In this document: piece by piece, positions 1-64,000 of the stretch
How the letters are laid out: the number at the start of each line of letters is the position of its first letter
Numbering within the stretch: the first letter of the stretch is position 1
Assembly (NCBI RefSeq): GCF_003987065.1
Contig: NZ_PIPY01000008.1
Location: 1-64,000, forward strand
DNA from: Pseudidiomarina insulisalsae
Lineage (GTDB): Bacteria > Pseudomonadota > Gammaproteobacteria > Enterobacterales > Alteromonadaceae
Reading direction: 5' to 3'
Length of the DNA: 64,000 bases
Notes under the pieces: generated by a model
Database searches by the model: none
Told to the model about the DNA's origin: nothing
What the model saw: the letters and a program-made list of their open reading frames with translations, nothing else
Program-made: the position numbers and the translations under genes

Positions 1-155
1 GCCATTGCCAGCGCTGTAGTAAGTTGCATAAAAAAATCCGTAGCCAGTGTTAACTAACTACGGATTCTGATCTATTGGGAGGATCGGTCAAGCGATCGCT
101 AAAATATTTCTTAACTGATCGGCATTAGCCGTTAAGGCCCTTTTTTTGTGCAAAA
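1..155. other. Left-edge intergenic segment with an inverted repeat
   Basis: No complete gene is visible here. One frame closes at a TAG at 17-19 followed directly by TAA, which could be the last codons of an upstream plus-strand gene. clpX is the usual neighbour of lon, but too few residues remain to identify it. A 9-bp inverted repeat (AATCCGTAG at 35-43, CTACGGATT at 58-66) has a 14-base loop. The T-run flanking it lies on the minus-strand side, so it is not a convincing plus-strand terminator. A T-run also follows GGCCC at 138-147. Confidence 0.35.
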
Positions 156-184
156 CATTGAACTTTCCCTGCAGGGCCTCATAT
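156..184 (+). promoter_or_regulatory. Sigma-32-type heat-shock promoter of lon
   Basis: TTGAA at 158-162 matches the -35 core of the heat-shock promoter (CTTGAAA) and CCTCATAT at 177-184 matches its -10 box (CCCCATNT, one mismatch). The spacing is 13 bases, the same as at grpE and dnaK in this window. It lies about 50 bases upstream of the lon start. Lon is a classical RpoH-regulated protease in gammaproteobacteria, so site and gene agree. Confidence 0.7.
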
Positions 185-236
185 TAGAGAGTAAGATAAA
201 ACTATCTGACATGAAGTCACGAATCTGGAGACAAAT

Positions 237-2582
237 ATGAGTGAAGAACGGGTTGAACACCTGAGTATTCCAGTTTTACCGTTGCGCGACGTGGTGGTTT
301 ATCCGCACATGGTTATTCCACTGTTTGTCGGTCGTGAAAAATCAATCCGCTGCCTCGAAGCAGCGATGGAAAATAATAAACAGATTTTCCTGTCGGCGCA
401 AAAAGACGCTGGCATTGATGAGCCGGAAGAAAAAGATATCCATGGCATTGGTACTGTAGCGAATATCCTGCAGTTACTGAAACTGCCTGACGGCACGGTG
501 AAAGTACTGGTCGAGGGCGCTCAGCGCGCCGCTATTGATGCATTTGAGGACAGCGAGGACTTCTTCCGCGCCAAAGTGCACTACCTTGAGTCGGAGGCAA
601 TGCCCGAGAAGGAAGAAGAGGTCATGATCCGCTCGGCGATCAATCAGTTTGAAGGCTATGTAAAGCTGAACAAAAAGATTCCGCCGGAGGTGCTGACCTC
701 GCTATCTGGTATTGAAGAAGCCGACCGGCTGGCTGATACCATGGCTGCGCATATGCCGTTGAAGCTGAACGATAAGCAAAAGGTACTGGAAATTACCGAT
801 GTGCGCGAGCGGCTTGAGTTTTTGATGGCATTGATGGAAGGCGAAATCGACCTGTTACAGGTGGAAAAACGCATTCGCACGCGCGTGAAGAAGCAAATGG
901 AGAAGAGCCAGCGCGAGTACTATCTGAATGAGCAGATGAAAGCGATTCAGAAAGAGCTGGGTGAAATGGAAGAGGGGCCGGATGAGTTTGAGGCGCTGGA
1001 AAACAAAATCCAGGAAGCCAAAATGCCGGAAGATGCTGAACAGAAGACGCGGGCCGAGCTGCAAAAATTGAAAATGATGTCACCGATGTCAGCGGAAGCA
1101 ACGGTGGTACGCGGCTACATTGACTGGATGGTTTCGGTACCGTGGAAAAAGCGTTCACGGATCAAAAAAGATCTGGCCAATGCCGAGAAAATTTTAGATG
1201 CCGACCATTATGGTCTGGAAAAAGTAAAAGAACGTATTCTTGAGTACCTTGCCGTGCAACAACGGACCAGCAAGGTCCGCGGCGCTATCTTGTGTCTGGT
1301 GGGACCGCCAGGGGTCGGTAAGACCTCATTGGGACAGTCGATTGCCCGCGCCACCGGACGTAAATACGTTCGTATGGCGTTAGGTGGGGTGCGTGATGAA
1401 GCCGAAATTCGCGGCCATCGCCGTACTTACATTGGTTCAATGCCGGGTAAATTGATCCAGAAGATGGCCAAGGTAGGGGTGCGTAACCCACTGTTCCTGC
1501 TGGACGAAATCGATAAAATGGCTTCGGACATGCGCGGTGACCCGGCATCGGCACTACTTGAAGTGCTGGATCCGGAACAAAACGTCAACTTCAACGATCA
1601 TTATCTGGAAGTCGATTATGATCTGTCCGATGTTATGTTCGTTGCCACCTCGAACAGCATGAATATTCCCGGACCATTGCTCGACCGGATGGAAGTGATC
1701 CGCTTGTCAGGCTATACCGAGGACGAGAAGCTGAATATTGCCAAGCAACACTTGTTGCCGAAGCAGCTGGACCGTAACGGCCTGAAAGATAAAGAGCTGG
1801 ATATTAAGGACGACGCGATTCTCGGGATTATTCGTTATTACACCCGCGAAGCAGGCGTGCGTAATCTCGAGCGTGAAATTTCGCGCTTGTGCCGCAAAGC
1901 GGTTAAAGAGATCGTGCTGGATAAAAGTATCAAGAAAGTCGAGATCAGCCAGGCCAATCTGAAAAATTATCTCGGTGTGCAACGCTACGATTATGGCAAA
2001 GCCGAAGAGAACAACCAGATTGGTCAGGTGACCGGCCTGGCGTGGATGGAAGTCGGCGGTGACTTGTTGACGATTGAGGCAACGAACGTCGCCGGTAAGG
2101 GCAAGATCACTTCCACCGGCTCGCTTGGGGATGTCATGCAGGAGTCCATCCAGACGGCGCTCACAGTGGTGCGTAGCCGCGCGGACATGCTCGGACTTAC
2201 TGACGACTTCCATGAGAAGCGTGACATCCATGTGCATGTACCGGAAGGAGCAACGCCAAAAGATGGTCCAAGTGCCGGTATTGCCATGGTGACCGCGCTG
2301 GTGTCCTCGCTGACGCAGATCCCAGTGCGTGCTGACGTGGCGATGACCGGTGAGATCACGTTACGGGGTGAGGTACTGGCAATTGGCGGTCTGAAAGAGA
2401 AGCTGCTGGCAGCCCACCGGGGTGGCATTAAGCACGTTCTTATCCCTAAGGACAATGAACGTGACCTTGAGGAAATCCGTGACAACGTTAAAGATGACCT
2501 CACTATCCACCCGGTACAATGGATTGATGAAGTGCTGGCAGTGGCGCTGGAGCGCCAACCTGACGGCAAAAAAGCCGGCTAA
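237..2582 (+). CDS. lon: ATP-dependent protease Lon
   Basis: Cytoplasmic AAA+ serine protease that degrades misfolded and regulatory proteins. The 781 residues match the usual length of the family. The order is an N-terminal substrate-binding LAN domain (about 10-200), a coiled-coil linker (about 210-290), the AAA+ module with Walker A GPPGVGKT at 356-363 and Walker [10 protein letters not shown], and a C-terminal protease domain. The catalytic Ser lies in DGPSAG (S679) and the Lys in GGLKEK (K722), the same numbering as the E. coli enzyme. The start is the ATG preceded by CTGGAG. A sigma-32-type promoter lies upstream and a strong hairpin follows the stop. The neighbour hupB matches the order found in many gammaproteobacteria. 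Confidence 0.98.
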
Positions 2583-2590
2583 AACGGTAA

Positions 2591-2640
2591 AATGCGGCCT
2601 GCAAGCGCACAACATCGCTGCAGGCCGCATTCTTTCGTCA
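2591..2640 (+). terminator. Hairpin terminator after lon
   Basis: A perfect 13-bp stem pairs AATGCGGCCTGCA (2591-2603) with TGCAGGCCGCATT (2619-2631). A further GCG/CGC pairing lies inside the loop. The following CTTTCG tract is only moderately T-rich, so termination may be partial. It starts 8 bases after the lon stop codon. Confidence 0.7.
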
Positions 2641-2786
2641 AAAAATTTATGAAAAAGGGTTCTCAATCGAAAATCTTGTGGTAGCCTAGAGTCAAAGTGA
2701 ATGGTCAGGGGCAACCTTACAATACCCGCCTGACGTGGCACTTGAACGACAGGGAAACGTAAAAGTAGTCGGGGACCTGTTGAATC

Positions 2787-2817
2787 GCTTGAACAGACTG
2801 TTCAAGCTTGTTATAAC
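2787..2817 (+). promoter_or_regulatory. hupB promoter overlapped by a 21-bp perfect palindrome
   Basis: TTGAAC (2789-2794), 17 bases, then TATAAC (2812-2817) make a good sigma-70 promoter about 70 bases before hupB. A perfect inverted repeat of GCTTGAACAG around a single central A covers 2787-2807, so it spans the -35 box and much of the spacer. That is a typical place for a repressor operator. A related half-site, CTTGAAC, lies at 2741-2747. The regulator is not identifiable from sequence. This promoter and the lon terminator account for most of the 306-base gap between lon and hupB. Confidence 0.6.
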
Positions 2818-2888
2818 CTTCGCTGGCCCATTTAAAAGCTAATGGAACCAAGCAAAATCTGATAATAACAATCTAAGGGGATGATACT

Positions 2889-3161
2889 GTGAACAAGTCT
2901 CAGTTAGTTGACAAAATTGCAGAGGGAGCAGAAATTTCTAAAGCTGCTGCAGGTCGAGCTCTGGACTCTTTTATCGACGCGGTAAGTGACGCGTTAAAGA
3001 AAGGTGACTCAGTACAATTAGTAGGTTTCGGCACTTTCACAGTGCGTGAGCGTTCTGCTCGCACTGGTCGTAACCCACAAACTGGCCAGACGATTCAAAT
3101 CGCTGCGGCTAAAGTACCTTCTTTCAAAGCCGGTAAAGCACTGAAAGATTCAGTAAACTAA
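2889..3161 (+). CDS. hupB: DNA-binding protein HU-beta
   Basis: Small histone-like protein that bends and compacts DNA as a dimer in the nucleoid. The 90 residues are the family's exact size. The N-terminal helices carry the typical [14 protein letters not shown] start, followed by the [19 protein letters not shown] beta-arm region that grips the minor groove. The start is GTG at 2889, preceded by AAGGGG about 9 bases upstream. It follows lon and precedes ppiD, the standard order. A tRNA-Asp begins only 7 bases after the stop codon, so messenger and tRNA are probably made as one transcript ending at the hairpin at 3260. Base composition is plain, as expected for a highly expressed gene. Confidence 0.97.
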
Positions 3162-3168
3162 TCACTGC

Positions 3169-3245
3169 GGAGCGGTAGTTCAGCTGGTTAGAATACCGGC
3201 CTGTCACGCCGGGGGTCGCGGGTTCGAATCCCGTCCGTTCCGCCA
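3169..3245 (+). tRNA. tRNA-Asp (anticodon GTC)
   Basis: A 77-base cloverleaf including an encoded CCA end. The acceptor stem pairs GGAGCGG with CCGTTCC, the anticodon loop has GTC at 3203-3205, and the T arm reads GGGTTCGAATCCC. It closely resembles gammaproteobacterial tRNA-Asp. It starts 7 bases after the hupB stop and is followed by a rho-independent terminator, so it may be processed out of a hupB-tRNA transcript. Confidence 0.97.
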
Positions 3246-3259
3246 GCGAATAGCGAAAG

Positions 3260-3292
3260 TAACCCGAAGCATGTCTTCGGGTTATTTTTTTT
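3260..3292 (+). terminator. Terminator after hupB-tRNA-Asp
   Basis: TAACCCGAAG (3260-3269) pairs with CTTCGGGTTA (3275-3284) around a 5-base loop and is followed by a run of eight T. It is a strong rho-independent terminator closing the hupB-tRNA-Asp unit before ppiD. Confidence 0.92.
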
Positions 3293-3357
3293 CCGCGTAA
3301 TGGGATAGAATAACGCGCGGTTAAAAACAGAACATTTTTTGAGGTTAAGAGACGATT

Positions 3358-5250
3358 ATGTTGGAGAGGATTCGTGAAGGGTCACAAAGCTTTTGGGTAA
3401 AAGTCTTTCTTGTGCTCATCGCGCTCACTTTCGCATTAGCAGGCATTGGCGGTTATATCGCAAATCAGCCAGCTCCTGCGGTAGCGCTGGTGAACGGGGA
3501 AGAAATTACGCAGGCAGAATTTGACCGGGCTGTGGAAAATGAGCGCGCACGTCAACAGCAACAGTTGGGTGATTTTTACGACCAGTTGGCGCGTGATCCG
3601 CGCTTCACTCAGCAACTGCGTCAGCGCGTAGTCACTGATCTGGTCAATCAAAAATTACTGGAGCAAGCAGCAACCGCACGCGGTCTGCGCGTATCGGCCG
3701 AACAGGTGAAAGCGGCGATTCGTGATATTCCAAGCTTCAAGGTGGCCGGGCAGTTCGATAACGACCTCTACCTGACGACGTTGCGCAGCCTGGGTTACAC
3801 GCCCGACGGTTTTGCCCGCGTTGTACGTCGTGACCTGGTGACACAACAGTTCGTTCAGGGCATCGTCTCTTCTGAATTCGTTTTACCAAGTGAAGTTGAC
3901 GCCACGCAGCGCCTGATTGGTCAGACGCGTAGCGGTAAGTATGCGGAGTTCGCGTTGGCCGATTATATTGACCAGGTCGAGGTAGACGAGACTGCGGTTG
4001 AGAACTGGTACAACAATAACATTGAGCAGTTCGCCGTGCCTGAGCAGGTGAAGGTTGCTTATGTGCTGATTGATGCTGGTAGTATTGCCGAGCAGATCAC
4101 CATTGATGAAGAAGAAATTCGTGCCTACTACGAAGGTAATATCGATAACTATTCAACAGCGCCTCAGTATCGCTTCTCGCACATTCTGATCGAAGCCGGT
4201 GAAGATGAAGCGGCTGCGCGTGAGCAAGCCAGTGAAATTTTGGCGGAGCTTGAGGCAGGCGCTGATTTTGCCGAGCTGGCGCAGCAATATTCAGACGATG
4301 TTTTCTCAGGCGAGCAAGGCGGCGATCTTGACTTCATTGAGCGTGGCACCATGGACGCTGACTTTGAAGAAGCTGCCTTCGCGCTGGAAAATGTTGGGGA
4401 CATCACTGGTGTGGTAGAAACCAGCTTTGGCTATCACATTATTAAGCTGACCGATATTAAAGAAGGTTCAGTCACACCATTTGCTGAAGTGCGTGCTGAA
4501 ATTGTCGCCGAGCTTCAGGAAGAGCGCGTCACGCAACGTTATTATGAGCTGCAGCAGCAAGTTTCAGAATTAACCTTTGAGGTTCCTGATACCTTTGCAC
4601 CGGTTACTGAAGAGCTGGGTCTGCCAGCCCGGGAAACCGACTTCTTCAGCCGTAACAGTGCGCCAGCACCTCTGGATAGCCCTGCAGTTTTGACTCAGGT
4701 ATTCAGCGATCAACTGATCAACGAGCAATTGAACAGTGAGCTCATTGAAGTCAGTGATACTGAGTCTGTAGTCGTGCGCGTGCTTGAGCATAAACCTGAG
4801 ACCATCCAGAGCCTCAGTGAAGTCCGTGATCAGGTAGTTGAAAACGTACGTCATGAACAGGCGCAGGAAATGGCGCAACAGGCTGCGGACGAACTGGTGG
4901 CGCAACTTCGCGCTGGCGAAGCCACTGCTGCTGAATTTAAAGCACTTGATAATGTCGGCCGCCAGGCACCAAGCCAACCACGCGCCGTGGTGCAGACCTT
5001 GTTTGAGCTGAGCGTACCCGCTGCTGATGGTATGAGTGTCGGCACTGCGAATCTTGCCAACGGAAGTGTTGCCGTGGTCGCATTGACCGGCATGCAACAA
5101 GGCGAAGTGAATGAAGCGCAGACGGCGCAACTGCAGGAGCAGTTAATCAACAGCTACATGCAGGAAAGCTATCAGGCGGTGGTGAATGCACTACGCGCTG
5201 AAGCGGAAATCGAAATTCTGTTAGGGAAGGATAACGCTGAACAGCAATAA
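3358..5250 (+). CDS. ppiD: Periplasmic folding chaperone / peptidyl-prolyl isomerase PpiD
   Basis: Membrane-anchored periplasmic chaperone that sits near the SecYEG exit and helps newly exported proteins fold. The 630 residues match the family. There is a short cytoplasmic N-terminus, one membrane anchor (about 15-34), a SurA-like N-terminal region, and a parvulin domain at roughly 265-365 with the FSHILI, FAELAQQYSDD, GGDLDF and FGYHIIKL signatures. A second helical region follows. In E. coli the parvulin domain is catalytically weak, so the chaperone role is the safer call. It follows lon and hupB as usual. A weak TAGAAT -10-like box lies at 3306-3311. A bidirectional terminator follows. 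Confidence 0.96.
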   Translation: MLERIREGSQSFWVKVFLVLIALTFALAGIGGYIANQPAPAVALVNGEEITQAEFDRAVENERARQQQQLGDFYDQLARDPRFTQQLRQRVVTDLVNQKLLEQAATARGLRVSAEQVKAAIRDIPSFKVAGQFDNDLYLTTLRSLGYTPDGFARVVRRDLVTQQFVQGIVSSEFVLPSEVDATQRLIGQTRSGKYAEFALADYIDQVEVDETAVENWYNNNIEQFAVPEQVKVAYVLIDAGSIAEQITIDEEEIRAYYEGNIDNYSTAPQYRFSHILIEAGEDEAAAREQASEILAELEAGADFAELAQQYSDDVFSGEQGGDLDFIERGTMDADFEEAAFALENVGDITGVVETSFGYHIIKLTDIKEGSVTPFAEVRAEIVAELQEERVTQRYYELQQQVSELTFEVPDTFAPVTEELGLPARETDFFSRNSAPAPLDSPAVLTQVFSDQLINEQLNSELIEVSDTESVVVRVLEHKPETIQSLSEVRDQVVENVRHEQAQEMAQQAADELVAQLRAGEATAAEFKALDNVGRQAPSQPRAVVQTLFELSVPAADGMSVGTANLANGSVAVVALTGMQQGEVNEAQTAQLQEQLINSYMQESYQAVVNALRAEAEIEILLGKDNAEQQ

Positions 5251-5283
5251 GTTTACCGCTTTTTGCAGTCCTCACCGGACACT

Positions 5284-5314
5284 AAAAAACGCATCCAGTT
5301 GGATGCGTTTTTTT
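5284..5314. terminator. Bidirectional terminator between ppiD and the bat operon
   Basis: AAAAAACGCATCC (5284-5296) pairs with GGATGCGTTTTTT (from 5301) around the loop AGTT. T-runs occur on both strands, so it can stop plus-strand ppiD and the minus-strand operon whose last gene ends at 5324. Confidence 0.93.
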
Positions 5315-5323
5315 ATTCAGTAG

Positions 5324-7120
5324 TCAGGATGGCGGATAAAGTTCCGGTAACCGGGGTTTGTTAGTTGCTTTATCAGGCTCATTAAAGCCTTGCAGGGCGG
5401 ACTTTAATGCCCGCCATAAGGCTTTACCTTCTTGCCAGTCCTGAGGGGACGCTGCGAAGCGCGCGCGCTGCAGGTGCGCCAGCTGACTGCGCAAGGGGGC
5501 ATGACCGAGATAATCCCCTAAGGCGTCCAACTGTCCGGCGAGCCCCAGATGAATACGCATCCACTCTTTCAGGGCACGCTCGGTTGCTGCTGCGTCATTA
5601 CTCAAGCATGCCTGTTTAATCGCTTTCAGATCTTGCCGCGGAGCTGGAGTTGTTGAAGGCTCCTGGTTGCTGACGGGCGCTTTACGACGTCGCCAGAGCC
5701 AGGCCAGGGTCAGCAGCCAGAGTAGCAAAAAGATACCGGTCAGCGCCTGCCACAGCTGCAGGTTGCGTATCTCGGCCATCCCTTCAGCGGTATCACCTGC
5801 GGTAGCACTTTGGCTGCCAGGCTGTGACTGTTGGGCCGCGTCACCGCTTATTGGACCCCGGTCAGGGCCATCAGCAGGCGCGATTCGCCCGGTCGTGCTG
5901 CCGGGGGCGACCTCAATACGCTGCGCCGGAGCACTTGCCATCTGCTGCTGCCGCAACTGGGTATTGAACCAGGGCACTTGCAAGGCAGGCACGGTCAAAG
6001 TCCCTGGGCTATGGGGAATGATCGCTACCTGTAACGTTTGTTGTGAAACCAGACGACCGTTGCGCTGGTTCATAGCTGATTCCGGGCTTTCCGGATAAAC
6101 ACTGGCGTCACCCACATCTAACTGCCGCACCAGTTCGTCAAGTCGGGGCAACTGATCTGCCAGCGGTCCCACCGCAGTTAAGCGATAGGTTAGTGTTAAG
6201 GGTTCGCCCTGGGTGATTTGCAAGGTCTCGCCATCGGGCTGCTGTGTACCTTCGTTACCAACTGCCACTGACAAGGTAACCAGTTCGGCTGGCAACCAGG
6301 TATGTTCAGCGGGCCAGCCGGCGGGGATTGGCAGCACCTCAATTGGTAAATTCGTGGCGGCGGTGGTCACCGACTTGGTTGAAGAAAAACTGGGGAAGAG
6401 GGTGCGGTTACTCTCCACGTTTATCTGGCCCTGAAAGACCGGGCCACGAATTTCCTGCGCGCCGGAGCGTTGTGGAATGACCACGAAACTGCGCTGGAAC
6501 ACCTGGAACATGCGCCCGTCAATCACCTCAGTGCTATCGACGTCGCGGCCAACCTGGCGGATATCAGCATCTTCAAGCTGCGGGGGAATAATGTTGCCAC
6601 TATGCAGATTCGCAGCAAGGTAAAGCTTGGTCGTCAGTTCCACCTGCTCCTGCACGTAGATTTCATCACGGTCAATTTCGACGCGCATGAAGGCATCGCG
6701 TTGCTCGGTTAGCTCTGCGGCGTCTGCGGCGACGACTTGCAGGGTAATTTGATTACTTTCGCCACCGGCCAGCGCTACCGGGCCGATACTGTAGTCACCG
6801 ATCTCTTGCGGTGCTCTCACCACACTGCGAAAGGTTTTCTCGCGCGACGTTTCACCGTTGATGATTTGTGTGGTACTGCTGCTGGAGGTGCCCATGACGT
6901 CAAACTCGGTGAGGACCTCGGCCGGGCGCCACTCACGATCTTCAATCAGCTCACTGACGGTGAGGGTCAGAATAAAGGTGTCACCACTGGCCACGGGATT
7001 CTTATTCACGCTCAGTGACAGCGTCGGTGCCGTGTCGGTTTGCGCCATGGCTATCGAGCTGAGGCAAAGCGCGGCAACGCTTAAGGCTGCAATCGACAGG
7101 AAACGTATTTGATTTACCAC
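5324..7120 (-). CDS. BatD family protein (oxygen-tolerance / VWA-operon membrane protein)
   Basis: Last gene of a six-gene MoxR/Bat operon. The 598-residue product has an N-terminal signal peptide with probable cleavage after AMA near residue 26. A long periplasmic beta-rich BatD region follows, then one transmembrane helix near 455-477 (LTGIFLLLWLLTLAWLW) followed by Arg/Lys, and a short cytoplasmic helical tail. This layout is that of BatD (oxygen-tolerance) proteins, whose role is linked to envelope stress but is biochemically unclear. The start is GTG at 7120, preceded by AGGAG about 9 bases upstream, and it overlaps the preceding gene's stop by 7 bases, suggesting translational coupling. 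Confidence 0.85.
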   Translation of the reverse strand: MVNQIRFLSIAALSVAALCLSSIAMAQTDTAPTLSLSVNKNPVASGDTFILTLTVSELIEDREWRPAEVLTEFDVMGTSSSSTTQIINGETSREKTFRSVVRAPQEIGDYSIGPVALAGGESNQITLQVVAADAAELTEQRDAFMRVEIDRDEIYVQEQVELTTKLYLAANLHSGNIIPPQLEDADIRQVGRDVDSTEVIDGRMFQVFQRSFVVIPQRSGAQEIRGPVFQGQINVESNRTLFPSFSSTKSVTTAATNLPIEVLPIPAGWPAEHTWLPAELVTLSVAVGNEGTQQPDGETLQITQGEPLTLTYRLTAVGPLADQLPRLDELVRQLDVGDASVYPESPESAMNQRNGRLVSQQTLQVAIIPHSPGTLTVPALQVPWFNTQLRQQQMASAPAQRIEVAPGSTTGRIAPADGPDRGPISGDAAQQSQPGSQSATAGDTAEGMAEIRNLQLWQALTGIFLLLWLLTLAWLWRRRKAPVSNQEPSTTPAPRQDLKAIKQACLSNDAAATERALKEWMRIHLGLAGQLDALGDYLGHAPLRSQLAHLQRARFAASPQDWQEGKALWRALKSALQGFNEPDKATNKPRLPELYPPS

Positions 7121-8958
7121 TGTTTATCAACTCCTTGCGGCGGACGTTCGCGGGCCCGGCGGCGCGCTTCAAGTTCCATTTTGCGCTGTAACAGAAAGGC
7201 CGGGTCGTCTTCAATACGATTGAGCCAGTTTTCCATTTGCTGGCGTTGTTCTTCACTAAGTTGCTCGGCGCTGGGCATGCCCTGCTGGTTTTGCGGTTCG
7301 CCTTGCTCCGCTGCATCCTGCGCTCGTTGCGCCTCAGTCTCAGCATCCTGGCCTTCGGGCGGTTGTTGTTCTGCCTCGCCACTTTGTTGCTGCTGTTGTT
7401 GTTGTTGTGCTTCGCTCTGTGAGCCCGACGGCTGCGATTCCTGCGGTTCGCCGTCGCCCTCTTGTTGCTGCTGTTGCTCTTGTTCGCCCTGACCTTCGCC
7501 TTGTCCCTGCTGCTGTTGCTGTTGTTGCTCACGTTGTTGCTCGGCGAGGCGTTCGGCCAGCTCAAGGTTCGCCTGTGCCTGACTAAGCTCGGGGTCACGT
7601 TGCAGTGCCTCACGATAAACATTGGCCGCTTCGTCAAAGCGCTGTAATTGCATCAGTGTATTGCCCTGATTGTAATACCCCTGCGCATTGTCAACCTGAG
7701 AGAAGTCCTGTAACGCCTGCTCATAGGCGCCGCGGCGATAATTGGCAGTTCCCCGCTGCCAGGGATCCTCGGCAATTGCTGCAGCGCGGTCATAATTTTC
7801 ATTGCGCAATGCTTCATCCGCTTGCTGGTAAGGGGTTTGCCATAATTGCTCATGCCACTCTAACCCTTCTTGCTCAGCGGGCGACGTGGGCGCTTGCTGG
7901 GCATAGGCAATTGTTGGCATAAGTAATGCGCCACAGCTGATGAGCAACATACCACTCAATAAGACACCGCGTCGTGCCAGAGGTAACATAAAAACTAGGG
8001 CTGCTGCCAGCAGCCACGGGCCTCGATCAACCCAGGCGTCGCCTTGTTGATCCTCGTTATCACTGCCTTCGCGGCTTAATGGTTCCATATTACTCAGATA
8101 AAGAATATCTTCCTGATCCTGGCGGACCTGGGTAAAGCGGCCATTACTGAGCTGCGCAAATTGTTGCAACCGGCCCGGCACCATTTTCGGAATCACTATC
8201 TCGCCGGTACTGTCCCGTAACAGCTTACCGTCCGCAAGTTCAATAGGTGCGCCCTGTGCAGTACCGACGCCCAGAATCGCCAGCCGGTGCGGATGGCGAC
8301 GGACAAATTGGGTGATCTCTTGTTGATCACGGGTATCAATACCGTCAGTGAACCAGTAAATATCCCCCTCGGCGTAGCCAGCTTCGCGTAACAAACGGTC
8401 CGCAAGCTCAAGCGCCGCCAGCGGATAACTGCCCTGGACCGGCATAATATCGGGCCGCAGCGCGCGAATCAGGTTGCTTAAGCTGGCCGAGTCCGATGTC
8501 AGTGGACTGATAACATAGGCGTCACCCGCGTAGGCAATCAGTCCTGTTTCGCCGTCAAGTTGCTCATTGGCCAACGCCATTGCCTTGTAACGTGCCTGGG
8601 TCAGACGGTTGGGCGCAACATCAGTGGCAAGCATGGATTGGGAGACATCCATCACAATGACCTGACCCGCCTGTAACTGGAATACCGGTTGCGGCTTACG
8701 TTCCCAGGTTGGTCCGGCGAGTGCCAGTATCAGCAGGCTCAATGCCAACGGCAGCAACCAGATACGCCACTGTCCCGAAGCCTTACCGCTGTCCACGACT
8801 AGTAACTGAGCCAGATGTGGCGCCACCACCTGACGCCAGCCGGATTGCCTGCCGCGCCGGCGCCAGAGTATACCGATGACAATGGCCACCAGCGTCAGCG
8901 CAAGCAACCACCAGGGGCGGATAAAATGAAACTCGTTCAATATAGCGGAGAGGTTCAT
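7114..8958 (-). CDS. BatB-BatC fusion: VWA-domain membrane protein with TPR and Gln-rich tail
   Basis: A 614-residue protein that joins functions separate in some bacteria. The BatB part has two membrane helices near 15-31 and 66-82, then a von Willebrand A domain with an intact metal-binding DVSQS at 104-108. Another hydrophobic stretch precedes a TPR-like region (about 385-500), followed by a Gln/Glu/Gly-rich low-complexity tail (about 505-575) with repeated Q tracts, as seen in BatC-like TPR proteins. The start at 8958 is an ATG forming an ATGA overlap with batA, with GGAGGG 7 bases upstream; longer readings into batA are unlikely. VWA domains usually bind protein partners, here perhaps BatA, BatD and the MoxR ATPase. 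Confidence 0.85.
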   Translation of the reverse strand: MNLSAILNEFHFIRPWWLLALTLVAIVIGILWRRRGRQSGWRQVVAPHLAQLLVVDSGKASGQWRIWLLPLALSLLILALAGPTWERKPQPVFQLQAGQVIVMDVSQSMLATDVAPNRLTQARYKAMALANEQLDGETGLIAYAGDAYVISPLTSDSASLSNLIRALRPDIMPVQGSYPLAALELADRLLREAGYAEGDIYWFTDGIDTRDQQEITQFVRRHPHRLAILGVGTAQGAPIELADGKLLRDSTGEIVIPKMVPGRLQQFAQLSNGRFTQVRQDQEDILYLSNMEPLSREGSDNEDQQGDAWVDRGPWLLAAALVFMLPLARRGVLLSGMLLISCGALLMPTIAYAQQAPTSPAEQEGLEWHEQLWQTPYQQADEALRNENYDRAAAIAEDPWQRGTANYRRGAYEQALQDFSQVDNAQGYYNQGNTLMQLQRFDEAANVYREALQRDPELSQAQANLELAERLAEQQREQQQQQQQGQGEGQGEQEQQQQQEGDGEPQESQPSGSQSEAQQQQQQQQSGEAEQQPPEGQDAETEAQRAQDAAEQGEPQNQQGMPSAEQLSEEQRQQMENWLNRIEDDPAFLLQRKMELEARRRARERPPQGVDKQW

Positions 8959-9950
8959 GAGGCAGCCCTCCGCCAGCGCTGCTGAAACAGCGAGGTTATA
9001 ATAAAGAGTAATGTGAAGAGTCCCAGCGCGATACCTGCAGGCCAATAGAAGAGTTCAGTTTGCGGACGGCGTAACTGCTCATCGCCGCTCACCGGCTCAT
9101 AGGCATCGAGGGTCTGATAAATCTGCTCGAGCTCTTCGGTGCTGCGGGCGCGAAAATATTCACCACCGGTGGCCTGCGCCAGGCCCTGCAGCATTGCTTC
9201 GTCAAGATCACGACTGGGGTTGACCTTACGCTTACCGAAGAAGCTGTCAACGATGACTTCATCCGCACCTACACCGATGGCGTAAATTTTAACCCCATAG
9301 TAGCTGGCTAACTGGCGCGCCTGCTCAGGTGAGACGTTGCCAGCGGTGTTTTGACCATCGGTGAGTAAAATCAGAATTTTATTACTCTCTTCGTTATCGC
9401 GAAAGCGCTTGACCGCTAGCGCCACGGCATCACCAATCGCTGTGCGCTCGCCAATCAGCCGTAACTCAGCTTCTTCCAACATTTGCCGGACGCTGGTTAA
9501 GTCATAGGTGATGGGCGCTTGCACATAGGCGGTATCAGCGAACAGAATAAGACCCATTTTGTCGCCTTTGCGCCGCTCAATAAAGTCGCTGACGACATGT
9601 TTGACCATCGTCAGACGATTCACTTCACGCCCTGCAATCTGCATATCAGCGATTTCCATACTGCCGGACAGATCCACCGCCAGCACCATCTCCCGTGCTT
9701 CACTGCGAATCTGAACCGGTTCGCCCAGCCACTGTGGGCGGCACAGCGCGAGAATCAGTAAAGACCAGATAATAAGTAGCAATAAGGCCGGCCAATAGCG
9801 CCGCGCGGTTGTCTGCTGCGTGCCACCGCCACCCAAGGCGCGCGGTAATATAAGTGTTGAAAACTGTTTTTGCCGGGCGCGCCGTAACCACCAGAGCAAA
9901 GGGGCGAGAAACCATACCAGCGTAAGCCACGGCCAGGCAAACTCAATCAT
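8955..9950 (-). CDS. BatA family VWA-domain membrane protein
   Basis: 331 residues. Two N-terminal hydrophobic helices (about 5-23 and 53-70) precede a VWA domain with the metal-ion motif DLSGS at 93-97 and the ILLTDG segment. A C-terminal membrane helix (GIALGLFTLLFIITSLF) follows. This is the usual BatA topology, with the VWA domain between membrane segments. I place the start at the ATG at 9950 because GGAGG lies 5 bases before it; a GTG two codons earlier is also open. The gene overlaps its neighbours on both sides, so it is part of one operon. The partner is presumably the MoxR ATPase encoded upstream. Confidence 0.87.
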   Translation of the reverse strand: MIEFAWPWLTLVWFLAPLLWWLRRARQKQFSTLILPRALGGGGTQQTTARRYWPALLLLIIWSLLILALCRPQWLGEPVQIRSEAREMVLAVDLSGSMEIADMQIAGREVNRLTMVKHVVSDFIERRKGDKMGLILFADTAYVQAPITYDLTSVRQMLEEAELRLIGERTAIGDAVALAVKRFRDNEESNKILILLTDGQNTAGNVSPEQARQLASYYGVKIYAIGVGADEVIVDSFFGKRKVNPSRDLDEAMLQGLAQATGGEYFRARSTEELEQIYQTLDAYEPVSGDEQLRRPQTELFYWPAGIALGLFTLLFIITSLFQQRWRRAAS

Positions 9951-10437
9951 GGTCACCTCCGTGTCGCTGTTTTTTGGCTGGCGGCAAGGCCTGCTTTAAC
10001 CAGTGTCGGGCGAAGTCATAGTATTGCTGTTGTAGTGCCGGTGCGCGCTGGCGCTCGGGCTGGAACGCGGCGTGTTCAGCTTCCACCAACAAATCGTAGT
10101 AGTTGGCGGCCTGGCGCTCGTTCAATTGGGCAAGCAGAAAGTCGCGCCAACGGTTACCTGACAAGCCCGCCACCTGATGCGCGGGGAAGTAGGCGAGCGC
10201 TGTCTGCTTCAGCAGCAGATTGATAGCATTAATCGACATGCCCGGATGTAACTGGCGCAATGCGGCGCGCCGCATGCGACGCCGGCGATAGCTGGCAACT
10301 AAACCATAGCCACAACCCAGCAGTATCGCCAGCACCAGGGCGCCGAGCAGATACCAGCCGGGCGCCAGCGGCCACCAGTGTGCGGCGGGTGGTGCGATAA
10401 TCTGCTGCATCTCCTGCAGCGCGGGTGTATCGATCAC
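9943..10437 (-). CDS. DUF4381 family membrane protein of MoxR/Bat operon
   Basis: A 164-residue protein with one membrane helix near 24-50 (LLGALVLAILLGCGYGLVA) followed by a basic RRRRMRR stretch and a helical cytoplasmic domain. Genes of this DUF4381 type sit between the DUF58 and VWA genes in Bat operons. Its biochemical role is unknown. I choose GTG at 10437 as the start: it forms a GTGA overlap with the DUF58 stop and has GGAGG 7 bases upstream. An ATG six codons earlier would increase the overlap to 22 bases. Confidence 0.75.
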   Translation of the reverse strand: MIDTPALQEMQQIIAPPAAHWWPLAPGWYLLGALVLAILLGCGYGLVASYRRRRMRRAALRQLHPGMSINAINLLLKQTALAYFPAHQVAGLSGNRWRDFLLAQLNERQAANYYDLLVEAEHAAFQPERQRAPALQQQYYDFARHWLKQALPPAKKQRHGGDHD

Positions 10438-11399
10438 AACATTACCTCCGGCCACTGTTCTTCAATCGGGCGGGCCGCACTGAACTGGCGTAATTCAAGA
10501 CCCAATTGTTGCAGTTGCAGTAATAACTCCTGCTGCTGTTGCGACACTTCGCGCACATAATGCTCGCGCGCTTGTTGATCGCCGGCGGCAAAATGGCGCT
10601 GTTGACGGCCATTGCTGATGGCGATGTCCTGCTGGGCTAGTTCCTCGGGGAGTCGATTCTCCAGCGGGTCGGAACACTGTAGCACCTGCAATGAATTATG
10701 ACGTTGCAAGGTTTGCAGTAACAGCTGTGTAGCGTCAGAAAAGCCCTGCCAGTCACTGATGATATGAATGATGGTCCCCGGTTTTGCAAGCTGTTGCGCG
10801 CGCCGTAACAGGTCGTCCAGGGGCACCGCAGTAACTGCCGCAGAGGCATCGGCGTCGCGCCACAACGCAAGACTTTCGTTTTGCATTTCGACCAGACTAT
10901 GCAGAATCCGCAAGGCGCCTTGCTGACGTGCCTGAGGTCGTAGCTCGACATGCCGGGTAGGATGACCAATGAGGGCCCCCACACGATCCCCGCGTTGGAC
11001 CGCAAGCCAGGCCAGCGCCGCAGTCAGATGGCAGGCAAGTACGCTTTTTAAGGTAAGTTGACTGCCAAAGTGTTGTGATGCTGCCAGGTCAACGACAAAT
11101 AGCACCGGGCGCTCGCGCTCTTCACGGAAAAGCTTGGTGTGCGGACTCCCGGTACGCGCGGTGACGCGCCAGTCAATGGCGCGAACGTCGTCGCCGGCCT
11201 GGTAATGCCGGACTTCGTCAAATTCCATGCCGCGTCCGCGGGTTTTGCTCAGTAACGCGCCGGTCTGTGCTTTCGGCGGATGTAGCTTACGATGGCGGGC
11301 AAAAGCCGCGGCCTTGCTGCGATAATACATAAGCTCAGCGATGCCGACCGCAACGCCGTCACTATGCCACTGCCGGAGCCATTCATTGACGTTAACCAT
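10434..11399 (-). CDS. DUF58 domain protein of MoxR/Bat operon
   Basis: A 321-residue soluble protein with the DUF58 signature near residues 55-90 (GRGMEFDEVRHYQAGDDVR followed by IDW) and a VWA-like fold behind it (VLFVVDLAAS). DUF58 proteins are almost always encoded beside MoxR AAA+ ATPases and are thought to act with them on VWA partners, which fits this operon. Start: the ATG at 11399 has AAGG 5 bases upstream; a GTG two codons earlier is an alternative. The gap to moxR is 11 bases. Confidence 0.85.
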   Translation of the reverse strand: MVNVNEWLRQWHSDGVAVGIAELMYYRSKAAAFARHRKLHPPKAQTGALLSKTRGRGMEFDEVRHYQAGDDVRAIDWRVTARTGSPHTKLFREERERPVLFVVDLAASQHFGSQLTLKSVLACHLTAALAWLAVQRGDRVGALIGHPTRHVELRPQARQQGALRILHSLVEMQNESLALWRDADASAAVTAVPLDDLLRRAQQLAKPGTIIHIISDWQGFSDATQLLLQTLQRHNSLQVLQCSDPLENRLPEELAQQDIAISNGRQQRHFAAGDQQAREHYVREVSQQQQELLLQLQQLGLELRQFSAARPIEEQWPEVML

Positions 11400-11410
11400 A
11401 GCCACCTTGA

Positions 11411-12367
11411 TCAGGGTGTGGGAACTTCTTGCAAGATCAGCTGCAAGGCTTGGTCGGCGGTGACGCCGTCAGCTTCGGCCTGATAACTCAGGATGATGCG
11501 GTGACGCATGACGTGGCCGAATACTGCCTGAATGTCGTCAGGCGTGACAAAGTCGCGGCCGCTGAGCCAGGCTTTCGCTCGTGCGCAGCGGTCCAGTGCG
11601 ATCGTCGCGCGCGGACTGGCGCCGTAACTTAACCAGCGCGCCAGGTCAGTGGAGTAATGCTCAGCCTGACGCGAGGCGATAACCAGTTGCACCAGGTAAT
11701 TCTCAACCGTCTCGTCCATAAATATTTCCAGCACCTCTTTGCGGGCGTTAAAAATATCTTCCTGACGCAGCGGGGTTGGCATGGCAACCTGACCATGCAG
11801 TTCTTCGCCGCGGTTGAGACGCAAAATGTCGAGTTCAGTCGCAGCCGCGGGATAGTCGATATTCAGCTGCATTAAAAAACGGTCCAGCTGCGCTTCGGGC
11901 AGCGGGTAAGTACCTTCCTGCTCCAGCGGGTTTTGGGTCGCCAGCACCATAAACAGGTTGGGCAGGGGGTAAGTGGTCCGGCCCACGGTAATTTGTCGCT
12001 CTGCCATGGCCTCAAGCAACGCCGACTGCACTTTTGCCGGGGCGCGGTTGATCTCATCCGCGAGAATGACATTATGAAATAATGGCCCTTGCTGGAATAC
12101 GAACTCGCCGGTCTCGGGCCGATAAATATCCGTCCCGGTCAAATCAGCAGGAAGTAAGTCGGGGGTGAATTGCACGCGATGGAAGTCACCTTCAATGCCC
12201 TTGGCCAGGGCATTCACCGCGCGGGTTTTAGCAAGCCCTGGCGGGCCTTCGACCAACAGATGGCCGTCAGCCAGTATGGCAATCAATAAACTTTCGGTAA
12301 ACTCGGACTGCCCGAGTACCTGACTGTCCAGATAATTTCTCAGGCTTTGGAATTGTTCTGCAGCCAT
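11411..12367 (-). CDS. MoxR family AAA+ ATPase
   Basis: 318 residues. First gene of the six-gene operon. Walker A GPPGLAKT is at 41-48 and Walker B reads VILADEINRAP. The sensor region NPLEQEGTYPLPEAQLDRF and a C-terminal lid are typical of the MoxR family. These ATPases act as chaperone-like activators of VWA-domain proteins, and here four downstream genes encode suitable partners. The start ATG is preceded by AGGGG. The divergent fadI lies across a 158-base spacer that must hold both promoters. Confidence 0.92.
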   Translation of the reverse strand: MAAEQFQSLRNYLDSQVLGQSEFTESLLIAILADGHLLVEGPPGLAKTRAVNALAKGIEGDFHRVQFTPDLLPADLTGTDIYRPETGEFVFQQGPLFHNVILADEINRAPAKVQSALLEAMAERQITVGRTTYPLPNLFMVLATQNPLEQEGTYPLPEAQLDRFLMQLNIDYPAAATELDILRLNRGEELHGQVAMPTPLRQEDIFNARKEVLEIFMDETVENYLVQLVIASRQAEHYSTDLARWLSYGASPRATIALDRCARAKAWLSGRDFVTPDDIQAVFGHVMRHRIILSYQAEADGVTADQALQLILQEVPTP

Positions 12368-12452
12368 GTTGACCCCTAATGTGGTAGCTGTGTCTATACT
12401 CTAAGTATGTACTTTACCGAAAACAACAGTTTAATTCTTGGGATGAACCCGC

Positions 12453-12487
12453 TAGAATTTGTAATAAATCGTGAGGTCTGACCAGAT
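12453..12487 (+). promoter_or_regulatory. fadI promoter -10 box and FadR-like operator
   Basis: TAGAAT at 12453-12458 is a good -10 box, although the matching -35 (TTTAAT at 12430-12435) is weak. Downstream, the minus strand at 12474-12485 reads CTGGTCAGACCT. This agrees with the core of the E. coli FadR site (CTGGTCNGACNT). Its position just after the predicted start of transcription suits repression of fadIJ in the absence of long-chain acyl-CoA. PsrA-type regulators recognise different sequences, so FadR is the better guess. Confidence 0.6.
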
Positions 12488-12525
12488 CAGAAATCAACCC
12501 ATTTAACGGACAGAGGTAGTGAAAC

Positions 12526-13836
12526 ATGACGTCACGTCAGCAATTGACTACGCCAAAGGGCGACCGCATCGCCGTGGTTGCAGGCTTACGCACGCCGTTT
12601 GCCAAACAAGCCAGTTACTTTCATGGTATTCCAGCGTTGGACCTGGGCAAAATGGTGGTGCAGGAAATGCTCAATCGTTATGAACTAAGTGGCGACGAGG
12701 TTGAACAACTGGTCTTTGGCCAGGTGGTGCAGATGCCATCCGCGCCCAATATTGCGCGCGAAATCGTGTTGGGCACCAGTTTACCGGTCAGCACTGACGC
12801 TTATAGTGTATCGCGTGCTTGCGCAACAAGCTTTCAGTCCACTGTGAACATCCTTGAATCGATGCTTGCCGGAAATATCAGTTGCGGTATTGCCGGTGGC
12901 GCGGACTCGTCCTCGGTACTGCCAATTGGTGTGACCCGCAAACTGGCGATTGCCCTGGTTGACTTAAATAAAGCCAAAACCCTCGGCCAGCGTCTGAAAA
13001 TTTTAAAACGCCTCAGCTTTAAAGATTTGAAGCCGGTACCGCCGGCGATTGCAGAATACAGCACTGGCATGACCATGGGGGATACCGCTGAGCAGATGGC
13101 CAAAACCCATGACATTGACCGAGCTGATCAGGATGCGTTGGCGCACCGCTCGCATACGCTGGCGCAAGAAGCTTGGGAGGACGGAAAACTTGACGATGAG
13201 GTCATGACAGCTTATGCCGAGCCTTACGAGGACTTCTTACGTCGTGACAACACCATTCGCAGTGACAGTAAGCTCGACAGCTACGCCAAACTACGCCCGG
13301 TATTTGATCGTAAGCACGGTTCGGTCACGGCCGCAAACAGCACACCGCTGACCGACGGCGCCGCTGCGGTCTTGCTGATGACCGAGAGTCGGGCTAAGGC
13401 GTTAGGCTACGACGTGCTGGGCTACATAAAAAGCTATGCATTCAGTGCCATTGGTGTTGAAAAAGATATGCTGATGGGACCCTCATTTGCGACACCAGTG
13501 GCGCTCGATCGCGCCGGCATGAAGTTGAGCGATCTTGATCTGATCGATATGCATGAAGCTTTCGCCGCGCAAACCCTGGCCAATGTAAAAATGTTCGCCA
13601 GTAAGAAATTTGCCGAGGAAAAACTCGGTCGCAGTGAAGCCATTGGCGAAATCGATATGACTAAATTCAATGTACTGGGCGGGTCCATTGCTTACGGACA
13701 CCCCTTCGCAGCTACCGGCGCGCGTATGATCACCCAAACCTTGCGGGAACTGAAGCGCCGCGGCGGCGGAACCGCTCTTACCACGGCCTGTGCAGCAGGC
13801 GGACTTGGTGCAGCAATGATTCTGGAGAGTAACTAA
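12526..13836 (+). CDS. fadI: Acetyl-CoA acyltransferase (3-ketoacyl-CoA thiolase) FadI
   Basis: Thiolytic last step of fatty-acid beta-oxidation: 3-ketoacyl-CoA plus CoA gives acetyl-CoA and a shortened acyl-CoA. The 436 residues match FadI rather than the shorter FadA. The acylated Cys is C99 in [10 protein letters not shown]. The HEAFAAQ motif, the [16 protein letters not shown] histidine motif and a C-terminal Cys in [10 protein letters not shown] are intact. The start ATG has GAGGT upstream. The stop overlaps the fadJ ATG (TAATG), so the two subunits are translated together as a complex. A FadR-like site lies upstream. Confidence 0.96.
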
Positions 13837-15971
13837 TGAGTGATAAGCAACGCGCATTTACCCTCGAAACCCGTGACGATGGCGTCGCCGTGATTCACAT
13901 CGACGTGCCGGGCGAGTCAATGAACACCCTCAAGTCCAGCTTCGCTGATGAAGTAAGTGAGGTACTGAATAAACTTGAGCAGCTCGATGATCTGAAAGGT
14001 GTGGTCATTATTAGCGATAAACCGGGATCCTTCGTCGCCGGCGCCGATATCAGCATGATTGATGACTGTGACAATGCTGCAGACGCTGAGAGTCTGGCGC
14101 GGCAGGGACAGGCCATGTTCGATCGCATTGAACAACTGAAAGTGCCTGCGGTTGCCGCTATTGATGGCGCCTGTTTAGGTGGTGGCCTGGAACTCGCCAT
14201 GGCCTGTCACTACCGTATTTGTACCGACTCGGAAAAGACCAAATTAGGCTTACCGGAAGTCAAACTGGGACTGTTACCAGGCTCAGGTGGTACGCAGCGC
14301 CTGCCGCGGCTGGTCGGTATTCAGGAGGCGTTACCACTTATTTTGACCGGCAAGGAATTACGCCCTAAGCAGGCCAAAAAGAAAGGTATTGTCGATGAAG
14401 TGGTGCCGGACAGTATTTTGCTTGACGCTGCAGTTGAAAAAGCACTGAAGAGCAAAGCGAAAGTGCGCCGTGCCAAGCTGAGCCTGTTTAACAAGGCCCT
14501 GGAAAAAACCAGCTTCGGCCGCAGTATTATTTTCAAAAAGGCGCGTGAGCAGGCGCAGTCCAAGGGTAAAGGCAATTATCCGGCGCTGGATAAGATTGTC
14601 GATACCATTGCCTATGGTGCTGACCATGGGTTTGAAGAAGGTCTGCAGTATGAAGCGCGGCAGTTTGGCGAGCTGGCGATGACGCCGGAGTCGCAGCAGT
14701 TGCGCAATATTTTCTTTGCCACCACGGCGATGAAAAAAGAATCCGGCGCAGGTGACACCAAGCCACGCGAATTGCAGCGCGTAGGCGTACTAGGTGGCGG
14801 CCTGATGGGCGGCGGTATCTCCTATGTGACGGCGGTCAAAGCTGAACTACCGGTGCGTATTAAAGATATTAAAGAAGACGGCATTGTGCACGCAATGAAA
14901 TATAGCTACGACCTGCTGAATAAGAAGGTCAAACGCAAGCATATGCGTCGCGCGGAACTCGAAAAGACCATGCTGCGCTTAAGCGGAACGCTTGACTACA
15001 GTGGCTTTGAGCGTGCCGATGTGGTGATTGAAGCGGTGTTTGAGGACCTTGATCTGAAGCAGAAGATGGTTGCCGACATTGAGGCCAACGCGAAAGAGCA
15101 AACGATTTTTGCTACCAATACGTCAAGCCTGCCTATTACGCAGATCGCGGCAAAGGCAAAACGGCCGGAAAATGTCATCGGCTTACATTATTTTTCACCG
15201 GTTGATAAAATGCCGCTGGCAGAGATTATCACGCATGCCAAAACGTCCGATGAAACCATTGCAACCACCGTTGCGCTGGCAAAGAAGCAAGGTAAAACAC
15301 CGATTGTGGTGCAAGACGGCGCTGGTTTCTATGTGAATCGTATTCTGGCGCCTTACATGAACGAAGCGGCCCGACTGGTACTCGCCGGTGAGCCAATTGA
15401 CGATGTCGACCAGGCGCTGGTTAAATTTGGTTTCCCGGTGGGCCCGATCAAGCTGATGGACGAAGTAGGTATTGATATTGCTGCGAAAGTCGCGCCGATT
15501 ATGGCAGATGAGTTGGGCGACCGTTTTCGTGCCCCTGAGGCTTTTGATAAACTGCTTGATGACGACCGCAAAGGCAAAAAGAACAAAAAAGGTTTTTACT
15601 CGTATTCGGGCAAAAAGCCTGGCAAAGAGGTCGACAGCAGCGTCTATGAACTGCTTGGGGTAAAACCTGAAAGTAAACTGCAGGCCGGTGAAATTGCTCG
15701 GCGCACGGTATTTTTGATGCTCAATGAAGCCGTTTACTGTCTTGCCGAAGATATTATCCGCAGTCCGCGCGACGGTGATATCGGTGCTATCTACGGCATC
15801 GGTTTCCCACCATTCCGCGGCGGCCCGTTCCGCTATATCGATAGCATGGGTTGCGCTGAGGTTGTGGGGCAGTTACGAGCTTATGCAAAAGAGCATGGTG
15901 ATCGCTACGAGCCGGCGCCACTGTTAGTAGAGATGGCCGACGAAGGTGCCAAATTTTATCCGGAGTCGTGA
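13836..15971 (+). CDS. fadJ: Fatty-acid oxidation complex alpha subunit FadJ
   Basis: Bifunctional enoyl-CoA hydratase / 3-hydroxyacyl-CoA dehydrogenase, partner of FadI. The 711 residues are normal for FadJ. The N-terminal crotonase domain (about 1-190) carries the DGACLGGGLELAMACHYR oxyanion segment and GLPEVKLGLLPGSGGTQRLPR. The dehydrogenase half begins at about residue 310 with the NAD-binding GVLGGGLMGGGI. It continues with the VIGLHYFSPVDKMPL and DGAGFYVNR motifs. It starts on the last base of the fadI stop. No strong terminator was seen directly after it. Confidence 0.96.
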   Translation: MSDKQRAFTLETRDDGVAVIHIDVPGESMNTLKSSFADEVSEVLNKLEQLDDLKGVVIISDKPGSFVAGADISMIDDCDNAADAESLARQGQAMFDRIEQLKVPAVAAIDGACLGGGLELAMACHYRICTDSEKTKLGLPEVKLGLLPGSGGTQRLPRLVGIQEALPLILTGKELRPKQAKKKGIVDEVVPDSILLDAAVEKALKSKAKVRRAKLSLFNKALEKTSFGRSIIFKKAREQAQSKGKGNYPALDKIVDTIAYGADHGFEEGLQYEARQFGELAMTPESQQLRNIFFATTAMKKESGAGDTKPRELQRVGVLGGGLMGGGISYVTAVKAELPVRIKDIKEDGIVHAMKYSYDLLNKKVKRKHMRRAELEKTMLRLSGTLDYSGFERADVVIEAVFEDLDLKQKMVADIEANAKEQTIFATNTSSLPITQIAAKAKRPENVIGLHYFSPVDKMPLAEIITHAKTSDETIATTVALAKKQGKTPIVVQDGAGFYVNRILAPYMNEAARLVLAGEPIDDVDQALVKFGFPVGPIKLMDEVGIDIAAKVAPIMADELGDRFRAPEAFDKLLDDDRKGKKNKKGFYSYSGKKPGKEVDSSVYELLGVKPESKLQAGEIARRTVFLMLNEAVYCLAEDIIRSPRDGDIGAIYGIGFPPFRGGPFRYIDSMGCAEVVGQLRAYAKEHGDRYEPAPLLVEMADEGAKFYPES

Positions 15972-16031
15972 ATAAGGTACATTGGCAGTCAGGCTGTTAA
16001 TACGGTTTGGCTGCCAGTTCAGGAGGTAGGT

Positions 16032-16229
16032 TTGTTAATTGCGCTGTGTAGTTTGTTGTCTGCGCTACTGTTATATGTACAAGCGTTACGCAATGCGATG
16101 GGTGCTAAACGCTGGGGCCTGGCGGGCTTATTATTAGGACCGATGGTAGTGCCGATTTTTATCTCGCAAAAACGCTTAACCCTGATGCGTGCCATGGGAC
16201 GTGACAACGTGCTCTGGCAGCCCCATTAA
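16032..16229 (+). CDS. Small hydrophobic protein of unknown function (TTG start)
   Basis: A 65-residue protein that I do not recognise. It has two hydrophobic stretches (about 2-16 and 29-43) separated by a short basic segment, and ends in a basic tail (KRLTLMRAMGRD). This suggests a small inner-membrane protein. The start is TTG, supported by a perfect AGGAGG 5 bases upstream (16021-16026). It follows fadJ by 60 bases, which include a TGGCAG/CTGCCA inverted repeat, and could be co-transcribed with it. Its stop overlaps the convergent GGDEF/EAL gene stop by 4 bases. Confidence 0.6.
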   Translation: MLIALCSLLSALLLYVQALRNAMGAKRWGLAGLLLGPMVVPIFISQKRLTLMRAMGRDNVLWQPH

Positions 16230-18895
16230 ACTGTCTTTTTAAGCGTCGCAAGCGTCGTGCTGATATGCTCGAGAAACTGGTCGCGGCGTAACGGCTGAGC
16301 GAACAGATACCCTTGTGCAAACTCACATTTTAGATTACTTAGCGTGTTAGCCTGCTCCAGGTCAACTACGCCCTCAGCAACGACATCCAGCCCTAAATTG
16401 TGTGCCATGGCGACAATCGACGCTACCATGTTGCGATCGCGCTCTGCACCATTAATGTCATCAATAAAGGCCTTATCGATTTTCAGTGTCTGAATCGGGA
16501 AGCGTTTCAGGTACGCCAACGAGGAATAGCCGGTACCAAAGTCATCTAACGCCAGATGAATGCCCAATTTATTTAGCTCGGTCATAATTTCAATGGCGCG
16601 TTCAGGATCATCCATCACCACACCCTCGGTAATCTCAAGCTCAAGGTAGGTTGGGTTGAGCTTTTCCTCTTTGAGAATGGTGGTGATTTGTTTGGCTAAA
16701 TCCGGTTGCAGGAATTGCTTCGCGGATAAGTTGACCGCGACCCGGCCGTCCACTGCACCCGCTTCAACCCATTCGCGCATATCACGACAGGTTTGACGTA
16801 ACACCCGCTCACCGACTTCAATAATCAAGCCGGTTTCTTCGGCCATCGGGATGAACTCGGCCGGACTGACGATACCGACATCAGGAATTTCCAGCCGGAC
16901 CAGCGCCTCAAGTCCAACGAATTTATTGGTTCGCAGCGACACTTTGGGCTGGTAATGCACCTGCAGATAATTATTACGTAGCGCGTGACGCAACTGGTTT
17001 TCAACCTGCAAACGGCGCACCGCATTCTTGTTCATCGACTCGTTAAAGAACTGATAGGTTGCGCCACCACGGTTCTTTGCATGATACATAGCGGTGTCTG
17101 CGTTTTGCAGCAATTCCTGCGACGACTGGCCGTCACTGGGGTAGACCACAATGCCAATGGAGCTGCTCACGACAATATCATGACCGCTGATATGAAACGG
17201 CTGCGACAGGCTCTCCAGAATACGTTTGGCTGCGGAGGTAATGACGCGGACGTCGGTGGTGTCCTCAAGCATCAGCACAAATTCGTCGCCGCCAAGGCGA
17301 TAAAAGGTATCCTGCGCTCTGCCGACTTCTGCCACGCGTTCGGCCACGTGCATCAGTAAGTGGTCGCCCACTTCATGGCCGAGGGAGTCATTAATCTTTT
17401 TAAAATCATCGAGGTCAAAGAGCAGCAGCGCGTGCATGATGCGTTTGCGCACCAGGTTCGAATGACTTACCTGAAAGTAAGAGCGGTTCGGTAGTCCGGT
17501 CAGGGTATCTGTGTTGGATAACCGACGTAATTCGCGCTCCGCGTTTTTACGGTCAGTAATATCTGAGAAGGTCGCCACGTAGTAGCTGATTTCTTTATTT
17601 TCATCACGGATGGCGTCAAAGGTCAGTTCAATCTGGTAAACCGTGCCGTCTTTGCGCAGGTCTTCAAGCTCGCCGTGCCAGCTACCGTGCTGTTGCACGA
17701 TTTGTTTGATCTGTTCCAGATAGTCAGGGCTGTAAAGCGCAAATTGCAACGGGCGACCGATGACATCATCGCGACGATAGCCGGTTATCTTGCTAAAGGA
17801 CTGGTTGGTTTCAACCACTTTAAATTGTGCATCGTAAATACATACGCCGTCGGAAATATTGGTAATCGAGGCGGCAAGCATTTTTAAACGTTCTTCGGCG
17901 GTGACCAGAGGCGTAATATCTTTAAGTGTGCCTGTCATCCGTTTCGGTTGTTGCTGTTCGTCGTAGGTGACAATTTTGCCGCGGTCTAACACCCACATCC
18001 AACCTTTTCCTGAGGCGACCCGGTAGGTTTGTTCGTAATGATCGGTTTTACCTTCAAGGTAGTGGCGTAGCGCGCGTTGTACTTTATGCAGGTCGGCCGG
18101 ATGAATATTTGATTTGCCTGCCTCGTCACCAAAGCGAATACCGTCCTCAGGGAAGGTTTTCAACTGCCGCCAGGTGTTGTGACGATGCAGTTCGTCGCTG
18201 TCAATATGCCAGTCCCATAACTGGTCGCCGCTGCCCCACAGGCTTAACTTAAGTCGCTCTTCACTGTCACGGAGCAGGTGAATGGCCTGGCGCCGCGCGC
18301 TGATAATAGCGCCCACAGCCACCAGCATGCTAATAATCAGTACCGCGTAAAACGCAATAGCCCACGGCGATAACCATAACGGCGCGGCGACTTCCAGCGC
18401 AATGGAGCGGGTACCAAACCAGTAATTACCATTCGGTGACGCTTCAACCATGAAATTGTAATTACCAAAATCAAGATTGGTATAGGTAGCCCGGCGATAA
18501 TCGGCGTCGGTGTAGATCCAGTCCTTATCAAAACCGGCGAGTTTATAGCGATACTGTAACTTCTGCGCGGAGGGCGCATAGGGCGCGCCAAATTCGATGG
18601 TAAGAGGTTCTTCAATACGTGGTACGTAAAGCTGAGTGGTACTGTAAAGTTGCGGTAAATTGCGATCATCAAGCTGATCGGCGCTAATGGGTTTGTTGGC
18701 GACGCGTAAGGTAATGAGCTCAACACGCCAATCACTGCCCGGATTCGTGGGTTGTGCCAGAGCAGAAGCAGACAGCGCCACGCCGAACAGCATCAACGCC
18801 AGCCGTGGCTTTAAAGAAATAGCGGAACGCCCAAAGAAGCTGTTGCTTCGGGTACGGGTCCTCCACGACTTTCTTAAGATGCTCTTAAAGCGCAC
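16226..18895 (-). CDS. Membrane GGDEF/EAL c-di-GMP enzyme with Y_Y_Y sensor and two PAS domains
   Basis: 889 residues. A hydrophobic signal/anchor lies near 31-48, a periplasmic Y_Y_Y-type beta domain at about 85-170 (QYRYKLAGFDKDWIYTD), and a membrane helix at about 178-200. Two PAS-like domains follow (about 215-330 and 340-450), then GGDEF (about 460-620) and EAL (about 630-885). The cyclase motif GGDEF is intact at 535-539 with an inhibitory RxxD site (RAQD, 526-529). The phosphodiesterase motif EALVR (662-666), the DDFGTGYSS segment and AEG are intact too. Both activities are therefore possible. Y_Y_Y domains usually follow a long beta-propeller, which is missing here. The start is GTG at 18895 with only a weak ribosome site. 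Confidence 0.88.
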   Translation of the reverse strand: MRFKSILRKSWRTRTRSNSFFGRSAISLKPRLALMLFGVALSASALAQPTNPGSDWRVELITLRVANKPISADQLDDRNLPQLYSTTQLYVPRIEEPLTIEFGAPYAPSAQKLQYRYKLAGFDKDWIYTDADYRRATYTNLDFGNYNFMVEASPNGNYWFGTRSIALEVAAPLWLSPWAIAFYAVLIISMLVAVGAIISARRQAIHLLRDSEERLKLSLWGSGDQLWDWHIDSDELHRHNTWRQLKTFPEDGIRFGDEAGKSNIHPADLHKVQRALRHYLEGKTDHYEQTYRVASGKGWMWVLDRGKIVTYDEQQQPKRMTGTLKDITPLVTAEERLKMLAASITNISDGVCIYDAQFKVVETNQSFSKITGYRRDDVIGRPLQFALYSPDYLEQIKQIVQQHGSWHGELEDLRKDGTVYQIELTFDAIRDENKEISYYVATFSDITDRKNAERELRRLSNTDTLTGLPNRSYFQVSHSNLVRKRIMHALLLFDLDDFKKINDSLGHEVGDHLLMHVAERVAEVGRAQDTFYRLGGDEFVLMLEDTTDVRVITSAAKRILESLSQPFHISGHDIVVSSSIGIVVYPSDGQSSQELLQNADTAMYHAKNRGGATYQFFNESMNKNAVRRLQVENQLRHALRNNYLQVHYQPKVSLRTNKFVGLEALVRLEIPDVGIVSPAEFIPMAEETGLIIEVGERVLRQTCRDMREWVEAGAVDGRVAVNLSAKQFLQPDLAKQITTILKEEKLNPTYLELEITEGVVMDDPERAIEIMTELNKLGIHLALDDFGTGYSSLAYLKRFPIQTLKIDKAFIDDINGAERDRNMVASIVAMAHNLGLDVVAEGVVDLEQANTLSNLKCEFAQGYLFAQPLRRDQFLEHISTTLATLKKTV

Positions 18896-18978
18896 GTTTC
18901 ATCCCATGGTCGGGTTGCTTTTTACCACAACTCTTATTTTTGTTATATCGCTCAAGTTAACCAATAAAAGTAGGGCTG

Positions 18979-21720
18979 TCAAAGTTCTTTAGGTCCTGCT
19001 GTAATAAAGCCCTGACGCTCGGTCGCCAACAGGTGTTTACATAATTCACTAGTGAAATAAGAGGTACTATTCGACTCCAGATGCTGCGCCATGCGCTCGA
19101 GTCGATCAAAACTCACCTCAGCCGGCGCTATTGTGTTCCATAAACGCTGGCTGCGTAAACGTAAATTCGTATCAGGCTCACGTAATTTACGTATCAGGTA
19201 ATGCTGAATGCCAGCCAGCTCCTCTTTGGCAACGGCTCCAAGCTGTTCGCTGAAGTTCTTTAGAAACGCTTTCATGCGCGCCTGTACCTGTGCCGCGTCA
19301 TAACGACTCGATTGTACGTACATGAGCAGATGGGGGCGTTGCTCAATGGGCATGTAGGTACTGCCGACCAGATAACCTAGTTGCTGCCGGGTGCGCAGTT
19401 CATTAAACAAATGCGGTTGAATAAACTGGTTCAGTAATAATAGCGAGGTTTGCTCGGCAATGCTGGTATTGGCCCCCTGAATAACGAACAATACCGCATG
19501 ATCACTATGCCGCGTTTGTAACTGGCCTCGTTGCTGTAGTCGGCCCGAGTCAACCAGGTCACTCAGTTCATGGGTGGCGGGCATACTTTCCTGCAAGCCC
19601 GCCGTTAACCGAAAGTGCTGCCGGGCACTTTGTAACAGCGGGCCGACGCGATCGCTATTCAGGTCGCCATGCGCAAAAATTTTAAGCTCGGCACGATTAA
19701 ACAGAGCCTGACGCCAGTCGTCAAATTGTTGCCGGGTTACGTCAGCCAACGCCAGCGCCAGATCGCTCAGCGCATACATCTGTGGCTGCAATAAAACATT
19801 TAAGCGAGCGAACAAAAGGTTAAGTGGCTTATTCGCCAGCGCGGACTGCCAGTTCGACTGTAGCTTCTGATGAATATCCTGCCAGCGCGCGGCACTGAAA
19901 TCGGTAGCAACAAAACGCTGTAACAGGTCAGCGGCAAGCTCTACAGCGCCATGGGAGTAACCGCTGATATGCAAGGTTATGCCATAGTGCTGCGGATAAA
20001 TATTAAAATGCAGGCCGGCAACTTCGGCATCGTAGCAGGCTTCATTGAGCCTATCGATCATAAGCTCGCACCAGAGCCGGGCACAGGCATAATGACTGGC
20101 GCTGGCAGTGACTTGCGGCAGGGTAAACTGACAGTAAATGTGCGCTTTGGGCGCACGGAAATCAGGATCCTGTAACAACCACAGCTGTAGGCCTGGCGCA
20201 ACCTCCTGTAACTGTGGTTGCTGTTGCACTGGTTCACTTAGCGGTAAAGGTGACTCCAACGGTTGCAGGTAACTGTTTGGTGCTGGCAGTTGGATAGTGC
20301 TCGCGGGAGGCTGCTGCCAGGCTGTCAGCACCTGTGATTCGATGGCCTGCAACTGATAATCTGTGCCATAAATCGGCTCATGTTCGCGCACCGGAAGATC
20401 GCGGTGGATGAGTGTCATTCGCAAATGTTCAGCATCCATTTGCTGCAGTAGTTGGTTTGCCTTGTCGTGATTCAGACCGGCCATGCGATAATCGCCAAAG
20501 ATAATATCCTGTGCCGTATAGTGATGCATATTGATGGCCAGTTGTGGCGCTAAATCGGACGTACGTGCCGGCTCCTGAAACCGGAACGCGTTAGCGATGG
20601 CAATTTGCCGCTCCTCATAACGCCATTCTTGCAGGCCCTGCTCACGTATGTGCCGGACCGCGGCAATTACCTGTTCGGTAATCCTACCAGTGTGCTTTAA
20701 ACCGTCCGCAGTTAGCTGCATATTCAGGTTAAAGTCCTTGAAATTACTGCCACTAATGCCGCCTCCAGCTGACAGGCTGTTAATTAAATTACTGCGATGA
20801 AGCTGGGCATAAAGGCTGCCGGGCCCCTCATAACCCAGTAAATGCGCGAGGAAGCTGGTGGTCTTAAATGGATAATCGCTGTCGATTTCGGGTAGCGCGA
20901 AAGCCAGAATCAGGCGTCGCGCGTCTTTTAACGGACGCACGTTCAGTTGCACACCCAACTGGCTCGGTAAATAGAGCGGCTGTTGCTCGGCCTGCTTTGC
21001 TGGTCCGCCACCGGGAATGACTGAGAAATAGTGGCAGGCATAGTCTTCGAGAACATCGAGTGACTGAGGCCCCGCGAGGACCAGGGTCATGCGGTTTGCC
21101 CGATACCAGGTGGCAAAAAATTGTTGCAGGTTCTGGCGTAATACTGAGGTATCGCCATCTTGTGTCAGCGTGGCGAGATTGCCTACCGAAAACTTGGCAA
21201 AGGGGTGGGCCGGATTCGATGTCGCTTTATGAACCTGATAAAGGCGTCTTAATTCGTCGTTCTTCTTTAACCGGAACTCCGACTCGATGCCATTCACTTC
21301 TTTGGCGATCCAGTCTGGATTAAAGGTCGGTTGGTAAAAAAAGCGTGAAAACCGGTCGAGTAGTGGCGCGAACTGACTTGCATCTACGCTGCAGTAGTAA
21401 TTGCTGTACTCGGTACCGGTCCATGCGTTGTGGTGGCCGCCGTGCTGGTGAATGAAGTCCTGATAAGCGGTAGCCTCCGGGTATTTTTCGGTGCCCAGAA
21501 ACAACATGTGCTCGAGAAAGTGAGCCAGACCCTGTGAGTCTATCGGATCCTGGAAGTGACCGGCAGCAACCGCCAGCGCCGCGGTACTTTGCTGCGCTGC
21601 CGCGTCGTGTACTAAGGTACAACGTAAGCCATTGGTGAGCGTTACCACCGCATAGCTACGATGGTCTGTAGGGCTTTTTATTATGTCACTAAAACGCTCG
21701 AGGCTGTTGCTCGGTTCCAT
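18979..21720 (-). CDS. M16 family zinc peptidase (pitrilysin / insulinase-like)
   Basis: 913 residues in four related domains, as in pitrilysin. The active-site HFLEH (inverted zinc motif HxxEH) is at 67-71, with the downstream Glu ligand in NGIESEFR. Such enzymes degrade small proteins and peptides within a closed chamber. E. coli PtrA has a signal peptide; here none is visible from the chosen start, so a cytoplasmic location is likely. The start ATG at 21720 has GGGGAG just upstream. A longer reading to 21849 would run into bamE and lacks support. It is transcribed in the same direction as bamE and recN. Confidence 0.88.
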   Translation of the reverse strand: MEPSNSLERFSDIIKSPTDHRSYAVVTLTNGLRCTLVHDAAAQQSTAALAVAAGHFQDPIDSQGLAHFLEHMLFLGTEKYPEATAYQDFIHQHGGHHNAWTGTEYSNYYCSVDASQFAPLLDRFSRFFYQPTFNPDWIAKEVNGIESEFRLKKNDELRRLYQVHKATSNPAHPFAKFSVGNLATLTQDGDTSVLRQNLQQFFATWYRANRMTLVLAGPQSLDVLEDYACHYFSVIPGGGPAKQAEQQPLYLPSQLGVQLNVRPLKDARRLILAFALPEIDSDYPFKTTSFLAHLLGYEGPGSLYAQLHRSNLINSLSAGGGISGSNFKDFNLNMQLTADGLKHTGRITEQVIAAVRHIREQGLQEWRYEERQIAIANAFRFQEPARTSDLAPQLAINMHHYTAQDIIFGDYRMAGLNHDKANQLLQQMDAEHLRMTLIHRDLPVREHEPIYGTDYQLQAIESQVLTAWQQPPASTIQLPAPNSYLQPLESPLPLSEPVQQQPQLQEVAPGLQLWLLQDPDFRAPKAHIYCQFTLPQVTASASHYACARLWCELMIDRLNEACYDAEVAGLHFNIYPQHYGITLHISGYSHGAVELAADLLQRFVATDFSAARWQDIHQKLQSNWQSALANKPLNLLFARLNVLLQPQMYALSDLALALADVTRQQFDDWRQALFNRAELKIFAHGDLNSDRVGPLLQSARQHFRLTAGLQESMPATHELSDLVDSGRLQQRGQLQTRHSDHAVLFVIQGANTSIAEQTSLLLLNQFIQPHLFNELRTRQQLGYLVGSTYMPIEQRPHLLMYVQSSRYDAAQVQARMKAFLKNFSEQLGAVAKEELAGIQHYLIRKLREPDTNLRLRSQRLWNTIAPAEVSFDRLERMAQHLESNSTSYFTSELCKHLLATERQGFITAGPKEL

Positions 21721-21772
21721 ACACTCCCCATTTGGTGCGCAGAGTTGTGGAAGTGCGCTGGCAACGGCCTGA

Positions 21773-22120
21773 TTATTGATCCAGCGGCGTATCGAAATTT
21801 TTCGGACGGTCGAAATCGCCAGCATAGCTGACCAGGCGATCGTCGACAAAGGTTAAGGTCACAGTACGACGGTAATCATTACCACGGCCAGAGTCCATAT
21901 TAAAAACGTAAAACCAGGTGTCATCGGTAAATACATTTTCAGCTACGGGAGCGCCGAGCACATAGTTCACTTGCTCTTTACTCATACCTACCCGTAACTG
22001 GTCAACATCACGCTGTTCCAGATAGTTACCTTGAGGAACATCAATGCGATGTACCAGTCCATCAAAGACCGTGCATCCACTCAGAGCGATGACAAGACTT
22101 GCCAGCAGTAATTTCTTCAT
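21773..22120 (-). CDS. bamE: Outer membrane assembly lipoprotein BamE (SmpA)
   Basis: Lipoprotein subunit of the BAM complex, which inserts beta-barrel proteins into the outer membrane. The 115 residues start with a lipoprotein signal whose lipobox is LSGC (Cys16). The family signature LRVGMSKEQVNYVLGAPV follows, then a small beta-sheet region with TWFYVF and LTFVDDRLVS. Length and domain agree with E. coli BamE. It lies between recN and the M16 peptidase on the same strand; recN next to bamE is a common arrangement. Confidence 0.95.
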   Translation of the reverse strand: MKKLLLASLVIALSGCTVFDGLVHRIDVPQGNYLEQRDVDQLRVGMSKEQVNYVLGAPVAENVFTDDTWFYVFNMDSGRGNDYRRTVTLTFVDDRLVSYAGDFDRPKNFDTPLDQ

Positions 22121-22246
22121 AAGAATTCGACTTTACTTCATGTTAATAGAGTTCAATAGTTCCGATGATAAACAAAGCCAACAGGAATAACTAGCCTTGT
22201 CGCAACAGATTGACCGATTTCTCCGGTAAAGGTTGCATCATGGCCT

Positions 22247-23926
22247 CTAACAAGCTGTTGCCAGTAGCTCCTTTGCGTTTGCCTTGGTGGTATCCGTAAT
22301 CTGATCCCCCCCCAACAGCCGTGCCAGTTCAATGACACGATGCTCATCATCAAGTTGCGTCATATGGGTCTCGGTATGCGCGCCATCGGTGGTTTTATCG
22401 ACGCGTAGTTGTTGATGGGCCATTGCGGCGACCTGGGGTAAGTGCGTCACGCAGATCACCTGGTTGTGCTTACCTAATTGCCGCAGTAATTTACCAACAG
22501 TCGCGGCAGTTGCGCCACTGACACCGACATCTACTTCATCAAACATGAGCGTCGGTGTGGTCATCTGGGCTGCAGTGATAACCTGAATAGCCAGACTGAT
22601 ACGCGATAACTCACCACCGGAGGCTACTTTTGCCAGTGCCTGTAACGGCTGTCCCGGGTTGGTCGTTACCTGAAACTGTATCTGATCGGTTCCCTGACGG
22701 GTTGCCGGTGCGTTAGCCTGGTGCTCAACGGCAATAACAAAACGTCCGTGCGGCATGTTCAGCGCCTGCATAGAGCGGGTAATTTGCTCACTTAACTCGT
22801 GCGCGGCGGCGCTACGCTGGGCTGAAAGTCGGGCCGCCGCGTGTCGGTAGCTTTGTGCTGCGGCCTGTACTTCTTCGTCCGAATTTGCCAACGCGGCTTC
22901 GGCTTCATCCAGCTCAGTTAATTCAGCGCGTAATTGCCGATGTACCTCTGGCAGCCCAGCGGGTTCTAACTGATGTTTACGTGCTAGCTGCACGGCTTGG
23001 GTAACGCGTTTTTCGGCCTGTGCCAGCGCTTCATCGTCCAGCTCAATGGCATCACTGTAATGGCGTAGCTCGCGGGCCGCTTCTTCAATTTGCACGCTTG
23101 CATCGTTCAGCATTTTGACCGCCGGCTCCAGTGCCGGGTCATTCTCTAATTGTTGCTCAAGCCGGTTTAACGCCACCTGCACCAGGCTATAAGCGTTATT
23201 ATGCTCGCCTTCATATAAGGCATTCAGCGCAAACTGACTGTCTTCCTGTAAAACGGAGCTGTTACTCAGACGCTTATGTTGCTGCTCCAGCTCCTGATAT
23301 TCACCTTCTTTCAGCGCAAACTGATCAAGTTCCTCAACCTGGTAACGAATCAATTGAGCGCGCGCCTGACGCTCCTCTTGTTGCTGTTGCGCGAGTTTCT
23401 GCTGCTTACGCAGCTGGTACCAGGTTTGATAACAACCACTGACTTCCTCTAGCAGGTCATGATGACGCGCATAGGTATCCAGTAACTCAAGCTGATGCTC
23501 CGGCTTGGTCAGTAACTGGTGCTCATGCTGGCCATGAATATTGACTAATAAGGGCGCCAGTTGTTTAAGCTGAGCCAGATTGACCGGGCAACCATTAATC
23601 CATGCTTTCGAGCGGCCTTCGCGGGTAATGACCCGGCGTAACACGCAGTGCTCCGGATCGTCGTCATCGGCAAGCTCCTGCGCCGACAGCCATAGGGTGG
23701 CCGGACTGCCTGCAGCAAGCTGGAAACTGGCTATCACCTCAGCCTTATCAGTTTCCGGGCGGATCATATCGCCTTCGGCACGATCGCCAAGACACAGCCC
23801 CAAAGCGTCGAGAGCAATGGATTTACCCGCACCGGTCTCACCGGTGATGGCGGTCATACCATTGTGTAAATCGACATCAAGCTGACGAACGACGGCAAAA
23901 TTGCGAACGTGTAGATGCACCAACAT
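22247..23926 (-). CDS. recN: DNA repair protein RecN
   Basis: SMC-like ATPase used in recombinational repair of double-strand breaks. 559 residues. The Walker A GETGAGKS is at 29-36 near the N-terminus. A long coiled-coil with Gln/Glu/Leu-rich helices fills the middle, and the C-terminal part has the ABC signature VASGGELSRI and Walker B PTLMFDEVDVGVSG. I place the start at the ATG at 23926 (MLVHLHVRNF) because GAGGAG precedes it; an in-frame ATG six codons earlier is less likely. A LexA box and promoter lie just upstream, so it is SOS-induced as in E. coli. Confidence 0.96.
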   Translation of the reverse strand: MLVHLHVRNFAVVRQLDVDLHNGMTAITGETGAGKSIALDALGLCLGDRAEGDMIRPETDKAEVIASFQLAAGSPATLWLSAQELADDDDPEHCVLRRVITREGRSKAWINGCPVNLAQLKQLAPLLVNIHGQHEHQLLTKPEHQLELLDTYARHHDLLEEVSGCYQTWYQLRKQQKLAQQQQEERQARAQLIRYQVEELDQFALKEGEYQELEQQHKRLSNSSVLQEDSQFALNALYEGEHNNAYSLVQVALNRLEQQLENDPALEPAVKMLNDASVQIEEAARELRHYSDAIELDDEALAQAEKRVTQAVQLARKHQLEPAGLPEVHRQLRAELTELDEAEAALANSDEEVQAAAQSYRHAAARLSAQRSAAAHELSEQITRSMQALNMPHGRFVIAVEHQANAPATRQGTDQIQFQVTTNPGQPLQALAKVASGGELSRISLAIQVITAAQMTTPTLMFDEVDVGVSGATAATVGKLLRQLGKHNQVICVTHLPQVAAMAHQQLRVDKTTDGAHTETHMTQLDDEHRVIELARLLGGDQITDTTKANAKELLATAC

Positions 23927-23957
23927 AAGAAGCTCCTCTTGCATGACGTGCTACAAC

Positions 23958-24005
23958 TACTGTGTTTACATACAGTAGTTATACAGTATTTATACAGTAA
24001 TGCAA
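23958..24005 (-). promoter_or_regulatory. recN SOS promoter with LexA box and phased half-sites
   Basis: Read on the minus strand, TTGCAT (24005-24000), 16 bases, then TATAAC (23983-23978) form a promoter. Immediately downstream, CTGT-N8-ACAG at 23960-23975 is a full LexA box with good flanks. The half-site TACAGTA occurs three times on the plus strand at 23971, 23982 and 23993, exactly 11 bases apart, so the two extra copies lie across the promoter core. E. coli recN is likewise controlled by multiple LexA boxes. Confidence 0.82.
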
Positions 24006-24013
24006 GCGTCGGC

Positions 24014-24904
24014 TCAGAAGAGTCGGCTACCCCAGCCCAATTTATTTCTTAACACTCTGAAATAGCTATGATCTTTCGGATGAATGAGTTTCAGGGTGTC
24101 AGCATATTTGTGAATCAGCACTTCATCTTTTGGCAGTACTTCCATTCGTACGTGGCCGTCACAGCTAAGTTGCAGGTTGCCATTTTCCGGCGAAGGTTTT
24201 AAATGCAGGGTACAGCCAGCGCCAACCACAATCGGGCGGCTGCTAAGTGTATGTGGAAATTTGGGTACTAGCGTAATGGCATCCAGTCCCGGAGTAAGAA
24301 TTGGGCCGCCGCCAGAAAGTGAATAAGCGGTTGAGCCGGTGGGCGTACTGACGATTAAACCGTCGGAGCGCTGGCTGTGAACAAAGTCGTCATTGATATA
24401 AACCTCAAACTCAATCATGTGAGCAACTTTGTCCGAGTGCAGCACTACCTCGTTGATAGCGCGCCCGACATCACGGCGTTCGCCGTCGCGCAAGACTTCT
24501 GCTTGTAACAAGAAACGTTGCTCCGCAACATACTCCCCGGCAAGCACGGGCTTCAGTTGCTCAATCACGTGGTCGGGATCAAGGTCAGTCAGAAAGCCGA
24601 GGTTGCCACGGTTTACACCAATCACGGCAATATCATACTCACACAAGACACGGGCGGCACCGAGCATGTTACCATCACCTCCAACGACGATAGCGAGATC
24701 GGCAGCATCGCCAATCTCTTCCAACGGCAAGGTCGGGGTATTGTTTCTATCCAGTTGCTGGGCAGTTCGCTCTTCAACAATAACCTCGACGCCCAGCTCA
24801 CCAAGTTCGTCCAGCAGAGTTAATAAGGTCGTACGGGTAGCCTCATGATTGACCTTACCGAGCAGGGCAACGCGCCGAAATACCAAATCTTGTTTCTCTG
24901 CCAT
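24014..24904 (-). CDS. nadK: NAD kinase
   Basis: Phosphorylates NAD to NADP using ATP. 296 residues, the normal size. The catalytic GGDGNML motif is at 75-81. The second conserved region has [23 protein letters not shown], and the C-terminus has SCDGH. Start: ATG at 24904 with GGGGGAA upstream; a longer reading by 13 codons has no clear ribosome site. It is divergent from grpE, the common gammaproteobacterial arrangement nadK/grpE with recN next to nadK. Confidence 0.96.
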
Positions 24905-24933
24905 GAAAGTTCCCCCGATTTTTGCAATGATGC

Positions 24934-24961
24934 CTTGAATCAAAAAATCGTGCCCCCATAA
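24934..24961 (+). promoter_or_regulatory. Sigma-32 promoter of grpE
   Basis: CTTGAAT (24934-24940) and CCCCATAA (24954-24961), separated by 13 bases, are a near-perfect match to the heat-shock promoter. The box sits 45 bases before the grpE start. Confidence 0.88.
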
Positions 24962-25005
24962 CAGAGCACAAGCTTAGTTATATCATATCGAAAGAGTAAC
25001 GAAAC

Positions 25006-25596
25006 ATGACCAAACACGATCAAGCGACAGAAAATGAGCAAAATGCTGCAACTGAACAGCAACCAGAGTCACAATCAGAAGCTGCGGCGGAAGCTGAAGA
25101 GAACCTGACCAGTGAGGTTGATGAGCGCATTGCCGAACTGGAATTGGCCTTGAGCCAGGCAGAACAGCGCGCCGAAGAATCGAAAGATCGCGCCGTCCGC
25201 GCCGTCGCTGAGATGGAAAACGTGCGCCGTCGCGCTTCTCAGGACGTCGAAAAAGCGCATAAATTTGCTTTGGAAAAGTTTGCCAACGAAATTCTGACCA
25301 CCGTTGATAACCTTGAGCGGGCACTGGCGATTGCCGATCAGGAAGAGACGATTAATGAGAATTTCCTGGAAGGTATTCAATTAACTCACAAAAATTTACT
25401 GAGCACGCTGAACAAGTTCGGTATTGAAGCTGTCGGTGAAGAGGGCGAAGCCTTTAACCCGGATTTGCATCAGGCGATGTCAATGCAGGCCGCAGAAGGG
25501 AAAGAAAACAATACGGTGCTGGCAGTGATGCAAAAAGGTTATACCCTGAGCGGACGATTGTTGCGACCGGCCATGGTAATGGTAGTCAAAAACTAA
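25006..25596 (+). CDS. grpE: Nucleotide exchange factor GrpE
   Basis: Co-chaperone that releases ADP from DnaK. 196 residues: an acidic, Gln/Glu-rich N-terminus, a long dimeric coiled coil (about 40-110), and the C-terminal beta domain with the family signature near the end ([21 protein letters not shown]). The start ATG follows a sigma-32 promoter and a GAGTAACG ribosome site. Usually dnaK lies close by; here an accessory three-gene cassette of about 5.5 kb separates grpE from dnaK. Confidence 0.96.
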
Positions 25597-25647
25597 GGTT
25601 TCCGCTTACAAAAGGGACAAACAGGACGTTTGGCGCGATATTTTCAG

Positions 25648-25738
25648 TTGTAAATTCGCGTTTATAGATTATTATCAAATGTTGGGAGCTTGAAAAGGCT
25701 CGCTTTTTCGATCTCCTGGCATGATGATAATCATAAAA
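25648..25738 (+). promoter_or_regulatory. Probable promoter and Fur-like box before the TonB receptor
   Basis: TTGTAA (25648-25653), 16 bases, then TATTAT (25670-25675) make a plausible promoter. At 25720-25738 the sequence matches the 19-base E. coli Fur consensus at about 14 positions, including an unbroken GATAATCAT. It lies in the leader close to the start codon. A GGAG/CTCC hairpin is found between them. Iron regulation is therefore possible but not proven, since AT-rich leaders often give partial matches. Confidence 0.4.
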
Positions 25739-25755
25739 ATTATAAAGGGCGTCCT

Positions 25756-28725
25756 ATGACTACATTCCTTGAAGAGCTCAAGCTGAACCGCTTGGCGTTG
25801 GCTATTGGCTGTGTGTTTGCTGCATCGAGCCCGGCCGTATTCGCGCAAGATACCGGTGCAGATGATGAGCAAGAGAACACCGCAACCGAAGAGCCCGCTG
25901 AAAAAATTCAGGTTCTGGGTTCACGTATCCGTACCGACGGCCTGGACCAGGCTTCTCCGGTAGAAATTATTAGTGCCAGTGAGGCAGTTGACCAAGGTTT
26001 GGTAACCCTTGGTGATTTGCTTCGTACTTCAACTGTTGCCGCAGGTTCAAACCAGATCACTGCTGCGACCTCGACCGCATTTGTCACCGAAGGTGGTACC
26101 GGTACTGAAACACTCTCCCTGCGCGGTCTTGGCGCAAACCGTACCCTGGTGCTTCTGAATGGTCGCCGTATCGGCCCTGCTGGTACCCGTGGTCAGGTTT
26201 CTGCGTTTGACCTTAACATTATGCCGTTGTCTGCGGTTGAACGGGTTGAGATCCTGAAAGATGGCGCGTCTTCTTTGTACGGTTCTGACGCTGTTGCCGG
26301 GGTAGTGAACATTATCACTAAAGATGGCGACGAGAGCAGCTTCAATTTGAACATGGTCCAGCCAATGGATGACGGCGGTTCACAATTCCGCCTGAGCGGT
26401 ACCATGGGGCGCAGTTTCGACAGTGGCTCAGTTCGCATCGTAGGTGACTATCAGAAGCAACAAGAACTTGCTCGTGGTGATCGCGACTTCTTTGCTTGTG
26501 CCAATGCTTATGTGTTTGACCCGGAAACCGGCGAGCGTCGTGACGTGGTTGACCCGCGCACAGGCGAGTATCATTGTAATGACCTACTTTGGGGGCACGT
26601 CTGGATTTATGACTACTCAGGTGAAGTTCCTATTGATGCGAAAGCGCAGTACGACTACGACGGTAACTTAGGTCAGTACCTGGACTCATTCAATGAGCGT
26701 GCCACAGGTCCGGCGTCAATGCGTACACCAGAAGGTTGGTATCCGGTCGCTTATGATCGTGAGTCATTCGGTTTGACCAACGCCGATCACCCATTTCAGG
26801 ATCTCGAAACCCTGTCACCTGAAACCGAAGTAGCAACGGTGTTCGTTGAAGGTGAGTACTGGGCTTCTGATACCACCACCATGTACGCGGAAGTATTGCT
26901 GAACCGTCGTAAAACCATTACCAACGGTTACCGTCAGTTCTGGAGCTACATTTATAACGAGAACTTCTTCGCAGGTAACTCGTTAAGCGAAGGCTGGACC
27001 GGTGCACAGTGGTTAAGCCCAACCCCAATTACTGATCATTCCGGCAGTGAGATTACTGTTGACTACCGTCGCTTTGTGGCGGGCATCGAAGGCTCTATCG
27101 GCCAGTGGTACTGGGATATTAACTACCAAGATAGCCGCAGTGACGGTGACTACCAGACTAAAATTATCTATCAGGATGCTATTTTCGACCAAAACTTCCT
27201 GACCGGTTCCTGTGAAGGCATGGAACTGTCGGTCCGTGGTATTCCGTGTCAGGACGTACCATGGTTAGACCCACAATTCCTCGCTGGTAATATCAGCCCG
27301 GAAATGCAGGAATTCCTGTTTGGCAGCGAGACCGGTAACACTATTTATGAGCAGCGTACCCTCGAAGGTACTATCTCTGGTGAATGGTTTGAAATGCCTG
27401 CCGGTATGGTTGGCGTCGCAGCCGGTTTGTCGTTCCAGGAAGATAAAATTAATGACACTCCAGGAGAAGTGACACTGGCGGGCAACAGCTGGGGTATGAC
27501 ATCAGCTGGTATTACCCGTGGTGATTCCTTTACCCGTGCCGCCTTTGCCGAGTTGCAGCTGCCTTTGGCGCGTGACCTACCATTGATGAAGCGCCTTGAC
27601 CTTTCCATGTCAGCACGTTTTACTGATGTCTCAACCTACGGTAACGACACCACCTACAAAGCAAGTCTGAACTGGACAGTTAATGACGATTTCCGTATCC
27701 GCGCGTCGCAAGGTACGTCGTTCCGCTCACCTGCGCTTTACGAGTTGTTCTTAAACGATCAAACAAGCTTTGCTCGTCAGGGAAGCATTGATCCTTGTAG
27801 ACTGTGGCAGCAAGCCGAAATTAACGGCACCATTTCTGAACAGACCGCCGAAAACTGTGAGGCTGACGGCATACCACCTGATTTCGCAGGCGCTGCGATT
27901 TCTGCCGAAGTGACCACCAGTGGTGGTTTAGGTGATCTTGAGGCAGAAACTTCAACAGCGCGTACCTTAGGTTTTGTCTGGACACCGGACTTTACCGAGT
28001 TTGCGATGAGTATCGATTATTTTGATATTGAGATCGAAGATGAAGTAACACTGTTAGGTGCGGGGACCATTGTCTATGGCTGTTATGAATCTCAGAACTT
28101 TGAGACTGAGCCACTGTGTGATTTGTTCACCCGTAACGAGACTGACTTACGTGTTGATAACGTTATCAACAACTACATCAACATTTCAAATCAGATCAAC
28201 CGCGGCATCGATTTGCAGATGAGCTATCCGTTTTCAACCAGCTTTGCTGAGTTTGAATTGAGCTACGAGCACACTTATCAGATCGAAGCGTCACGTAAGT
28301 TATTGCCAACTAGTGTGCGTCAGGACAGTGCAGGTCGTCTTGGTCGTCCGGAACATGTGGGTAACTTTAACTTTGCTATGATGAAAGGCGACTGGACCTT
28401 TAACTGGACCGCGCGTTACATCGGTGATGCATCGAACCATGAGTTTTATGGTGAGGGTGAATATCGTGATGACGCCACCTACTGGGGTGAGGAAGTTCGT
28501 GTTGATTTAGCGACTCCATCGGTCGTTTATCATGCGTTCTCAGCAACGCGCGACTTTGTCGAAGAAGGTGTAAGTGTAACCTTTGGTTTGGCGAATGCCT
28601 TTGATAAAGAGCCGCCTAAGCTTTCATCACACAGCTTCGCTACACGTATCGGTAATGCTGCGTTCTATAGTCAGTATGACTGGCTGGGACGTCGTGCCTT
28701 CGTGAACATTTCGTACGAATTCTAA
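25756..28725 (+). CDS. TonB-dependent outer membrane receptor
   Basis: 989 residues, of the large Alteromonadales/Caulobacter-type receptors. A signal peptide ends near residue 30 (AVFA/QD). A TonB-box-like segment (EKIQVLG) and a plug domain (about 60-180, with LSLRGLGANRTLVLLNGRR, VERVEILKDGASSLYGSDAVAGVVNIITK) follow, then a long 22-strand barrel ending in Phe (ISYEF). Several Cys pairs occur in predicted external loops, suggesting disulfides. The substrate cannot be read from sequence. The start at 25756 has AGGG upstream and a proper signal peptide; a reading 22 codons longer spoils it. Next are a sulfotransferase-fold gene and a halogenase-family gene, behind a terminator. Confidence 0.9.
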   Translation: MTTFLEELKLNRLALAIGCVFAASSPAVFAQDTGADDEQENTATEEPAEKIQVLGSRIRTDGLDQASPVEIISASEAVDQGLVTLGDLLRTSTVAAGSNQITAATSTAFVTEGGTGTETLSLRGLGANRTLVLLNGRRIGPAGTRGQVSAFDLNIMPLSAVERVEILKDGASSLYGSDAVAGVVNIITKDGDESSFNLNMVQPMDDGGSQFRLSGTMGRSFDSGSVRIVGDYQKQQELARGDRDFFACANAYVFDPETGERRDVVDPRTGEYHCNDLLWGHVWIYDYSGEVPIDAKAQYDYDGNLGQYLDSFNERATGPASMRTPEGWYPVAYDRESFGLTNADHPFQDLETLSPETEVATVFVEGEYWASDTTTMYAEVLLNRRKTITNGYRQFWSYIYNENFFAGNSLSEGWTGAQWLSPTPITDHSGSEITVDYRRFVAGIEGSIGQWYWDINYQDSRSDGDYQTKIIYQDAIFDQNFLTGSCEGMELSVRGIPCQDVPWLDPQFLAGNISPEMQEFLFGSETGNTIYEQRTLEGTISGEWFEMPAGMVGVAAGLSFQEDKINDTPGEVTLAGNSWGMTSAGITRGDSFTRAAFAELQLPLARDLPLMKRLDLSMSARFTDVSTYGNDTTYKASLNWTVNDDFRIRASQGTSFRSPALYELFLNDQTSFARQGSIDPCRLWQQAEINGTISEQTAENCEADGIPPDFAGAAISAEVTTSGGLGDLEAETSTARTLGFVWTPDFTEFAMSIDYFDIEIEDEVTLLGAGTIVYGCYESQNFETEPLCDLFTRNETDLRVDNVINNYINISNQINRGIDLQMSYPFSTSFAEFELSYEHTYQIEASRKLLPTSVRQDSAGRLGRPEHVGNFNFAMMKGDWTFNWTARYIGDASNHEFYGEGEYRDDATYWGEEVRVDLATPSVVYHAFSATRDFVEEGVSVTFGLANAFDKEPPKLSSHSFATRIGNAAFYSQYDWLGRRAFVNISYEF

Positions 28726-28753
28726 GTTTAGAATTCAACGACTACGAAAAAGT

Positions 28754-28787
28754 AAAATGCCGACCTAGTGTCGGCATTTTCTTTTTT
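28754..28787 (+). terminator. Terminator after TonB receptor
   Basis: AAAATGCCGAC (28754-28764) pairs with GTCGGCATTTT (28770-28780) around CTAGT, followed by CTTTTTT. The downstream sulfotransferase and halogenase genes therefore need read-through or their own promoter. Confidence 0.92.
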
Positions 28788-28788
28788 A

Positions 28789-28812
28789 TGGCACACTTTT
28801 TTGTGGCACACT
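28789..28812 (+). repeat. Direct repeat TGGCACACT x2
   Basis: TGGCACACT occurs at 28789-28797 and again at 28804-28812, a 15-base period, in the short space between the receptor terminator and the sulfotransferase start. It could be an activator site or chance. Confidence 0.45.
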
Positions 28813-28852
28813 GAAACGAAACTTCAAATAACAAAAAACAAGAGAGTAACCA

Positions 28853-29644
28853 ATGGCCCGCGTTGTCACCAAGCCCGACACTTTGAATCAACTGAATCAG
28901 GACTTTGAGCAACAGGTATTAACCGTACCGGTGTTCCTCAACTCTGTGCCGAAGTGTGGCACCCACCTGATTCGTAATATTTTTCGTATGTTTGTGCCGG
29001 TCAATCAGCAGTACCACGATACTTTCATTCAGATCCCGGTGCTGCGACAGCATGTTGGGGCATTTAATTACCTGCAGCCAAAGTTAAGCTGGGGTCACTT
29101 ATTATTCTCTGATGAATCAGCCATGGCATTACGCAAAGCGCAGCATCTGGTGGTGGTGCGCGACCCTTACGACTGGGTGCTGGCTCGGGCACGTTTCTTC
29201 TTGTCGGATAACTTTCAGGGCAATCTGGAACACCTGAAAAGCGGTCAGATCAATTTAGAAGAAATTCTGAATATGATGATTTTTGGCATTCATGAGAAAG
29301 TACCGTCTTTATCGGACATTTATACCCACAATGCTGCCGCCTGGCTTGGCACGGGCACCAAACTGGTGCGTTTTGAAGAGTTAAAACACCACGTGCAGAA
29401 CCTGGAAAGCGATGACGCTGAACAGTACTTCCGTGAACTGCTAAGCGTATTGCAGTTACGCGAGTTTCCAACGGACTGGCGCGAGCGCGTGCGGGTGGGG
29501 TCTGATCGCGAACAAAGCGGCACCTATCGCGATAATTTAACCAATACCGCCTTCACCTTGCCTGACCAGCTGCCGGAGCAACAACGTAAGCTGGTGGACT
29601 ATGCCGCGCCCGGCTTACGCAACTTGCTTGGCTATTGCGATTAA
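28853..29644 (+). CDS. Sulfotransferase-fold protein (putative PAPS-dependent)
   Basis: 263 residues, no signal peptide, so cytoplasmic. Two regions point to the P-loop sulfotransferase fold: SVPKCGTH at 31-38 resembles the 5'-phosphosulfate loop (usually PKSGTT), and VVVRDPYDW around 100-108 resembles the 3'-phosphate site (usually RDPRD). A basic SDREQSGTYRDN segment near the C-terminus could match the late PAPS-contact region. The Cys in place of Ser in the first loop is a variation. The acceptor is unknown. The stop is 14 bases before the halogenase start, so the two are one operon and may modify one molecule or act on cargo related to the receptor encoded upstream. Confidence 0.65.
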   Translation: MARVVTKPDTLNQLNQDFEQQVLTVPVFLNSVPKCGTHLIRNIFRMFVPVNQQYHDTFIQIPVLRQHVGAFNYLQPKLSWGHLLFSDESAMALRKAQHLVVVRDPYDWVLARARFFLSDNFQGNLEHLKSGQINLEEILNMMIFGIHEKVPSLSDIYTHNAAAWLGTGTKLVRFEELKHHVQNLESDDAEQYFRELLSVLQLREFPTDWRERVRVGSDREQSGTYRDNLTNTAFTLPDQLPEQQRKLVDYAAPGLRNLLGYCD

Positions 29645-29658
29645 CGGGGAGCCGCGTC

Positions 29659-31290
29659 ATGACTAAACGCAAAATTTTGATTGTCGGTGGTGGCTCTGCC
29701 GGCTGGATGACCGCTGCTTATCTGAATGGTGCGTTAAACCGTCGCGGCGAAGACCATCGAGTCGATATTGAACTGTTAGAGTCGCCTGATACGCCTCGTA
29801 TCTCAGTAGGGGAAGCAACGATTCCCTCCATGCGCCACCTGTTAGCGGTGGTCGGCGTGAACGAGCTGGACTTTATGCGCGCTACCGAAGCGACGTTTAA
29901 ACAGTCGATTAAGTACGTCAACTGGGTTCATAACGACAACAGCTTTTATCATCACCCATTTAGCAGCCTGCGCGCCCAGCCGATTGACTATGCTGGCAGC
30001 GACTGGCTGCGCAGCGATCGCAGTGTGCCTTTTATGGAAACCTGCTCTATCCAGCCGCTGGTCTGTGAGTGGGGACGGGCGCCGCAAATGTTTGGTGAGT
30101 GGCGCATGGGCGCGCGGCTGAATTACGCCTACCAGATGAACGCGCAGAAGTTTGCCGACTACCTGCGTGATTTTTCTAACGCTCGCGGCGTGCGGCACAT
30201 AATGGCCAACATGCAGCAGGTTGAAAAACATGCCAATGGCGATATTCGCGCGGTCATCACCGATCAGGGTGAGACCTTAGGCGCAGACCTTTTCATTGAC
30301 TGCACTGGCTTTCGCTCGTTGCTATTGGAGCAAGAGATGGGCGTCGGTTTTGAAGACTTCGGCAAGTATTTGCTTTGCGACCGTGCAGTTACCATGCATG
30401 TGCCGTACGAAACCCATTATCCGGGCATGGTGCGACCCTATACCACAGCGACGGCGCTCTCCAATGGATGGATATGGGATATTCCGATGCAAAGCCGCCG
30501 CTCGATCGGTTATGTGCATTCAAGTGCATTTATCGATAAAGAAGCTGCCGAAAAAGAAATGCGTGCTTATCAGGGCAACAACACCGAAAACCTGCCGTGC
30601 CGTTTTATTCCTTTCAAAGCTGGACGGCGGCACCAGCAGTGGCAGGGCAACTGCGTCGCGATAGGCTTGTCAGGTGGTTTTATTGAACCACTGGAGTCAA
30701 CCGGACTGTATCTCAGCGATTTAGGTGCAGTGCTGCTGGCGGAGCATTTCCCCTGGCATCAGGACGATATGAAGCCTTTAGCCAATCGCTATAACCGGCT
30801 GATGACCAACCGCTACTATGAAATTCTTGATTTCATCAATATGCATTACTGCATGACCAAACGTACTGATACCGAGTTCTGGCGCACGGTGCAGCAACGC
30901 GAGCATATTACCGATCGGTTATTGGCAAAACTGGATTTCTGGCGCAGTAAGCCACCCAGCATGCATGATTTTCAGGATCAGTTCTTTCCCGGTATGCCGA
31001 CTGCCGCGGCGGCCGGTGTCGACAGCGGTGATACCCGTCCGCCGATTGACACTGGTGGGCTATGGAACCACGAAAGTTACGAGTGCATTTTGTATGGCAT
31101 GGAGTTTCTTCAACAGGAATGCGATAAGTGGTTTGGTACCGGGCGCCCGCCAACCCGCGTCAATCCAGCTATTTTGCAACGCTTGCAGATGGCCCGGCAA
31201 ATGCTGCCGCCGCATGAGCTCTGGCTGCAGCGGGTGCTCGGGATGGCTGAGTACCGCCCGGCAGGAACGCCGGCGGGCTGGGTGGTATAA
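29659..31290 (+). CDS. Tryptophan-halogenase family FAD-dependent enzyme
   Basis: 543 residues, usual for flavin-dependent tryptophan halogenases. The FAD-binding GxGxxG is at 10-15 (GGGSAG). The Lys that guides hypohalous acid is present in the expected context (TFKQSIKYVNW, K81). The diagnostic WxWxIP is WIWDIP at 271-276, and the PLEST motif has its Glu at 346. Catalytic parts of the family are therefore intact. Related enzymes next to TonB receptors have been shown to brominate indole-type substrates in other bacteria; the substrate here is unknown. The start ATG at 29659 has GGGGAG 7 bases upstream. It needs reduced FAD from a reductase not encoded nearby. Confidence 0.85.
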   Translation: MTKRKILIVGGGSAGWMTAAYLNGALNRRGEDHRVDIELLESPDTPRISVGEATIPSMRHLLAVVGVNELDFMRATEATFKQSIKYVNWVHNDNSFYHHPFSSLRAQPIDYAGSDWLRSDRSVPFMETCSIQPLVCEWGRAPQMFGEWRMGARLNYAYQMNAQKFADYLRDFSNARGVRHIMANMQQVEKHANGDIRAVITDQGETLGADLFIDCTGFRSLLLEQEMGVGFEDFGKYLLCDRAVTMHVPYETHYPGMVRPYTTATALSNGWIWDIPMQSRRSIGYVHSSAFIDKEAAEKEMRAYQGNNTENLPCRFIPFKAGRRHQQWQGNCVAIGLSGGFIEPLESTGLYLSDLGAVLLAEHFPWHQDDMKPLANRYNRLMTNRYYEILDFINMHYCMTKRTDTEFWRTVQQREHITDRLLAKLDFWRSKPPSMHDFQDQFFPGMPTAAAAGVDSGDTRPPIDTGGLWNHESYECILYGMEFLQQECDKWFGTGRPPTRVNPAILQRLQMARQMLPPHELWLQRVLGMAEYRPAGTPAGWVV

Positions 31291-31307
31291 AAAAATTAAC
31301 CCCAACA

Positions 31308-31335
31308 CTTGTAATCCTTTTTCGCACCCCCATAA
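31308..31335 (+). promoter_or_regulatory. Upstream sigma-32 promoter of dnaK
   Basis: CTTGTAA (31308-31314) and CCCCATAA (31328-31335), separated by 13 bases, fit the heat-shock promoter with one mismatch in the -35 box. It lies about 107 bases before dnaK and just after the halogenase stop. Confidence 0.75.
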
Positions 31336-31371
31336 CACTGTCAACCAATTATGAAATCCCTGAAACGGGGC

Positions 31372-31399
31372 ATTGAAAACCTAAAAATGCCCCCCATAT
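31372..31399 (+). promoter_or_regulatory. Downstream sigma-32 promoter of dnaK
   Basis: ATTGAAA (31372-31378) and CCCCATAT (31392-31399) again have a 13-base spacer. This second box lies 64 bases downstream of the first, so dnaK has tandem heat-shock promoters. Confidence 0.82.
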
Positions 31400-31442
31400 C
31401 AGGAGTAACAAAGTAATTTGAATGTTGGAGTTGGAGACAGAC

Positions 31443-33365
31443 ATGGGCAAAATTATTGGAATTGACTTAGGTACCACAAACTCATGTGTTGCGGTACTCG
31501 ACGGTGACAAAGCGCGCGTGATTGAGAACGCCGAAGGTGACCGTACTACGCCATCAGTCGTGGCTTTTACCGATGACGGCGAGACGTTGGTGGGACAACC
31601 AGCGAAACGTCAGGCGGTAACAAACCCGAATAAAACCTTATTTGCAATTAAGCGTTTAATCGGTCGTCGCTTCAAAGACGAAGAAGTACAGCGTGATATC
31701 GGTATCATGCCGTACAAAATTGTTGAAGCTGACAACGGTGATGCCTGGGTTGAAATTAACGGCGACAAAAAAGCGCCACCGCAAATTTCTGCAGAGATTC
31801 TGAAAAAGATGAAGAAAACTGCAGAAGACTTCCTTGGTGAAAAAGTAACTGAAGCAGTTATTACTGTACCTGCTTACTTTAACGACGCGCAGCGTCAGGC
31901 AACCAAAGACGCCGGTCGTATCGCCGGTCTGGAAGTGAAGCGGATTATCAACGAGCCAACCGCAGCCGCGCTGGCCTACGGTATGGACAAGAAGAAAGGT
32001 GATAACACCATTGCGGTGTATGACTTAGGTGGTGGTACCTTCGATATCTCAATTATTGAAATTGATGAAGTTGAAGGCGAGCACACCTTTGAAGTACTGG
32101 CCACTAATGGTGACACGCACTTGGGTGGTGAAGACTTTGATAACCGTCTGATTAACTACCTGGTTGAGCAGTTCCAGAAAGATCAGGGCATTGACCTGCG
32201 TAAAGATCCGCTGGCGATGCAGCGTCTGAAAGAAGCGGCCGAAAAAGCCAAAATTGAACTGTCATCAGCGCAGCAGACCGAAGTAAACCTGCCGTACATT
32301 ACCGCAGATAACACCGGTCCTAAGCACCTGGCGATTAAAGTGACCCGCGCCAAACTGGAGTCGCTGGTAGAAGACTTGATCACCAAGTCGCTGGAGCCGG
32401 TAAAACAAGCATTGGCGGACGCTGATCTGTCAGTGAGCGATATTCAGGACATCATCATGGTCGGTGGTCAGACCCGGATGCCGAAAGTATTGCAGGCAGT
32501 GACTGACTTCTTCGGTAAAGAGCCGCGTCGTGATGTGAACCCTGACGAAGCTGTTGCGGTGGGTGCTGCTGTACAGGCGGGTGTCTTGCAGGGTGACGTA
32601 AAAGACGTGCTGCTACTTGACGTGACGCCACTGTCGCTGGGTATCGAAACCATGGGCGGCGTGATGACCAAGCTGATTGAGAAGAATACCACGATTCCTA
32701 CCAAGCAATCGCAAACCTTCTCAACTGCAGAAGACAACCAGTCTGCGGTGACGGTCCATGTGATTCAGGGTGAGCGTAAGCGCGCCGCTGATAACAAGTC
32801 ACTGGGTCAGTTTAACCTGGAAGGTATTCGTCCGGCACCGCGTGGCGTACCACAAATCGAAGTCACTTTTGACCTTGATGCCGATGGTATTCTGCACGTG
32901 TCTGCGAAGGATAAAGATACCGGTAAAGAACAGAAGATCACCATTAAAGCCTCTTCGGGTCTGAGTGACGACGAAGTCGAGAAAATGGTACGTGACGCCG
33001 AAGCACATGCTGAGGAAGACCGTAAGTTTGAAGAAATGGTACAGGTGCGTAACCAGGCGGACAGCTTAGTACACGCAACCCGCAAGCAACTTGAAGAAGT
33101 TGGCGATAGCCTGGACAGTGCTGAGAAAGAGAAAATCGAAGGCGCAATTGGCGAACTCGAAGCAGCTGTGAAGAGCAACGATAAAGAAGAAATCGAAGCG
33201 AAACAGCAAGCTCTTATCGAAGCCTCTGGCAAGCTGATGGAAGCAGCCCAGCAAAAAGCGCAACAGCAGGGTGCTGATGCCGGTGCTGGTGGCCAGCAAG
33301 CGAAGCAAGATGACGATGTTGTCGATGCCGAGTTTGAAGAAGTCAAAGACGAAGATAAGAAGTAA
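31443..33365 (+). CDS. dnaK: Molecular chaperone DnaK (Hsp70)
   Basis: Hsp70 chaperone that binds hydrophobic peptide segments in an ATP cycle driven by DnaJ and GrpE. 640 residues. N-terminal ATPase domain with [13 protein letters not shown] at the start, [12 protein letters not shown], and the VGGQTRMP phosphate-binding segment. The substrate-binding domain follows from about residue 390 ([17 protein letters not shown]), and the C-terminus ends EEVKDEDKK, close to the conserved EEVKD tail. I start at the ATG at 31443, which has GGAG 7 bases upstream and gives the standard [10 protein letters not shown]. Two sigma-32 promoters precede it. Confidence 0.98.
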
Positions 33366-33394
33366 GCATACGCCCACCGGGTGTCTGTGATAAC

Positions 33395-33432
33395 AACGCA
33401 CGGGGGTTGCCAGCAGGTGGCCTCCGTGTGTT
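33395..33432 (+). promoter_or_regulatory. Hairpin in the dnaK-dnaJ gap
   Basis: AACGCACGGGGG (33395-33406) pairs with CCTCCGTGTGTT (33421-33432) in a 12-bp stem with two G-U pairs and a 14-base loop. There is no T-run, so it is more likely an mRNA stability or processing element setting the DnaK:DnaJ ratio than a terminator. Confidence 0.5.
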
Positions 33433-33477
33433 TGTATCAGGGCAAAGCAAATAAAGAAAAGTGGAAGACGCAAGATT

Positions 33478-34623
33478 ATGGCGAAACCAGATTTTTATGA
33501 AGTGCTGGGCGTAAGCAGAGATGCCAGCGAACGCGACATCAAAAAAGCCTACAAGCGCATGGCGATGAAATATCATCCTGACCGTACCAAGGGTGATAAA
33601 GAGCTTGAGCAGAAATTTAAAGAAGTCAAAGCTGCCTATGAAGTTTTGATGGATCCGCAAAAACGAGCAGCCTATGACCAGTACGGTCATGCCGCTTTTG
33701 AACAGGGCCAGGGTGGCTTTGGTGGCGGTGGCGCTGGCGCGGCGGACTTTTCGGATATTTTTGGTGATGTGTTCGGTGACATTTTTGGCGGTGGCGGCGG
33801 TCGTCGCGGACGCGCACATGCGGCGCGTGGCGCCGATCTGCGCTACAACCTGGAGCTCTCGCTGGAAGAAGCCGTTCGCGGCAAAGAAGTGGAGCTGAAA
33901 ATTCCGAAGCTGGCTGAGTGTGAAGACTGCGACGGCAGTGGCGCACGTAACGGCAGCAGCGCTGAAACCTGTTCACACTGCCATGGTGCCGGACATATTC
34001 AGATGCGTCAGGGCTTCTTTGCAGTGCAACAACCCTGTCCGCATTGTCGTGGCCGCGGCAAGGTAATTAAAGACCCATGTCGCACCTGTCATGGTGAAGG
34101 GCGCGTCGAGCGTACCAAAACACTCAATGTGAAAATTCCCGCCGGCGTGGATACTGGTGATCGCATTCGTCTGAACGGTGAAGGCGAAGCGGGCGAAATG
34201 GGCGCACCAGCAGGTGATCTGTATGTGCAGGTGCATGTCCGTGAACATCCGATTTTTAAACGCGACGGTAATAACCTATATTGTGAAGTACCGTTAAGTT
34301 TCACCCACGCGGCGTTAGGTGGTGAAATTCAGGTGCCGACGCTGGAAGGTAAAGTGAAGCTGAAAATTCCGGCAGAAACGCAAACCGGTAAGCTGTTCCG
34401 GCTGCGCGGCAAGGGCGTTCGTTCCGTACGTACTGGCGCGACCGGCGATTTAATTTGCAAAGTGGTCATCGAAACGCCGGTTAATTTGTCGGATGATCAG
34501 AAAGACCTGCTGCGCCAGTTAGATGAGTCGATGGGCAGCGGCGAAGAAGCGGCGCGCTATCGGCCAAAGGAAAAAGGTTTCTTTGACGGCGTGAAGCGCT
34601 TCTTTGATGACTTGCGTGGCTAA
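33478..34623 (+). CDS. dnaJ: Co-chaperone DnaJ (Hsp40)
   Basis: Delivers substrates to DnaK and stimulates its ATPase. 381 residues. J domain (1-70) with the essential HPD (YHPDRT), a Gly/Phe-rich linker, and four zinc motifs CxxCxGxG ([32 protein letters not shown]), all intact. The C-terminal substrate-binding domains follow. It lies 112 bases after dnaK across a hairpin, probably in the same heat-shock operon. Confidence 0.98.
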
Positions 34624-34652
34624 CGCCGACGCTGAAGAAAAGGAGATAAACG

Positions 34653-35450
34653 ATGCGCATACTTAAATCTGGAGTCATCGCTCTGGCTTTGACCGGGCTG
34701 GTAGCTTGTACGCAGTCGCCGACTGGGCGCTCGCAGCTACAACTGTTCAGTAGCGATGAAATTGCTCAGTTAGGTGCGCAAAGTTACAGTGCCATTAAAG
34801 AACAGGAAAAGGTCTCCCGCGATCCGCAGTTAAATCAGTATGTACAATGTATCAGTAATGATTTGATTGCGGTGCTGCCAAGTCCATGGGGGCAAGAGCA
34901 ATGGGAAGTGACGGTGTTTGAAAGTGACATGGTCAATGCCTTTGCCTTGCCGGGTGGCAAAATCGGTGTTTACACAGGCCTGATCGATTTGGCGGAAACG
35001 CCGGATCAACTGGCGGCGGTGATTGGTCATGAGATTGGCCATGTTATCGCGCAGCACAGTAATGAGCGCATGTCGAATCAGTTCGCTGCCGGTGTGGGTC
35101 TGCAACTGGGCGGTCTGTTGATCGGCCAGGAGATGGACAGCGATAAAGCGGCGCTGGTCATGGGTGTGCTCGGTGTTGGGGTGCAACTGGGCTATATTCT
35201 GCCGTATTCACGCATTCATGAGAGTGAGTCTGACGAGCTGGGGCTGCGTTATATGGCGGCAGCGGGCTATGATCCGCGTGAAGCTGCTGAGTTGTGGCGC
35301 AATATGGCCAAGCAGGGCGGGCAAAATCCTCCGGAATTCCTGTCCACCCACCCCTCGCCACAAACCCGCATTGAAGCGCTGGAAAAACTTGCGGTAGAAG
35401 AAATGCCAACCTACCGCCAGGCTCCCAAAGCCAACTGCCCCAAACCTTGA
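34653..35450 (+). CDS. M48 family zinc metallopeptidase lipoprotein (LoiP/YcaL-like)
   Basis: 265 residues. A lipoprotein signal ends with the lipobox LVAC (Cys19), so it is anchored to the outer or inner membrane. The M48 zinc motif HEIGH is at 126-130, with the third ligand Glu in the ESESDELG segment. The region ends with THPSPQTRIEALEKL, the usual tail. Relatives such as LoiP and BepA process envelope proteins under stress. The start ATG has AGGAG upstream, 29 bases after dnaJ, so it may belong to the heat-shock operon. The 394 bases that follow hold no gene, only repeats. Confidence 0.85.
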   Translation: MRILKSGVIALALTGLVACTQSPTGRSQLQLFSSDEIAQLGAQSYSAIKEQEKVSRDPQLNQYVQCISNDLIAVLPSPWGQEQWEVTVFESDMVNAFALPGGKIGVYTGLIDLAETPDQLAAVIGHEIGHVIAQHSNERMSNQFAAGVGLQLGGLLIGQEMDSDKAALVMGVLGVGVQLGYILPYSRIHESESDELGLRYMAAAGYDPREAAELWRNMAKQGGQNPPEFLSTHPSPQTRIEALEKLAVEEMPTYRQAPKANCPKP

Positions 35451-35499
35451 GTTCCCTGTTTGCGTTCCGTGCTTAAGGTGCGGTTCAGCTTCTCAGGTC

Positions 35500-35581
35500 C
35501 AGGGACGCCGTGAACCCGTCCGTGAGAGCTTCGGGGCTTCAGTGCGCTTAGCGAACCTTTTCTCAGGGACGCCGTGAACCC
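35500..35581. repeat. 18-bp direct repeat CAGGGACGCCGTGAACCC
   Basis: Identical copies lie at 35500-35517 and 35564-35581, 64 bases apart, each preceded by TCTCAGG or TCTC. Sequences of this sort are found dispersed between genes in marine gammaproteobacteria. It is part of the gene-free 35451-35844 interval. Confidence 0.7.
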
Positions 35582-35641
35582 TTCCCTGGGGGCTTGGCGG
35601 CCGCATCCCTGCGGCCGACACCCTGAGAAAACGCTCGCTAA
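35548..35641. repeat. Nested palindromic intergenic element
   Basis: Outer arms 35548-35568 and 35621-35641 are inverted copies that agree at about 19 of 21 positions (TTAGCGA and TTTTCTCAGGG blocks). Inside is a hairpin of CGGCCGCA (35598-35605) with TGCGGCCG (35610-35617). The whole is about 94 bases with no coding capacity. It looks like a REP/MITE-like palindromic unit. Confidence 0.65.
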
Positions 35642-35719
35642 CCACACCACGCCCCTCGCATTCGCAAACAGCAAACAGCAAACAACGCTTCCACCTCTCC
35701 AATATCCACTATCCAATAT

Positions 35720-35767
35720 CCAATAACGTTTTTGCCTTTCCAACAACCAATAACGTTTTTGCCTTTC
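35720..35767. repeat. Tandem AT-rich repeat, 27-bp period
   Basis: A 21-base unit starting CCAATAACG and continuing TTTTTGCC occurs at 35720-35740 and 35747-35767. Preceding sequence (35698-35727) carries several TATCCAATA-type units. The same ATCCAATAACG word recurs in the pnp leader near 57153-57163. Confidence 0.7.
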
Positions 35768-35844
35768 TAATAACCAAACGAACTAATGTGGCGCATGCCG
35801 CGTAGGTAAACTAGCCGATTATTTTTCCACAATTCTGAGGTTTT

Positions 35845-37083
35845 ATGCTGCAGGCATGGTTTGCGATTCCGTTCTGGAAGCGGGTGCTCGGGGCGTTTAT
35901 TTTAGGTGCTGGTATTGGGGTGTTGCTACCTGAGGTAGCGGTGCAACTGAAGCCGTTGGGCGACTTGTTTATTCAGGCGTTAAAAATGCTGGTAGCGCCG
36001 CTTATTTTCTGTGCCATTGTGAATGCGATTCTGCAGTTACAGGGGGAGCAGGGGCTTGGCACTATTGGCGCGAAGACGGTGGGGCTGTTTTTACTGACGG
36101 CGGTGCTGGCGAGTTTGATTGGCCTGGGGGTCGGTAGTTTGCTGGATGTGGCGCCGACGCGTGATTTGACTGCGGTGGCTGATTATACGCCGAAGCAGGT
36201 GCCGGGGCCGGTCGATGTGTTTCTCAATATGATTCCGGCCAATCCGTTTGCGGCGCTGAGCGAAGGCAAGATTCTGCAGATTGTGGTGTTTGCGGTGCTG
36301 GTGGGTATTGCCATTCGCAAGGTTGGCGAGGCGGCGCAGCCATTGGGTAATGTTCTGCAGGCGGGCGCGCAGGTGATGTATCGCATTACGAAGATGGTGC
36401 TGGAACTGACGCCTTTCGGTGTGTTGGGTCTGATGGCCTGGGTTGTGGGGCATTATGGGCTGGCGAGTCTGGCGCCGTTGGCGGCGTTTATCGGCGCGAT
36501 TTATCTGGCGTGTCTGCTGCATATTGTATTTGTGTATGGCAGCTTAGTGCGTTTTGCCGGTGGTATGTCGCCGCTGTTTTTCTTTAAGTCGGTACTGTCT
36601 GCGCAGTTGGTGGCGTTTACGACCTGCAGTAGCTTTGGCACGATTCCGGCGGCGCATCAGGCGATTACTGAGCGGCTGGGCGTGAAGAAGTCTTACGCAG
36701 GCTTTGTTCTGCCGCTGGGGGCGACAATTAATATGGATGGTTGTGGCGGGATTTATCCTGCGATTGCTGCCATCTTTATTGCTCAGCTTTATGGTATTCC
36801 GCTGGAGTGGATGGATTATCTGTTGATTACGGCTACTGCGACGCTGGCGTCGGTGGGTACTGCGGGCGTTCCCGGCACGGCCATGGTGATGTTGACGGTG
36901 ACGCTGAATGTGGTGGGCTTGCCGCTGGAGGGCATTGCTTTTATTGCGGCGATTGACCGGGTGATTGATATGGCGCGTACGGCGACGAATGTGACCGGTG
37001 ATATGGCGGTTGCAGTGGTGCTGGGTCGTGATGCAGAATTAGAACCATCATCAACGGCGGAAGTAGCGCGGGAATCGACATGA
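35845..37083 (+). CDS. Dicarboxylate/amino acid:cation symporter (DAACS family)
   Basis: 412 residues with about eight membrane helices and two re-entrant hairpins typical of Glt/DctA-type transporters. It carries a Ser-rich hairpin (TCSSFGTIPAAHQ) and the substrate/ion motif GATINMDG; the usual SSSxxTLP is altered to SSFGTIP. Late helices contain VGTAGVPGTA. It should take up acidic amino acids or C4-dicarboxylates with Na+ or H+, but the exact substrate cannot be told. The stop overlaps the dapB start (ATGA). Many codons end in G, giving a G-rich coding strand compared with the chaperone genes upstream. Confidence 0.87.
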   Translation: MLQAWFAIPFWKRVLGAFILGAGIGVLLPEVAVQLKPLGDLFIQALKMLVAPLIFCAIVNAILQLQGEQGLGTIGAKTVGLFLLTAVLASLIGLGVGSLLDVAPTRDLTAVADYTPKQVPGPVDVFLNMIPANPFAALSEGKILQIVVFAVLVGIAIRKVGEAAQPLGNVLQAGAQVMYRITKMVLELTPFGVLGLMAWVVGHYGLASLAPLAAFIGAIYLACLLHIVFVYGSLVRFAGGMSPLFFFKSVLSAQLVAFTTCSSFGTIPAAHQAITERLGVKKSYAGFVLPLGATINMDGCGGIYPAIAAIFIAQLYGIPLEWMDYLLITATATLASVGTAGVPGTAMVMLTVTLNVVGLPLEGIAFIAAIDRVIDMARTATNVTGDMAVAVVLGRDAELEPSSTAEVAREST

Positions 37084-37877
37084 AAGTAGGAGTGATTGGT
37101 GCCAGTGGGCGCATGGGGCAGGCGGTACTCGGGGTGCTGGCAGAGCAGGAGCTTGCGTGTGGCGCGGCGATTGTCAGTCCGGGCTCAGCGAAGCTTGGTC
37201 AGCCTGCGCATGCTGGGCTGAACTACAGCGATGGCAGTGAGTTGCGCGCGGGCCAGCTGGATGTGCTGATTGACTTTAGTCTGCCGCAGGCCTTGGCGCA
37301 TAATCTGATGCTGGCGCAGCGTATTGGCGCGGCGTTGGTAGTTTGCACCACGGGACTAAGTGAACAGCAGCAAAACGCTGTTCAGCAAGCGGCGGCTGCA
37401 ATTCCGCTTTTGCAGGCGGCCAATACCAGTGTCGGTGTCTGTTTGCTGGAGCAACTGGTTAGTATTGCCAGTGGGGCGTTGTCAGAAGCTGATATTGAAA
37501 TTACTGAGGCGCATCACAGTGCTAAACGCGACGGGCCGTCAGGCACGGCACTGGCGTTAGGTAAGGCCGCGGCGCAAGGACGTCAGCAGGACTTTGCGGC
37601 GGTGAATGCGGGGCTGCGCGGTGATGGTCTGCGCGAGGCGCAAAGTATCGGTTTCTCGGTGATCCGGGCGGCGGATATTGTCGGTGAGCATACGGTCATG
37701 CTGGTGCAACCGGGCGAGCGCATTGAGCTGACGCATCGGGTCACGGATCGGCGAGTTTTCGCGCGCGGGGCAGTGCAGGCTGCTAAATGGCTGGCACAGC
37801 AGCCGGCCGGGCTCTATCAGATGCGCGACATGTTGAATATGCAAGGTTTGCTGCGCCAGTTGCTGAATGAAATTTAG
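37080..37877 (+). CDS. dapB: 4-Hydroxy-tetrahydrodipicolinate reductase DapB
   Basis: NAD(P)H-dependent step of lysine and diaminopimelate synthesis. 265 residues. N-terminal nucleotide-binding GVIGASGRMGQAV, and the active-site segment EAHHSAKRDGPSGTAL with the conserved His pair and Lys. The start ATG overlaps the symporter stop by 4 bases, an unusual pairing. carAB is downstream, as in several gammaproteobacteria (dapB-carA-carB). The carA promoter seems to start right after the dapB stop. Confidence 0.96.
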   Translation: MKVGVIGASGRMGQAVLGVLAEQELACGAAIVSPGSAKLGQPAHAGLNYSDGSELRAGQLDVLIDFSLPQALAHNLMLAQRIGAALVVCTTGLSEQQQNAVQQAAAAIPLLQAANTSVGVCLLEQLVSIASGALSEADIEITEAHHSAKRDGPSGTALALGKAAAQGRQQDFAAVNAGLRGDGLREAQSIGFSVIRAADIVGEHTVMLVQPGERIELTHRVTDRRVFARGAVQAAKWLAQQPAGLYQMRDMLNMQGLLRQLLNEI

Positions 37878-37878
37878 C

Positions 37879-37907
37879 TGGACGCGGCGGGCTGTTTTTA
37901 ATAGAAT
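37879..37907 (+). promoter_or_regulatory. carA promoter
   Basis: TGGACG (37879-37884), 17 bases, then TAGAAT (37902-37907) lie immediately after the dapB stop codon. This would give a leader of roughly 115 bases before carA. Confidence 0.55.
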
Positions 37908-37975
37908 ACGACCAATTTGCCAACGTAAAGTTGGTGAGCTGAAAACGCGCACTTTTTAGCTGGTGCAAGGTAATC

Positions 37976-38011
37976 AACGGGGAAGTCAATTTTTGATTCA
38001 CCCGTTTTTTT
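37976..38011 (+). terminator. Terminator/attenuator in the carA leader
   Basis: AACGGG (37976-37981) pairs with CCCGTT (38001-38006), an inner GTCAA/TTGAT stem extends the hairpin, and T continues to 38011. It lies only 18 bases before the carA start and after the predicted promoter. It could stop dapB transcripts or act as an attenuator; a CCAAC/GTTGG hairpin (37920-37934) lies upstream. No leader peptide of useful length was seen. Confidence 0.7.
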
Positions 38012-38028
38012 ATGTACGGAGGTTAACC

Positions 38029-39186
38029 TTGAGTATTCTAGCGAGCCATTCAGCGAGTAAGGCCATTCTGGTACTTGCTGATGGAACTGTTTTTCACGGC
38101 ACAGCCATTGGTGCCGGCGGTACGGCAGTCGGGGAAGTTGTTTTTAATACCGCAATGACCGGCTACCAAGAAATTCTCACCGATCCCTCCTATGCTGAAC
38201 AAATCGTCACTCTCACTTATCCCCACATTGGCAATTACGGTACCAACCACGAAGATGAAGAATCCAACCGCGTTTGGGCGAAGGGTTTGGTGATCCGTGA
38301 TTTGTCATTAAAGGCAAGTAACTTCCGTCTGGAACAGTCTTTGGGTGATTACCTGCGGCAGCGCAATGTAGTGGGAATTGCCGATATTGATACCCGTAAG
38401 CTAACGCGCTTACTGCGTGAAAAAGGTGCGCAGAACGGTTGTATCATGGCTGGTAATGTTGACGGCGAGCTGGATGTTGACAAAGCACTGGAGCTGGCCA
38501 AGGGTTTTCCTGGTCTGCAGGGCATGGACCTGGCGAAAGAAGTTACCATTCGCACGCCACATGAGTGGACCAGCACGGGCTGGCAGCTAGGTAAAGGCTT
38601 TGGCGAACTGACCGATCCTAAGTTTCATGTTGTGGCCTATGATTATGGCTGCAAGCGTTATATTTTGCGAATGCTTGCGGACCGCGGTTGTAAAGTGACC
38701 CTGGTACCGGCGCAAACCTCGGCCGAAGATGTCCTGGCAATGAAGCCTGACGGTGTGTTTTTATCCAATGGCCCGGGTGACCCGGAGCCATGCGATTACG
38801 CCATAAAGGCGATTCGTGAACTGATAGACGCCAAGCTACCTATCTTCGGTATCTGTCTGGGGCATCAGTTACTGGCATTGGCAAGCGGTGCGAAAACCAG
38901 CAAAATGAAATTCGGTCACCACGGTGCCAACCATCCGGTGCAGGACCTGACCACCGGGCGGGTCATGATTACCAGTCAGAATCACGGCTTTGCAGTGGCC
39001 GAGGATAACCTCCCCGACAATTTAAAAGTGACGCACAAATCACTGTTCGATGGCACTTTGCAGGGCATCCATCGCACTGATGTGCCCGCCTTCAGCTTCC
39101 AGGGACACCCTGAAGCTGGCCCGGGGCCGCACGATGCCGCACCACTGTTTGATCACTTTATTGAATTGATGAGCCAGCACGCTTAA
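38029..39186 (+). CDS. carA: Carbamoyl-phosphate synthase small subunit CarA
   Basis: Glutaminase subunit that supplies ammonia for carbamoyl phosphate, a precursor of pyrimidines and arginine. 385 residues. N-terminal domain with [22 protein letters not shown]; class I amidotransferase domain with the nucleophile in FGICLGHQ and C-terminal [11 protein letters not shown] place the start at TTG 38029 because GGAGG lies 6 bases before it (38018-38022). An in-frame GTG at 37963 lies within the leader hairpin region and lacks a ribosome site. It forms an operon with carB and greA. Confidence 0.95.
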
Positions 39187-39216
39187 GCGCTGCCGGAACG
39201 GAGGACGAACCGAATT

Positions 39217-42437
<3,221 letters not shown>

Positions 42438-42441
<4 letters not shown>

Positions 42442-42914
42442 GTCAGATTCCAATGACGACCCGCGGCGCAGAAATGCTGCGGGAGGAATTGAAACGTCTT
42501 AAAACTGAAGACCGGCCACGGATCATCCAGGCCATCGCGGAAGCGCGTGAGCACGGCGACTTAAAAGAAAACGCCGAGTATCATGCAGCGCGTGAGCAAC
42601 AGGGCTTTTGTGAAGGCCGTATTCAGGAAATTGAAGCGAAGTTATCGAACGCTCAGATCATTGACGTAACCAAGGTTCCGAATCAGGGCAAGGTTATCTT
42701 TGGTTCGACCGTGACGCTCTACAATACGTCGACGGATAAAGAAGTGACCTATCGTATTGTTGGTGATGACGAAGCGGATATTAAACAGAATCTGATCTCG
42801 GTGAACTCACCGATCTCGCGGTCACTTATTGGCAAGCAGGTCGATGACGTAGCGCGGGTGAACACTCCGAACGGTGAAGTCGAATATGAAGTGGTAAGCG
42901 TCGAGTATATCTGA
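42438..42914 (+). CDS. greA: Transcription elongation factor GreA
   Basis: Rescues backtracked RNA polymerase by stimulating cleavage of the 3' RNA end. 158 residues: an N-terminal coiled coil with the acidic tip ([13 protein letters not shown]) and a C-terminal FKBP-like globular domain ending [13 protein letters not shown]. The ATG is within the carB stop. The order carB-greA-yhbY-rlmE-ftsH is common in gammaproteobacteria; here two regulator genes are inserted before yhbY. Confidence 0.97.
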
Positions 42915-42928
42915 CACTTACCCCGGCT

Positions 42929-43207
42929 TTACTGCTGATCATTTAAGAGCGCGACCAGTTCGCGCTCTTTTTGTTTGCGCTCTGTTTCACTGCGCGGTGC
43001 CGCGCCGTGATACTGCTCGACATCGGGAAAAACCTCTTCTACCGGGCGTTGCAAGGCTTTTGCCAAGGCCTGCGCGACGACATAGGAACGCGCCTTGCGC
43101 GCCGCCACTTTTGATATCAATGAGGGGCTTTTACCCAAGGCTTTGGCAAGCATAGAGAAATCATATCCCCGCTGCGCTAATTCCATTTTAATTTTTTGAC
43201 TATCCAT
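42929..43207 (-). CDS. Ner-like (Nlp family) winged-helix DNA-binding protein
   Basis: 92 residues. The core (about 6-62), DFSMLAKALGKSPSLISKVAARK and PVEEVFPD, resembles the Ner/Nlp winged helix of phage Mu-type transcription factors (helix-turn-helix near 18-38, and the typical end at VFPD). The last 30 residues are charged and polar. In Mu-like phages Ner acts as the Cro-type regulator against the c repressor. This gene is divergent from a CI-like gene 105 bases away, as in a lysogeny switch, but no other phage genes are near. Its target is unknown. Confidence 0.65.
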   Translation of the reverse strand: MDSQKIKMELAQRGYDFSMLAKALGKSPSLISKVAARKARSYVVAQALAKALQRPVEEVFPDVEQYHGAAPRSETERKQKERELVALLNDQQ

Positions 43208-43235
43208 TGTTGCTCGGCTGTGGTTGAATAATGCT

Positions 43236-43265
43236 GTGAGCTTGATGTGAGTTCACAGTGAGTTC
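43236..43265. promoter_or_regulatory. 11-bp-phased GTGAG(C/T)T repeats between divergent regulators
   Basis: GTGAGCTT at 43236, GTGAGTTC at 43247 and GTGAGTTC at 43258 are in direct orientation with exact 11-base spacing (one helical turn). TGTGA/TCACA also forms a small inverted repeat at 43246-43257. The position between the divergent starts (43207 and 43312) suggests an operator for one or both neighbours. Confidence 0.6.
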
Positions 43266-43311
43266 AAATGAATTAAAAAGTAGGTCAAACGACACATTTA
43301 AAGGAAAAAAG

Positions 43312-43854
43312 ATGTCAAATGACGCTCATTTAAATAGTACACACCGACTACAGAAAAGCAAAGCGGAAATGCTCTCCATGGAAGAATGTGTGACACGCCT
43401 GAAATTGTATTATGGCGACCAGTCACTGGCATCGCTGATGCGCTATCTGGGCATTCCAACATCGACCTATAGCAACTGGCGTAAACGTGGCACTGTCACT
43501 TATGACCACCTGGTCCAGGGGCTTATTCGTGCCGGTATTTCGTTGGATTGGTTTTTTGCCCCGCAACGGCAACTGGATTATCCGCGGCCTTCGCAATTAC
43601 ATTTAGCTGAGAGCAATGGCGGCGGTTATCAACGGCAACAAAATGATACCAATGAGGTATTAGCGGCGCTCGCAGAGGTGAAGCCTTACCTGCAGCGTTA
43701 TCAGTTAAGCGAGACACAAGTAAATCAAAGCCTGTTGCTGCAAACCTATCTGGCCGCCCGGGCCGATCACGTCAGTGTGGATTTTGCTTTAGATAAGGTG
43801 GCACAGGCATTGCGCGTGTGCCAGAAAGAACAGGAGAACGCGGCGCAGGACTAG
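43312..43854 (+). CDS. CI-type phage repressor HTH protein
   Basis: 180 residues. The region 23-82 (MEECVTRLKLYYGDQSLASL, TSTYSNWRKRG, GISLDWFF) is the bacteriophage CI repressor helix-turn-helix family found in P2/186-type and related phage repressors. There is no S24 LexA-like protease domain; the C-terminal half is a helical domain I do not recognise, so SOS cleavage is not expected. I choose ATG 43312 with AAGGA upstream; a GTG at 43258 lies inside the repeat operator and lacks a ribosome site. It is divergent from the Ner-like gene, and its stop overlaps the yhbY stop in a CTAG. Confidence 0.75.
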   Translation: MSNDAHLNSTHRLQKSKAEMLSMEECVTRLKLYYGDQSLASLMRYLGIPTSTYSNWRKRGTVTYDHLVQGLIRAGISLDWFFAPQRQLDYPRPSQLHLAESNGGGYQRQQNDTNEVLAALAEVKPYLQRYQLSETQVNQSLLLQTYLAARADHVSVDFALDKVAQALRVCQKEQENAAQD

Positions 43855-44159
43855 CGCCGCGGTAGTTGAATCTTACCTTCAGGACTTGGCTTGTAAACGG
43901 TCAGAATTTTACCGACCACCTGTACCCGATAGGCCTGTGTATGTGCCAGAATGGTGGCATAAATTTGCTCACGCAGTTCACGGTCTTCTTCTGGTACCTT
44001 GACCTTAATCAGCTCATGATGATTTAAAGCCAGTTCAATCTCTGCCATCACACCCTCAGTCAGGCCGTTGGCACCTAGCAGCACGACCGGTTTGAGCGAA
44101 TGCGCCAAACTTTTTAGGTGCTGCTTTTGTTTATTGCTTAAAGTTAACCCTTCAGCCAT
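43851..44159 (-). CDS. yhbY: Ribosome assembly RNA-binding protein YhbY
   Basis: 102 residues of the CRM/YhbY domain, associated with the pre-50S subunit. The signature [34 protein letters not shown] is present, with the GxxG-type loop. The start ATG at 44159 gives the usual [16 protein letters not shown]; a longer reading to 44240 would overlap rlmE and has no support. It is divergent from rlmE, the common order. Confidence 0.93.
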
Positions 44160-44239
44160 GTAATAATATCCCACTATCACTTGAATTTTCGCTATTCTAC
44201 CGCCATCTGGGTAGTAGAAGCCAGTTTGGTATTGAGGCA

Positions 44240-44866
44240 ATGGGAAAAAAACGTTCAGCTAGCAGTACGCGATGGTTACAGGAGCACTTTAGTGACCACT
44301 TTGTGCAGAAGGCTCAAAAACAGGGCCTGCGCTCGCGTGCGGTGTTTAAAATTGATGAAATTCAGCAAAAAGACAAGATTCTGAAACCTGGCATGACTGT
44401 GGTCGATCTGGGCGCGGCGCCCGGCGGTTGGTCACAGTATGTGGTCGACACGCTGGGCGGCAACGGTCAGGTCATAGCCTGTGATATTCTGCCTATGGAC
44501 CCGATTGCCGGCGTCGATTTTCTCGAAGGTGACTTCCGTGAAGAGAGCGTTTTGAACGCCTTGTTGAACCGCATCGGCGGCAAAAACGTAGATGTAATAC
44601 TGTCAGACATGGCGCCTAACATGAGTGGTAATGACAATGTCGATCAACCCCGCGCCATGTATCTGGTCGAATTAGCCCTTGATATGTGTCATCAGGTGTT
44701 GAAACCTAATGGCAGTTTTGTCGTCAAAGTATTCCACGGGCAAGGTTTTGAAGAGTTTTTGAAAGACGTTCGTGCCGCATTTAAGACGGTACGGACAAGG
44801 AAGCCAGACTCATCGAGAGCGCGTTCGCGTGAGGTGTATCTGGTGGCGACCGGTTACAAATTGTAG
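44240..44866 (+). CDS. rlmE: 23S rRNA (uridine-2'-O) methyltransferase RlmE (FtsJ/RrmJ)
   Basis: Methylates the 2'-O of U2552 in 23S rRNA using SAM, and is needed for 50S maturation; a heat-shock gene in E. coli. 208 residues. The SAM-binding motif [11 protein letters not shown] is at about 55-65, with [11 protein letters not shown] and the [12 protein letters not shown] motif containing the catalytic Lys. Followed by ftsH as in E. coli. Confidence 0.96.
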
Positions 44867-44909
44867 TAGGCTGTTGCACAAGCAACGCAAGTTAATGAGG
44901 TAGTCAGCT

Positions 44910-46829
44910 TTGAGCGATATGGCAAAAAATTTAATTCTATGGCTGGTGATCGCGGTCGTGCTAATGACCGTGTTCAACAGTTTCAGTCCGGGTGCGAACA
45001 ACGGTTCGCAGGTGGCCTATAGTGAATTCATTTCACAGGTCAACAACGGTGGTGTGCGTAAAGTCGATATCGACGGCCGCATGATCACCGCGCAGTCCCG
45101 TACCGGCGACACTTTCACAACAGTGATGCCAGTTCAGGACCCGGATCTGCTCAACGACCTCCTCGAACATAATGTTGAAGTAGTCGGTAAGCCACCGGAA
45201 GAGCCGAGCATTCTGACTTCGATCTTTATCTCCTGGTTCCCAATGCTACTGTTAATTGGTGTGTGGATTTTCTTCATGCGCCAGATGCAGGGCGGTGGTG
45301 GCCGTGGCGCCATGACCTTTGGTAAGAGTAAAGCGCGCTTGATGAGCGAAGATCAAATCAAGACGACCTTTGCCGACGTCGCTGGTTGCGATGAAGCTAA
45401 AGAAGAAGTAGGTGAGCTGGTTGATTACCTGCGTGATCCAAGCAAGTTCCAGCGGTTGGGCGGCAAAATCCCGAAAGGCGTACTGATGGTGGGTCCTCCG
45501 GGTACAGGTAAAACCCTGATTGCCAAAGCCATTGCCGGCGAAGCGAAAGTACCTTTCTTCTCTATTTCTGGCTCGGACTTCGTTGAAATGTTCGTCGGTG
45601 TCGGTGCCTCGCGGGTACGTGACATGTTTGAGCAGGCAAAGAAGTCTGCACCGTGCATTATCTTTATTGATGAGATTGACGCTGTGGGTCGTCAGCGTGG
45701 TGCTGGTCTGGGTGGCGGTCATGACGAACGTGAACAGACCCTGAATCAGATGTTGGTCGAAATGGACGGTTTCGAGGGCAATGAAGGTATTATCGTCATT
45801 GCTGCGACCAACCGCCCTGACGTGCTTGATCCGGCGCTACTGCGTCCGGGACGTTTTGACCGTCAGGTGCCTGTTGGCTTGCCTGATGTGCGTGGTCGTG
45901 AACAGATTCTGAAAGTGCACATGCGTAAAGTGCCATTAGGCGACGATGTTGATGCATCGGTCATTGCCCGTGGTACACCAGGCTTCTCGGGCGCCGATTT
46001 GGCCAATCTGGTCAACGAAGCTGCCTTGTTTGCCGCACGTAATAATAAGCGCGTGGTTTCAATGGAAGAGTTTGATAAGGCGAAAGATAAGATCATGATG
46101 GGCGCCGAGCGCCGCTCCATGGTCATGACCGACGAAGAAAAAGCAATGACGGCCTATCATGAAGCTGGCCACGCCATTGTCGGACGCCTGGTACCTGAGC
46201 ATGATCCGGTCTACAAAGTATCCATTATCCCACGTGGCCGTGCCTTAGGTGTAACCATGTATTTGCCGGAGCAGGATCGGGTCAGCCATACCAAACAGCA
46301 TCTTGAGAGCATGATCTCCAGTTTGTTTGGCGGACGTCTGGCTGAATCTATTATCTATGGCGATGAAAAAGTTACCACCGGTGCCTCAAACGATATCGAA
46401 CGGGCGACCCAAATCGCACGCAAGATGGTGACCCAATGGGGTCTGTCGGAGAAAATGGGACCGTTGCTTTATGCGGATGACGAAAACGAAGTGTTCCTCG
46501 GACGCTCAGTGACTCAGCATAAGCATATGTCGGACGAGACCGCCCGCGCCATCGACCAGGAAGTGAAGCTATTTATCGATCGTAACTACGATCGCGCGAA
46601 GCGCATCCTGGAAGAGAACATCGATATTCTGCACGCCATGAAAGATGCGTTGATGAAATACGAGACCATTGACGCGGACCAGATCGATGACCTGATGAAC
46701 CGTCGTGATGTGCGTGAGCCGCGCGACTGGCAAAAGCAGGACAAAAATGACGATTCCAGTGGCGGTGCAACAGCAAGTTCAGATGAACGACCGTTAACAG
46801 GTAAACCGGGTGACGCCCCGGCAAGTTAA
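44910..46829 (+). CDS. ftsH: ATP-dependent zinc metalloprotease FtsH
   Basis: Membrane AAA+ protease that degrades SsrA-tagged, membrane and regulatory proteins such as sigma-32 and LpxC. 639 residues. Two membrane helices (about 7-26 and 100-120) flank a periplasmic domain. The Walker A GPPGTGKT, the pore and second region of homology, and the zinc site HEAGH (H417) are intact. I keep TTG at 44910, with GAGG 9 bases upstream; the internal ATG at 44919 matches the E. coli start and is also possible. A terminator follows at 46834. Confidence 0.97.
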
Positions 46830-46833
46830 ACAG

Positions 46834-46861
46834 AAAAGCCCCGGGTTCGGGGCTTTTTTTT
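46834..46861 (+). terminator. Terminator between ftsH and folP
   Basis: AAAAGCCCCG (46834-46843) pairs with CGGGGCTTTT (46848-46857) around GGTT, followed by T. It ends 13 bases before the folP ATG and so leaves no room for a folP promoter between them. Partial read-through is likely. Confidence 0.9.
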
Positions 46862-46873
46862 GAGGACGATGTA

Positions 46874-47689
46874 ATGACCACAGCTACACGCCCGCAAGTC
46901 ATGGGCATTCTGAACGTCACCCCGGACTCTTTTTCCGACGGCGGTCGTTTTGACCAGCTTGATCAAGCCCTGCGTCAGGCGGAGCAGATGATTGCCGATG
47001 GCGCCAGCTACATTGATGTAGGCGGAGAGTCGACGCGGCCGGGTGCAGAAAGCGTCGGCGTAGAAGAGGAACTGGATCGGGTCATACCTGTCATTGAAAA
47101 GCTACGCGCAGAAACCGACATTGCTATCTCACTGGATACCTGCAAAACAGCGGTCATGGCTGAAGGCCTCAAGCAGGGTGTCGCCATGATTAATGATATC
47201 CGTGCGCTGAGCGATGATGGCGCGATAGATTTACTGGCCGCACATCAGGCGGATGTCTGTCTTATGCACATGCAGGGGGAGCCGCGCAGTATGCAACAGT
47301 CACCGCGTTACGAAGACGTGGTGATTGAAGTGAAGAGCTTCTTGCAGGAGCGGGTGCGCGCCTGCGAGGCGGCAGGAATTGCCAGAGAACGAATTTTTCT
47401 TGATCCAGGCTTTGGCTTTGGCAAAACGGTAAGGCATAATTACCAGCTATTGCAACGCATGCAGGCATTTCACGAACTGCAGCTGCCGTTATTAATCGGC
47501 GTTTCGCGCAAATCTATGTTAGGTCATGTGACCGGTCGTGAGGTTCAGGATCGCTTACCGGCGAGTCTCGCCGCGGCAACGATTGCGGCAATGAAAGGGG
47601 CACGCATTATTCGCGTGCATGATGTCAGGGAAACGGTTGATGCAATAAAAGTAGTTGCAGCAACCTTGGCTGGTGGAGATTTCAGTTGA
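46874..47689 (+). CDS. folP: Dihydropteroate synthase FolP
   Basis: Joins p-aminobenzoate to dihydropterin pyrophosphate in folate synthesis; the target of sulfonamides. 271 residues. [14 protein letters not shown] at the N-terminus, the [12 protein letters not shown] motif, and DPGFGFGKT and GVSRKS motifs are present. A GAGG ribosome site lies just after the terminator. The stop overlaps the glmM start. Confidence 0.96.
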
Positions 47690-49026
47690 GTCAACGTAAG
47701 TATTTTGGCACCGACGGCGTACGTGGTCGCGTCGGTGATTTTCCGATCACGCCCGATTTTGCAGTCAAGCTGGGCTGGGCTGCGGGCACGGTATTGTCGA
47801 AGTCAGGTAATCAACGGGTATTGGTCGGCAAAGACACCCGATTGTCTGGCTACATGTTAGAGTCAGCGCTGGAAGCGGGATTATTGTCCGCCGGTGTCAG
47901 CGTAGAGTTTCTGGGACCCATGCCAACGCCGGCGGTGGCCTATTTGACCCGTAACTTTCGTGCCGCTGCAGGTATTGTGATCAGCGCCTCGCACAACCCC
48001 TATTATGATAATGGCATTAAATTCTTCTCTGATTCGGGCAGTAAGTTGCCAGACGCAGTAGAGAGCGAAATTGAGCGTTTGCTTGATGAAGAACTTGTCT
48101 GTGTACCCTCCGAGCAGATGGGGCGGGCGAGCCGCATTGACGATGCGCCTGGCCGTTATATCGAATTTTGTAAAAGCGCATTCCCTTCTGAGCTGTCACT
48201 GACCGGGCTGAAAATTGTGGTCGATTGCGCGCATGGCGCAACCTACCATATTGCGCCTGATGTACTGCGCGAGCTAGGTGCGAAAGTGATCGAAATTGGT
48301 ACGGCGCCAAACGGCATCAATATCAATGATAAATGTGGTGCGACCGATCTGGCTGCGCTACAGCAGGCGGTCGCAGCAAACTCCGCCGATTTAGGCTTTG
48401 CGCTCGATGGTGACGGTGACCGCATCATGCTGGTGACTGCTGACGGACGTGTGGTTGACGGCGATGATATTATTTATATTCTGGCCCGTGCGGCACAACA
48501 GGATGGTCTCTTACAAGGCGGTATCGTCGGTACGCTGATGTCCAATTTCGCGCTTGAGAAATTCTTCGCCGATCGCAATATTCCATTTGTTCGCGCCAAA
48601 GTGGGCGATCGCTATGTGATGGAAGAGCTGGTGAAACGCGACTGGAAAATTGGTGGCGAAAACTCGGGGCATATTATCAACCGCCAGTTTCATAGCACCG
48701 GTGATGGCATTATTGCCGGGTTGCAGGTATTAACCGCCATGCAACGTGAGCAATGCTCACTGGCTGAGCTGTTAAAGGGTTTTGAAAAGTACCCGCAGGC
48801 ACTGGTGAATGTGCGCTTTAAACCAGGCTCTGATCCGCTGAATGATGACGCTGTACAAGCCGCTGTGGCTGATGTCGAGCAGCGGCTTGGTGATGAGGGA
48901 CGCGTACTGTTGCGTAAATCAGGTACCGAACCCTTGATTCGGGTCATGGTGGAAGGGCGCGAAGTGCAGACCGTGAAGACGCTTGCGCAGCAAATTGCAG
49001 GTGAGGTTGAGGCGGCGGCGAATTAA
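47686..49026 (+). CDS. glmM: Phosphoglucosamine mutase GlmM
   Basis: Converts glucosamine-6-P to glucosamine-1-P for cell-wall precursors. 446 residues. The phosphoserine loop [16 protein letters not shown], metal-binding DGDGDR and sugar-binding GGENSGH are intact. The start is TTG 47686 (TTGA overlap with folP) with GGAG 7 bases upstream. folP-glmM is the usual pair. Confidence 0.97.
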
Positions 49027-49130
49027 TAAGCAGTCTCGCCGAATTATCGAATTCAGTACTTGTAAGTTAGCGGCAGGTTATGTAATATCTCGCCGCTCTT
49101 GAGGTAGCAACTTCTAACCAAGAGGCAAGC

Positions 49131-49907
49131 ATGCAACGGCAACCGTTAGTGATTGGCAACTGGAAAATGAACGGCTCTCGGCAGTTAGTTCAACAGTTAG
49201 CGACAACCTTACGCGACGCGTCAGAAATGTTAGGCGTGGTAAAAGTTGCGGTATGTCCGCCGGCGATTTTGTTACCCGCCTGGCAGCAGGAAGTGTTTTA
49301 CGACCAGGTGCACCTGGGTGCGCAGGACGTCAACGAACACGCAGCTGGCGCCCACACCGGCGAACATAGTCTTGATTTGCTGGTTGAAGCAGGCGCCGAC
49401 TACGTACTGGTGGGGCACTCTGAGCGCCGTCAGCACTATGGTGATACGGAACAGCGTATCCAGGCGAAAGTGGATGCCATACTTGGCCACACTGAGCAGA
49501 AATTAACCGCAGTCGTTTGTGTTGGTGAACACGAACAGGACCGCGAAGCAGGACACACCATGCAAGTGGTGCAAGGGCAGTTAGAACATGCCCTGGCGAA
49601 CGTAAGCGCAGCGCAGTTAATGCAGGTTGTGATTGCGTACGAGCCGGTTTGGGCAATAGGCACAGGCAAAACCGCCAGCCCTGCTCAGGCCCAGGAAGTC
49701 CATGCATTTATTCGACAGTGGTTGCAGCAACGTTACGATGCTGCGGCCGCGAGCGTACCACTGCTGTACGGTGGTAGCGTAAAGGCAGAAAATGCCGAAA
49801 CTTTGTTTGCAGAAGCAGATATAGATGGCGGCTTGATCGGCGGCGCTAGTTTAGAACCGCAAGGATTCCTTGCGATATGTCGCGCTGCACAGGCCGGGAG
49901 AAGCTAA
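49131..49907 (+). CDS. tpiA: Triosephosphate isomerase TpiA
   Basis: Interconverts dihydroxyacetone-P and glyceraldehyde-3-P. 258 residues. N-terminal GNWKMNG with the catalytic Lys, GHSERR with the His, AYEPVWAIGTGK with the catalytic Glu, and the LYGGSVK phosphate loop. AAGAGGC precedes the ATG. It sits between glmM and secG, the usual order in gammaproteobacteria. Confidence 0.98.
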   Translation: MQRQPLVIGNWKMNGSRQLVQQLATTLRDASEMLGVVKVAVCPPAILLPAWQQEVFYDQVHLGAQDVNEHAAGAHTGEHSLDLLVEAGADYVLVGHSERRQHYGDTEQRIQAKVDAILGHTEQKLTAVVCVGEHEQDREAGHTMQVVQGQLEHALANVSAAQLMQVVIAYEPVWAIGTGKTASPAQAQEVHAFIRQWLQQRYDAAAASVPLLYGGSVKAENAETLFAEADIDGGLIGGASLEPQGFLAICRAAQAGRS

Positions 49908-49909
49908 CT

Positions 49910-50257
49910 ATGTACGAATTTTTATTGATTGCGTATTTAATCGTTGCCATCGTGCTGATCGGTTTCATTATGATCCAGCAGGGTAAAGGCGCTGACATGG
50001 GCGCGTCATTTGGTGCTGGTTCATCAAATACCGTCTTTGGTTCAAGTGGCTCGGGCAACTTTCTGACCCGCACGACTGCGGTCATCGCGATCATCTTTTT
50101 TGTTCTGAGTCTGGTTTTAGGTAACCTTTCATCAGGCGTAGGCGAAGTGAAGAGTGAGTTCGAAACCATCGAAACACCAACGCCTGCTGCTGAAGAAGTT
50201 CCGGCAACGAATGAAGAAGTTCCGACTTCTTCAAATGATGTACCAGAGTCAAACTAA
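49910..50257 (+). CDS. secG: Preprotein translocase subunit SecG
   Basis: Small subunit of the SecYEG export channel. 115 residues: two membrane helices (about 3-22 and 55-72) with the conserved MIQQGKGADMGASFGAG loop between them, and an acidic Pro/Glu/Thr-rich tail. The ATG at 49910 is 2 bases after the tpiA stop and has GGAG upstream; an 11-codon longer reading would lie within tpiA. Confidence 0.95.
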   Translation: MYEFLLIAYLIVAIVLIGFIMIQQGKGADMGASFGAGSSNTVFGSSGSGNFLTRTTAVIAIIFFVLSLVLGNLSSGVGEVKSEFETIETPTPAAEEVPATNEEVPTSSNDVPESN

Positions 50258-50268
50258 GTAACCTTTTT

Positions 50269-50353
50269 GCGGATGTGGTGGAATTGGTAGACACGCTATC
50301 TTGAGGGGGTAGTGCCTTCGGGCGTGCGGGTTCAAGTCCCGCCATCCGCACCA
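50269..50353 (+). tRNA. leuU: tRNA-Leu (anticodon GAG)
   Basis: 85 bases with encoded CCA and the long variable arm expected for a leucine tRNA. The acceptor stem pairs GCGGATG with CATCCGC. Anticodon GAG is at 50303-50305. It lies 11 bases after secG, as leuU follows secG in E. coli, so it is probably processed from the secG transcript. Confidence 0.96.
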
Positions 50354-50419
50354 AATTTTGCAACCGAAAGCTGGTTGCGTTTCCTTCGGGAATCTTTATA
50401 ATATGGACACGTTTTCGGA

Positions 50420-50496
<77 letters not shown>

Positions 50497-50519
50497 TTTA
50501 ACAAAGGGTCCAGTGTTCT

Positions 50520-50548
50520 AAAAGCCCCGCAGCAGTTCGGGGCTTTTT
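50520..50548 (+). terminator. Terminator after tRNA-fMet
   Basis: AAAAGCCCCG (50520-50529) pairs with CGGGGCTTTT around an 8-base loop, followed by T. E. coli also has terminators between metY and rimP, with partial read-through. Confidence 0.88.
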
Positions 50549-50617
50549 ACTATGTGACCTCTGCTGCAATGCGGTTTTACTATCCCCGATAGTTGCTGAA
50601 TTAGCAGTCATAACACT

Positions 50618-50638
50618 GGGCGTTTACGCCCTTTTTTT
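50618..50638 (+). terminator. Terminator just before rimP
   Basis: GGGCG (50618-50622), loop TTTA, CGCCC (50627-50631), then seven T. It lies 19 bases before the rimP start, so it may work as an attenuator controlled by antitermination in this NusA-encoding operon. Confidence 0.8.
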
Positions 50639-50657
50639 GTTTCAGGAGTTCAGTAAT

Positions 50658-51116
50658 TTGGCACGTATTGAAGAACGCTTAGTCGCTATGTTGGAGCCAG
50701 CTGTGGCGGCATTAGGGTTTGAGTTATGGGGTGTGGAATTTGTCCGCGCCGGTAAACATTCAACTTTGCGCGTCTACATTGATCATGAAGATGGTATCAG
50801 TGTGGATGATTGCGCCGATGTCAGTCACCAAGTGAGCGCCTTGCTGGACGTCGAAGACCCGATTAGCAGCGAGTACTATTTAGAGGTTTCATCGCCGGGC
50901 ATGGAGCGTCCGTTTTTCAGTGCTGCTCAAATGCAGGACTACCTGGGTGAGACCGCTGCGGTTGAACTCACCATGGCACAGCAGAACAAACGTAAATTTA
51001 AAGGCGTGATCAAAACAGTTGATGGCGACCAGGTTGAATTCGAGGTTGATGGCGAGCCATTGAAGGTGAGCTATTCAACAGTTAAGAAAGCTCATTTAGT
51101 TCCTCAGTTTAACTAA
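50658..51116 (+). CDS. rimP: Ribosome maturation factor RimP
   Basis: Needed for 30S subunit maturation. 152 residues, two domains; the signature GFELWGVEFVRAGKHSTLRVYID, DCADVSHQVSALLDVEDPI and EVSSPGMERPF are present. I place the start at TTG 50658 with AGGAG 9 bases upstream; a TTG at 50637 lies within the terminator's T-run. First protein gene of the nusA operon. Confidence 0.94.
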   Translation: MARIEERLVAMLEPAVAALGFELWGVEFVRAGKHSTLRVYIDHEDGISVDDCADVSHQVSALLDVEDPISSEYYLEVSSPGMERPFFSAAQMQDYLGETAAVELTMAQQNKRKFKGVIKTVDGDQVEFEVDGEPLKVSYSTVKKAHLVPQFN

Positions 51117-51140
51117 GGATTGCGCAGGCGAGGCAAGATA

Positions 51141-52640
51141 ATGGCAAAAGAAATTTTATTAGTTGCAGAAGCTGTTTCGAATGAAAAAGATGTCTCTAAA
51201 GACAAAATCTTTGAAGCGCTGGAGTCTGCGCTGGCACATGCAACCAAGAAAAAATATGACGGCGATATCGACGTGCGCGTCAGCATCAACCGCCAGACCG
51301 GTGACTTTGACACCTTCCGTCGTTGGTTGGTAGTGGATGACGCCGAGCAACCGCTCGAGCATCCGTATCGCGAAATCAGTCTGGCGGCAGCGCAGTATGA
51401 AGATGCGAGTGTCGAGGCAGGCGATTATGTTGAAGAACAAATTGACTCCATTGAGTTCGACCGCATCACTACGCAAACCGCGAAGCAGGTTATCGTGCAG
51501 AAAGTTCGCGAAGCTGAGCGTGCGAAAGTGGTCGATGAATATCAGGATCAGGTCGGTGAGCTGGTCAGCGGTGTCGTTAAACGGGCCAACCGCGAACACG
51601 TGCTGCTGGACTTAGGTAATAACGCTGAAGCGATTATTTACCGTGAAGAAATGCTGCCACGCGAGTCAGTCCGAGTCGGTGACCGTGTGCGTGGTTTATT
51701 GTATGACGTGCGCCCGGAAGCGCGTGGTGCGCAGCTATTTGTCAGCCGTACCCACCCTGACTTCCTGGTCGAATTATTCCGCATTGAAGTGCCGGAAATC
51801 GGCGAAGAAATGATTGAAATTCGTGGTGCGGCACGTGATCCGGGTTCACGCGCGAAAATCGCAGTGAAAAGTAACGACCGTCGCATTGACCCGGTGGGTG
51901 CCTGCGTTGGTATGCGTGGCGCGCGGGTACAGGCAGTATCGGGTGAACTTGGTGGCGAGCGTGTTGATATTGTGCTGTGGGACGACAACCCGGCGCAGTT
52001 CGTTATCAATGCCATGGCACCTGCAGAAGTGGCCTCCATTGTGGTCGACGAAGACGCGCACACCATGGACATCGCCGTCGAAGAAGGCAACCTGGCGCAG
52101 GCCATCGGTAAAGCCGGACAGAACGTTCGTCTGGCGAGCCAGTTAACTGGCTGGCAGTTGAATGTCATGTCGGTCGACGAATTCACTGAGAAAAACGAAG
52201 CAGAGACGCAGCGCTTGCTGGATCTGTTTACCAAGCACCTGGATATTGACGAAGATTTCGCTGCTGTGCTGGTCGACGAAGGTTTCTCGTCGCTGGAAGA
52301 GATTGCCTACGTACCAATGGACGAGTTATTGGCCATTGAAGGTATGGACGAAGCTATTGTTGAAGAGCTTCGCAACCGCGCGCGTGCAGTTCTGACGACC
52401 AAAGCACTCGCCGACGAAGAGTCATTGGAAAGTGCAGAGCCGGACGAGAGCCTGTTGAATCTGGAAGGCTTGGACCGTCATTTGGCATATGTGTTGGCCA
52501 GCAAGGGTATTACTACGCTTGAAGACCTGGCCGAGCAGGGCATTGATGACCTTGCTGAAATTGAAGAGTTAACCGAACAACGAGCTGGTGAGCTAATTAT
52601 GCAGGCGCGTAATATTTGCTGGTTCGGTGACGAAGAATAG
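51141..52640 (+). CDS. nusA: Transcription termination/antitermination factor NusA
   Basis: Binds RNA polymerase and controls pausing, termination and antitermination. 499 residues, full gammaproteobacterial form: N-terminal polymerase-binding domain (1-130), S1 domain (135-200), two KH domains (205-345) with [17 protein letters not shown], and two acidic C-terminal AR repeats (about 365-420 and 440-495). The ATG at 51141 gives the normal [12 protein letters not shown]. It overlaps nothing; infB follows 22 bases after the stop. Confidence 0.97.
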
Positions 52641-52662
52641 ATCAACGGGGGTACGACGGACT

Positions 52663-55329
52663 ATGGAAGAAGTAACGCTGGATAAACTAGCTAAAGATGT
52701 AGGTACGACAGTTGATCGTTTAGTGACTCAGTTCGCTGAAGCTGGTATGAAAAAATCAGCCGGTGATACCGTTACTGAAGACGAAAAACAAGCGCTATTG
52801 GCGCACTTAAACAAGCAGCATGGCGGCAAAGGCCCACAAGAGCCGAGCAAGATGACGTTGAAGCGGAAAGAGAAAAGTACGCTGAGCATCGGCGGTGGCC
52901 CGAAAAGCAAGTCAGTGCAGGTTGAGGTACGCAAAAAACGTACTTACGTGAAACGTTCCGCCTTGGAAGAGCAGCAAAAAGCTGAGCAGGAAAAGGCCGA
53001 ACAGGAGCGTGTAGCTGCTGAAGCGAAGCGTAAAGAAGAAGAGGCCAAGGCGGCCGCTGAAGCGAAAGCGAAAGCTGAGAAAAAAGCAGCTGAAGAGAAG
53101 GCCAAGCAGGAAGCTGCGCGCAAAGAAAAAGAGAAAGCTAAAGCCAAAGCCGAAGCTGAGAAACGTGCGGCGATGACGCCAGAAGAGCGGCAAAAAGCAG
53201 ACGAAGCCAAAGCTGAAGCGGAGCGCTTACGTAAAGCACAGGAAGACGAAGCACGGAAGAAAGCCGAAGCGGAAGCGGCGCGTCAGGCCGAAGAAGCACG
53301 TAAACTGGCCGAAGAAAACGAAGCTCGCTGGCAGGAAGAAGAAGCCAAGCGTAAGCAGGCCGAACAGGAGGACGTACACTTTACGACCTCGCAGTACGCG
53401 CAGGAAGCGGAAGACGAGCAAGACGTTGATGAAGAGCGTCGCAACCGTAAAAAGCAGAAGCGTCGTCATAAAGATGATGAGCGTGAAGAAGCGCCGCGTC
53501 GTGAGAAGCGTCGTAAAGGCTCGAAGCGTTCGACGCTACAGCAGGCATTTACCAAGCCAGCTGCGCCGGTAGAGCGTGAGGTCAAAATTGGCGAAACCAT
53601 TACGGTAGGCGAACTGGCCAGCCGCATGGCGATTAAAGCCAGTGAAGTTATTAAGACCATGATGAAGATGGGCGAAATGGTGACCATCAACCAGGTACTG
53701 GATCAGGAAACTGCTTCGTTAGTGGTTGAAGAAATGGGCCATAAAGCACAGCTGGTCAGTGACAACGCGTTAGAGCAGGAAGTACTTGCCGAGCGTAACG
53801 AAGGTGAAGAGCGAGCCAAGACCGCACGCGCGCCGGTCGTTACCGTGATGGGTCACGTTGACCATGGTAAGACGTCACTGCTTGACCATATTCGTAAAGC
53901 CAAGGTCGCGGCGGGTGAAGCCGGCGGTATTACCCAGCATATCGGTGCTTATCACGTGGAAACAGATCACGGCATGATCACTTTCCTCGATACACCGGGA
54001 CACGCGGCATTTACTTCAATGCGGGCACGTGGTGCCAGCGCCACCGACATCGTTATTCTGGTGGTTGCAGCAGACGACGGCGTCATGCCGCAAACCATTG
54101 AGGCGATTCAGCACGCGAAAGCGGCTGGCGTACCTATTGTTGTGGCAATCAACAAAATGGACAAGCCGGAAGCTGATCCTGATCGGGTGAAGAACGAGCT
54201 GGCACAGCGTGATGTTATCCCGGAAGACTGGGGTGGCGACGTGCAGTTTGTGCCGGTATCGGCGCACAGTGGTCAGGGTATCGACGAGCTGCTGGAAGCC
54301 TTGTTGCTACAAGCTGAAGTACTTGACCTACAGGCCGTGGCTGACGGTATGGCACACGGTATCGTAATTGAATCACGGCTGGACAAGGGCCGTGGTCCGG
54401 TGGCATCTATCCTGGTTCAGGAAGGCACGTTACGGCAGGGCGATATCGTTCTGTGTGGTCTTGAGTACGGTCGTATTCGCGCCATGCGTGATGAGCTGGG
54501 TCGCGATATTAAAGAAGCGGGTCCGTCGATTCCGGTCGAGATTCTGGGCCTGTCAGGCGTACCACAGGCGGGTGATGAAGCAACGGTTGTTAAAGACGAG
54601 CGCAAAGCGCGTGAAGTTGCCAACTACCGTCAGGGTAAATACCGCGATGTGAAACTGGCGAAGCAGCAAAAAGCCAAGCTTGAGAACATGTTTGCCAACA
54701 TGCAGGAAGGCGATGTGAAAGAACTGAACATCGTTCTGAAGTCAGACGTTCAGGGTTCACTTGAAGCCATCGCTGACTCACTGCAGAAGCTCTCTACTGA
54801 TGAAGTTAAAGTGAATATCATTGGTAGCGGTGTCGGTGGTATTACCGAGACTGACGCGTCACTGGCAAGTGCTTCGAACGCCATTGTGGTAGGCTTTAAC
54901 GTGCGTGCCGATGCTTCTGCGAAGCGTGTCATTGAGCAGGAAAGCGTTGATTTGCGCTACTACAGCGTCATCTACGACCTGATCGATGAAGTTAAACAAG
55001 CGATGGGCGGTATGCTGGCACCTGAGTTCAAGCAGCAGATCATTGGTCTTGCCGAAGTTCGTGACGTATTCAAGTCACCGAAAATTGGCGCCATCGCGGG
55101 TTGTATGGTAACCGAGGGTGTAGTGAAACGTTCTGCACCGATTCGTGTTCTGCGTGACAATGTCGTTATTTTTGAAGGTGAGCTGGAATCACTGCGTCGC
55201 TTCAAAGATGACGTTCAGGAAGTTCGTGCAGGCATGGAGTGCGGTATCGGCGTGAAGAACTACAATGACGTTAAAGTTGGAGATCAGATTGAGGTCTTCG
55301 AAACTGTCCAGGTAGAACGGAGTCTGTAA
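52663..55329 (+). CDS. infB: Translation initiation factor IF-2
   Basis: GTPase that brings initiator tRNA to the ribosome. 888 residues: an N-terminal IF2N domain (1-55), a long charged Ala/Lys/Glu-rich linker (about 90-300), a second IF2N domain (about 310-360), and the G domain with GHVDHGKT at 397-404, DTPGHAAF and NKMD. The C-terminal domains end with [13 protein letters not shown]. The ATG at 52663 gives [13 protein letters not shown]; a longer reading overlaps nusA. Internal starts producing shorter IF-2 forms, as in E. coli, are possible but not resolved. Confidence 0.97.
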
Positions 55330-55334
55330 AGCTT

Positions 55335-55736
55335 ATGGCGAAAGACTACAGCCGTACAGAACGTGTTGGGCAACAGTATCAGCGTGAAATCGCGCTGATA
55401 CTGCAACGCGAGATCAAAGACCCCCGGGTGTCAATGGTCACTGTTTCTGATGTTGAAGTGTCACGGGACCTGGCCTATGCCAAGGTATTTGTGACCTTCC
55501 TGCAGGACGACGAGCAACAGGTTAAACAGGGGCTCAAAGTCTTGAATGAGGCGGCGGGATTCATTCGCTCGTTGTTGGGCAAGCGCGTGCGCGCGCGCAT
55601 TGTGCCAGAGCTGCGTTTTGTACACGACAGCTCACTGAATGAAGGTATTCGCATGGCACGTCTGGTCGACGAAGCAATTCGTAAAGACAGCCAGCGTGGC
55701 AGCAACTCAGAACAGGATGATGACGGAGACGATTAA
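55335..55736 (+). CDS. rbfA: 30S ribosome-binding factor RbfA
   Basis: Cold-shock 30S assembly factor with a KH-like fold. 133 residues; [26 protein letters not shown] and VFVTFL are typical. It lies 5 bases after infB; its stop overlaps the truB start (TAATG). Confidence 0.96.
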
Positions 55737-56677
55737 TGGGACGACGTAAATCGGGTCGCGATATCAGCGGCGTGATTGTCTTAGATAAGCCTCTGGAACT
55801 TACCTCAAACGCCGCACTGCAAAAGGTGCGGCGTTTTTTTAATGCCCGCAAAGGCGGTCATACCGGAGCCCTGGATCCTTTAGCTACCGGCGTATTGCCG
55901 TTATGTTTCGGTGAAGCGACGAAACTTTCACATTTTGCGCTTGAGGCTGACAAAACCTACGTTGTCACCGCGCAATTAGGGGTTCGCACCACCACCAGTG
56001 ACGCCGAGGGCGAGATCGTTGAACAGCGCGACGTGGCGCTCGAGCGCACGGCCATAGAGGCCGCGGTCAAGCATTTCACCGGGCCACAGGCGCAGTCACC
56101 GTCGATGTTTTCGGCGCTGAAGCATGAAGGTCGCCCGCTGTATTACTATGCCCGCCAGGGCATTGAGGTACCACGCAAATCGCGCACTATTCATATTCAT
56201 CATATCGCCCTGCTGGCGTTTCATGGTGATCAGCTGACCCTTGAAGTTACGTGCTCCAAAGGCACCTATATCCGTACTCTGATTGATGACATGGGTCAGT
56301 TTCTGGGGTGCGGCGCGCATGTAACCGCGTTGCGCCGTACCTGGATAGAAGGTGTGAATGATGACATGGTAACCCTTGAGGAACTAGCTGAGCGCGCCGC
56401 ACAATGTGATCCTGAGCAGGGAGACTATGCCGCGCTTGATGCGCTGTTATTACCTTGTGATGCGGTGGTACAGCAAATTCCCGAGGTGCTGATTGCGGCA
56501 GCGGACGGACCACGCTTCAGTGCCGGGAATCCGGCGCAGCCCGTGAGCGGTGAGGTACAACCCGAGACCACTATTTTACGGGTGAAAACCGATAGTGATG
56601 GCGAGTTGCTGGGACTAGGTTATTGGCGTGACAATAAAATTGTACCCAAGCGCGTGCTTGGCATTGCTAAAAACTAG
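55736..56677 (+). CDS. truB: tRNA pseudouridine-55 synthase TruB
   Basis: Makes pseudouridine-55 in the T loop of tRNAs. 313 residues. The catalytic Asp is in GHTGALDPLATGVLP. TYVVTAQLG, the SKGTYIRTLIDDMG motif and a small C-terminal PUA-like domain are present. The rpsO promoter lies across its 3' end. Confidence 0.97.
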   Translation: MGRRKSGRDISGVIVLDKPLELTSNAALQKVRRFFNARKGGHTGALDPLATGVLPLCFGEATKLSHFALEADKTYVVTAQLGVRTTTSDAEGEIVEQRDVALERTAIEAAVKHFTGPQAQSPSMFSALKHEGRPLYYYARQGIEVPRKSRTIHIHHIALLAFHGDQLTLEVTCSKGTYIRTLIDDMGQFLGCGAHVTALRRTWIEGVNDDMVTLEELAERAAQCDPEQGDYAALDALLLPCDAVVQQIPEVLIAAADGPRFSAGNPAQPVSGEVQPETTILRVKTDSDGELLGLGYWRDNKIVPKRVLGIAKN

Positions 56678-56692
56678 GTGAGTCCGTATAAT
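56664..56692 (+). promoter_or_regulatory. rpsO promoter
   Basis: TTGCTA (56664-56669), 17 bases, then TATAAT (56687-56692): a strong sigma-70 promoter starting inside the end of truB, 68 bases before rpsO. E. coli rpsO also has its own promoter here. Confidence 0.8.
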
Positions 56693-56759
56693 ATCTGGCG
56701 ATCGCGTTGGTGCTGAATTAGTGATTGGCATCAACAGTTTTAACTACTAGGAGTAAGAT

Positions 56760-57029
56760 ATGTCACTAACTGCGGCACAAAAAGCTGAAATCGTTAAAGA
56801 TTATGGTCAAGGCGAAAACGACACTGGTTCACCAGAAGTACAAATCGCTTTGTTAACTGCTAACATTAACGAACTGCAAAGCCACTTTAAAGAACACGCG
56901 AAAGATCACCACTCACGTCGTGGTCTGTTGCGCATGGTAAGCCAGCGTCGTAAATTGCTGGACTACCTGAAGCGTAAAGACAATCAGCGTTATGCAACTC
57001 TGATTGAGCGACTCGGTTTACGTCGCTAA
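56760..57029 (+). CDS. rpsO: 30S ribosomal protein S15
   Basis: Primary 16S rRNA-binding protein. 89 residues, exact family size; [21 protein letters not shown] and [26 protein letters not shown] are present. TAGGAGT precedes the ATG. E. coli rpsO mRNA has a pseudoknot that S15 binds for autoregulation; the leader here is long enough but I could not establish a matching fold. A strong terminator follows. Confidence 0.98.
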
Positions 57030-57038
57030 GCAATGTTC

Positions 57039-57067
57039 AAAAAAGGGGGCCGCAAGGCCCCTTTTTT
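57039..57067 (+). terminator. Terminator after rpsO
   Basis: A run of A, then GGGGGCC (57045-57051), loop GCAA, GGCCCC (57056-57061) and six T. A strong rho-independent terminator, as found between rpsO and pnp in E. coli. Confidence 0.93.
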
Positions 57068-57085
57068 CTTAACAAACAGCAAACG

Positions 57086-57178
57086 CGTTATTGGTTATTA
57101 GTTATTGGATATTGGTTGATGTCCCAAACTGAGAAGCCGAGCTAATAACTAATATCCAATAACGAATATCCGATAACG
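57086..57178 (+). promoter_or_regulatory. 33-bp hairpin in pnp leader, built from ATCCAATAACG-type repeats
   Basis: 57086-57118 pairs with 57146-57178 over 33 positions with only two mismatches (95/69 and 100/64 within 571xx/570xx numbering) and three G-U pairs; the 27-base loop is 57119-57145. Arms consist of GTTATTGG and ATATT units. In E. coli the pnp leader forms an RNase III-cleaved hairpin through which PNPase represses its own mRNA. This structure is well placed to do the same, although its sequence resembles a dispersed repeat also seen near 35700. Confidence 0.8.
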
Positions 57179-57217
57179 GTTTAGATTTTAAAGAGAAGAG
57201 TAGGAAAGGAAAAAAAC

Positions 57218-59359
57218 GTGAATCCAATAACTAAACAATTTCAATACGGCCGTCATACAGTGACACTCGAAACCGGTGCGATGGCGCGCCAAGCCTCTGG
57301 CGCTGTATTAGCAAGCATGGATGACACTACTGTACTGGTTACCGTGGTGGCAAAGAAAGAAGCAAAAGAAGGTCAGGATTTCTTCCCCTTAACAGTAAAC
57401 TATCAGGAGCGTACCTACGCTGCTGGTAAAATCCCGGGTGGTTTCTTCAAGCGCGAAGGTCGTCCTTCAGAGAATGAAACCTTAACCTCGCGTCTGATCG
57501 ACCGTCCTATCCGTCCACTGTTTCCTGAAGGTTTCAAAAACGAAGTTCAGGTCATTGCGACAGTCGTATCGGTGAACCCTCAGGTAAACCCTGATATCGT
57601 GGCTCTGATTGGTGCTTCTGCGGCACTTAGCATTGCTGGTGTGCCTTTCGCAGGTCCAATTGGTGCGGCGCGTGTCGGTGTACTGAATGATGAGTACATT
57701 CTAAATCCGACCACTGATGAAATTGCTGAGTCGAAACTAGACCTGGTGGTTGCTGGTACTGAGAAAGCCGTACTGATGGTTGAGTCAGAAGCACAACTGC
57801 TGTCTGAAGATGCGATGTTAGGCGCGGTGGTTTACGGTCATGAGCAGATGCAGACCGTGATTGAAAATATCAACGCATTTGTCGCTGAAGCTGGTAAGCC
57901 GAAGTGGGACTGGGAAGCTCCGGCAACGAACGAAGCGCTGAAAGATAAAATTAAAGCGCTGGCGGAAGACGGCTTGGGCGATGCGTATCGCATTACTGAA
58001 AAAGCTTCACGTTACGAGCAAGTCCGTAAGCTGCGTGACGAAGTTATTGAAAAACTGACTGCTGAAGACGAGTCACTGGACGCGAAAGAAATTGGTGACT
58101 TGTTCCACGAATTAGAAAGTGACATCGTTCGTAGCCGTATTATTGCTGGTGAAAAACGTATCGATGGTCGTGACCCGGATATGGTTCGTCCACTGCACAT
58201 TGCTACTGGTATGTTGCCACGCGTTCACGGTTCTGCGGTATTTACCCGTGGTGAGACGCAAGCATTGGTTGTAGCGACCCTGGGTACTGAGCGTGACGCA
58301 CAGATGATTGATGATCTGATTGGTTCAAGCAACAATCGCTTCATGCTGCATTATAACTTCCCTCCGTACTGTGTCGGTGAAACCGGTATGGTAGGTTCGC
58401 CGAAGCGTCGTGAAATTGGTCACGGTCGTCTGGCCAAACGTGGCGTACAGGCAGTTATGCCGTCTCAGGAAGAATTCCCGTACACCATCCGCGTGGTTTC
58501 TGAGATCACTGAATCAAATGGTTCAAGCTCAATGGCGTCGGTCTGTGGTACTTCACTGGCGCTGATGGACGCGGGTGTACCGATTAAAGCTTCGGTAGCT
58601 GGTATCGCCATGGGTCTGGTGAAAGAGGGTGACAAGTTTGTCGTACTATCGGACATTCTGGGTGATGAAGATCACTTAGGCGACATGGACTTTAAAGTTG
58701 CTGGTAGTAAAGAAGGCGTGACCGCACTGCAAATGGACATCAAAATTGATGGCATTACCCGTGAAATCATGGAGCAGGCGCTGGAACAAGCCAAAGCAGC
58801 ACGTTTGCACATTCTGAATGTGATGGACGACGCTATTTCAGGTGCACGTGAAGAATTGTCTGATTTCGCGCCGCGTTATCACACAATGAAGATCAACCCT
58901 GACAAGATCCGTGACGTTATCGGTAAAGGTGGCGCGGTTATCCGTGAGTTGACCGAAAGCACCAACACCAACATTGAAATTAATGACGACGGTACAGTAC
59001 GTATTGCGGCCACCGACCAAGCCTCAGCGCAGGCAGCGATTGACCGCATTGAAGAATTGACCGCAGATGTTGAAGTGGGTCGTACCTATCAGGGTAAAGT
59101 AGCGCGTATCGTAGACTTCGGTGCTTTCGTGACTATCCTGCCAGGTAAAGATGGTCTGGTTCACATTTCACAGATCGCTGAAGAACGCGTGAACGATGTC
59201 AACGAATATCTGAAAGTTGGTGACGTTGTTCCGGTCAAGGTACTTGAAATCGACCGTCAGGGTCGCGTACGTCTGAGCATGAAAGAAGCCGCTGAAAAGC
59301 CGGCCCAAGCTGAGCAAAACGACGCAAACGAAGAGAAAGGTGCAGACGAAGCCGAATAA
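57218..59359 (+). CDS. pnp: Polyribonucleotide nucleotidyltransferase (PNPase)
   Basis: 3'-5' phosphorolytic exoribonuclease of the degradosome. 713 residues. Two RNase PH domains (the first about 10-145, the second about 310-545, with [13 protein letters not shown] and the [15 protein letters not shown] active site), joined by a helical domain, then KH ([17 protein letters not shown]) and S1 ([13 protein letters not shown]). The start is GTG 57218 with AAGGA 7 bases upstream. An acidic tail follows S1. A long leader hairpin lies before it. Confidence 0.98.
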
Positions 59360-59391
59360 GACGGCGACGTTTTTCTTTACAATTCTCTACC

Positions 59392-59420
59392 AAAAGGGGC
59401 TTCGGCCCCTTTTCTTTTTT
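59392..59420 (+). terminator. Terminator after pnp
   Basis: AAAAGGGGC (59392-59400), UUCG tetraloop, GCCCCTTTT (59405-59413), then CTTTTTT. A strong terminator; nlpI begins 16 bases later. Confidence 0.94.
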
Positions 59421-59435
59421 GTCGCAAGGTAGGTT

Positions 59436-60365
59436 ATGATGAACCTTTCGAAATTGCGATTAGGATGCCTTATGAGCTATTGGAAAGTGGCCACTTTGCT
59501 GCTGGGGTGGGCAGTACTTGCAGGATGCAGTGCAACCTCAGCTACGGCTGAGAATAGCCTTAATAACCTGTTGATTGCGACGCCGCAGGTGGCGGACGAT
59601 CATTATCAGCTGGAACTGGCGAAATTAAACGAAATTATCAGTGCTGATAATGAGAATTTAGATGCCGAGATGATGGGCGAGCTGCTCTATCGGCGCGGTA
59701 TGTTGTATGACGCTGTTGGCCTGGTGACGCTTTCGCGAATTGATTTCAACCGCGCGCTGGAATACCAGCCACGCCTTGCCGATGCCTATAATTATCTGGG
59801 GATTCATTATTCGCAGGTGGGGCAATATGAGATGGCCTATGAGGCGCTGGACGCGGCCATAGAGCTTGAGCCGGAACATCCGTACGCTTATCTGAACAGG
59901 GGCGTCGCGGCCTATTACGATAATCGTTTCGACCTTGCTTATGACGATCTTGATTATTTCTTTCAGCGCAACCCTAATGACCCCTACCGGGCGTTGTGGC
60001 GTTTCTTTGCTGCCGTTGAGCAGGACCGTAGCGCAGCCGCACATGAGCTTGCCGAGGCGATGATTTTAAGCGACAACGAAGCATGGGCATGGAACCTGGT
60101 CAAATTGTTCGTTAACGGCATCGCTGAGCAGGACTTTCTTAGCAACTACGCCACCTTAAACATGAGCGAACATGAGACACTGGCCGAACGGCTGTGTGAA
60201 GTTTATTTTTACCTAGGCAAGTACCATCAGTTGCAGGGGAACTGGCAAAGCGCGGCGGTCTATTTTAAGTTGGCGCTCGCCACCAACGTGCATGTGTTTT
60301 TGGAGTACCGTTATGCCGGCGTTGAAATGGAATGGAGCCAGTATAAAGCGCAACAGGAAGACTAA
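59436..60365 (+). CDS. nlpI: Lipoprotein NlpI
   Basis: Outer membrane TPR lipoprotein; in E. coli it adapts murein endopeptidases such as MepS to the Prc protease. 309 residues. Lipobox LAGC with Cys31. TPR units occur at about 80-180 (ADAYNYLGIHYSQVGQYEMAYEALDAA and HPYAYLNRGVAAYYDNRFDLAYDDL), with a helical C-terminus. It follows pnp as in E. coli. Its last 53 bases are overlapped by the next gene, a secreted metalloprotease-like protein. Confidence 0.93.
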   Translation: MMNLSKLRLGCLMSYWKVATLLLGWAVLAGCSATSATAENSLNNLLIATPQVADDHYQLELAKLNEIISADNENLDAEMMGELLYRRGMLYDAVGLVTLSRIDFNRALEYQPRLADAYNYLGIHYSQVGQYEMAYEALDAAIELEPEHPYAYLNRGVAAYYDNRFDLAYDDLDYFFQRNPNDPYRALWRFFAAVEQDRSAAAHELAEAMILSDNEAWAWNLVKLFVNGIAEQDFLSNYATLNMSEHETLAERLCEVYFYLGKYHQLQGNWQSAAVYFKLALATNVHVFLEYRYAGVEMEWSQYKAQQED

Positions 60366-61224
60366 GTCGCTACGCGTACTTAATCTGGCGCTGCTGACGC
60401 TTGGCTTGAGCCACGGTGTCGCACAGGCGCAGCCGATCGTCTGGAAAGCTTGGCAGTACCAGCAGGAATTACCACGGGCAATGGCATTGATGCACGGGGC
60501 AAGTTGCCCGGGCGCCGCACCGGCCGAGGTAACTCAGGTCTGGTTGCCGGTGCAGGAGGCGAAGCCGGTACTCGAAATGTTTGAACAATGGCACCGGCAT
60601 CCGCTGGCGGAACTGCTCTCTTGCTTTGCAGTGCGTTGGGTGGAAAATCCCGACGCACTCGACTGCCAGAGCTTTGGTGAACGCCGGCATCAGCGGTGTC
60701 AGTTGCCTCTGCTACCGGCCGAAGCCGGCCAGCGTCATATTGTCATTCGCGACGTGGCAACCGCAAGCGCAAGCCCCCGGCAAATGGTGATTGCCAGCGA
60801 TACCCGTATGGATGTTTTTGCCCACGAGGTGGCGCACTGGCTGGGCTTTGTCGATGAATATCCAATGTCGGCAAGTCTCGCACAGCATTACTGTCGTGGC
60901 AGCTATGACCATCCTTCCCTGAACGTGGTACTGACCGACTCAGTGCAGATGTCTGCGGCAGAGTTAAAACAGTTGTGGCAGCGCTTGCCCTGGCGGCAGG
61001 CGGTGGGCGACTGGCGTCTGCTCGGCGAGCTTCAGGAAAGTGGTATGTGGCGTTTAGGCTCGCCAACGGGAACGGCAGTGGGGCTGTATGCCAGCCGCAC
61101 CTGTGCGGCGCTGGACGATGTTTACAGCTGGAAGCCTGTGGCCCGTATGACCGCAATGGAATACCACGACGTCAATTACTGGCCCGAGGTTTATCTGCAG
61201 ATTGCGGACGGCTTAGACCGCTAA
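60313..61224 (+). CDS. Secreted metzincin-like zinc metalloprotease-like protein (unrecognised family)
   Basis: 303 residues that I do not recognise as a named family. A long basic n-region precedes a hydrophobic signal (about 19-39, ending VAQA/QP), so it is exported. The metal site HEVAHWLGFVDEY at 171-183 fits HExxHxxGxxD, the extended metzincin pattern with Asp as third ligand, and a Met-containing ARMTAMEYHD follows as a possible Met-turn. Six or more Cys in the mature part suggest disulfides. The ATG at 60313 has GGAG 7 bases upstream and lies inside nlpI, so translation is probably coupled. The overlap suggests a partnership with the lipoprotein NlpI. The end overlaps the MAPEG gene by 12 bases. 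Confidence 0.6.
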   Translation: MPALKWNGASIKRNRKTKSLRVLNLALLTLGLSHGVAQAQPIVWKAWQYQQELPRAMALMHGASCPGAAPAEVTQVWLPVQEAKPVLEMFEQWHRHPLAELLSCFAVRWVENPDALDCQSFGERRHQRCQLPLLPAEAGQRHIVIRDVATASASPRQMVIASDTRMDVFAHEVAHWLGFVDEYPMSASLAQHYCRGSYDHPSLNVVLTDSVQMSAAELKQLWQRLPWRQAVGDWRLLGELQESGMWRLGSPTGTAVGLYASRTCAALDDVYSWKPVARMTAMEYHDVNYWPEVYLQIADGLDR

Positions 61225-61605
61225 CGCAGTCTGGGCAATCATAATGACCGGACACAGCAAGGCGAAAAACCAGACTAAACTGCGTAATTTGTCCCAATTA
61301 ATAATATAGAAAATATGGTACAGCGCCCGAAAGCCGATAAAACTGACAGCCAGCCACTGGTTAAAGAGAGTGACCTTGTCGGTCGCAATCACCAGTAACA
61401 CGGCTGCAGCAAACAGCGGGAAGGCCTCATAGGCGTTATAGTGACCGGCGACGGCACGAGCGCCGGCGCCGCTAAGGCGTTGCTGTTGCGCGCGCGGGTG
61501 GCGATTATCATAGCCGCTGTCGCGGTTCTGAAAATAGACCACCGGCGCTTTTGCGGCAATCGGTAATAAACCGGCAATGAGCAAGCACCAAATCAGTAGG
61601 CTCAC
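61213..61605 (-). CDS. MAPEG family membrane protein
   Basis: 130 residues with four membrane helices (about 3-20, 60-76, 82-98, 108-128). The [16 protein letters not shown] and [13 protein letters not shown] segments are typical of the bacterial MAPEG family, relatives of eukaryotic glutathione-linked enzymes. The enzymatic role of the bacterial members is unclear. The start is GTG 61605 in a GTGA overlap with the lipA stop, so it is co-translated with lipA, an unexpected pairing. Confidence 0.8.
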
Positions 61606-62567
61606 TTGACCTCTTTACCTGCCGCTTGCAGGTCCGCGTGATAAGACGAGCGTACTAATGGACCACTGGCGATATGGGTAAAGCCCATTTTTTCGCCTTC
61701 TTCGCGGAACATTTCGAACTCATCCGGAGTGACGTAACGGGTGACCGGCAAGTGATGACGGCTGGGCTGCAAATATTGGCCAATGGTTAACATGTCAACG
61801 TCATGGGCGCGCAGGTCGCGCATCACTTCCAGGATCTCTTCGTTGGTCTCACCTAAGCCGACCATCAGGCCTGACTTGGTGCGAATGTCTGAACGCGCTT
61901 CTTTATAACGCTTGAGCAAATCGAGCGACCACTGATAGTTAGCCCCAGGGCGCGCCGCTTTGTACATGCGTGGTACGGTCTCAAGATTATGATTAAACAC
62001 GTCCGGTGCTTCGGCCGAGAGAATATCCAGCGCGACGTCCATGCGGCCACGGAAGTCCGGTACCAGTACCTCAACCTGAATGCCCGGGCTATGGGCACGA
62101 ATTTCACGGATACAGTCGGCGAAATGCTGCGCGCCACCGTCACGTAAGTCGTCACGGTCAACCGAGGTCACCACCACATACTTCACCTTCATATCGCGGA
62201 TAGTGGCGCCCAATTTCACCGCTTCTTCCGGATCTGGTGGTAACGGACGGCCATGGGCAACGTCACAGAACGGGCAGCGGCGGGTACAGATAGCGCCCAG
62301 AATCATAAAGGTCGCGGTGCCGTGATTGAAGCATTCCGGCAGGTTAGGGCAAGAGGCTTCTTCGCAGACCGAGTGCAGGCCGTGCTTACGCATGGCTTGT
62401 TTAATTTCATCGATACGCTGCGTCGACGCAGGTAGTTTTACCTTTAGCCACTCGGGCTTGCGCAGCATCTGGTCGCGCTCAGTTGGGACCACTTTTACCG
62501 GAATTAATGCCATTTTGTCGGCATCGCGTAGCTTGACGCCCGGTTCAACTCTAACTGGCTTGGACAT
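61602..62567 (-). CDS. lipA: Lipoyl synthase LipA
   Basis: Radical SAM enzyme that inserts two sulfurs into octanoyl chains on lipoyl domains. 321 residues. The auxiliary cluster motif [13 protein letters not shown] and the radical SAM motif CTRRCPFC are both intact, and the C-terminal RSSYHA contains the Ser ligand. Downstream of lipB, which overlaps its start by 17 bases. Confidence 0.97.
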
Positions 62568-63216
62568 AAGCGTTGTCGAATCCTGTTTGTTGGTGAATGT
62601 TGTTATAACTCAGTCGCCCGGCAAAGAGCTCAGTGACGCGTTCAGCTGCCGCGGCTACCGTGGCAGGGCCACCTAACTCGTTGGTTTGTACCATTTGCAT
62701 GCCCGCATAACCACAGGGGTTGATACGCAAAAATGGACTGAGATCCATATTAACATTGAGTGCCAGGCCATGAAATGAGCAGCCACGCCGGATCCTTAGA
62801 CCTAAGGAGCATAACTTAGCGCCATCGACGTATACGCCCGGTGCATCAGGGCGGGCTGCGGCGGTGATCCCGTGGTCCGCCATTAAGGCTACGATAGTTT
62901 CCTCAATATGGGTCACCAGTTGACGCACGCCTATCTTTAAACGGCGCAGGTCGAGCAGAAAATAAACCACTAATTGGCCGGGCCCATGGTAGGTGACCTG
63001 GCCGCCACGATCGACCTTCACTACCGGAATATCTCCGGGCGCGAGAATATGCTCGGCTTTACCAGCCTGCCCCTGGGTGAATACCGGCTCATGTTCCAAT
63101 ACCCACAGCTCGTCGGCAGTTTCGGCGTCACGCGAGTCGGTAAACTTCTGCATGGCTTGCCAAACCGGCTCGTAGGGTTGCCGGCCCAGTTGGCGAATAA
63201 TCAGATCAGAGGACAT
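62551..63216 (-). CDS. lipB: Octanoyltransferase LipB
   Basis: Transfers octanoyl from acyl carrier protein to lipoyl domains, before LipA. 221 residues. The thioester Cys in [14 protein letters not shown] and Lys in [10 protein letters not shown] form the catalytic pair. [16 protein letters not shown] is present. I choose ATG 63216; a TTG five codons earlier is possible. It overlaps ybeD by 11 bases and lipA by 17. Confidence 0.95.
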
Positions 63217-63472
63217 AGCGAACGTCTTCAATAGCTGCTAACGCCTTATAAAGCGTTTCAATATGCGTCTGACTATGCACACGGATCTGAATCGATACCG
63301 AGTGATAGTTACCTTTACTACTTGGTTTTACGGTAGGGCTATAATCGCCCGGCGCATGTTCTTGCGCGACCGCAACTACCGCGTCAGGAAGTTCTGGTTT
63401 GGCAAGTCCCATGACCTTGAAGGTAAACTGACATGGAAACTCAACCAGTTCATCAAAACGGGTTTTTTGCAT
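63206..63472 (-). CDS. ybeD: DUF493 family protein YbeD
   Basis: 88 residues of the YbeD/DUF493 family, a small ACT-like fold of unclear function found beside lip[14 protein letters not shown] and [23 protein letters not shown] are typical. It starts 19 bases after the transaminase gene stop. Confidence 0.93.
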
Positions 63473-63491
63473 TTCTTACTCCTAAGCACTT

Positions 63492-64000
63492 TTATGACGA
63501 GCAGTGCTTGCGCTTACTTTCGTGGAAAGCCTGTACCAGTTGTTCGGTGATCTTTCCGCATTGACCCTGGCCAATCATTATATCATCAATTTGCCCGATC
63601 GGCTGCACTTCACGACTTGAGCTGGTCAGGAAAAGCTCATCAAGTTGCGTCAGCTCACTAACGCGGAAGGGTTGTTCATAAACGGGCAGGCCAAGCTGGC
63701 GCGCCAATTCAATCACCCACATGCGGGTGATGCCGGGCAAAATCAAGTGGTCAGTGGGCGCGGTATATAGCGCGCCGTCCTTCACTGCGAAATAATTACT
63801 TGAAGCACCCTCGGTGATATGGTCGCCACGGAACAGCAGCGGCTCCATTGCGCCCTGTGCCTGGGCATGTTGCTTCAACATGATATTGCCAAGCAGGCTA
63901 ATGCTCTTAATGTCACAACGTAACCAGCGAATGTCTTCACAAAGAGTGACCTTTGCCGGGGTAGGCACGCCCCAGTGCACCGCTAAAGGCGAGACACTGG
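63492..64000 (-). CDS. D-amino-acid transaminase (class IV), 3' part
   Basis: Partial: the N-terminus lies beyond the right edge, and the frame is open to base 64000. About 169 residues are visible. The catalytic PLP Lys is in CDIKSISLLGN, the cofactor/loop segment in TEGASSNYF, and LILPGITR and the TSSSREVQPI motif agree with D-alanine/D-amino-acid aminotransferases (Dat) rather than IlvE. Such a gene between dacA and ybeD-lipB is common in related bacteria. It would make D-glutamate or D-alanine for the cell wall. Confidence 0.85.
   Translation of the reverse strand, partial: SVSPLAVHWGVPTPAKVTLCEDIRWLRCDIKSISLLGNIMLKQHAQAQGAMEPLLFRGDHITEGASSNYFAVKDGALYTAPTDHLILPGITRMWVIELARQLGLPVYEQPFRVSELTQLDELFLTSSSREVQPIGQIDDIMIGQGQCGKITEQLVQAFHESKRKHCSS

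Follow-up and report, generated by a model that had tools for sequence, protein, structure and literature searches.

A TonB-dependent receptor of Pseudidiomarina insulisalsae as a possible substrate of the sulfotransferase-fold protein and halogenase encoded beside it

The window, that is the whole stretch of 64,000 nucleotides of Pseudidiomarina insulisalsae contig NZ_PIPY01000008.1 that was analysed, carries on its + strand, with all frames open and in this order, grpE (25006..25596), the gene for a TonB-dependent receptor of 989 residues (TBDR; 25756..28725), that for a PAPS-sulfotransferase-fold protein of 263 residues (ST; 28853..29644), that for a flavin-dependent halogenase of 543 residues (HAL; 29659..31290), and dnaK (31446..33365), with grpE and dnaK forming the left and right flanks outside the cassette. 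An earlier note on this DNA had placed three genes between grpE and dnaK, and all three were indeed found there, intact and on the + strand. The gap between TBDR and ST contains a hairpin with T-run resembling an intrinsic terminator (28754..28787, + strand; stem of 11 pairs at 28754-28780), so that TBDR may form a transcript of its own, apart from ST. Promoter-like sites in the region showed no excess over chance (6 found versus 6.4 expected).

The receptor, of the type and length given in the earlier note, matches the Pfam Plug (PF07715, 67 bits) and barrel (PF00593, 105.3 bits) families above their cut-offs, and the plug-and-barrel fold was also seen in its predicted structure; the cut-off of TIGR01782 (TonB-Xanth-Caul) was missed (28.9 bits versus 310). 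An N-terminal hydrophobic, signal-like stretch was recognized by eye. PfeA (ferric-enterobactin), Cir and BtuB likewise consist of plug and barrel, but they are only 12-16% identical to TBDR and 270 to 400 residues shorter, and we know of no modifying enzymes encoded beside them. In the AF2 model of TBDR (pLDDT 84.3) residues 395-424 (codons 26938..27027, + strand) lie between strands 374-394 and 425-448 and comprise a loop (395-417) and the start of the next strand, and local confidence falls to 62 around residues 401-410. As the opposite-side turns 370-373 and 449-450 are short in the model, and periplasmic turns of TBDRs are short, we infer that the loop is extracellular; Tyr398 (26947..26949, + strand) and Tyr400 (26953..26955, + strand) would accordingly lie within an outer loop, and Trp419 (27010..27012, + strand) at its end.

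The ST of the window had no Pfam match at E≤0.1, missed the cut-off of PF00685 (Sulfotransfer_1; 12.3 bits versus 22), for which reason it is classed by fold and not as a member of PF00685, and returned no match in PDB sequence searches with either the single sequence or a profile. PF00685 was matched at E≤1 by 34 of 45 ST members (best 5.9e-5). The view that ST is no sulfotransferase since Pfam is silent was rejected, as its predicted structure has the fold of a PAPS-dependent sulfotransferase, and the motifs SVPKCGTH and RDPYDW quoted in the earlier note are both present. K34, H82, R103, D104, P105 and S118 are invariant in 45 of 45 aligned members. Lys34 (28952..28954, + strand) belongs to a putative 5'-phosphosulfate-binding loop, His82 (29096..29098, + strand) is a candidate catalytic base by analogy with RaxST and SULTs, and residues 103-118 (RDPYDWVLARARFFLS; 29159..29206, + strand) constitute, with Ser118, a putative 3'-phosphate-binding motif; ST thus has both motifs with a His between, in roles assigned by analogy. 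An APS kinase for PAPS is encoded in the genome. In fold comparison ST showed just 16-19% identity to the glycopeptide sulfotransferases Teg12, Teg14 and StaL, which were tied with many SULTs, and the fold therefore leaves the substrate undecided. SULTs act on small phenols, and their equal match to ST counts in favour of the main rival to the explanation developed below, in which TBDR serves for the import or re-import of a small molecule, aromatic or peptidic, that ST and HAL modify or help to make, a reading that we consider possible though doubtful.

HAL matches PF04820 with 438.5 bits (cut-off 21), and the FAD site (GGGSAG), Lys81 (29899..29901, + strand), WIWDIP (WxWxIP) and Glu346 (30694..30696, + strand) are all present in the window copy, in line with the intact motifs described in the earlier note; among 37 aligned copies of the HAL subfamily Lys81 and WxWxIP are kept in 35, and Glu346 is invariant. 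The best PDB match was PyrH (2wet, 7.4e-88), followed by BrvH (6frl, 8.6e-76) and Xcc4156 (6y1w, 1.3e-72), the latter two names being taken from the literature, and all three are, like HAL, PF04820 enzymes with intact motifs. A further sequence relative, 5uao (E 6.5e-60), is given as MibH in PMC12518702. A loop of HAL is 16 residues shorter than that of PyrH, a free-Trp enzyme; the PyrH alignment stops at query residue 428, and the match to RebH extends to residue 482. A deletion in PyrH, in the loop where HAL is without these 16 residues, is reported to give better halogenation of peptides. On the side of a small-molecule ligand, the related BrvH brominates free indole in vitro, and the authors who characterised it held that indole may not be the natural substrate (PMC5945002). 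At six loci (L033, L042, L043, L049, L051 and L058) the HAL subfamily is represented by two or three copies; when extra Trp columns were sought to go with the extra copies, no corresponding increase in Trp was found at these multi-HAL loci. Two of the copies, at 2837 of L049 and 1055 of L051, have lost Lys81 and WxWxIP and look inactive. Three genomes of the window's family without the HAL subfamily (G111, G137 and G004) have 11, 9 and 10 other flavin-dependent-halogenase matches, respectively.

Among 147 genomes of the window's family ST was found in 13, a TBDR of the same clade (E≤1e-120) in 21, including all 13 with ST, and the HAL subfamily in 8, each of them one of the 13; in a sample of the phylum ST was detected in 8 of 398 genomes, two of these being weak partial matches. 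This co-occurrence is far above chance (hypergeometric values of 1.5e-13 for ST and TBDR and 2.9e-10 for HAL and ST over the 147 genomes, uncorrected for relatedness), and the three genes represent a real conserved set. A scan of named genomes returned 54 loci, in Idiomarina, Pseudidiomarina, Alteromonas relatives, Woeseiaceae, Hyphomonadaceae and Caulobacterales, the set recurring in Gamma- and Alphaproteobacteria. Counting one locus per genome as far as determinable, and leaving out L028, which lacks ST, and L031, which comes from the genome of L016, a same-clade TBDR was present at 58 of 65 ST loci (in 54 cases no more than 1 kb away, with a median gap of 104 bp) and HAL at 27 of the 65. 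The TBDR-ST pair is the core and HAL an add-on. Seven ST loci have no TBDR, of which L020, L051, L069 and L079 are truncated by the end of a contig and L049, L062 and L081 are not; for L062 and L081 a Tyr-type TBDR is encoded elsewhere in the genome, on a different contig (L255 and L256). Gene order and strand of the set vary between loci. Insertion between grpE and dnaK, the constancy of which the earlier note had put forward for checking, was seen in only 11 genomes (window included), all of the Idiomarina/Pseudidiomarina type, and a tie of the cassette to this position was rejected, as the other loci examined never show it. That the cassette is carried by phages or plasmids was also rejected, since ST had no match in phages and in plasmids one weak match (25%, 60% of the query). 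That the genes merely hitchhike, with no joint function, and that the residue patterns described below are lineage markers seems very improbable, given that the linkage persists across two classes and through varied gene orders.

A second halogenase encoded in the genome, 36% identical, is located in L028 (G000:C12:143500-162500; 8526-10064, - strand), where it directly adjoins another TBDR (10120-12996, - strand), followed by a gene resembling by eye an amidase/beta-lactamase-type hydrolase, and this may be another such pair. When the 1.5-kb flanks of 49 loci, most of them with other halogenases, were searched for TBDR pieces, one locus had them, a count that is not informative owing to the short flanks and to queries mostly of this TBDR clade.

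The remaining neighbours are lineage-specific and include S9 peptidases, TPR-sulfotransferases and Asp-hydroxylases; none of the families, biosynthetic and catabolic ones included, recurs beside TBDR-ST at over 12 of 66 loci, which argues against tailoring of a small ligand. S9 prolyl-oligopeptidase-family genes were observed at 9 of 11 ST-less sister TBDR loci (L129, L130 and L133-L139) and also beside Hyphomonas ST-linked TBDRs such as L060 (Pfam on L129 and L060), and these peptidases hint at peptide uptake, and hence at a peptide cargo, as the small-ligand explanation would have it. At L037, L048, L049, L051 and L069, ST is adjoined by a TPR protein that has an Asp/Asn beta-hydroxylase domain (Pfam on L048 and L037) and an N-terminus that appears sulfotransferase-like by eye, and L037, L048, L049 and L069 have in addition a separate small hydroxylase-like gene; these beta-hydroxylase genes are further candidates for protein-modifying enzymes. 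In L124 and L125, both of one alphaproteobacterial family, a TPR protein directly follows ST, and that of L124 has a Sulfotransfer_3 domain, being a second sulfotransferase in a unit with ST. No small ORF of at least 70 aa was widely recurrent in the neighbourhoods, nor was a precursor-peptide gene found at that size. This bears on the explanation that the two enzymes act on a small precursor or surface protein encoded at an unlinked site, sulfating and halogenating it, and that the receptor senses or imports the product, for which there are precedents in RaxST, which sulfates the small peptide RaxX, and in MibH, SrpI and ChlH, which are flavin-dependent halogenases acting on peptidyl Trp in RiPP peptides; as it also leaves the tracking of Tyr and Trp unexplained, we consider this explanation improbable.

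Since TBDR and ST recur together without another widely shared gene, the receptor itself was considered as a substrate, and it was predicted beforehand that in this case Tyr would track ST and Trp would track HAL. A scan of all columns and residues placed Y400 and Y398 at the top for ST and W419 at the top for HAL. In the first alignment all 26 HAL-linked TBDRs had Tyr398 and Tyr400, which were also found in 32 and 34, respectively, of 37 other ST-linked TBDRs and in none of 12 ST-less sisters. Of more than 100 matches in the Caulobacteraceae 60 loci were fetched, 24 of them with an adjacent ST, where Tyr398 was found in 24 and Tyr400 in 23; among the 36 without adjacent ST both Tyr were present only in L187, which is cut by a contig end and near an ST-linked receptor. 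These ST-less Caulobacteraceae rows were part of the all-column scan and lie outside the 119-row set. Once rows with 95% or more identity to a retained row had been removed, all 90 ST-linked receptors had one or both of these Tyr (YY 82, FY 4, YF 2, YL 2; excluding L053_6919), and all 27 ST-less sisters show a gap in place of the Tyr stretch. In the 119-row tree the ST-linked TBDRs form one clade, so that the contrast is a single split and provides no independent replicates, a point in favour of residues as lineage markers. The second TBDR copy of L053 (L053_6919, 34%), which lies beside ST, has no Tyr motif, and the distant row L127 reads F/L at these positions in two alignments and Y/Y in that of the 119-row set, varying with how it is aligned. 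In genomes G661 and G783 (loci L226 and L247) ST is present with no Tyr-motif TBDR among matches to E 1e-40, and ST there is either a relic or has a different substrate. In L330 and L331 the frames of the ST-linked receptor are broken into pieces in the assemblies. On this residue tracking ST is a putative tyrosylprotein sulfotransferase.

For Trp419 the first alignment gave 25 of 26 among HAL-linked receptors, 5 of 37 among those linked to ST without HAL, and 1 of 12 among the ST-less ones. When 40 of the new matches in the window's own family were fetched, all 17 HAL-linked loci had Trp (six being earlier genomes again), five HAL-less ST-linked receptors had Gly, Gly, Ile, Trp and Trp, and L331, cut by a contig end, had Trp. 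In the deduplicated set Trp419 occurs in 34 of 34 HAL-linked versus 6 of 56 HAL-less receptors, where HAL-less means that no HAL is present in the fetched locus, the whole genome having been checked for part of the rows. L053_6919, L187 (contig end) and L082 and L331 (contig ends inside ST) were dropped from the HAL tests, and L330 was retained despite its broken receptor frame. The six loci with Trp419 and no HAL are L018, L022, L025, L044, L326 and L327. G040 has Ile at 419 despite a subfamily HAL, which lies on another contig, and was coded as HAL-linked in the first alignment and the all-column scan and as HAL-less in the 119-row set; L055, coded HAL-less and with a receptor without Trp419, has a 55% HAL copy (L142) with an in-frame TGA on a contig other than that of ST.

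As close relatives share states, a tree-aware test, run on a tree built without the loop, asked whether residues are lost at a rate that depends on HAL. W419 ranked first of 326 columns (LR 24.3, p 5e-6; next column 16.6), with a fitted loss rate of about 0 where HAL is present, and 0 of 1000 simulations under a null of independent evolution reached its LR, a result that, together with the persistent linkage, speaks against an absence of joint function; for gamma-type rows alone the LR was 13.1 (p 0.0015). Pointing the other way, most HAL-less rows fall in two large alphaproteobacterial clades, and an independent-pairs sign test was not significant (of 5 pairs, 3.3 changed the same way, 0 opposite and 1.7 showed no difference; median p 0.25), nor was an earlier test of this kind with fewer rows. 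In a gamma-only frequency contrast W419 was outside the best 15, and Trp is kept in 6 of 12 gamma HAL-less rows, as expected if Trp is no longer protected, and equally from inertia. Trp414 (26995..26997, + strand) was second among HAL-invariant columns and ranked 17 of 326 in the tree-aware test. A second cluster, at residues 279-287 of TBDR (Trp279, Trp283, Asp286 and Tyr287), is invariant with HAL and drifts partially without it.

Across relatives this pattern of change suggests that sulfate and halogen are placed on Tyr and Trp of the receptor's own outer loop and not on a small molecule. The earlier note had proposed uptake and modification of an aromatic small molecule; the residue patterns favour the loop as substrate of both enzymes instead, and the small-molecule proposal now stands as a tentative one. 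Aromatic residues of extracellular loops are frequent ligand contacts, and under that proposal the loop residues would co-evolve through contact with a sulfated or halogenated ligand, which is conceivable but not what we favour; it does not, however, predict Tyr as the top tracker of ST and Trp as that of HAL. We consider, with a probability of roughly 0.55, that the cassette consists of the gene for an outer-membrane receptor and those for the receptor's own modifying enzymes. ST and HAL have by eye no signal-like N-terminus, which would have them act on the unfolded precursor before export: ST would transfer sulfate from PAPS to Tyr398 and/or Tyr400 of the cytoplasmic TBDR precursor, and HAL would use reduced flavin, oxygen and chloride or bromide to halogenate Trp419 and perhaps also Trp414. 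The modified precursor would then be exported and fold, bringing sulfotyrosine and halotryptophan near each other on the extracellular loop, which might tune ligand capture or hinder the docking of phages or bacteriocins. The proposal builds on linkage, predicted folds, intact motifs, the APS kinase, the tracking of ST by Tyr and of HAL by Trp, and the modelled loop placement; the chemistry, its timing ahead of export, the placement of the loop on the outside and the purpose are what we infer.

A close parallel is the RaxX-RaxST system of Xanthomonas, in which, according to PMC6637879, a PAPS sulfotransferase gene likewise lies beside that of its protein substrate, modification precedes secretion, and RaxST, like ST, has a basic residue and a serine in its PAPS motifs with a base between; RaxX is, however, a secreted peptide of 60 residues, whereas the substrate proposed here is a 989-residue outer-membrane receptor. 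The substrates of MibH, SrpI and ChlH differ in the same sense, being RiPP peptides. In a literature search that took in few subscription papers and no bioRxiv, no named natural substrate was found for TonB-receptor-adjacent halogenases, nor any work joining tryptophan halogenase with TonB-dependent receptor and sulfotransferase, tryptophan halogenase with TonB and Caulobacter, halogenase with TonB-dependent receptor and post-translational modification, or sulfotyrosine with TonB. Each enzyme alone belongs to a known fold or family, and what is new is the reading of the receptor as their substrate, which specifies exact residues and is thereby directly testable. At even odds, in our estimation, this is a dedicated modification system for an outer-membrane transporter, in which a tyrosine sulfotransferase and a tryptophan halogenase would decorate neighbouring residues of one extracellular TBDR loop, the non-canonical side chains helping the receptor to capture ligands or to evade phages and bacteriocins; further halogenases, sulfotransferases and Asp-hydroxylases that are linked to TBDRs may be of this type too. 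If true, the orphan enzymes encoded next to TBDRs would gain a testable role, bacterial tyrosine sulfation would reach past RaxX-type peptides, and halogenated tryptophan would occur in a membrane transporter.
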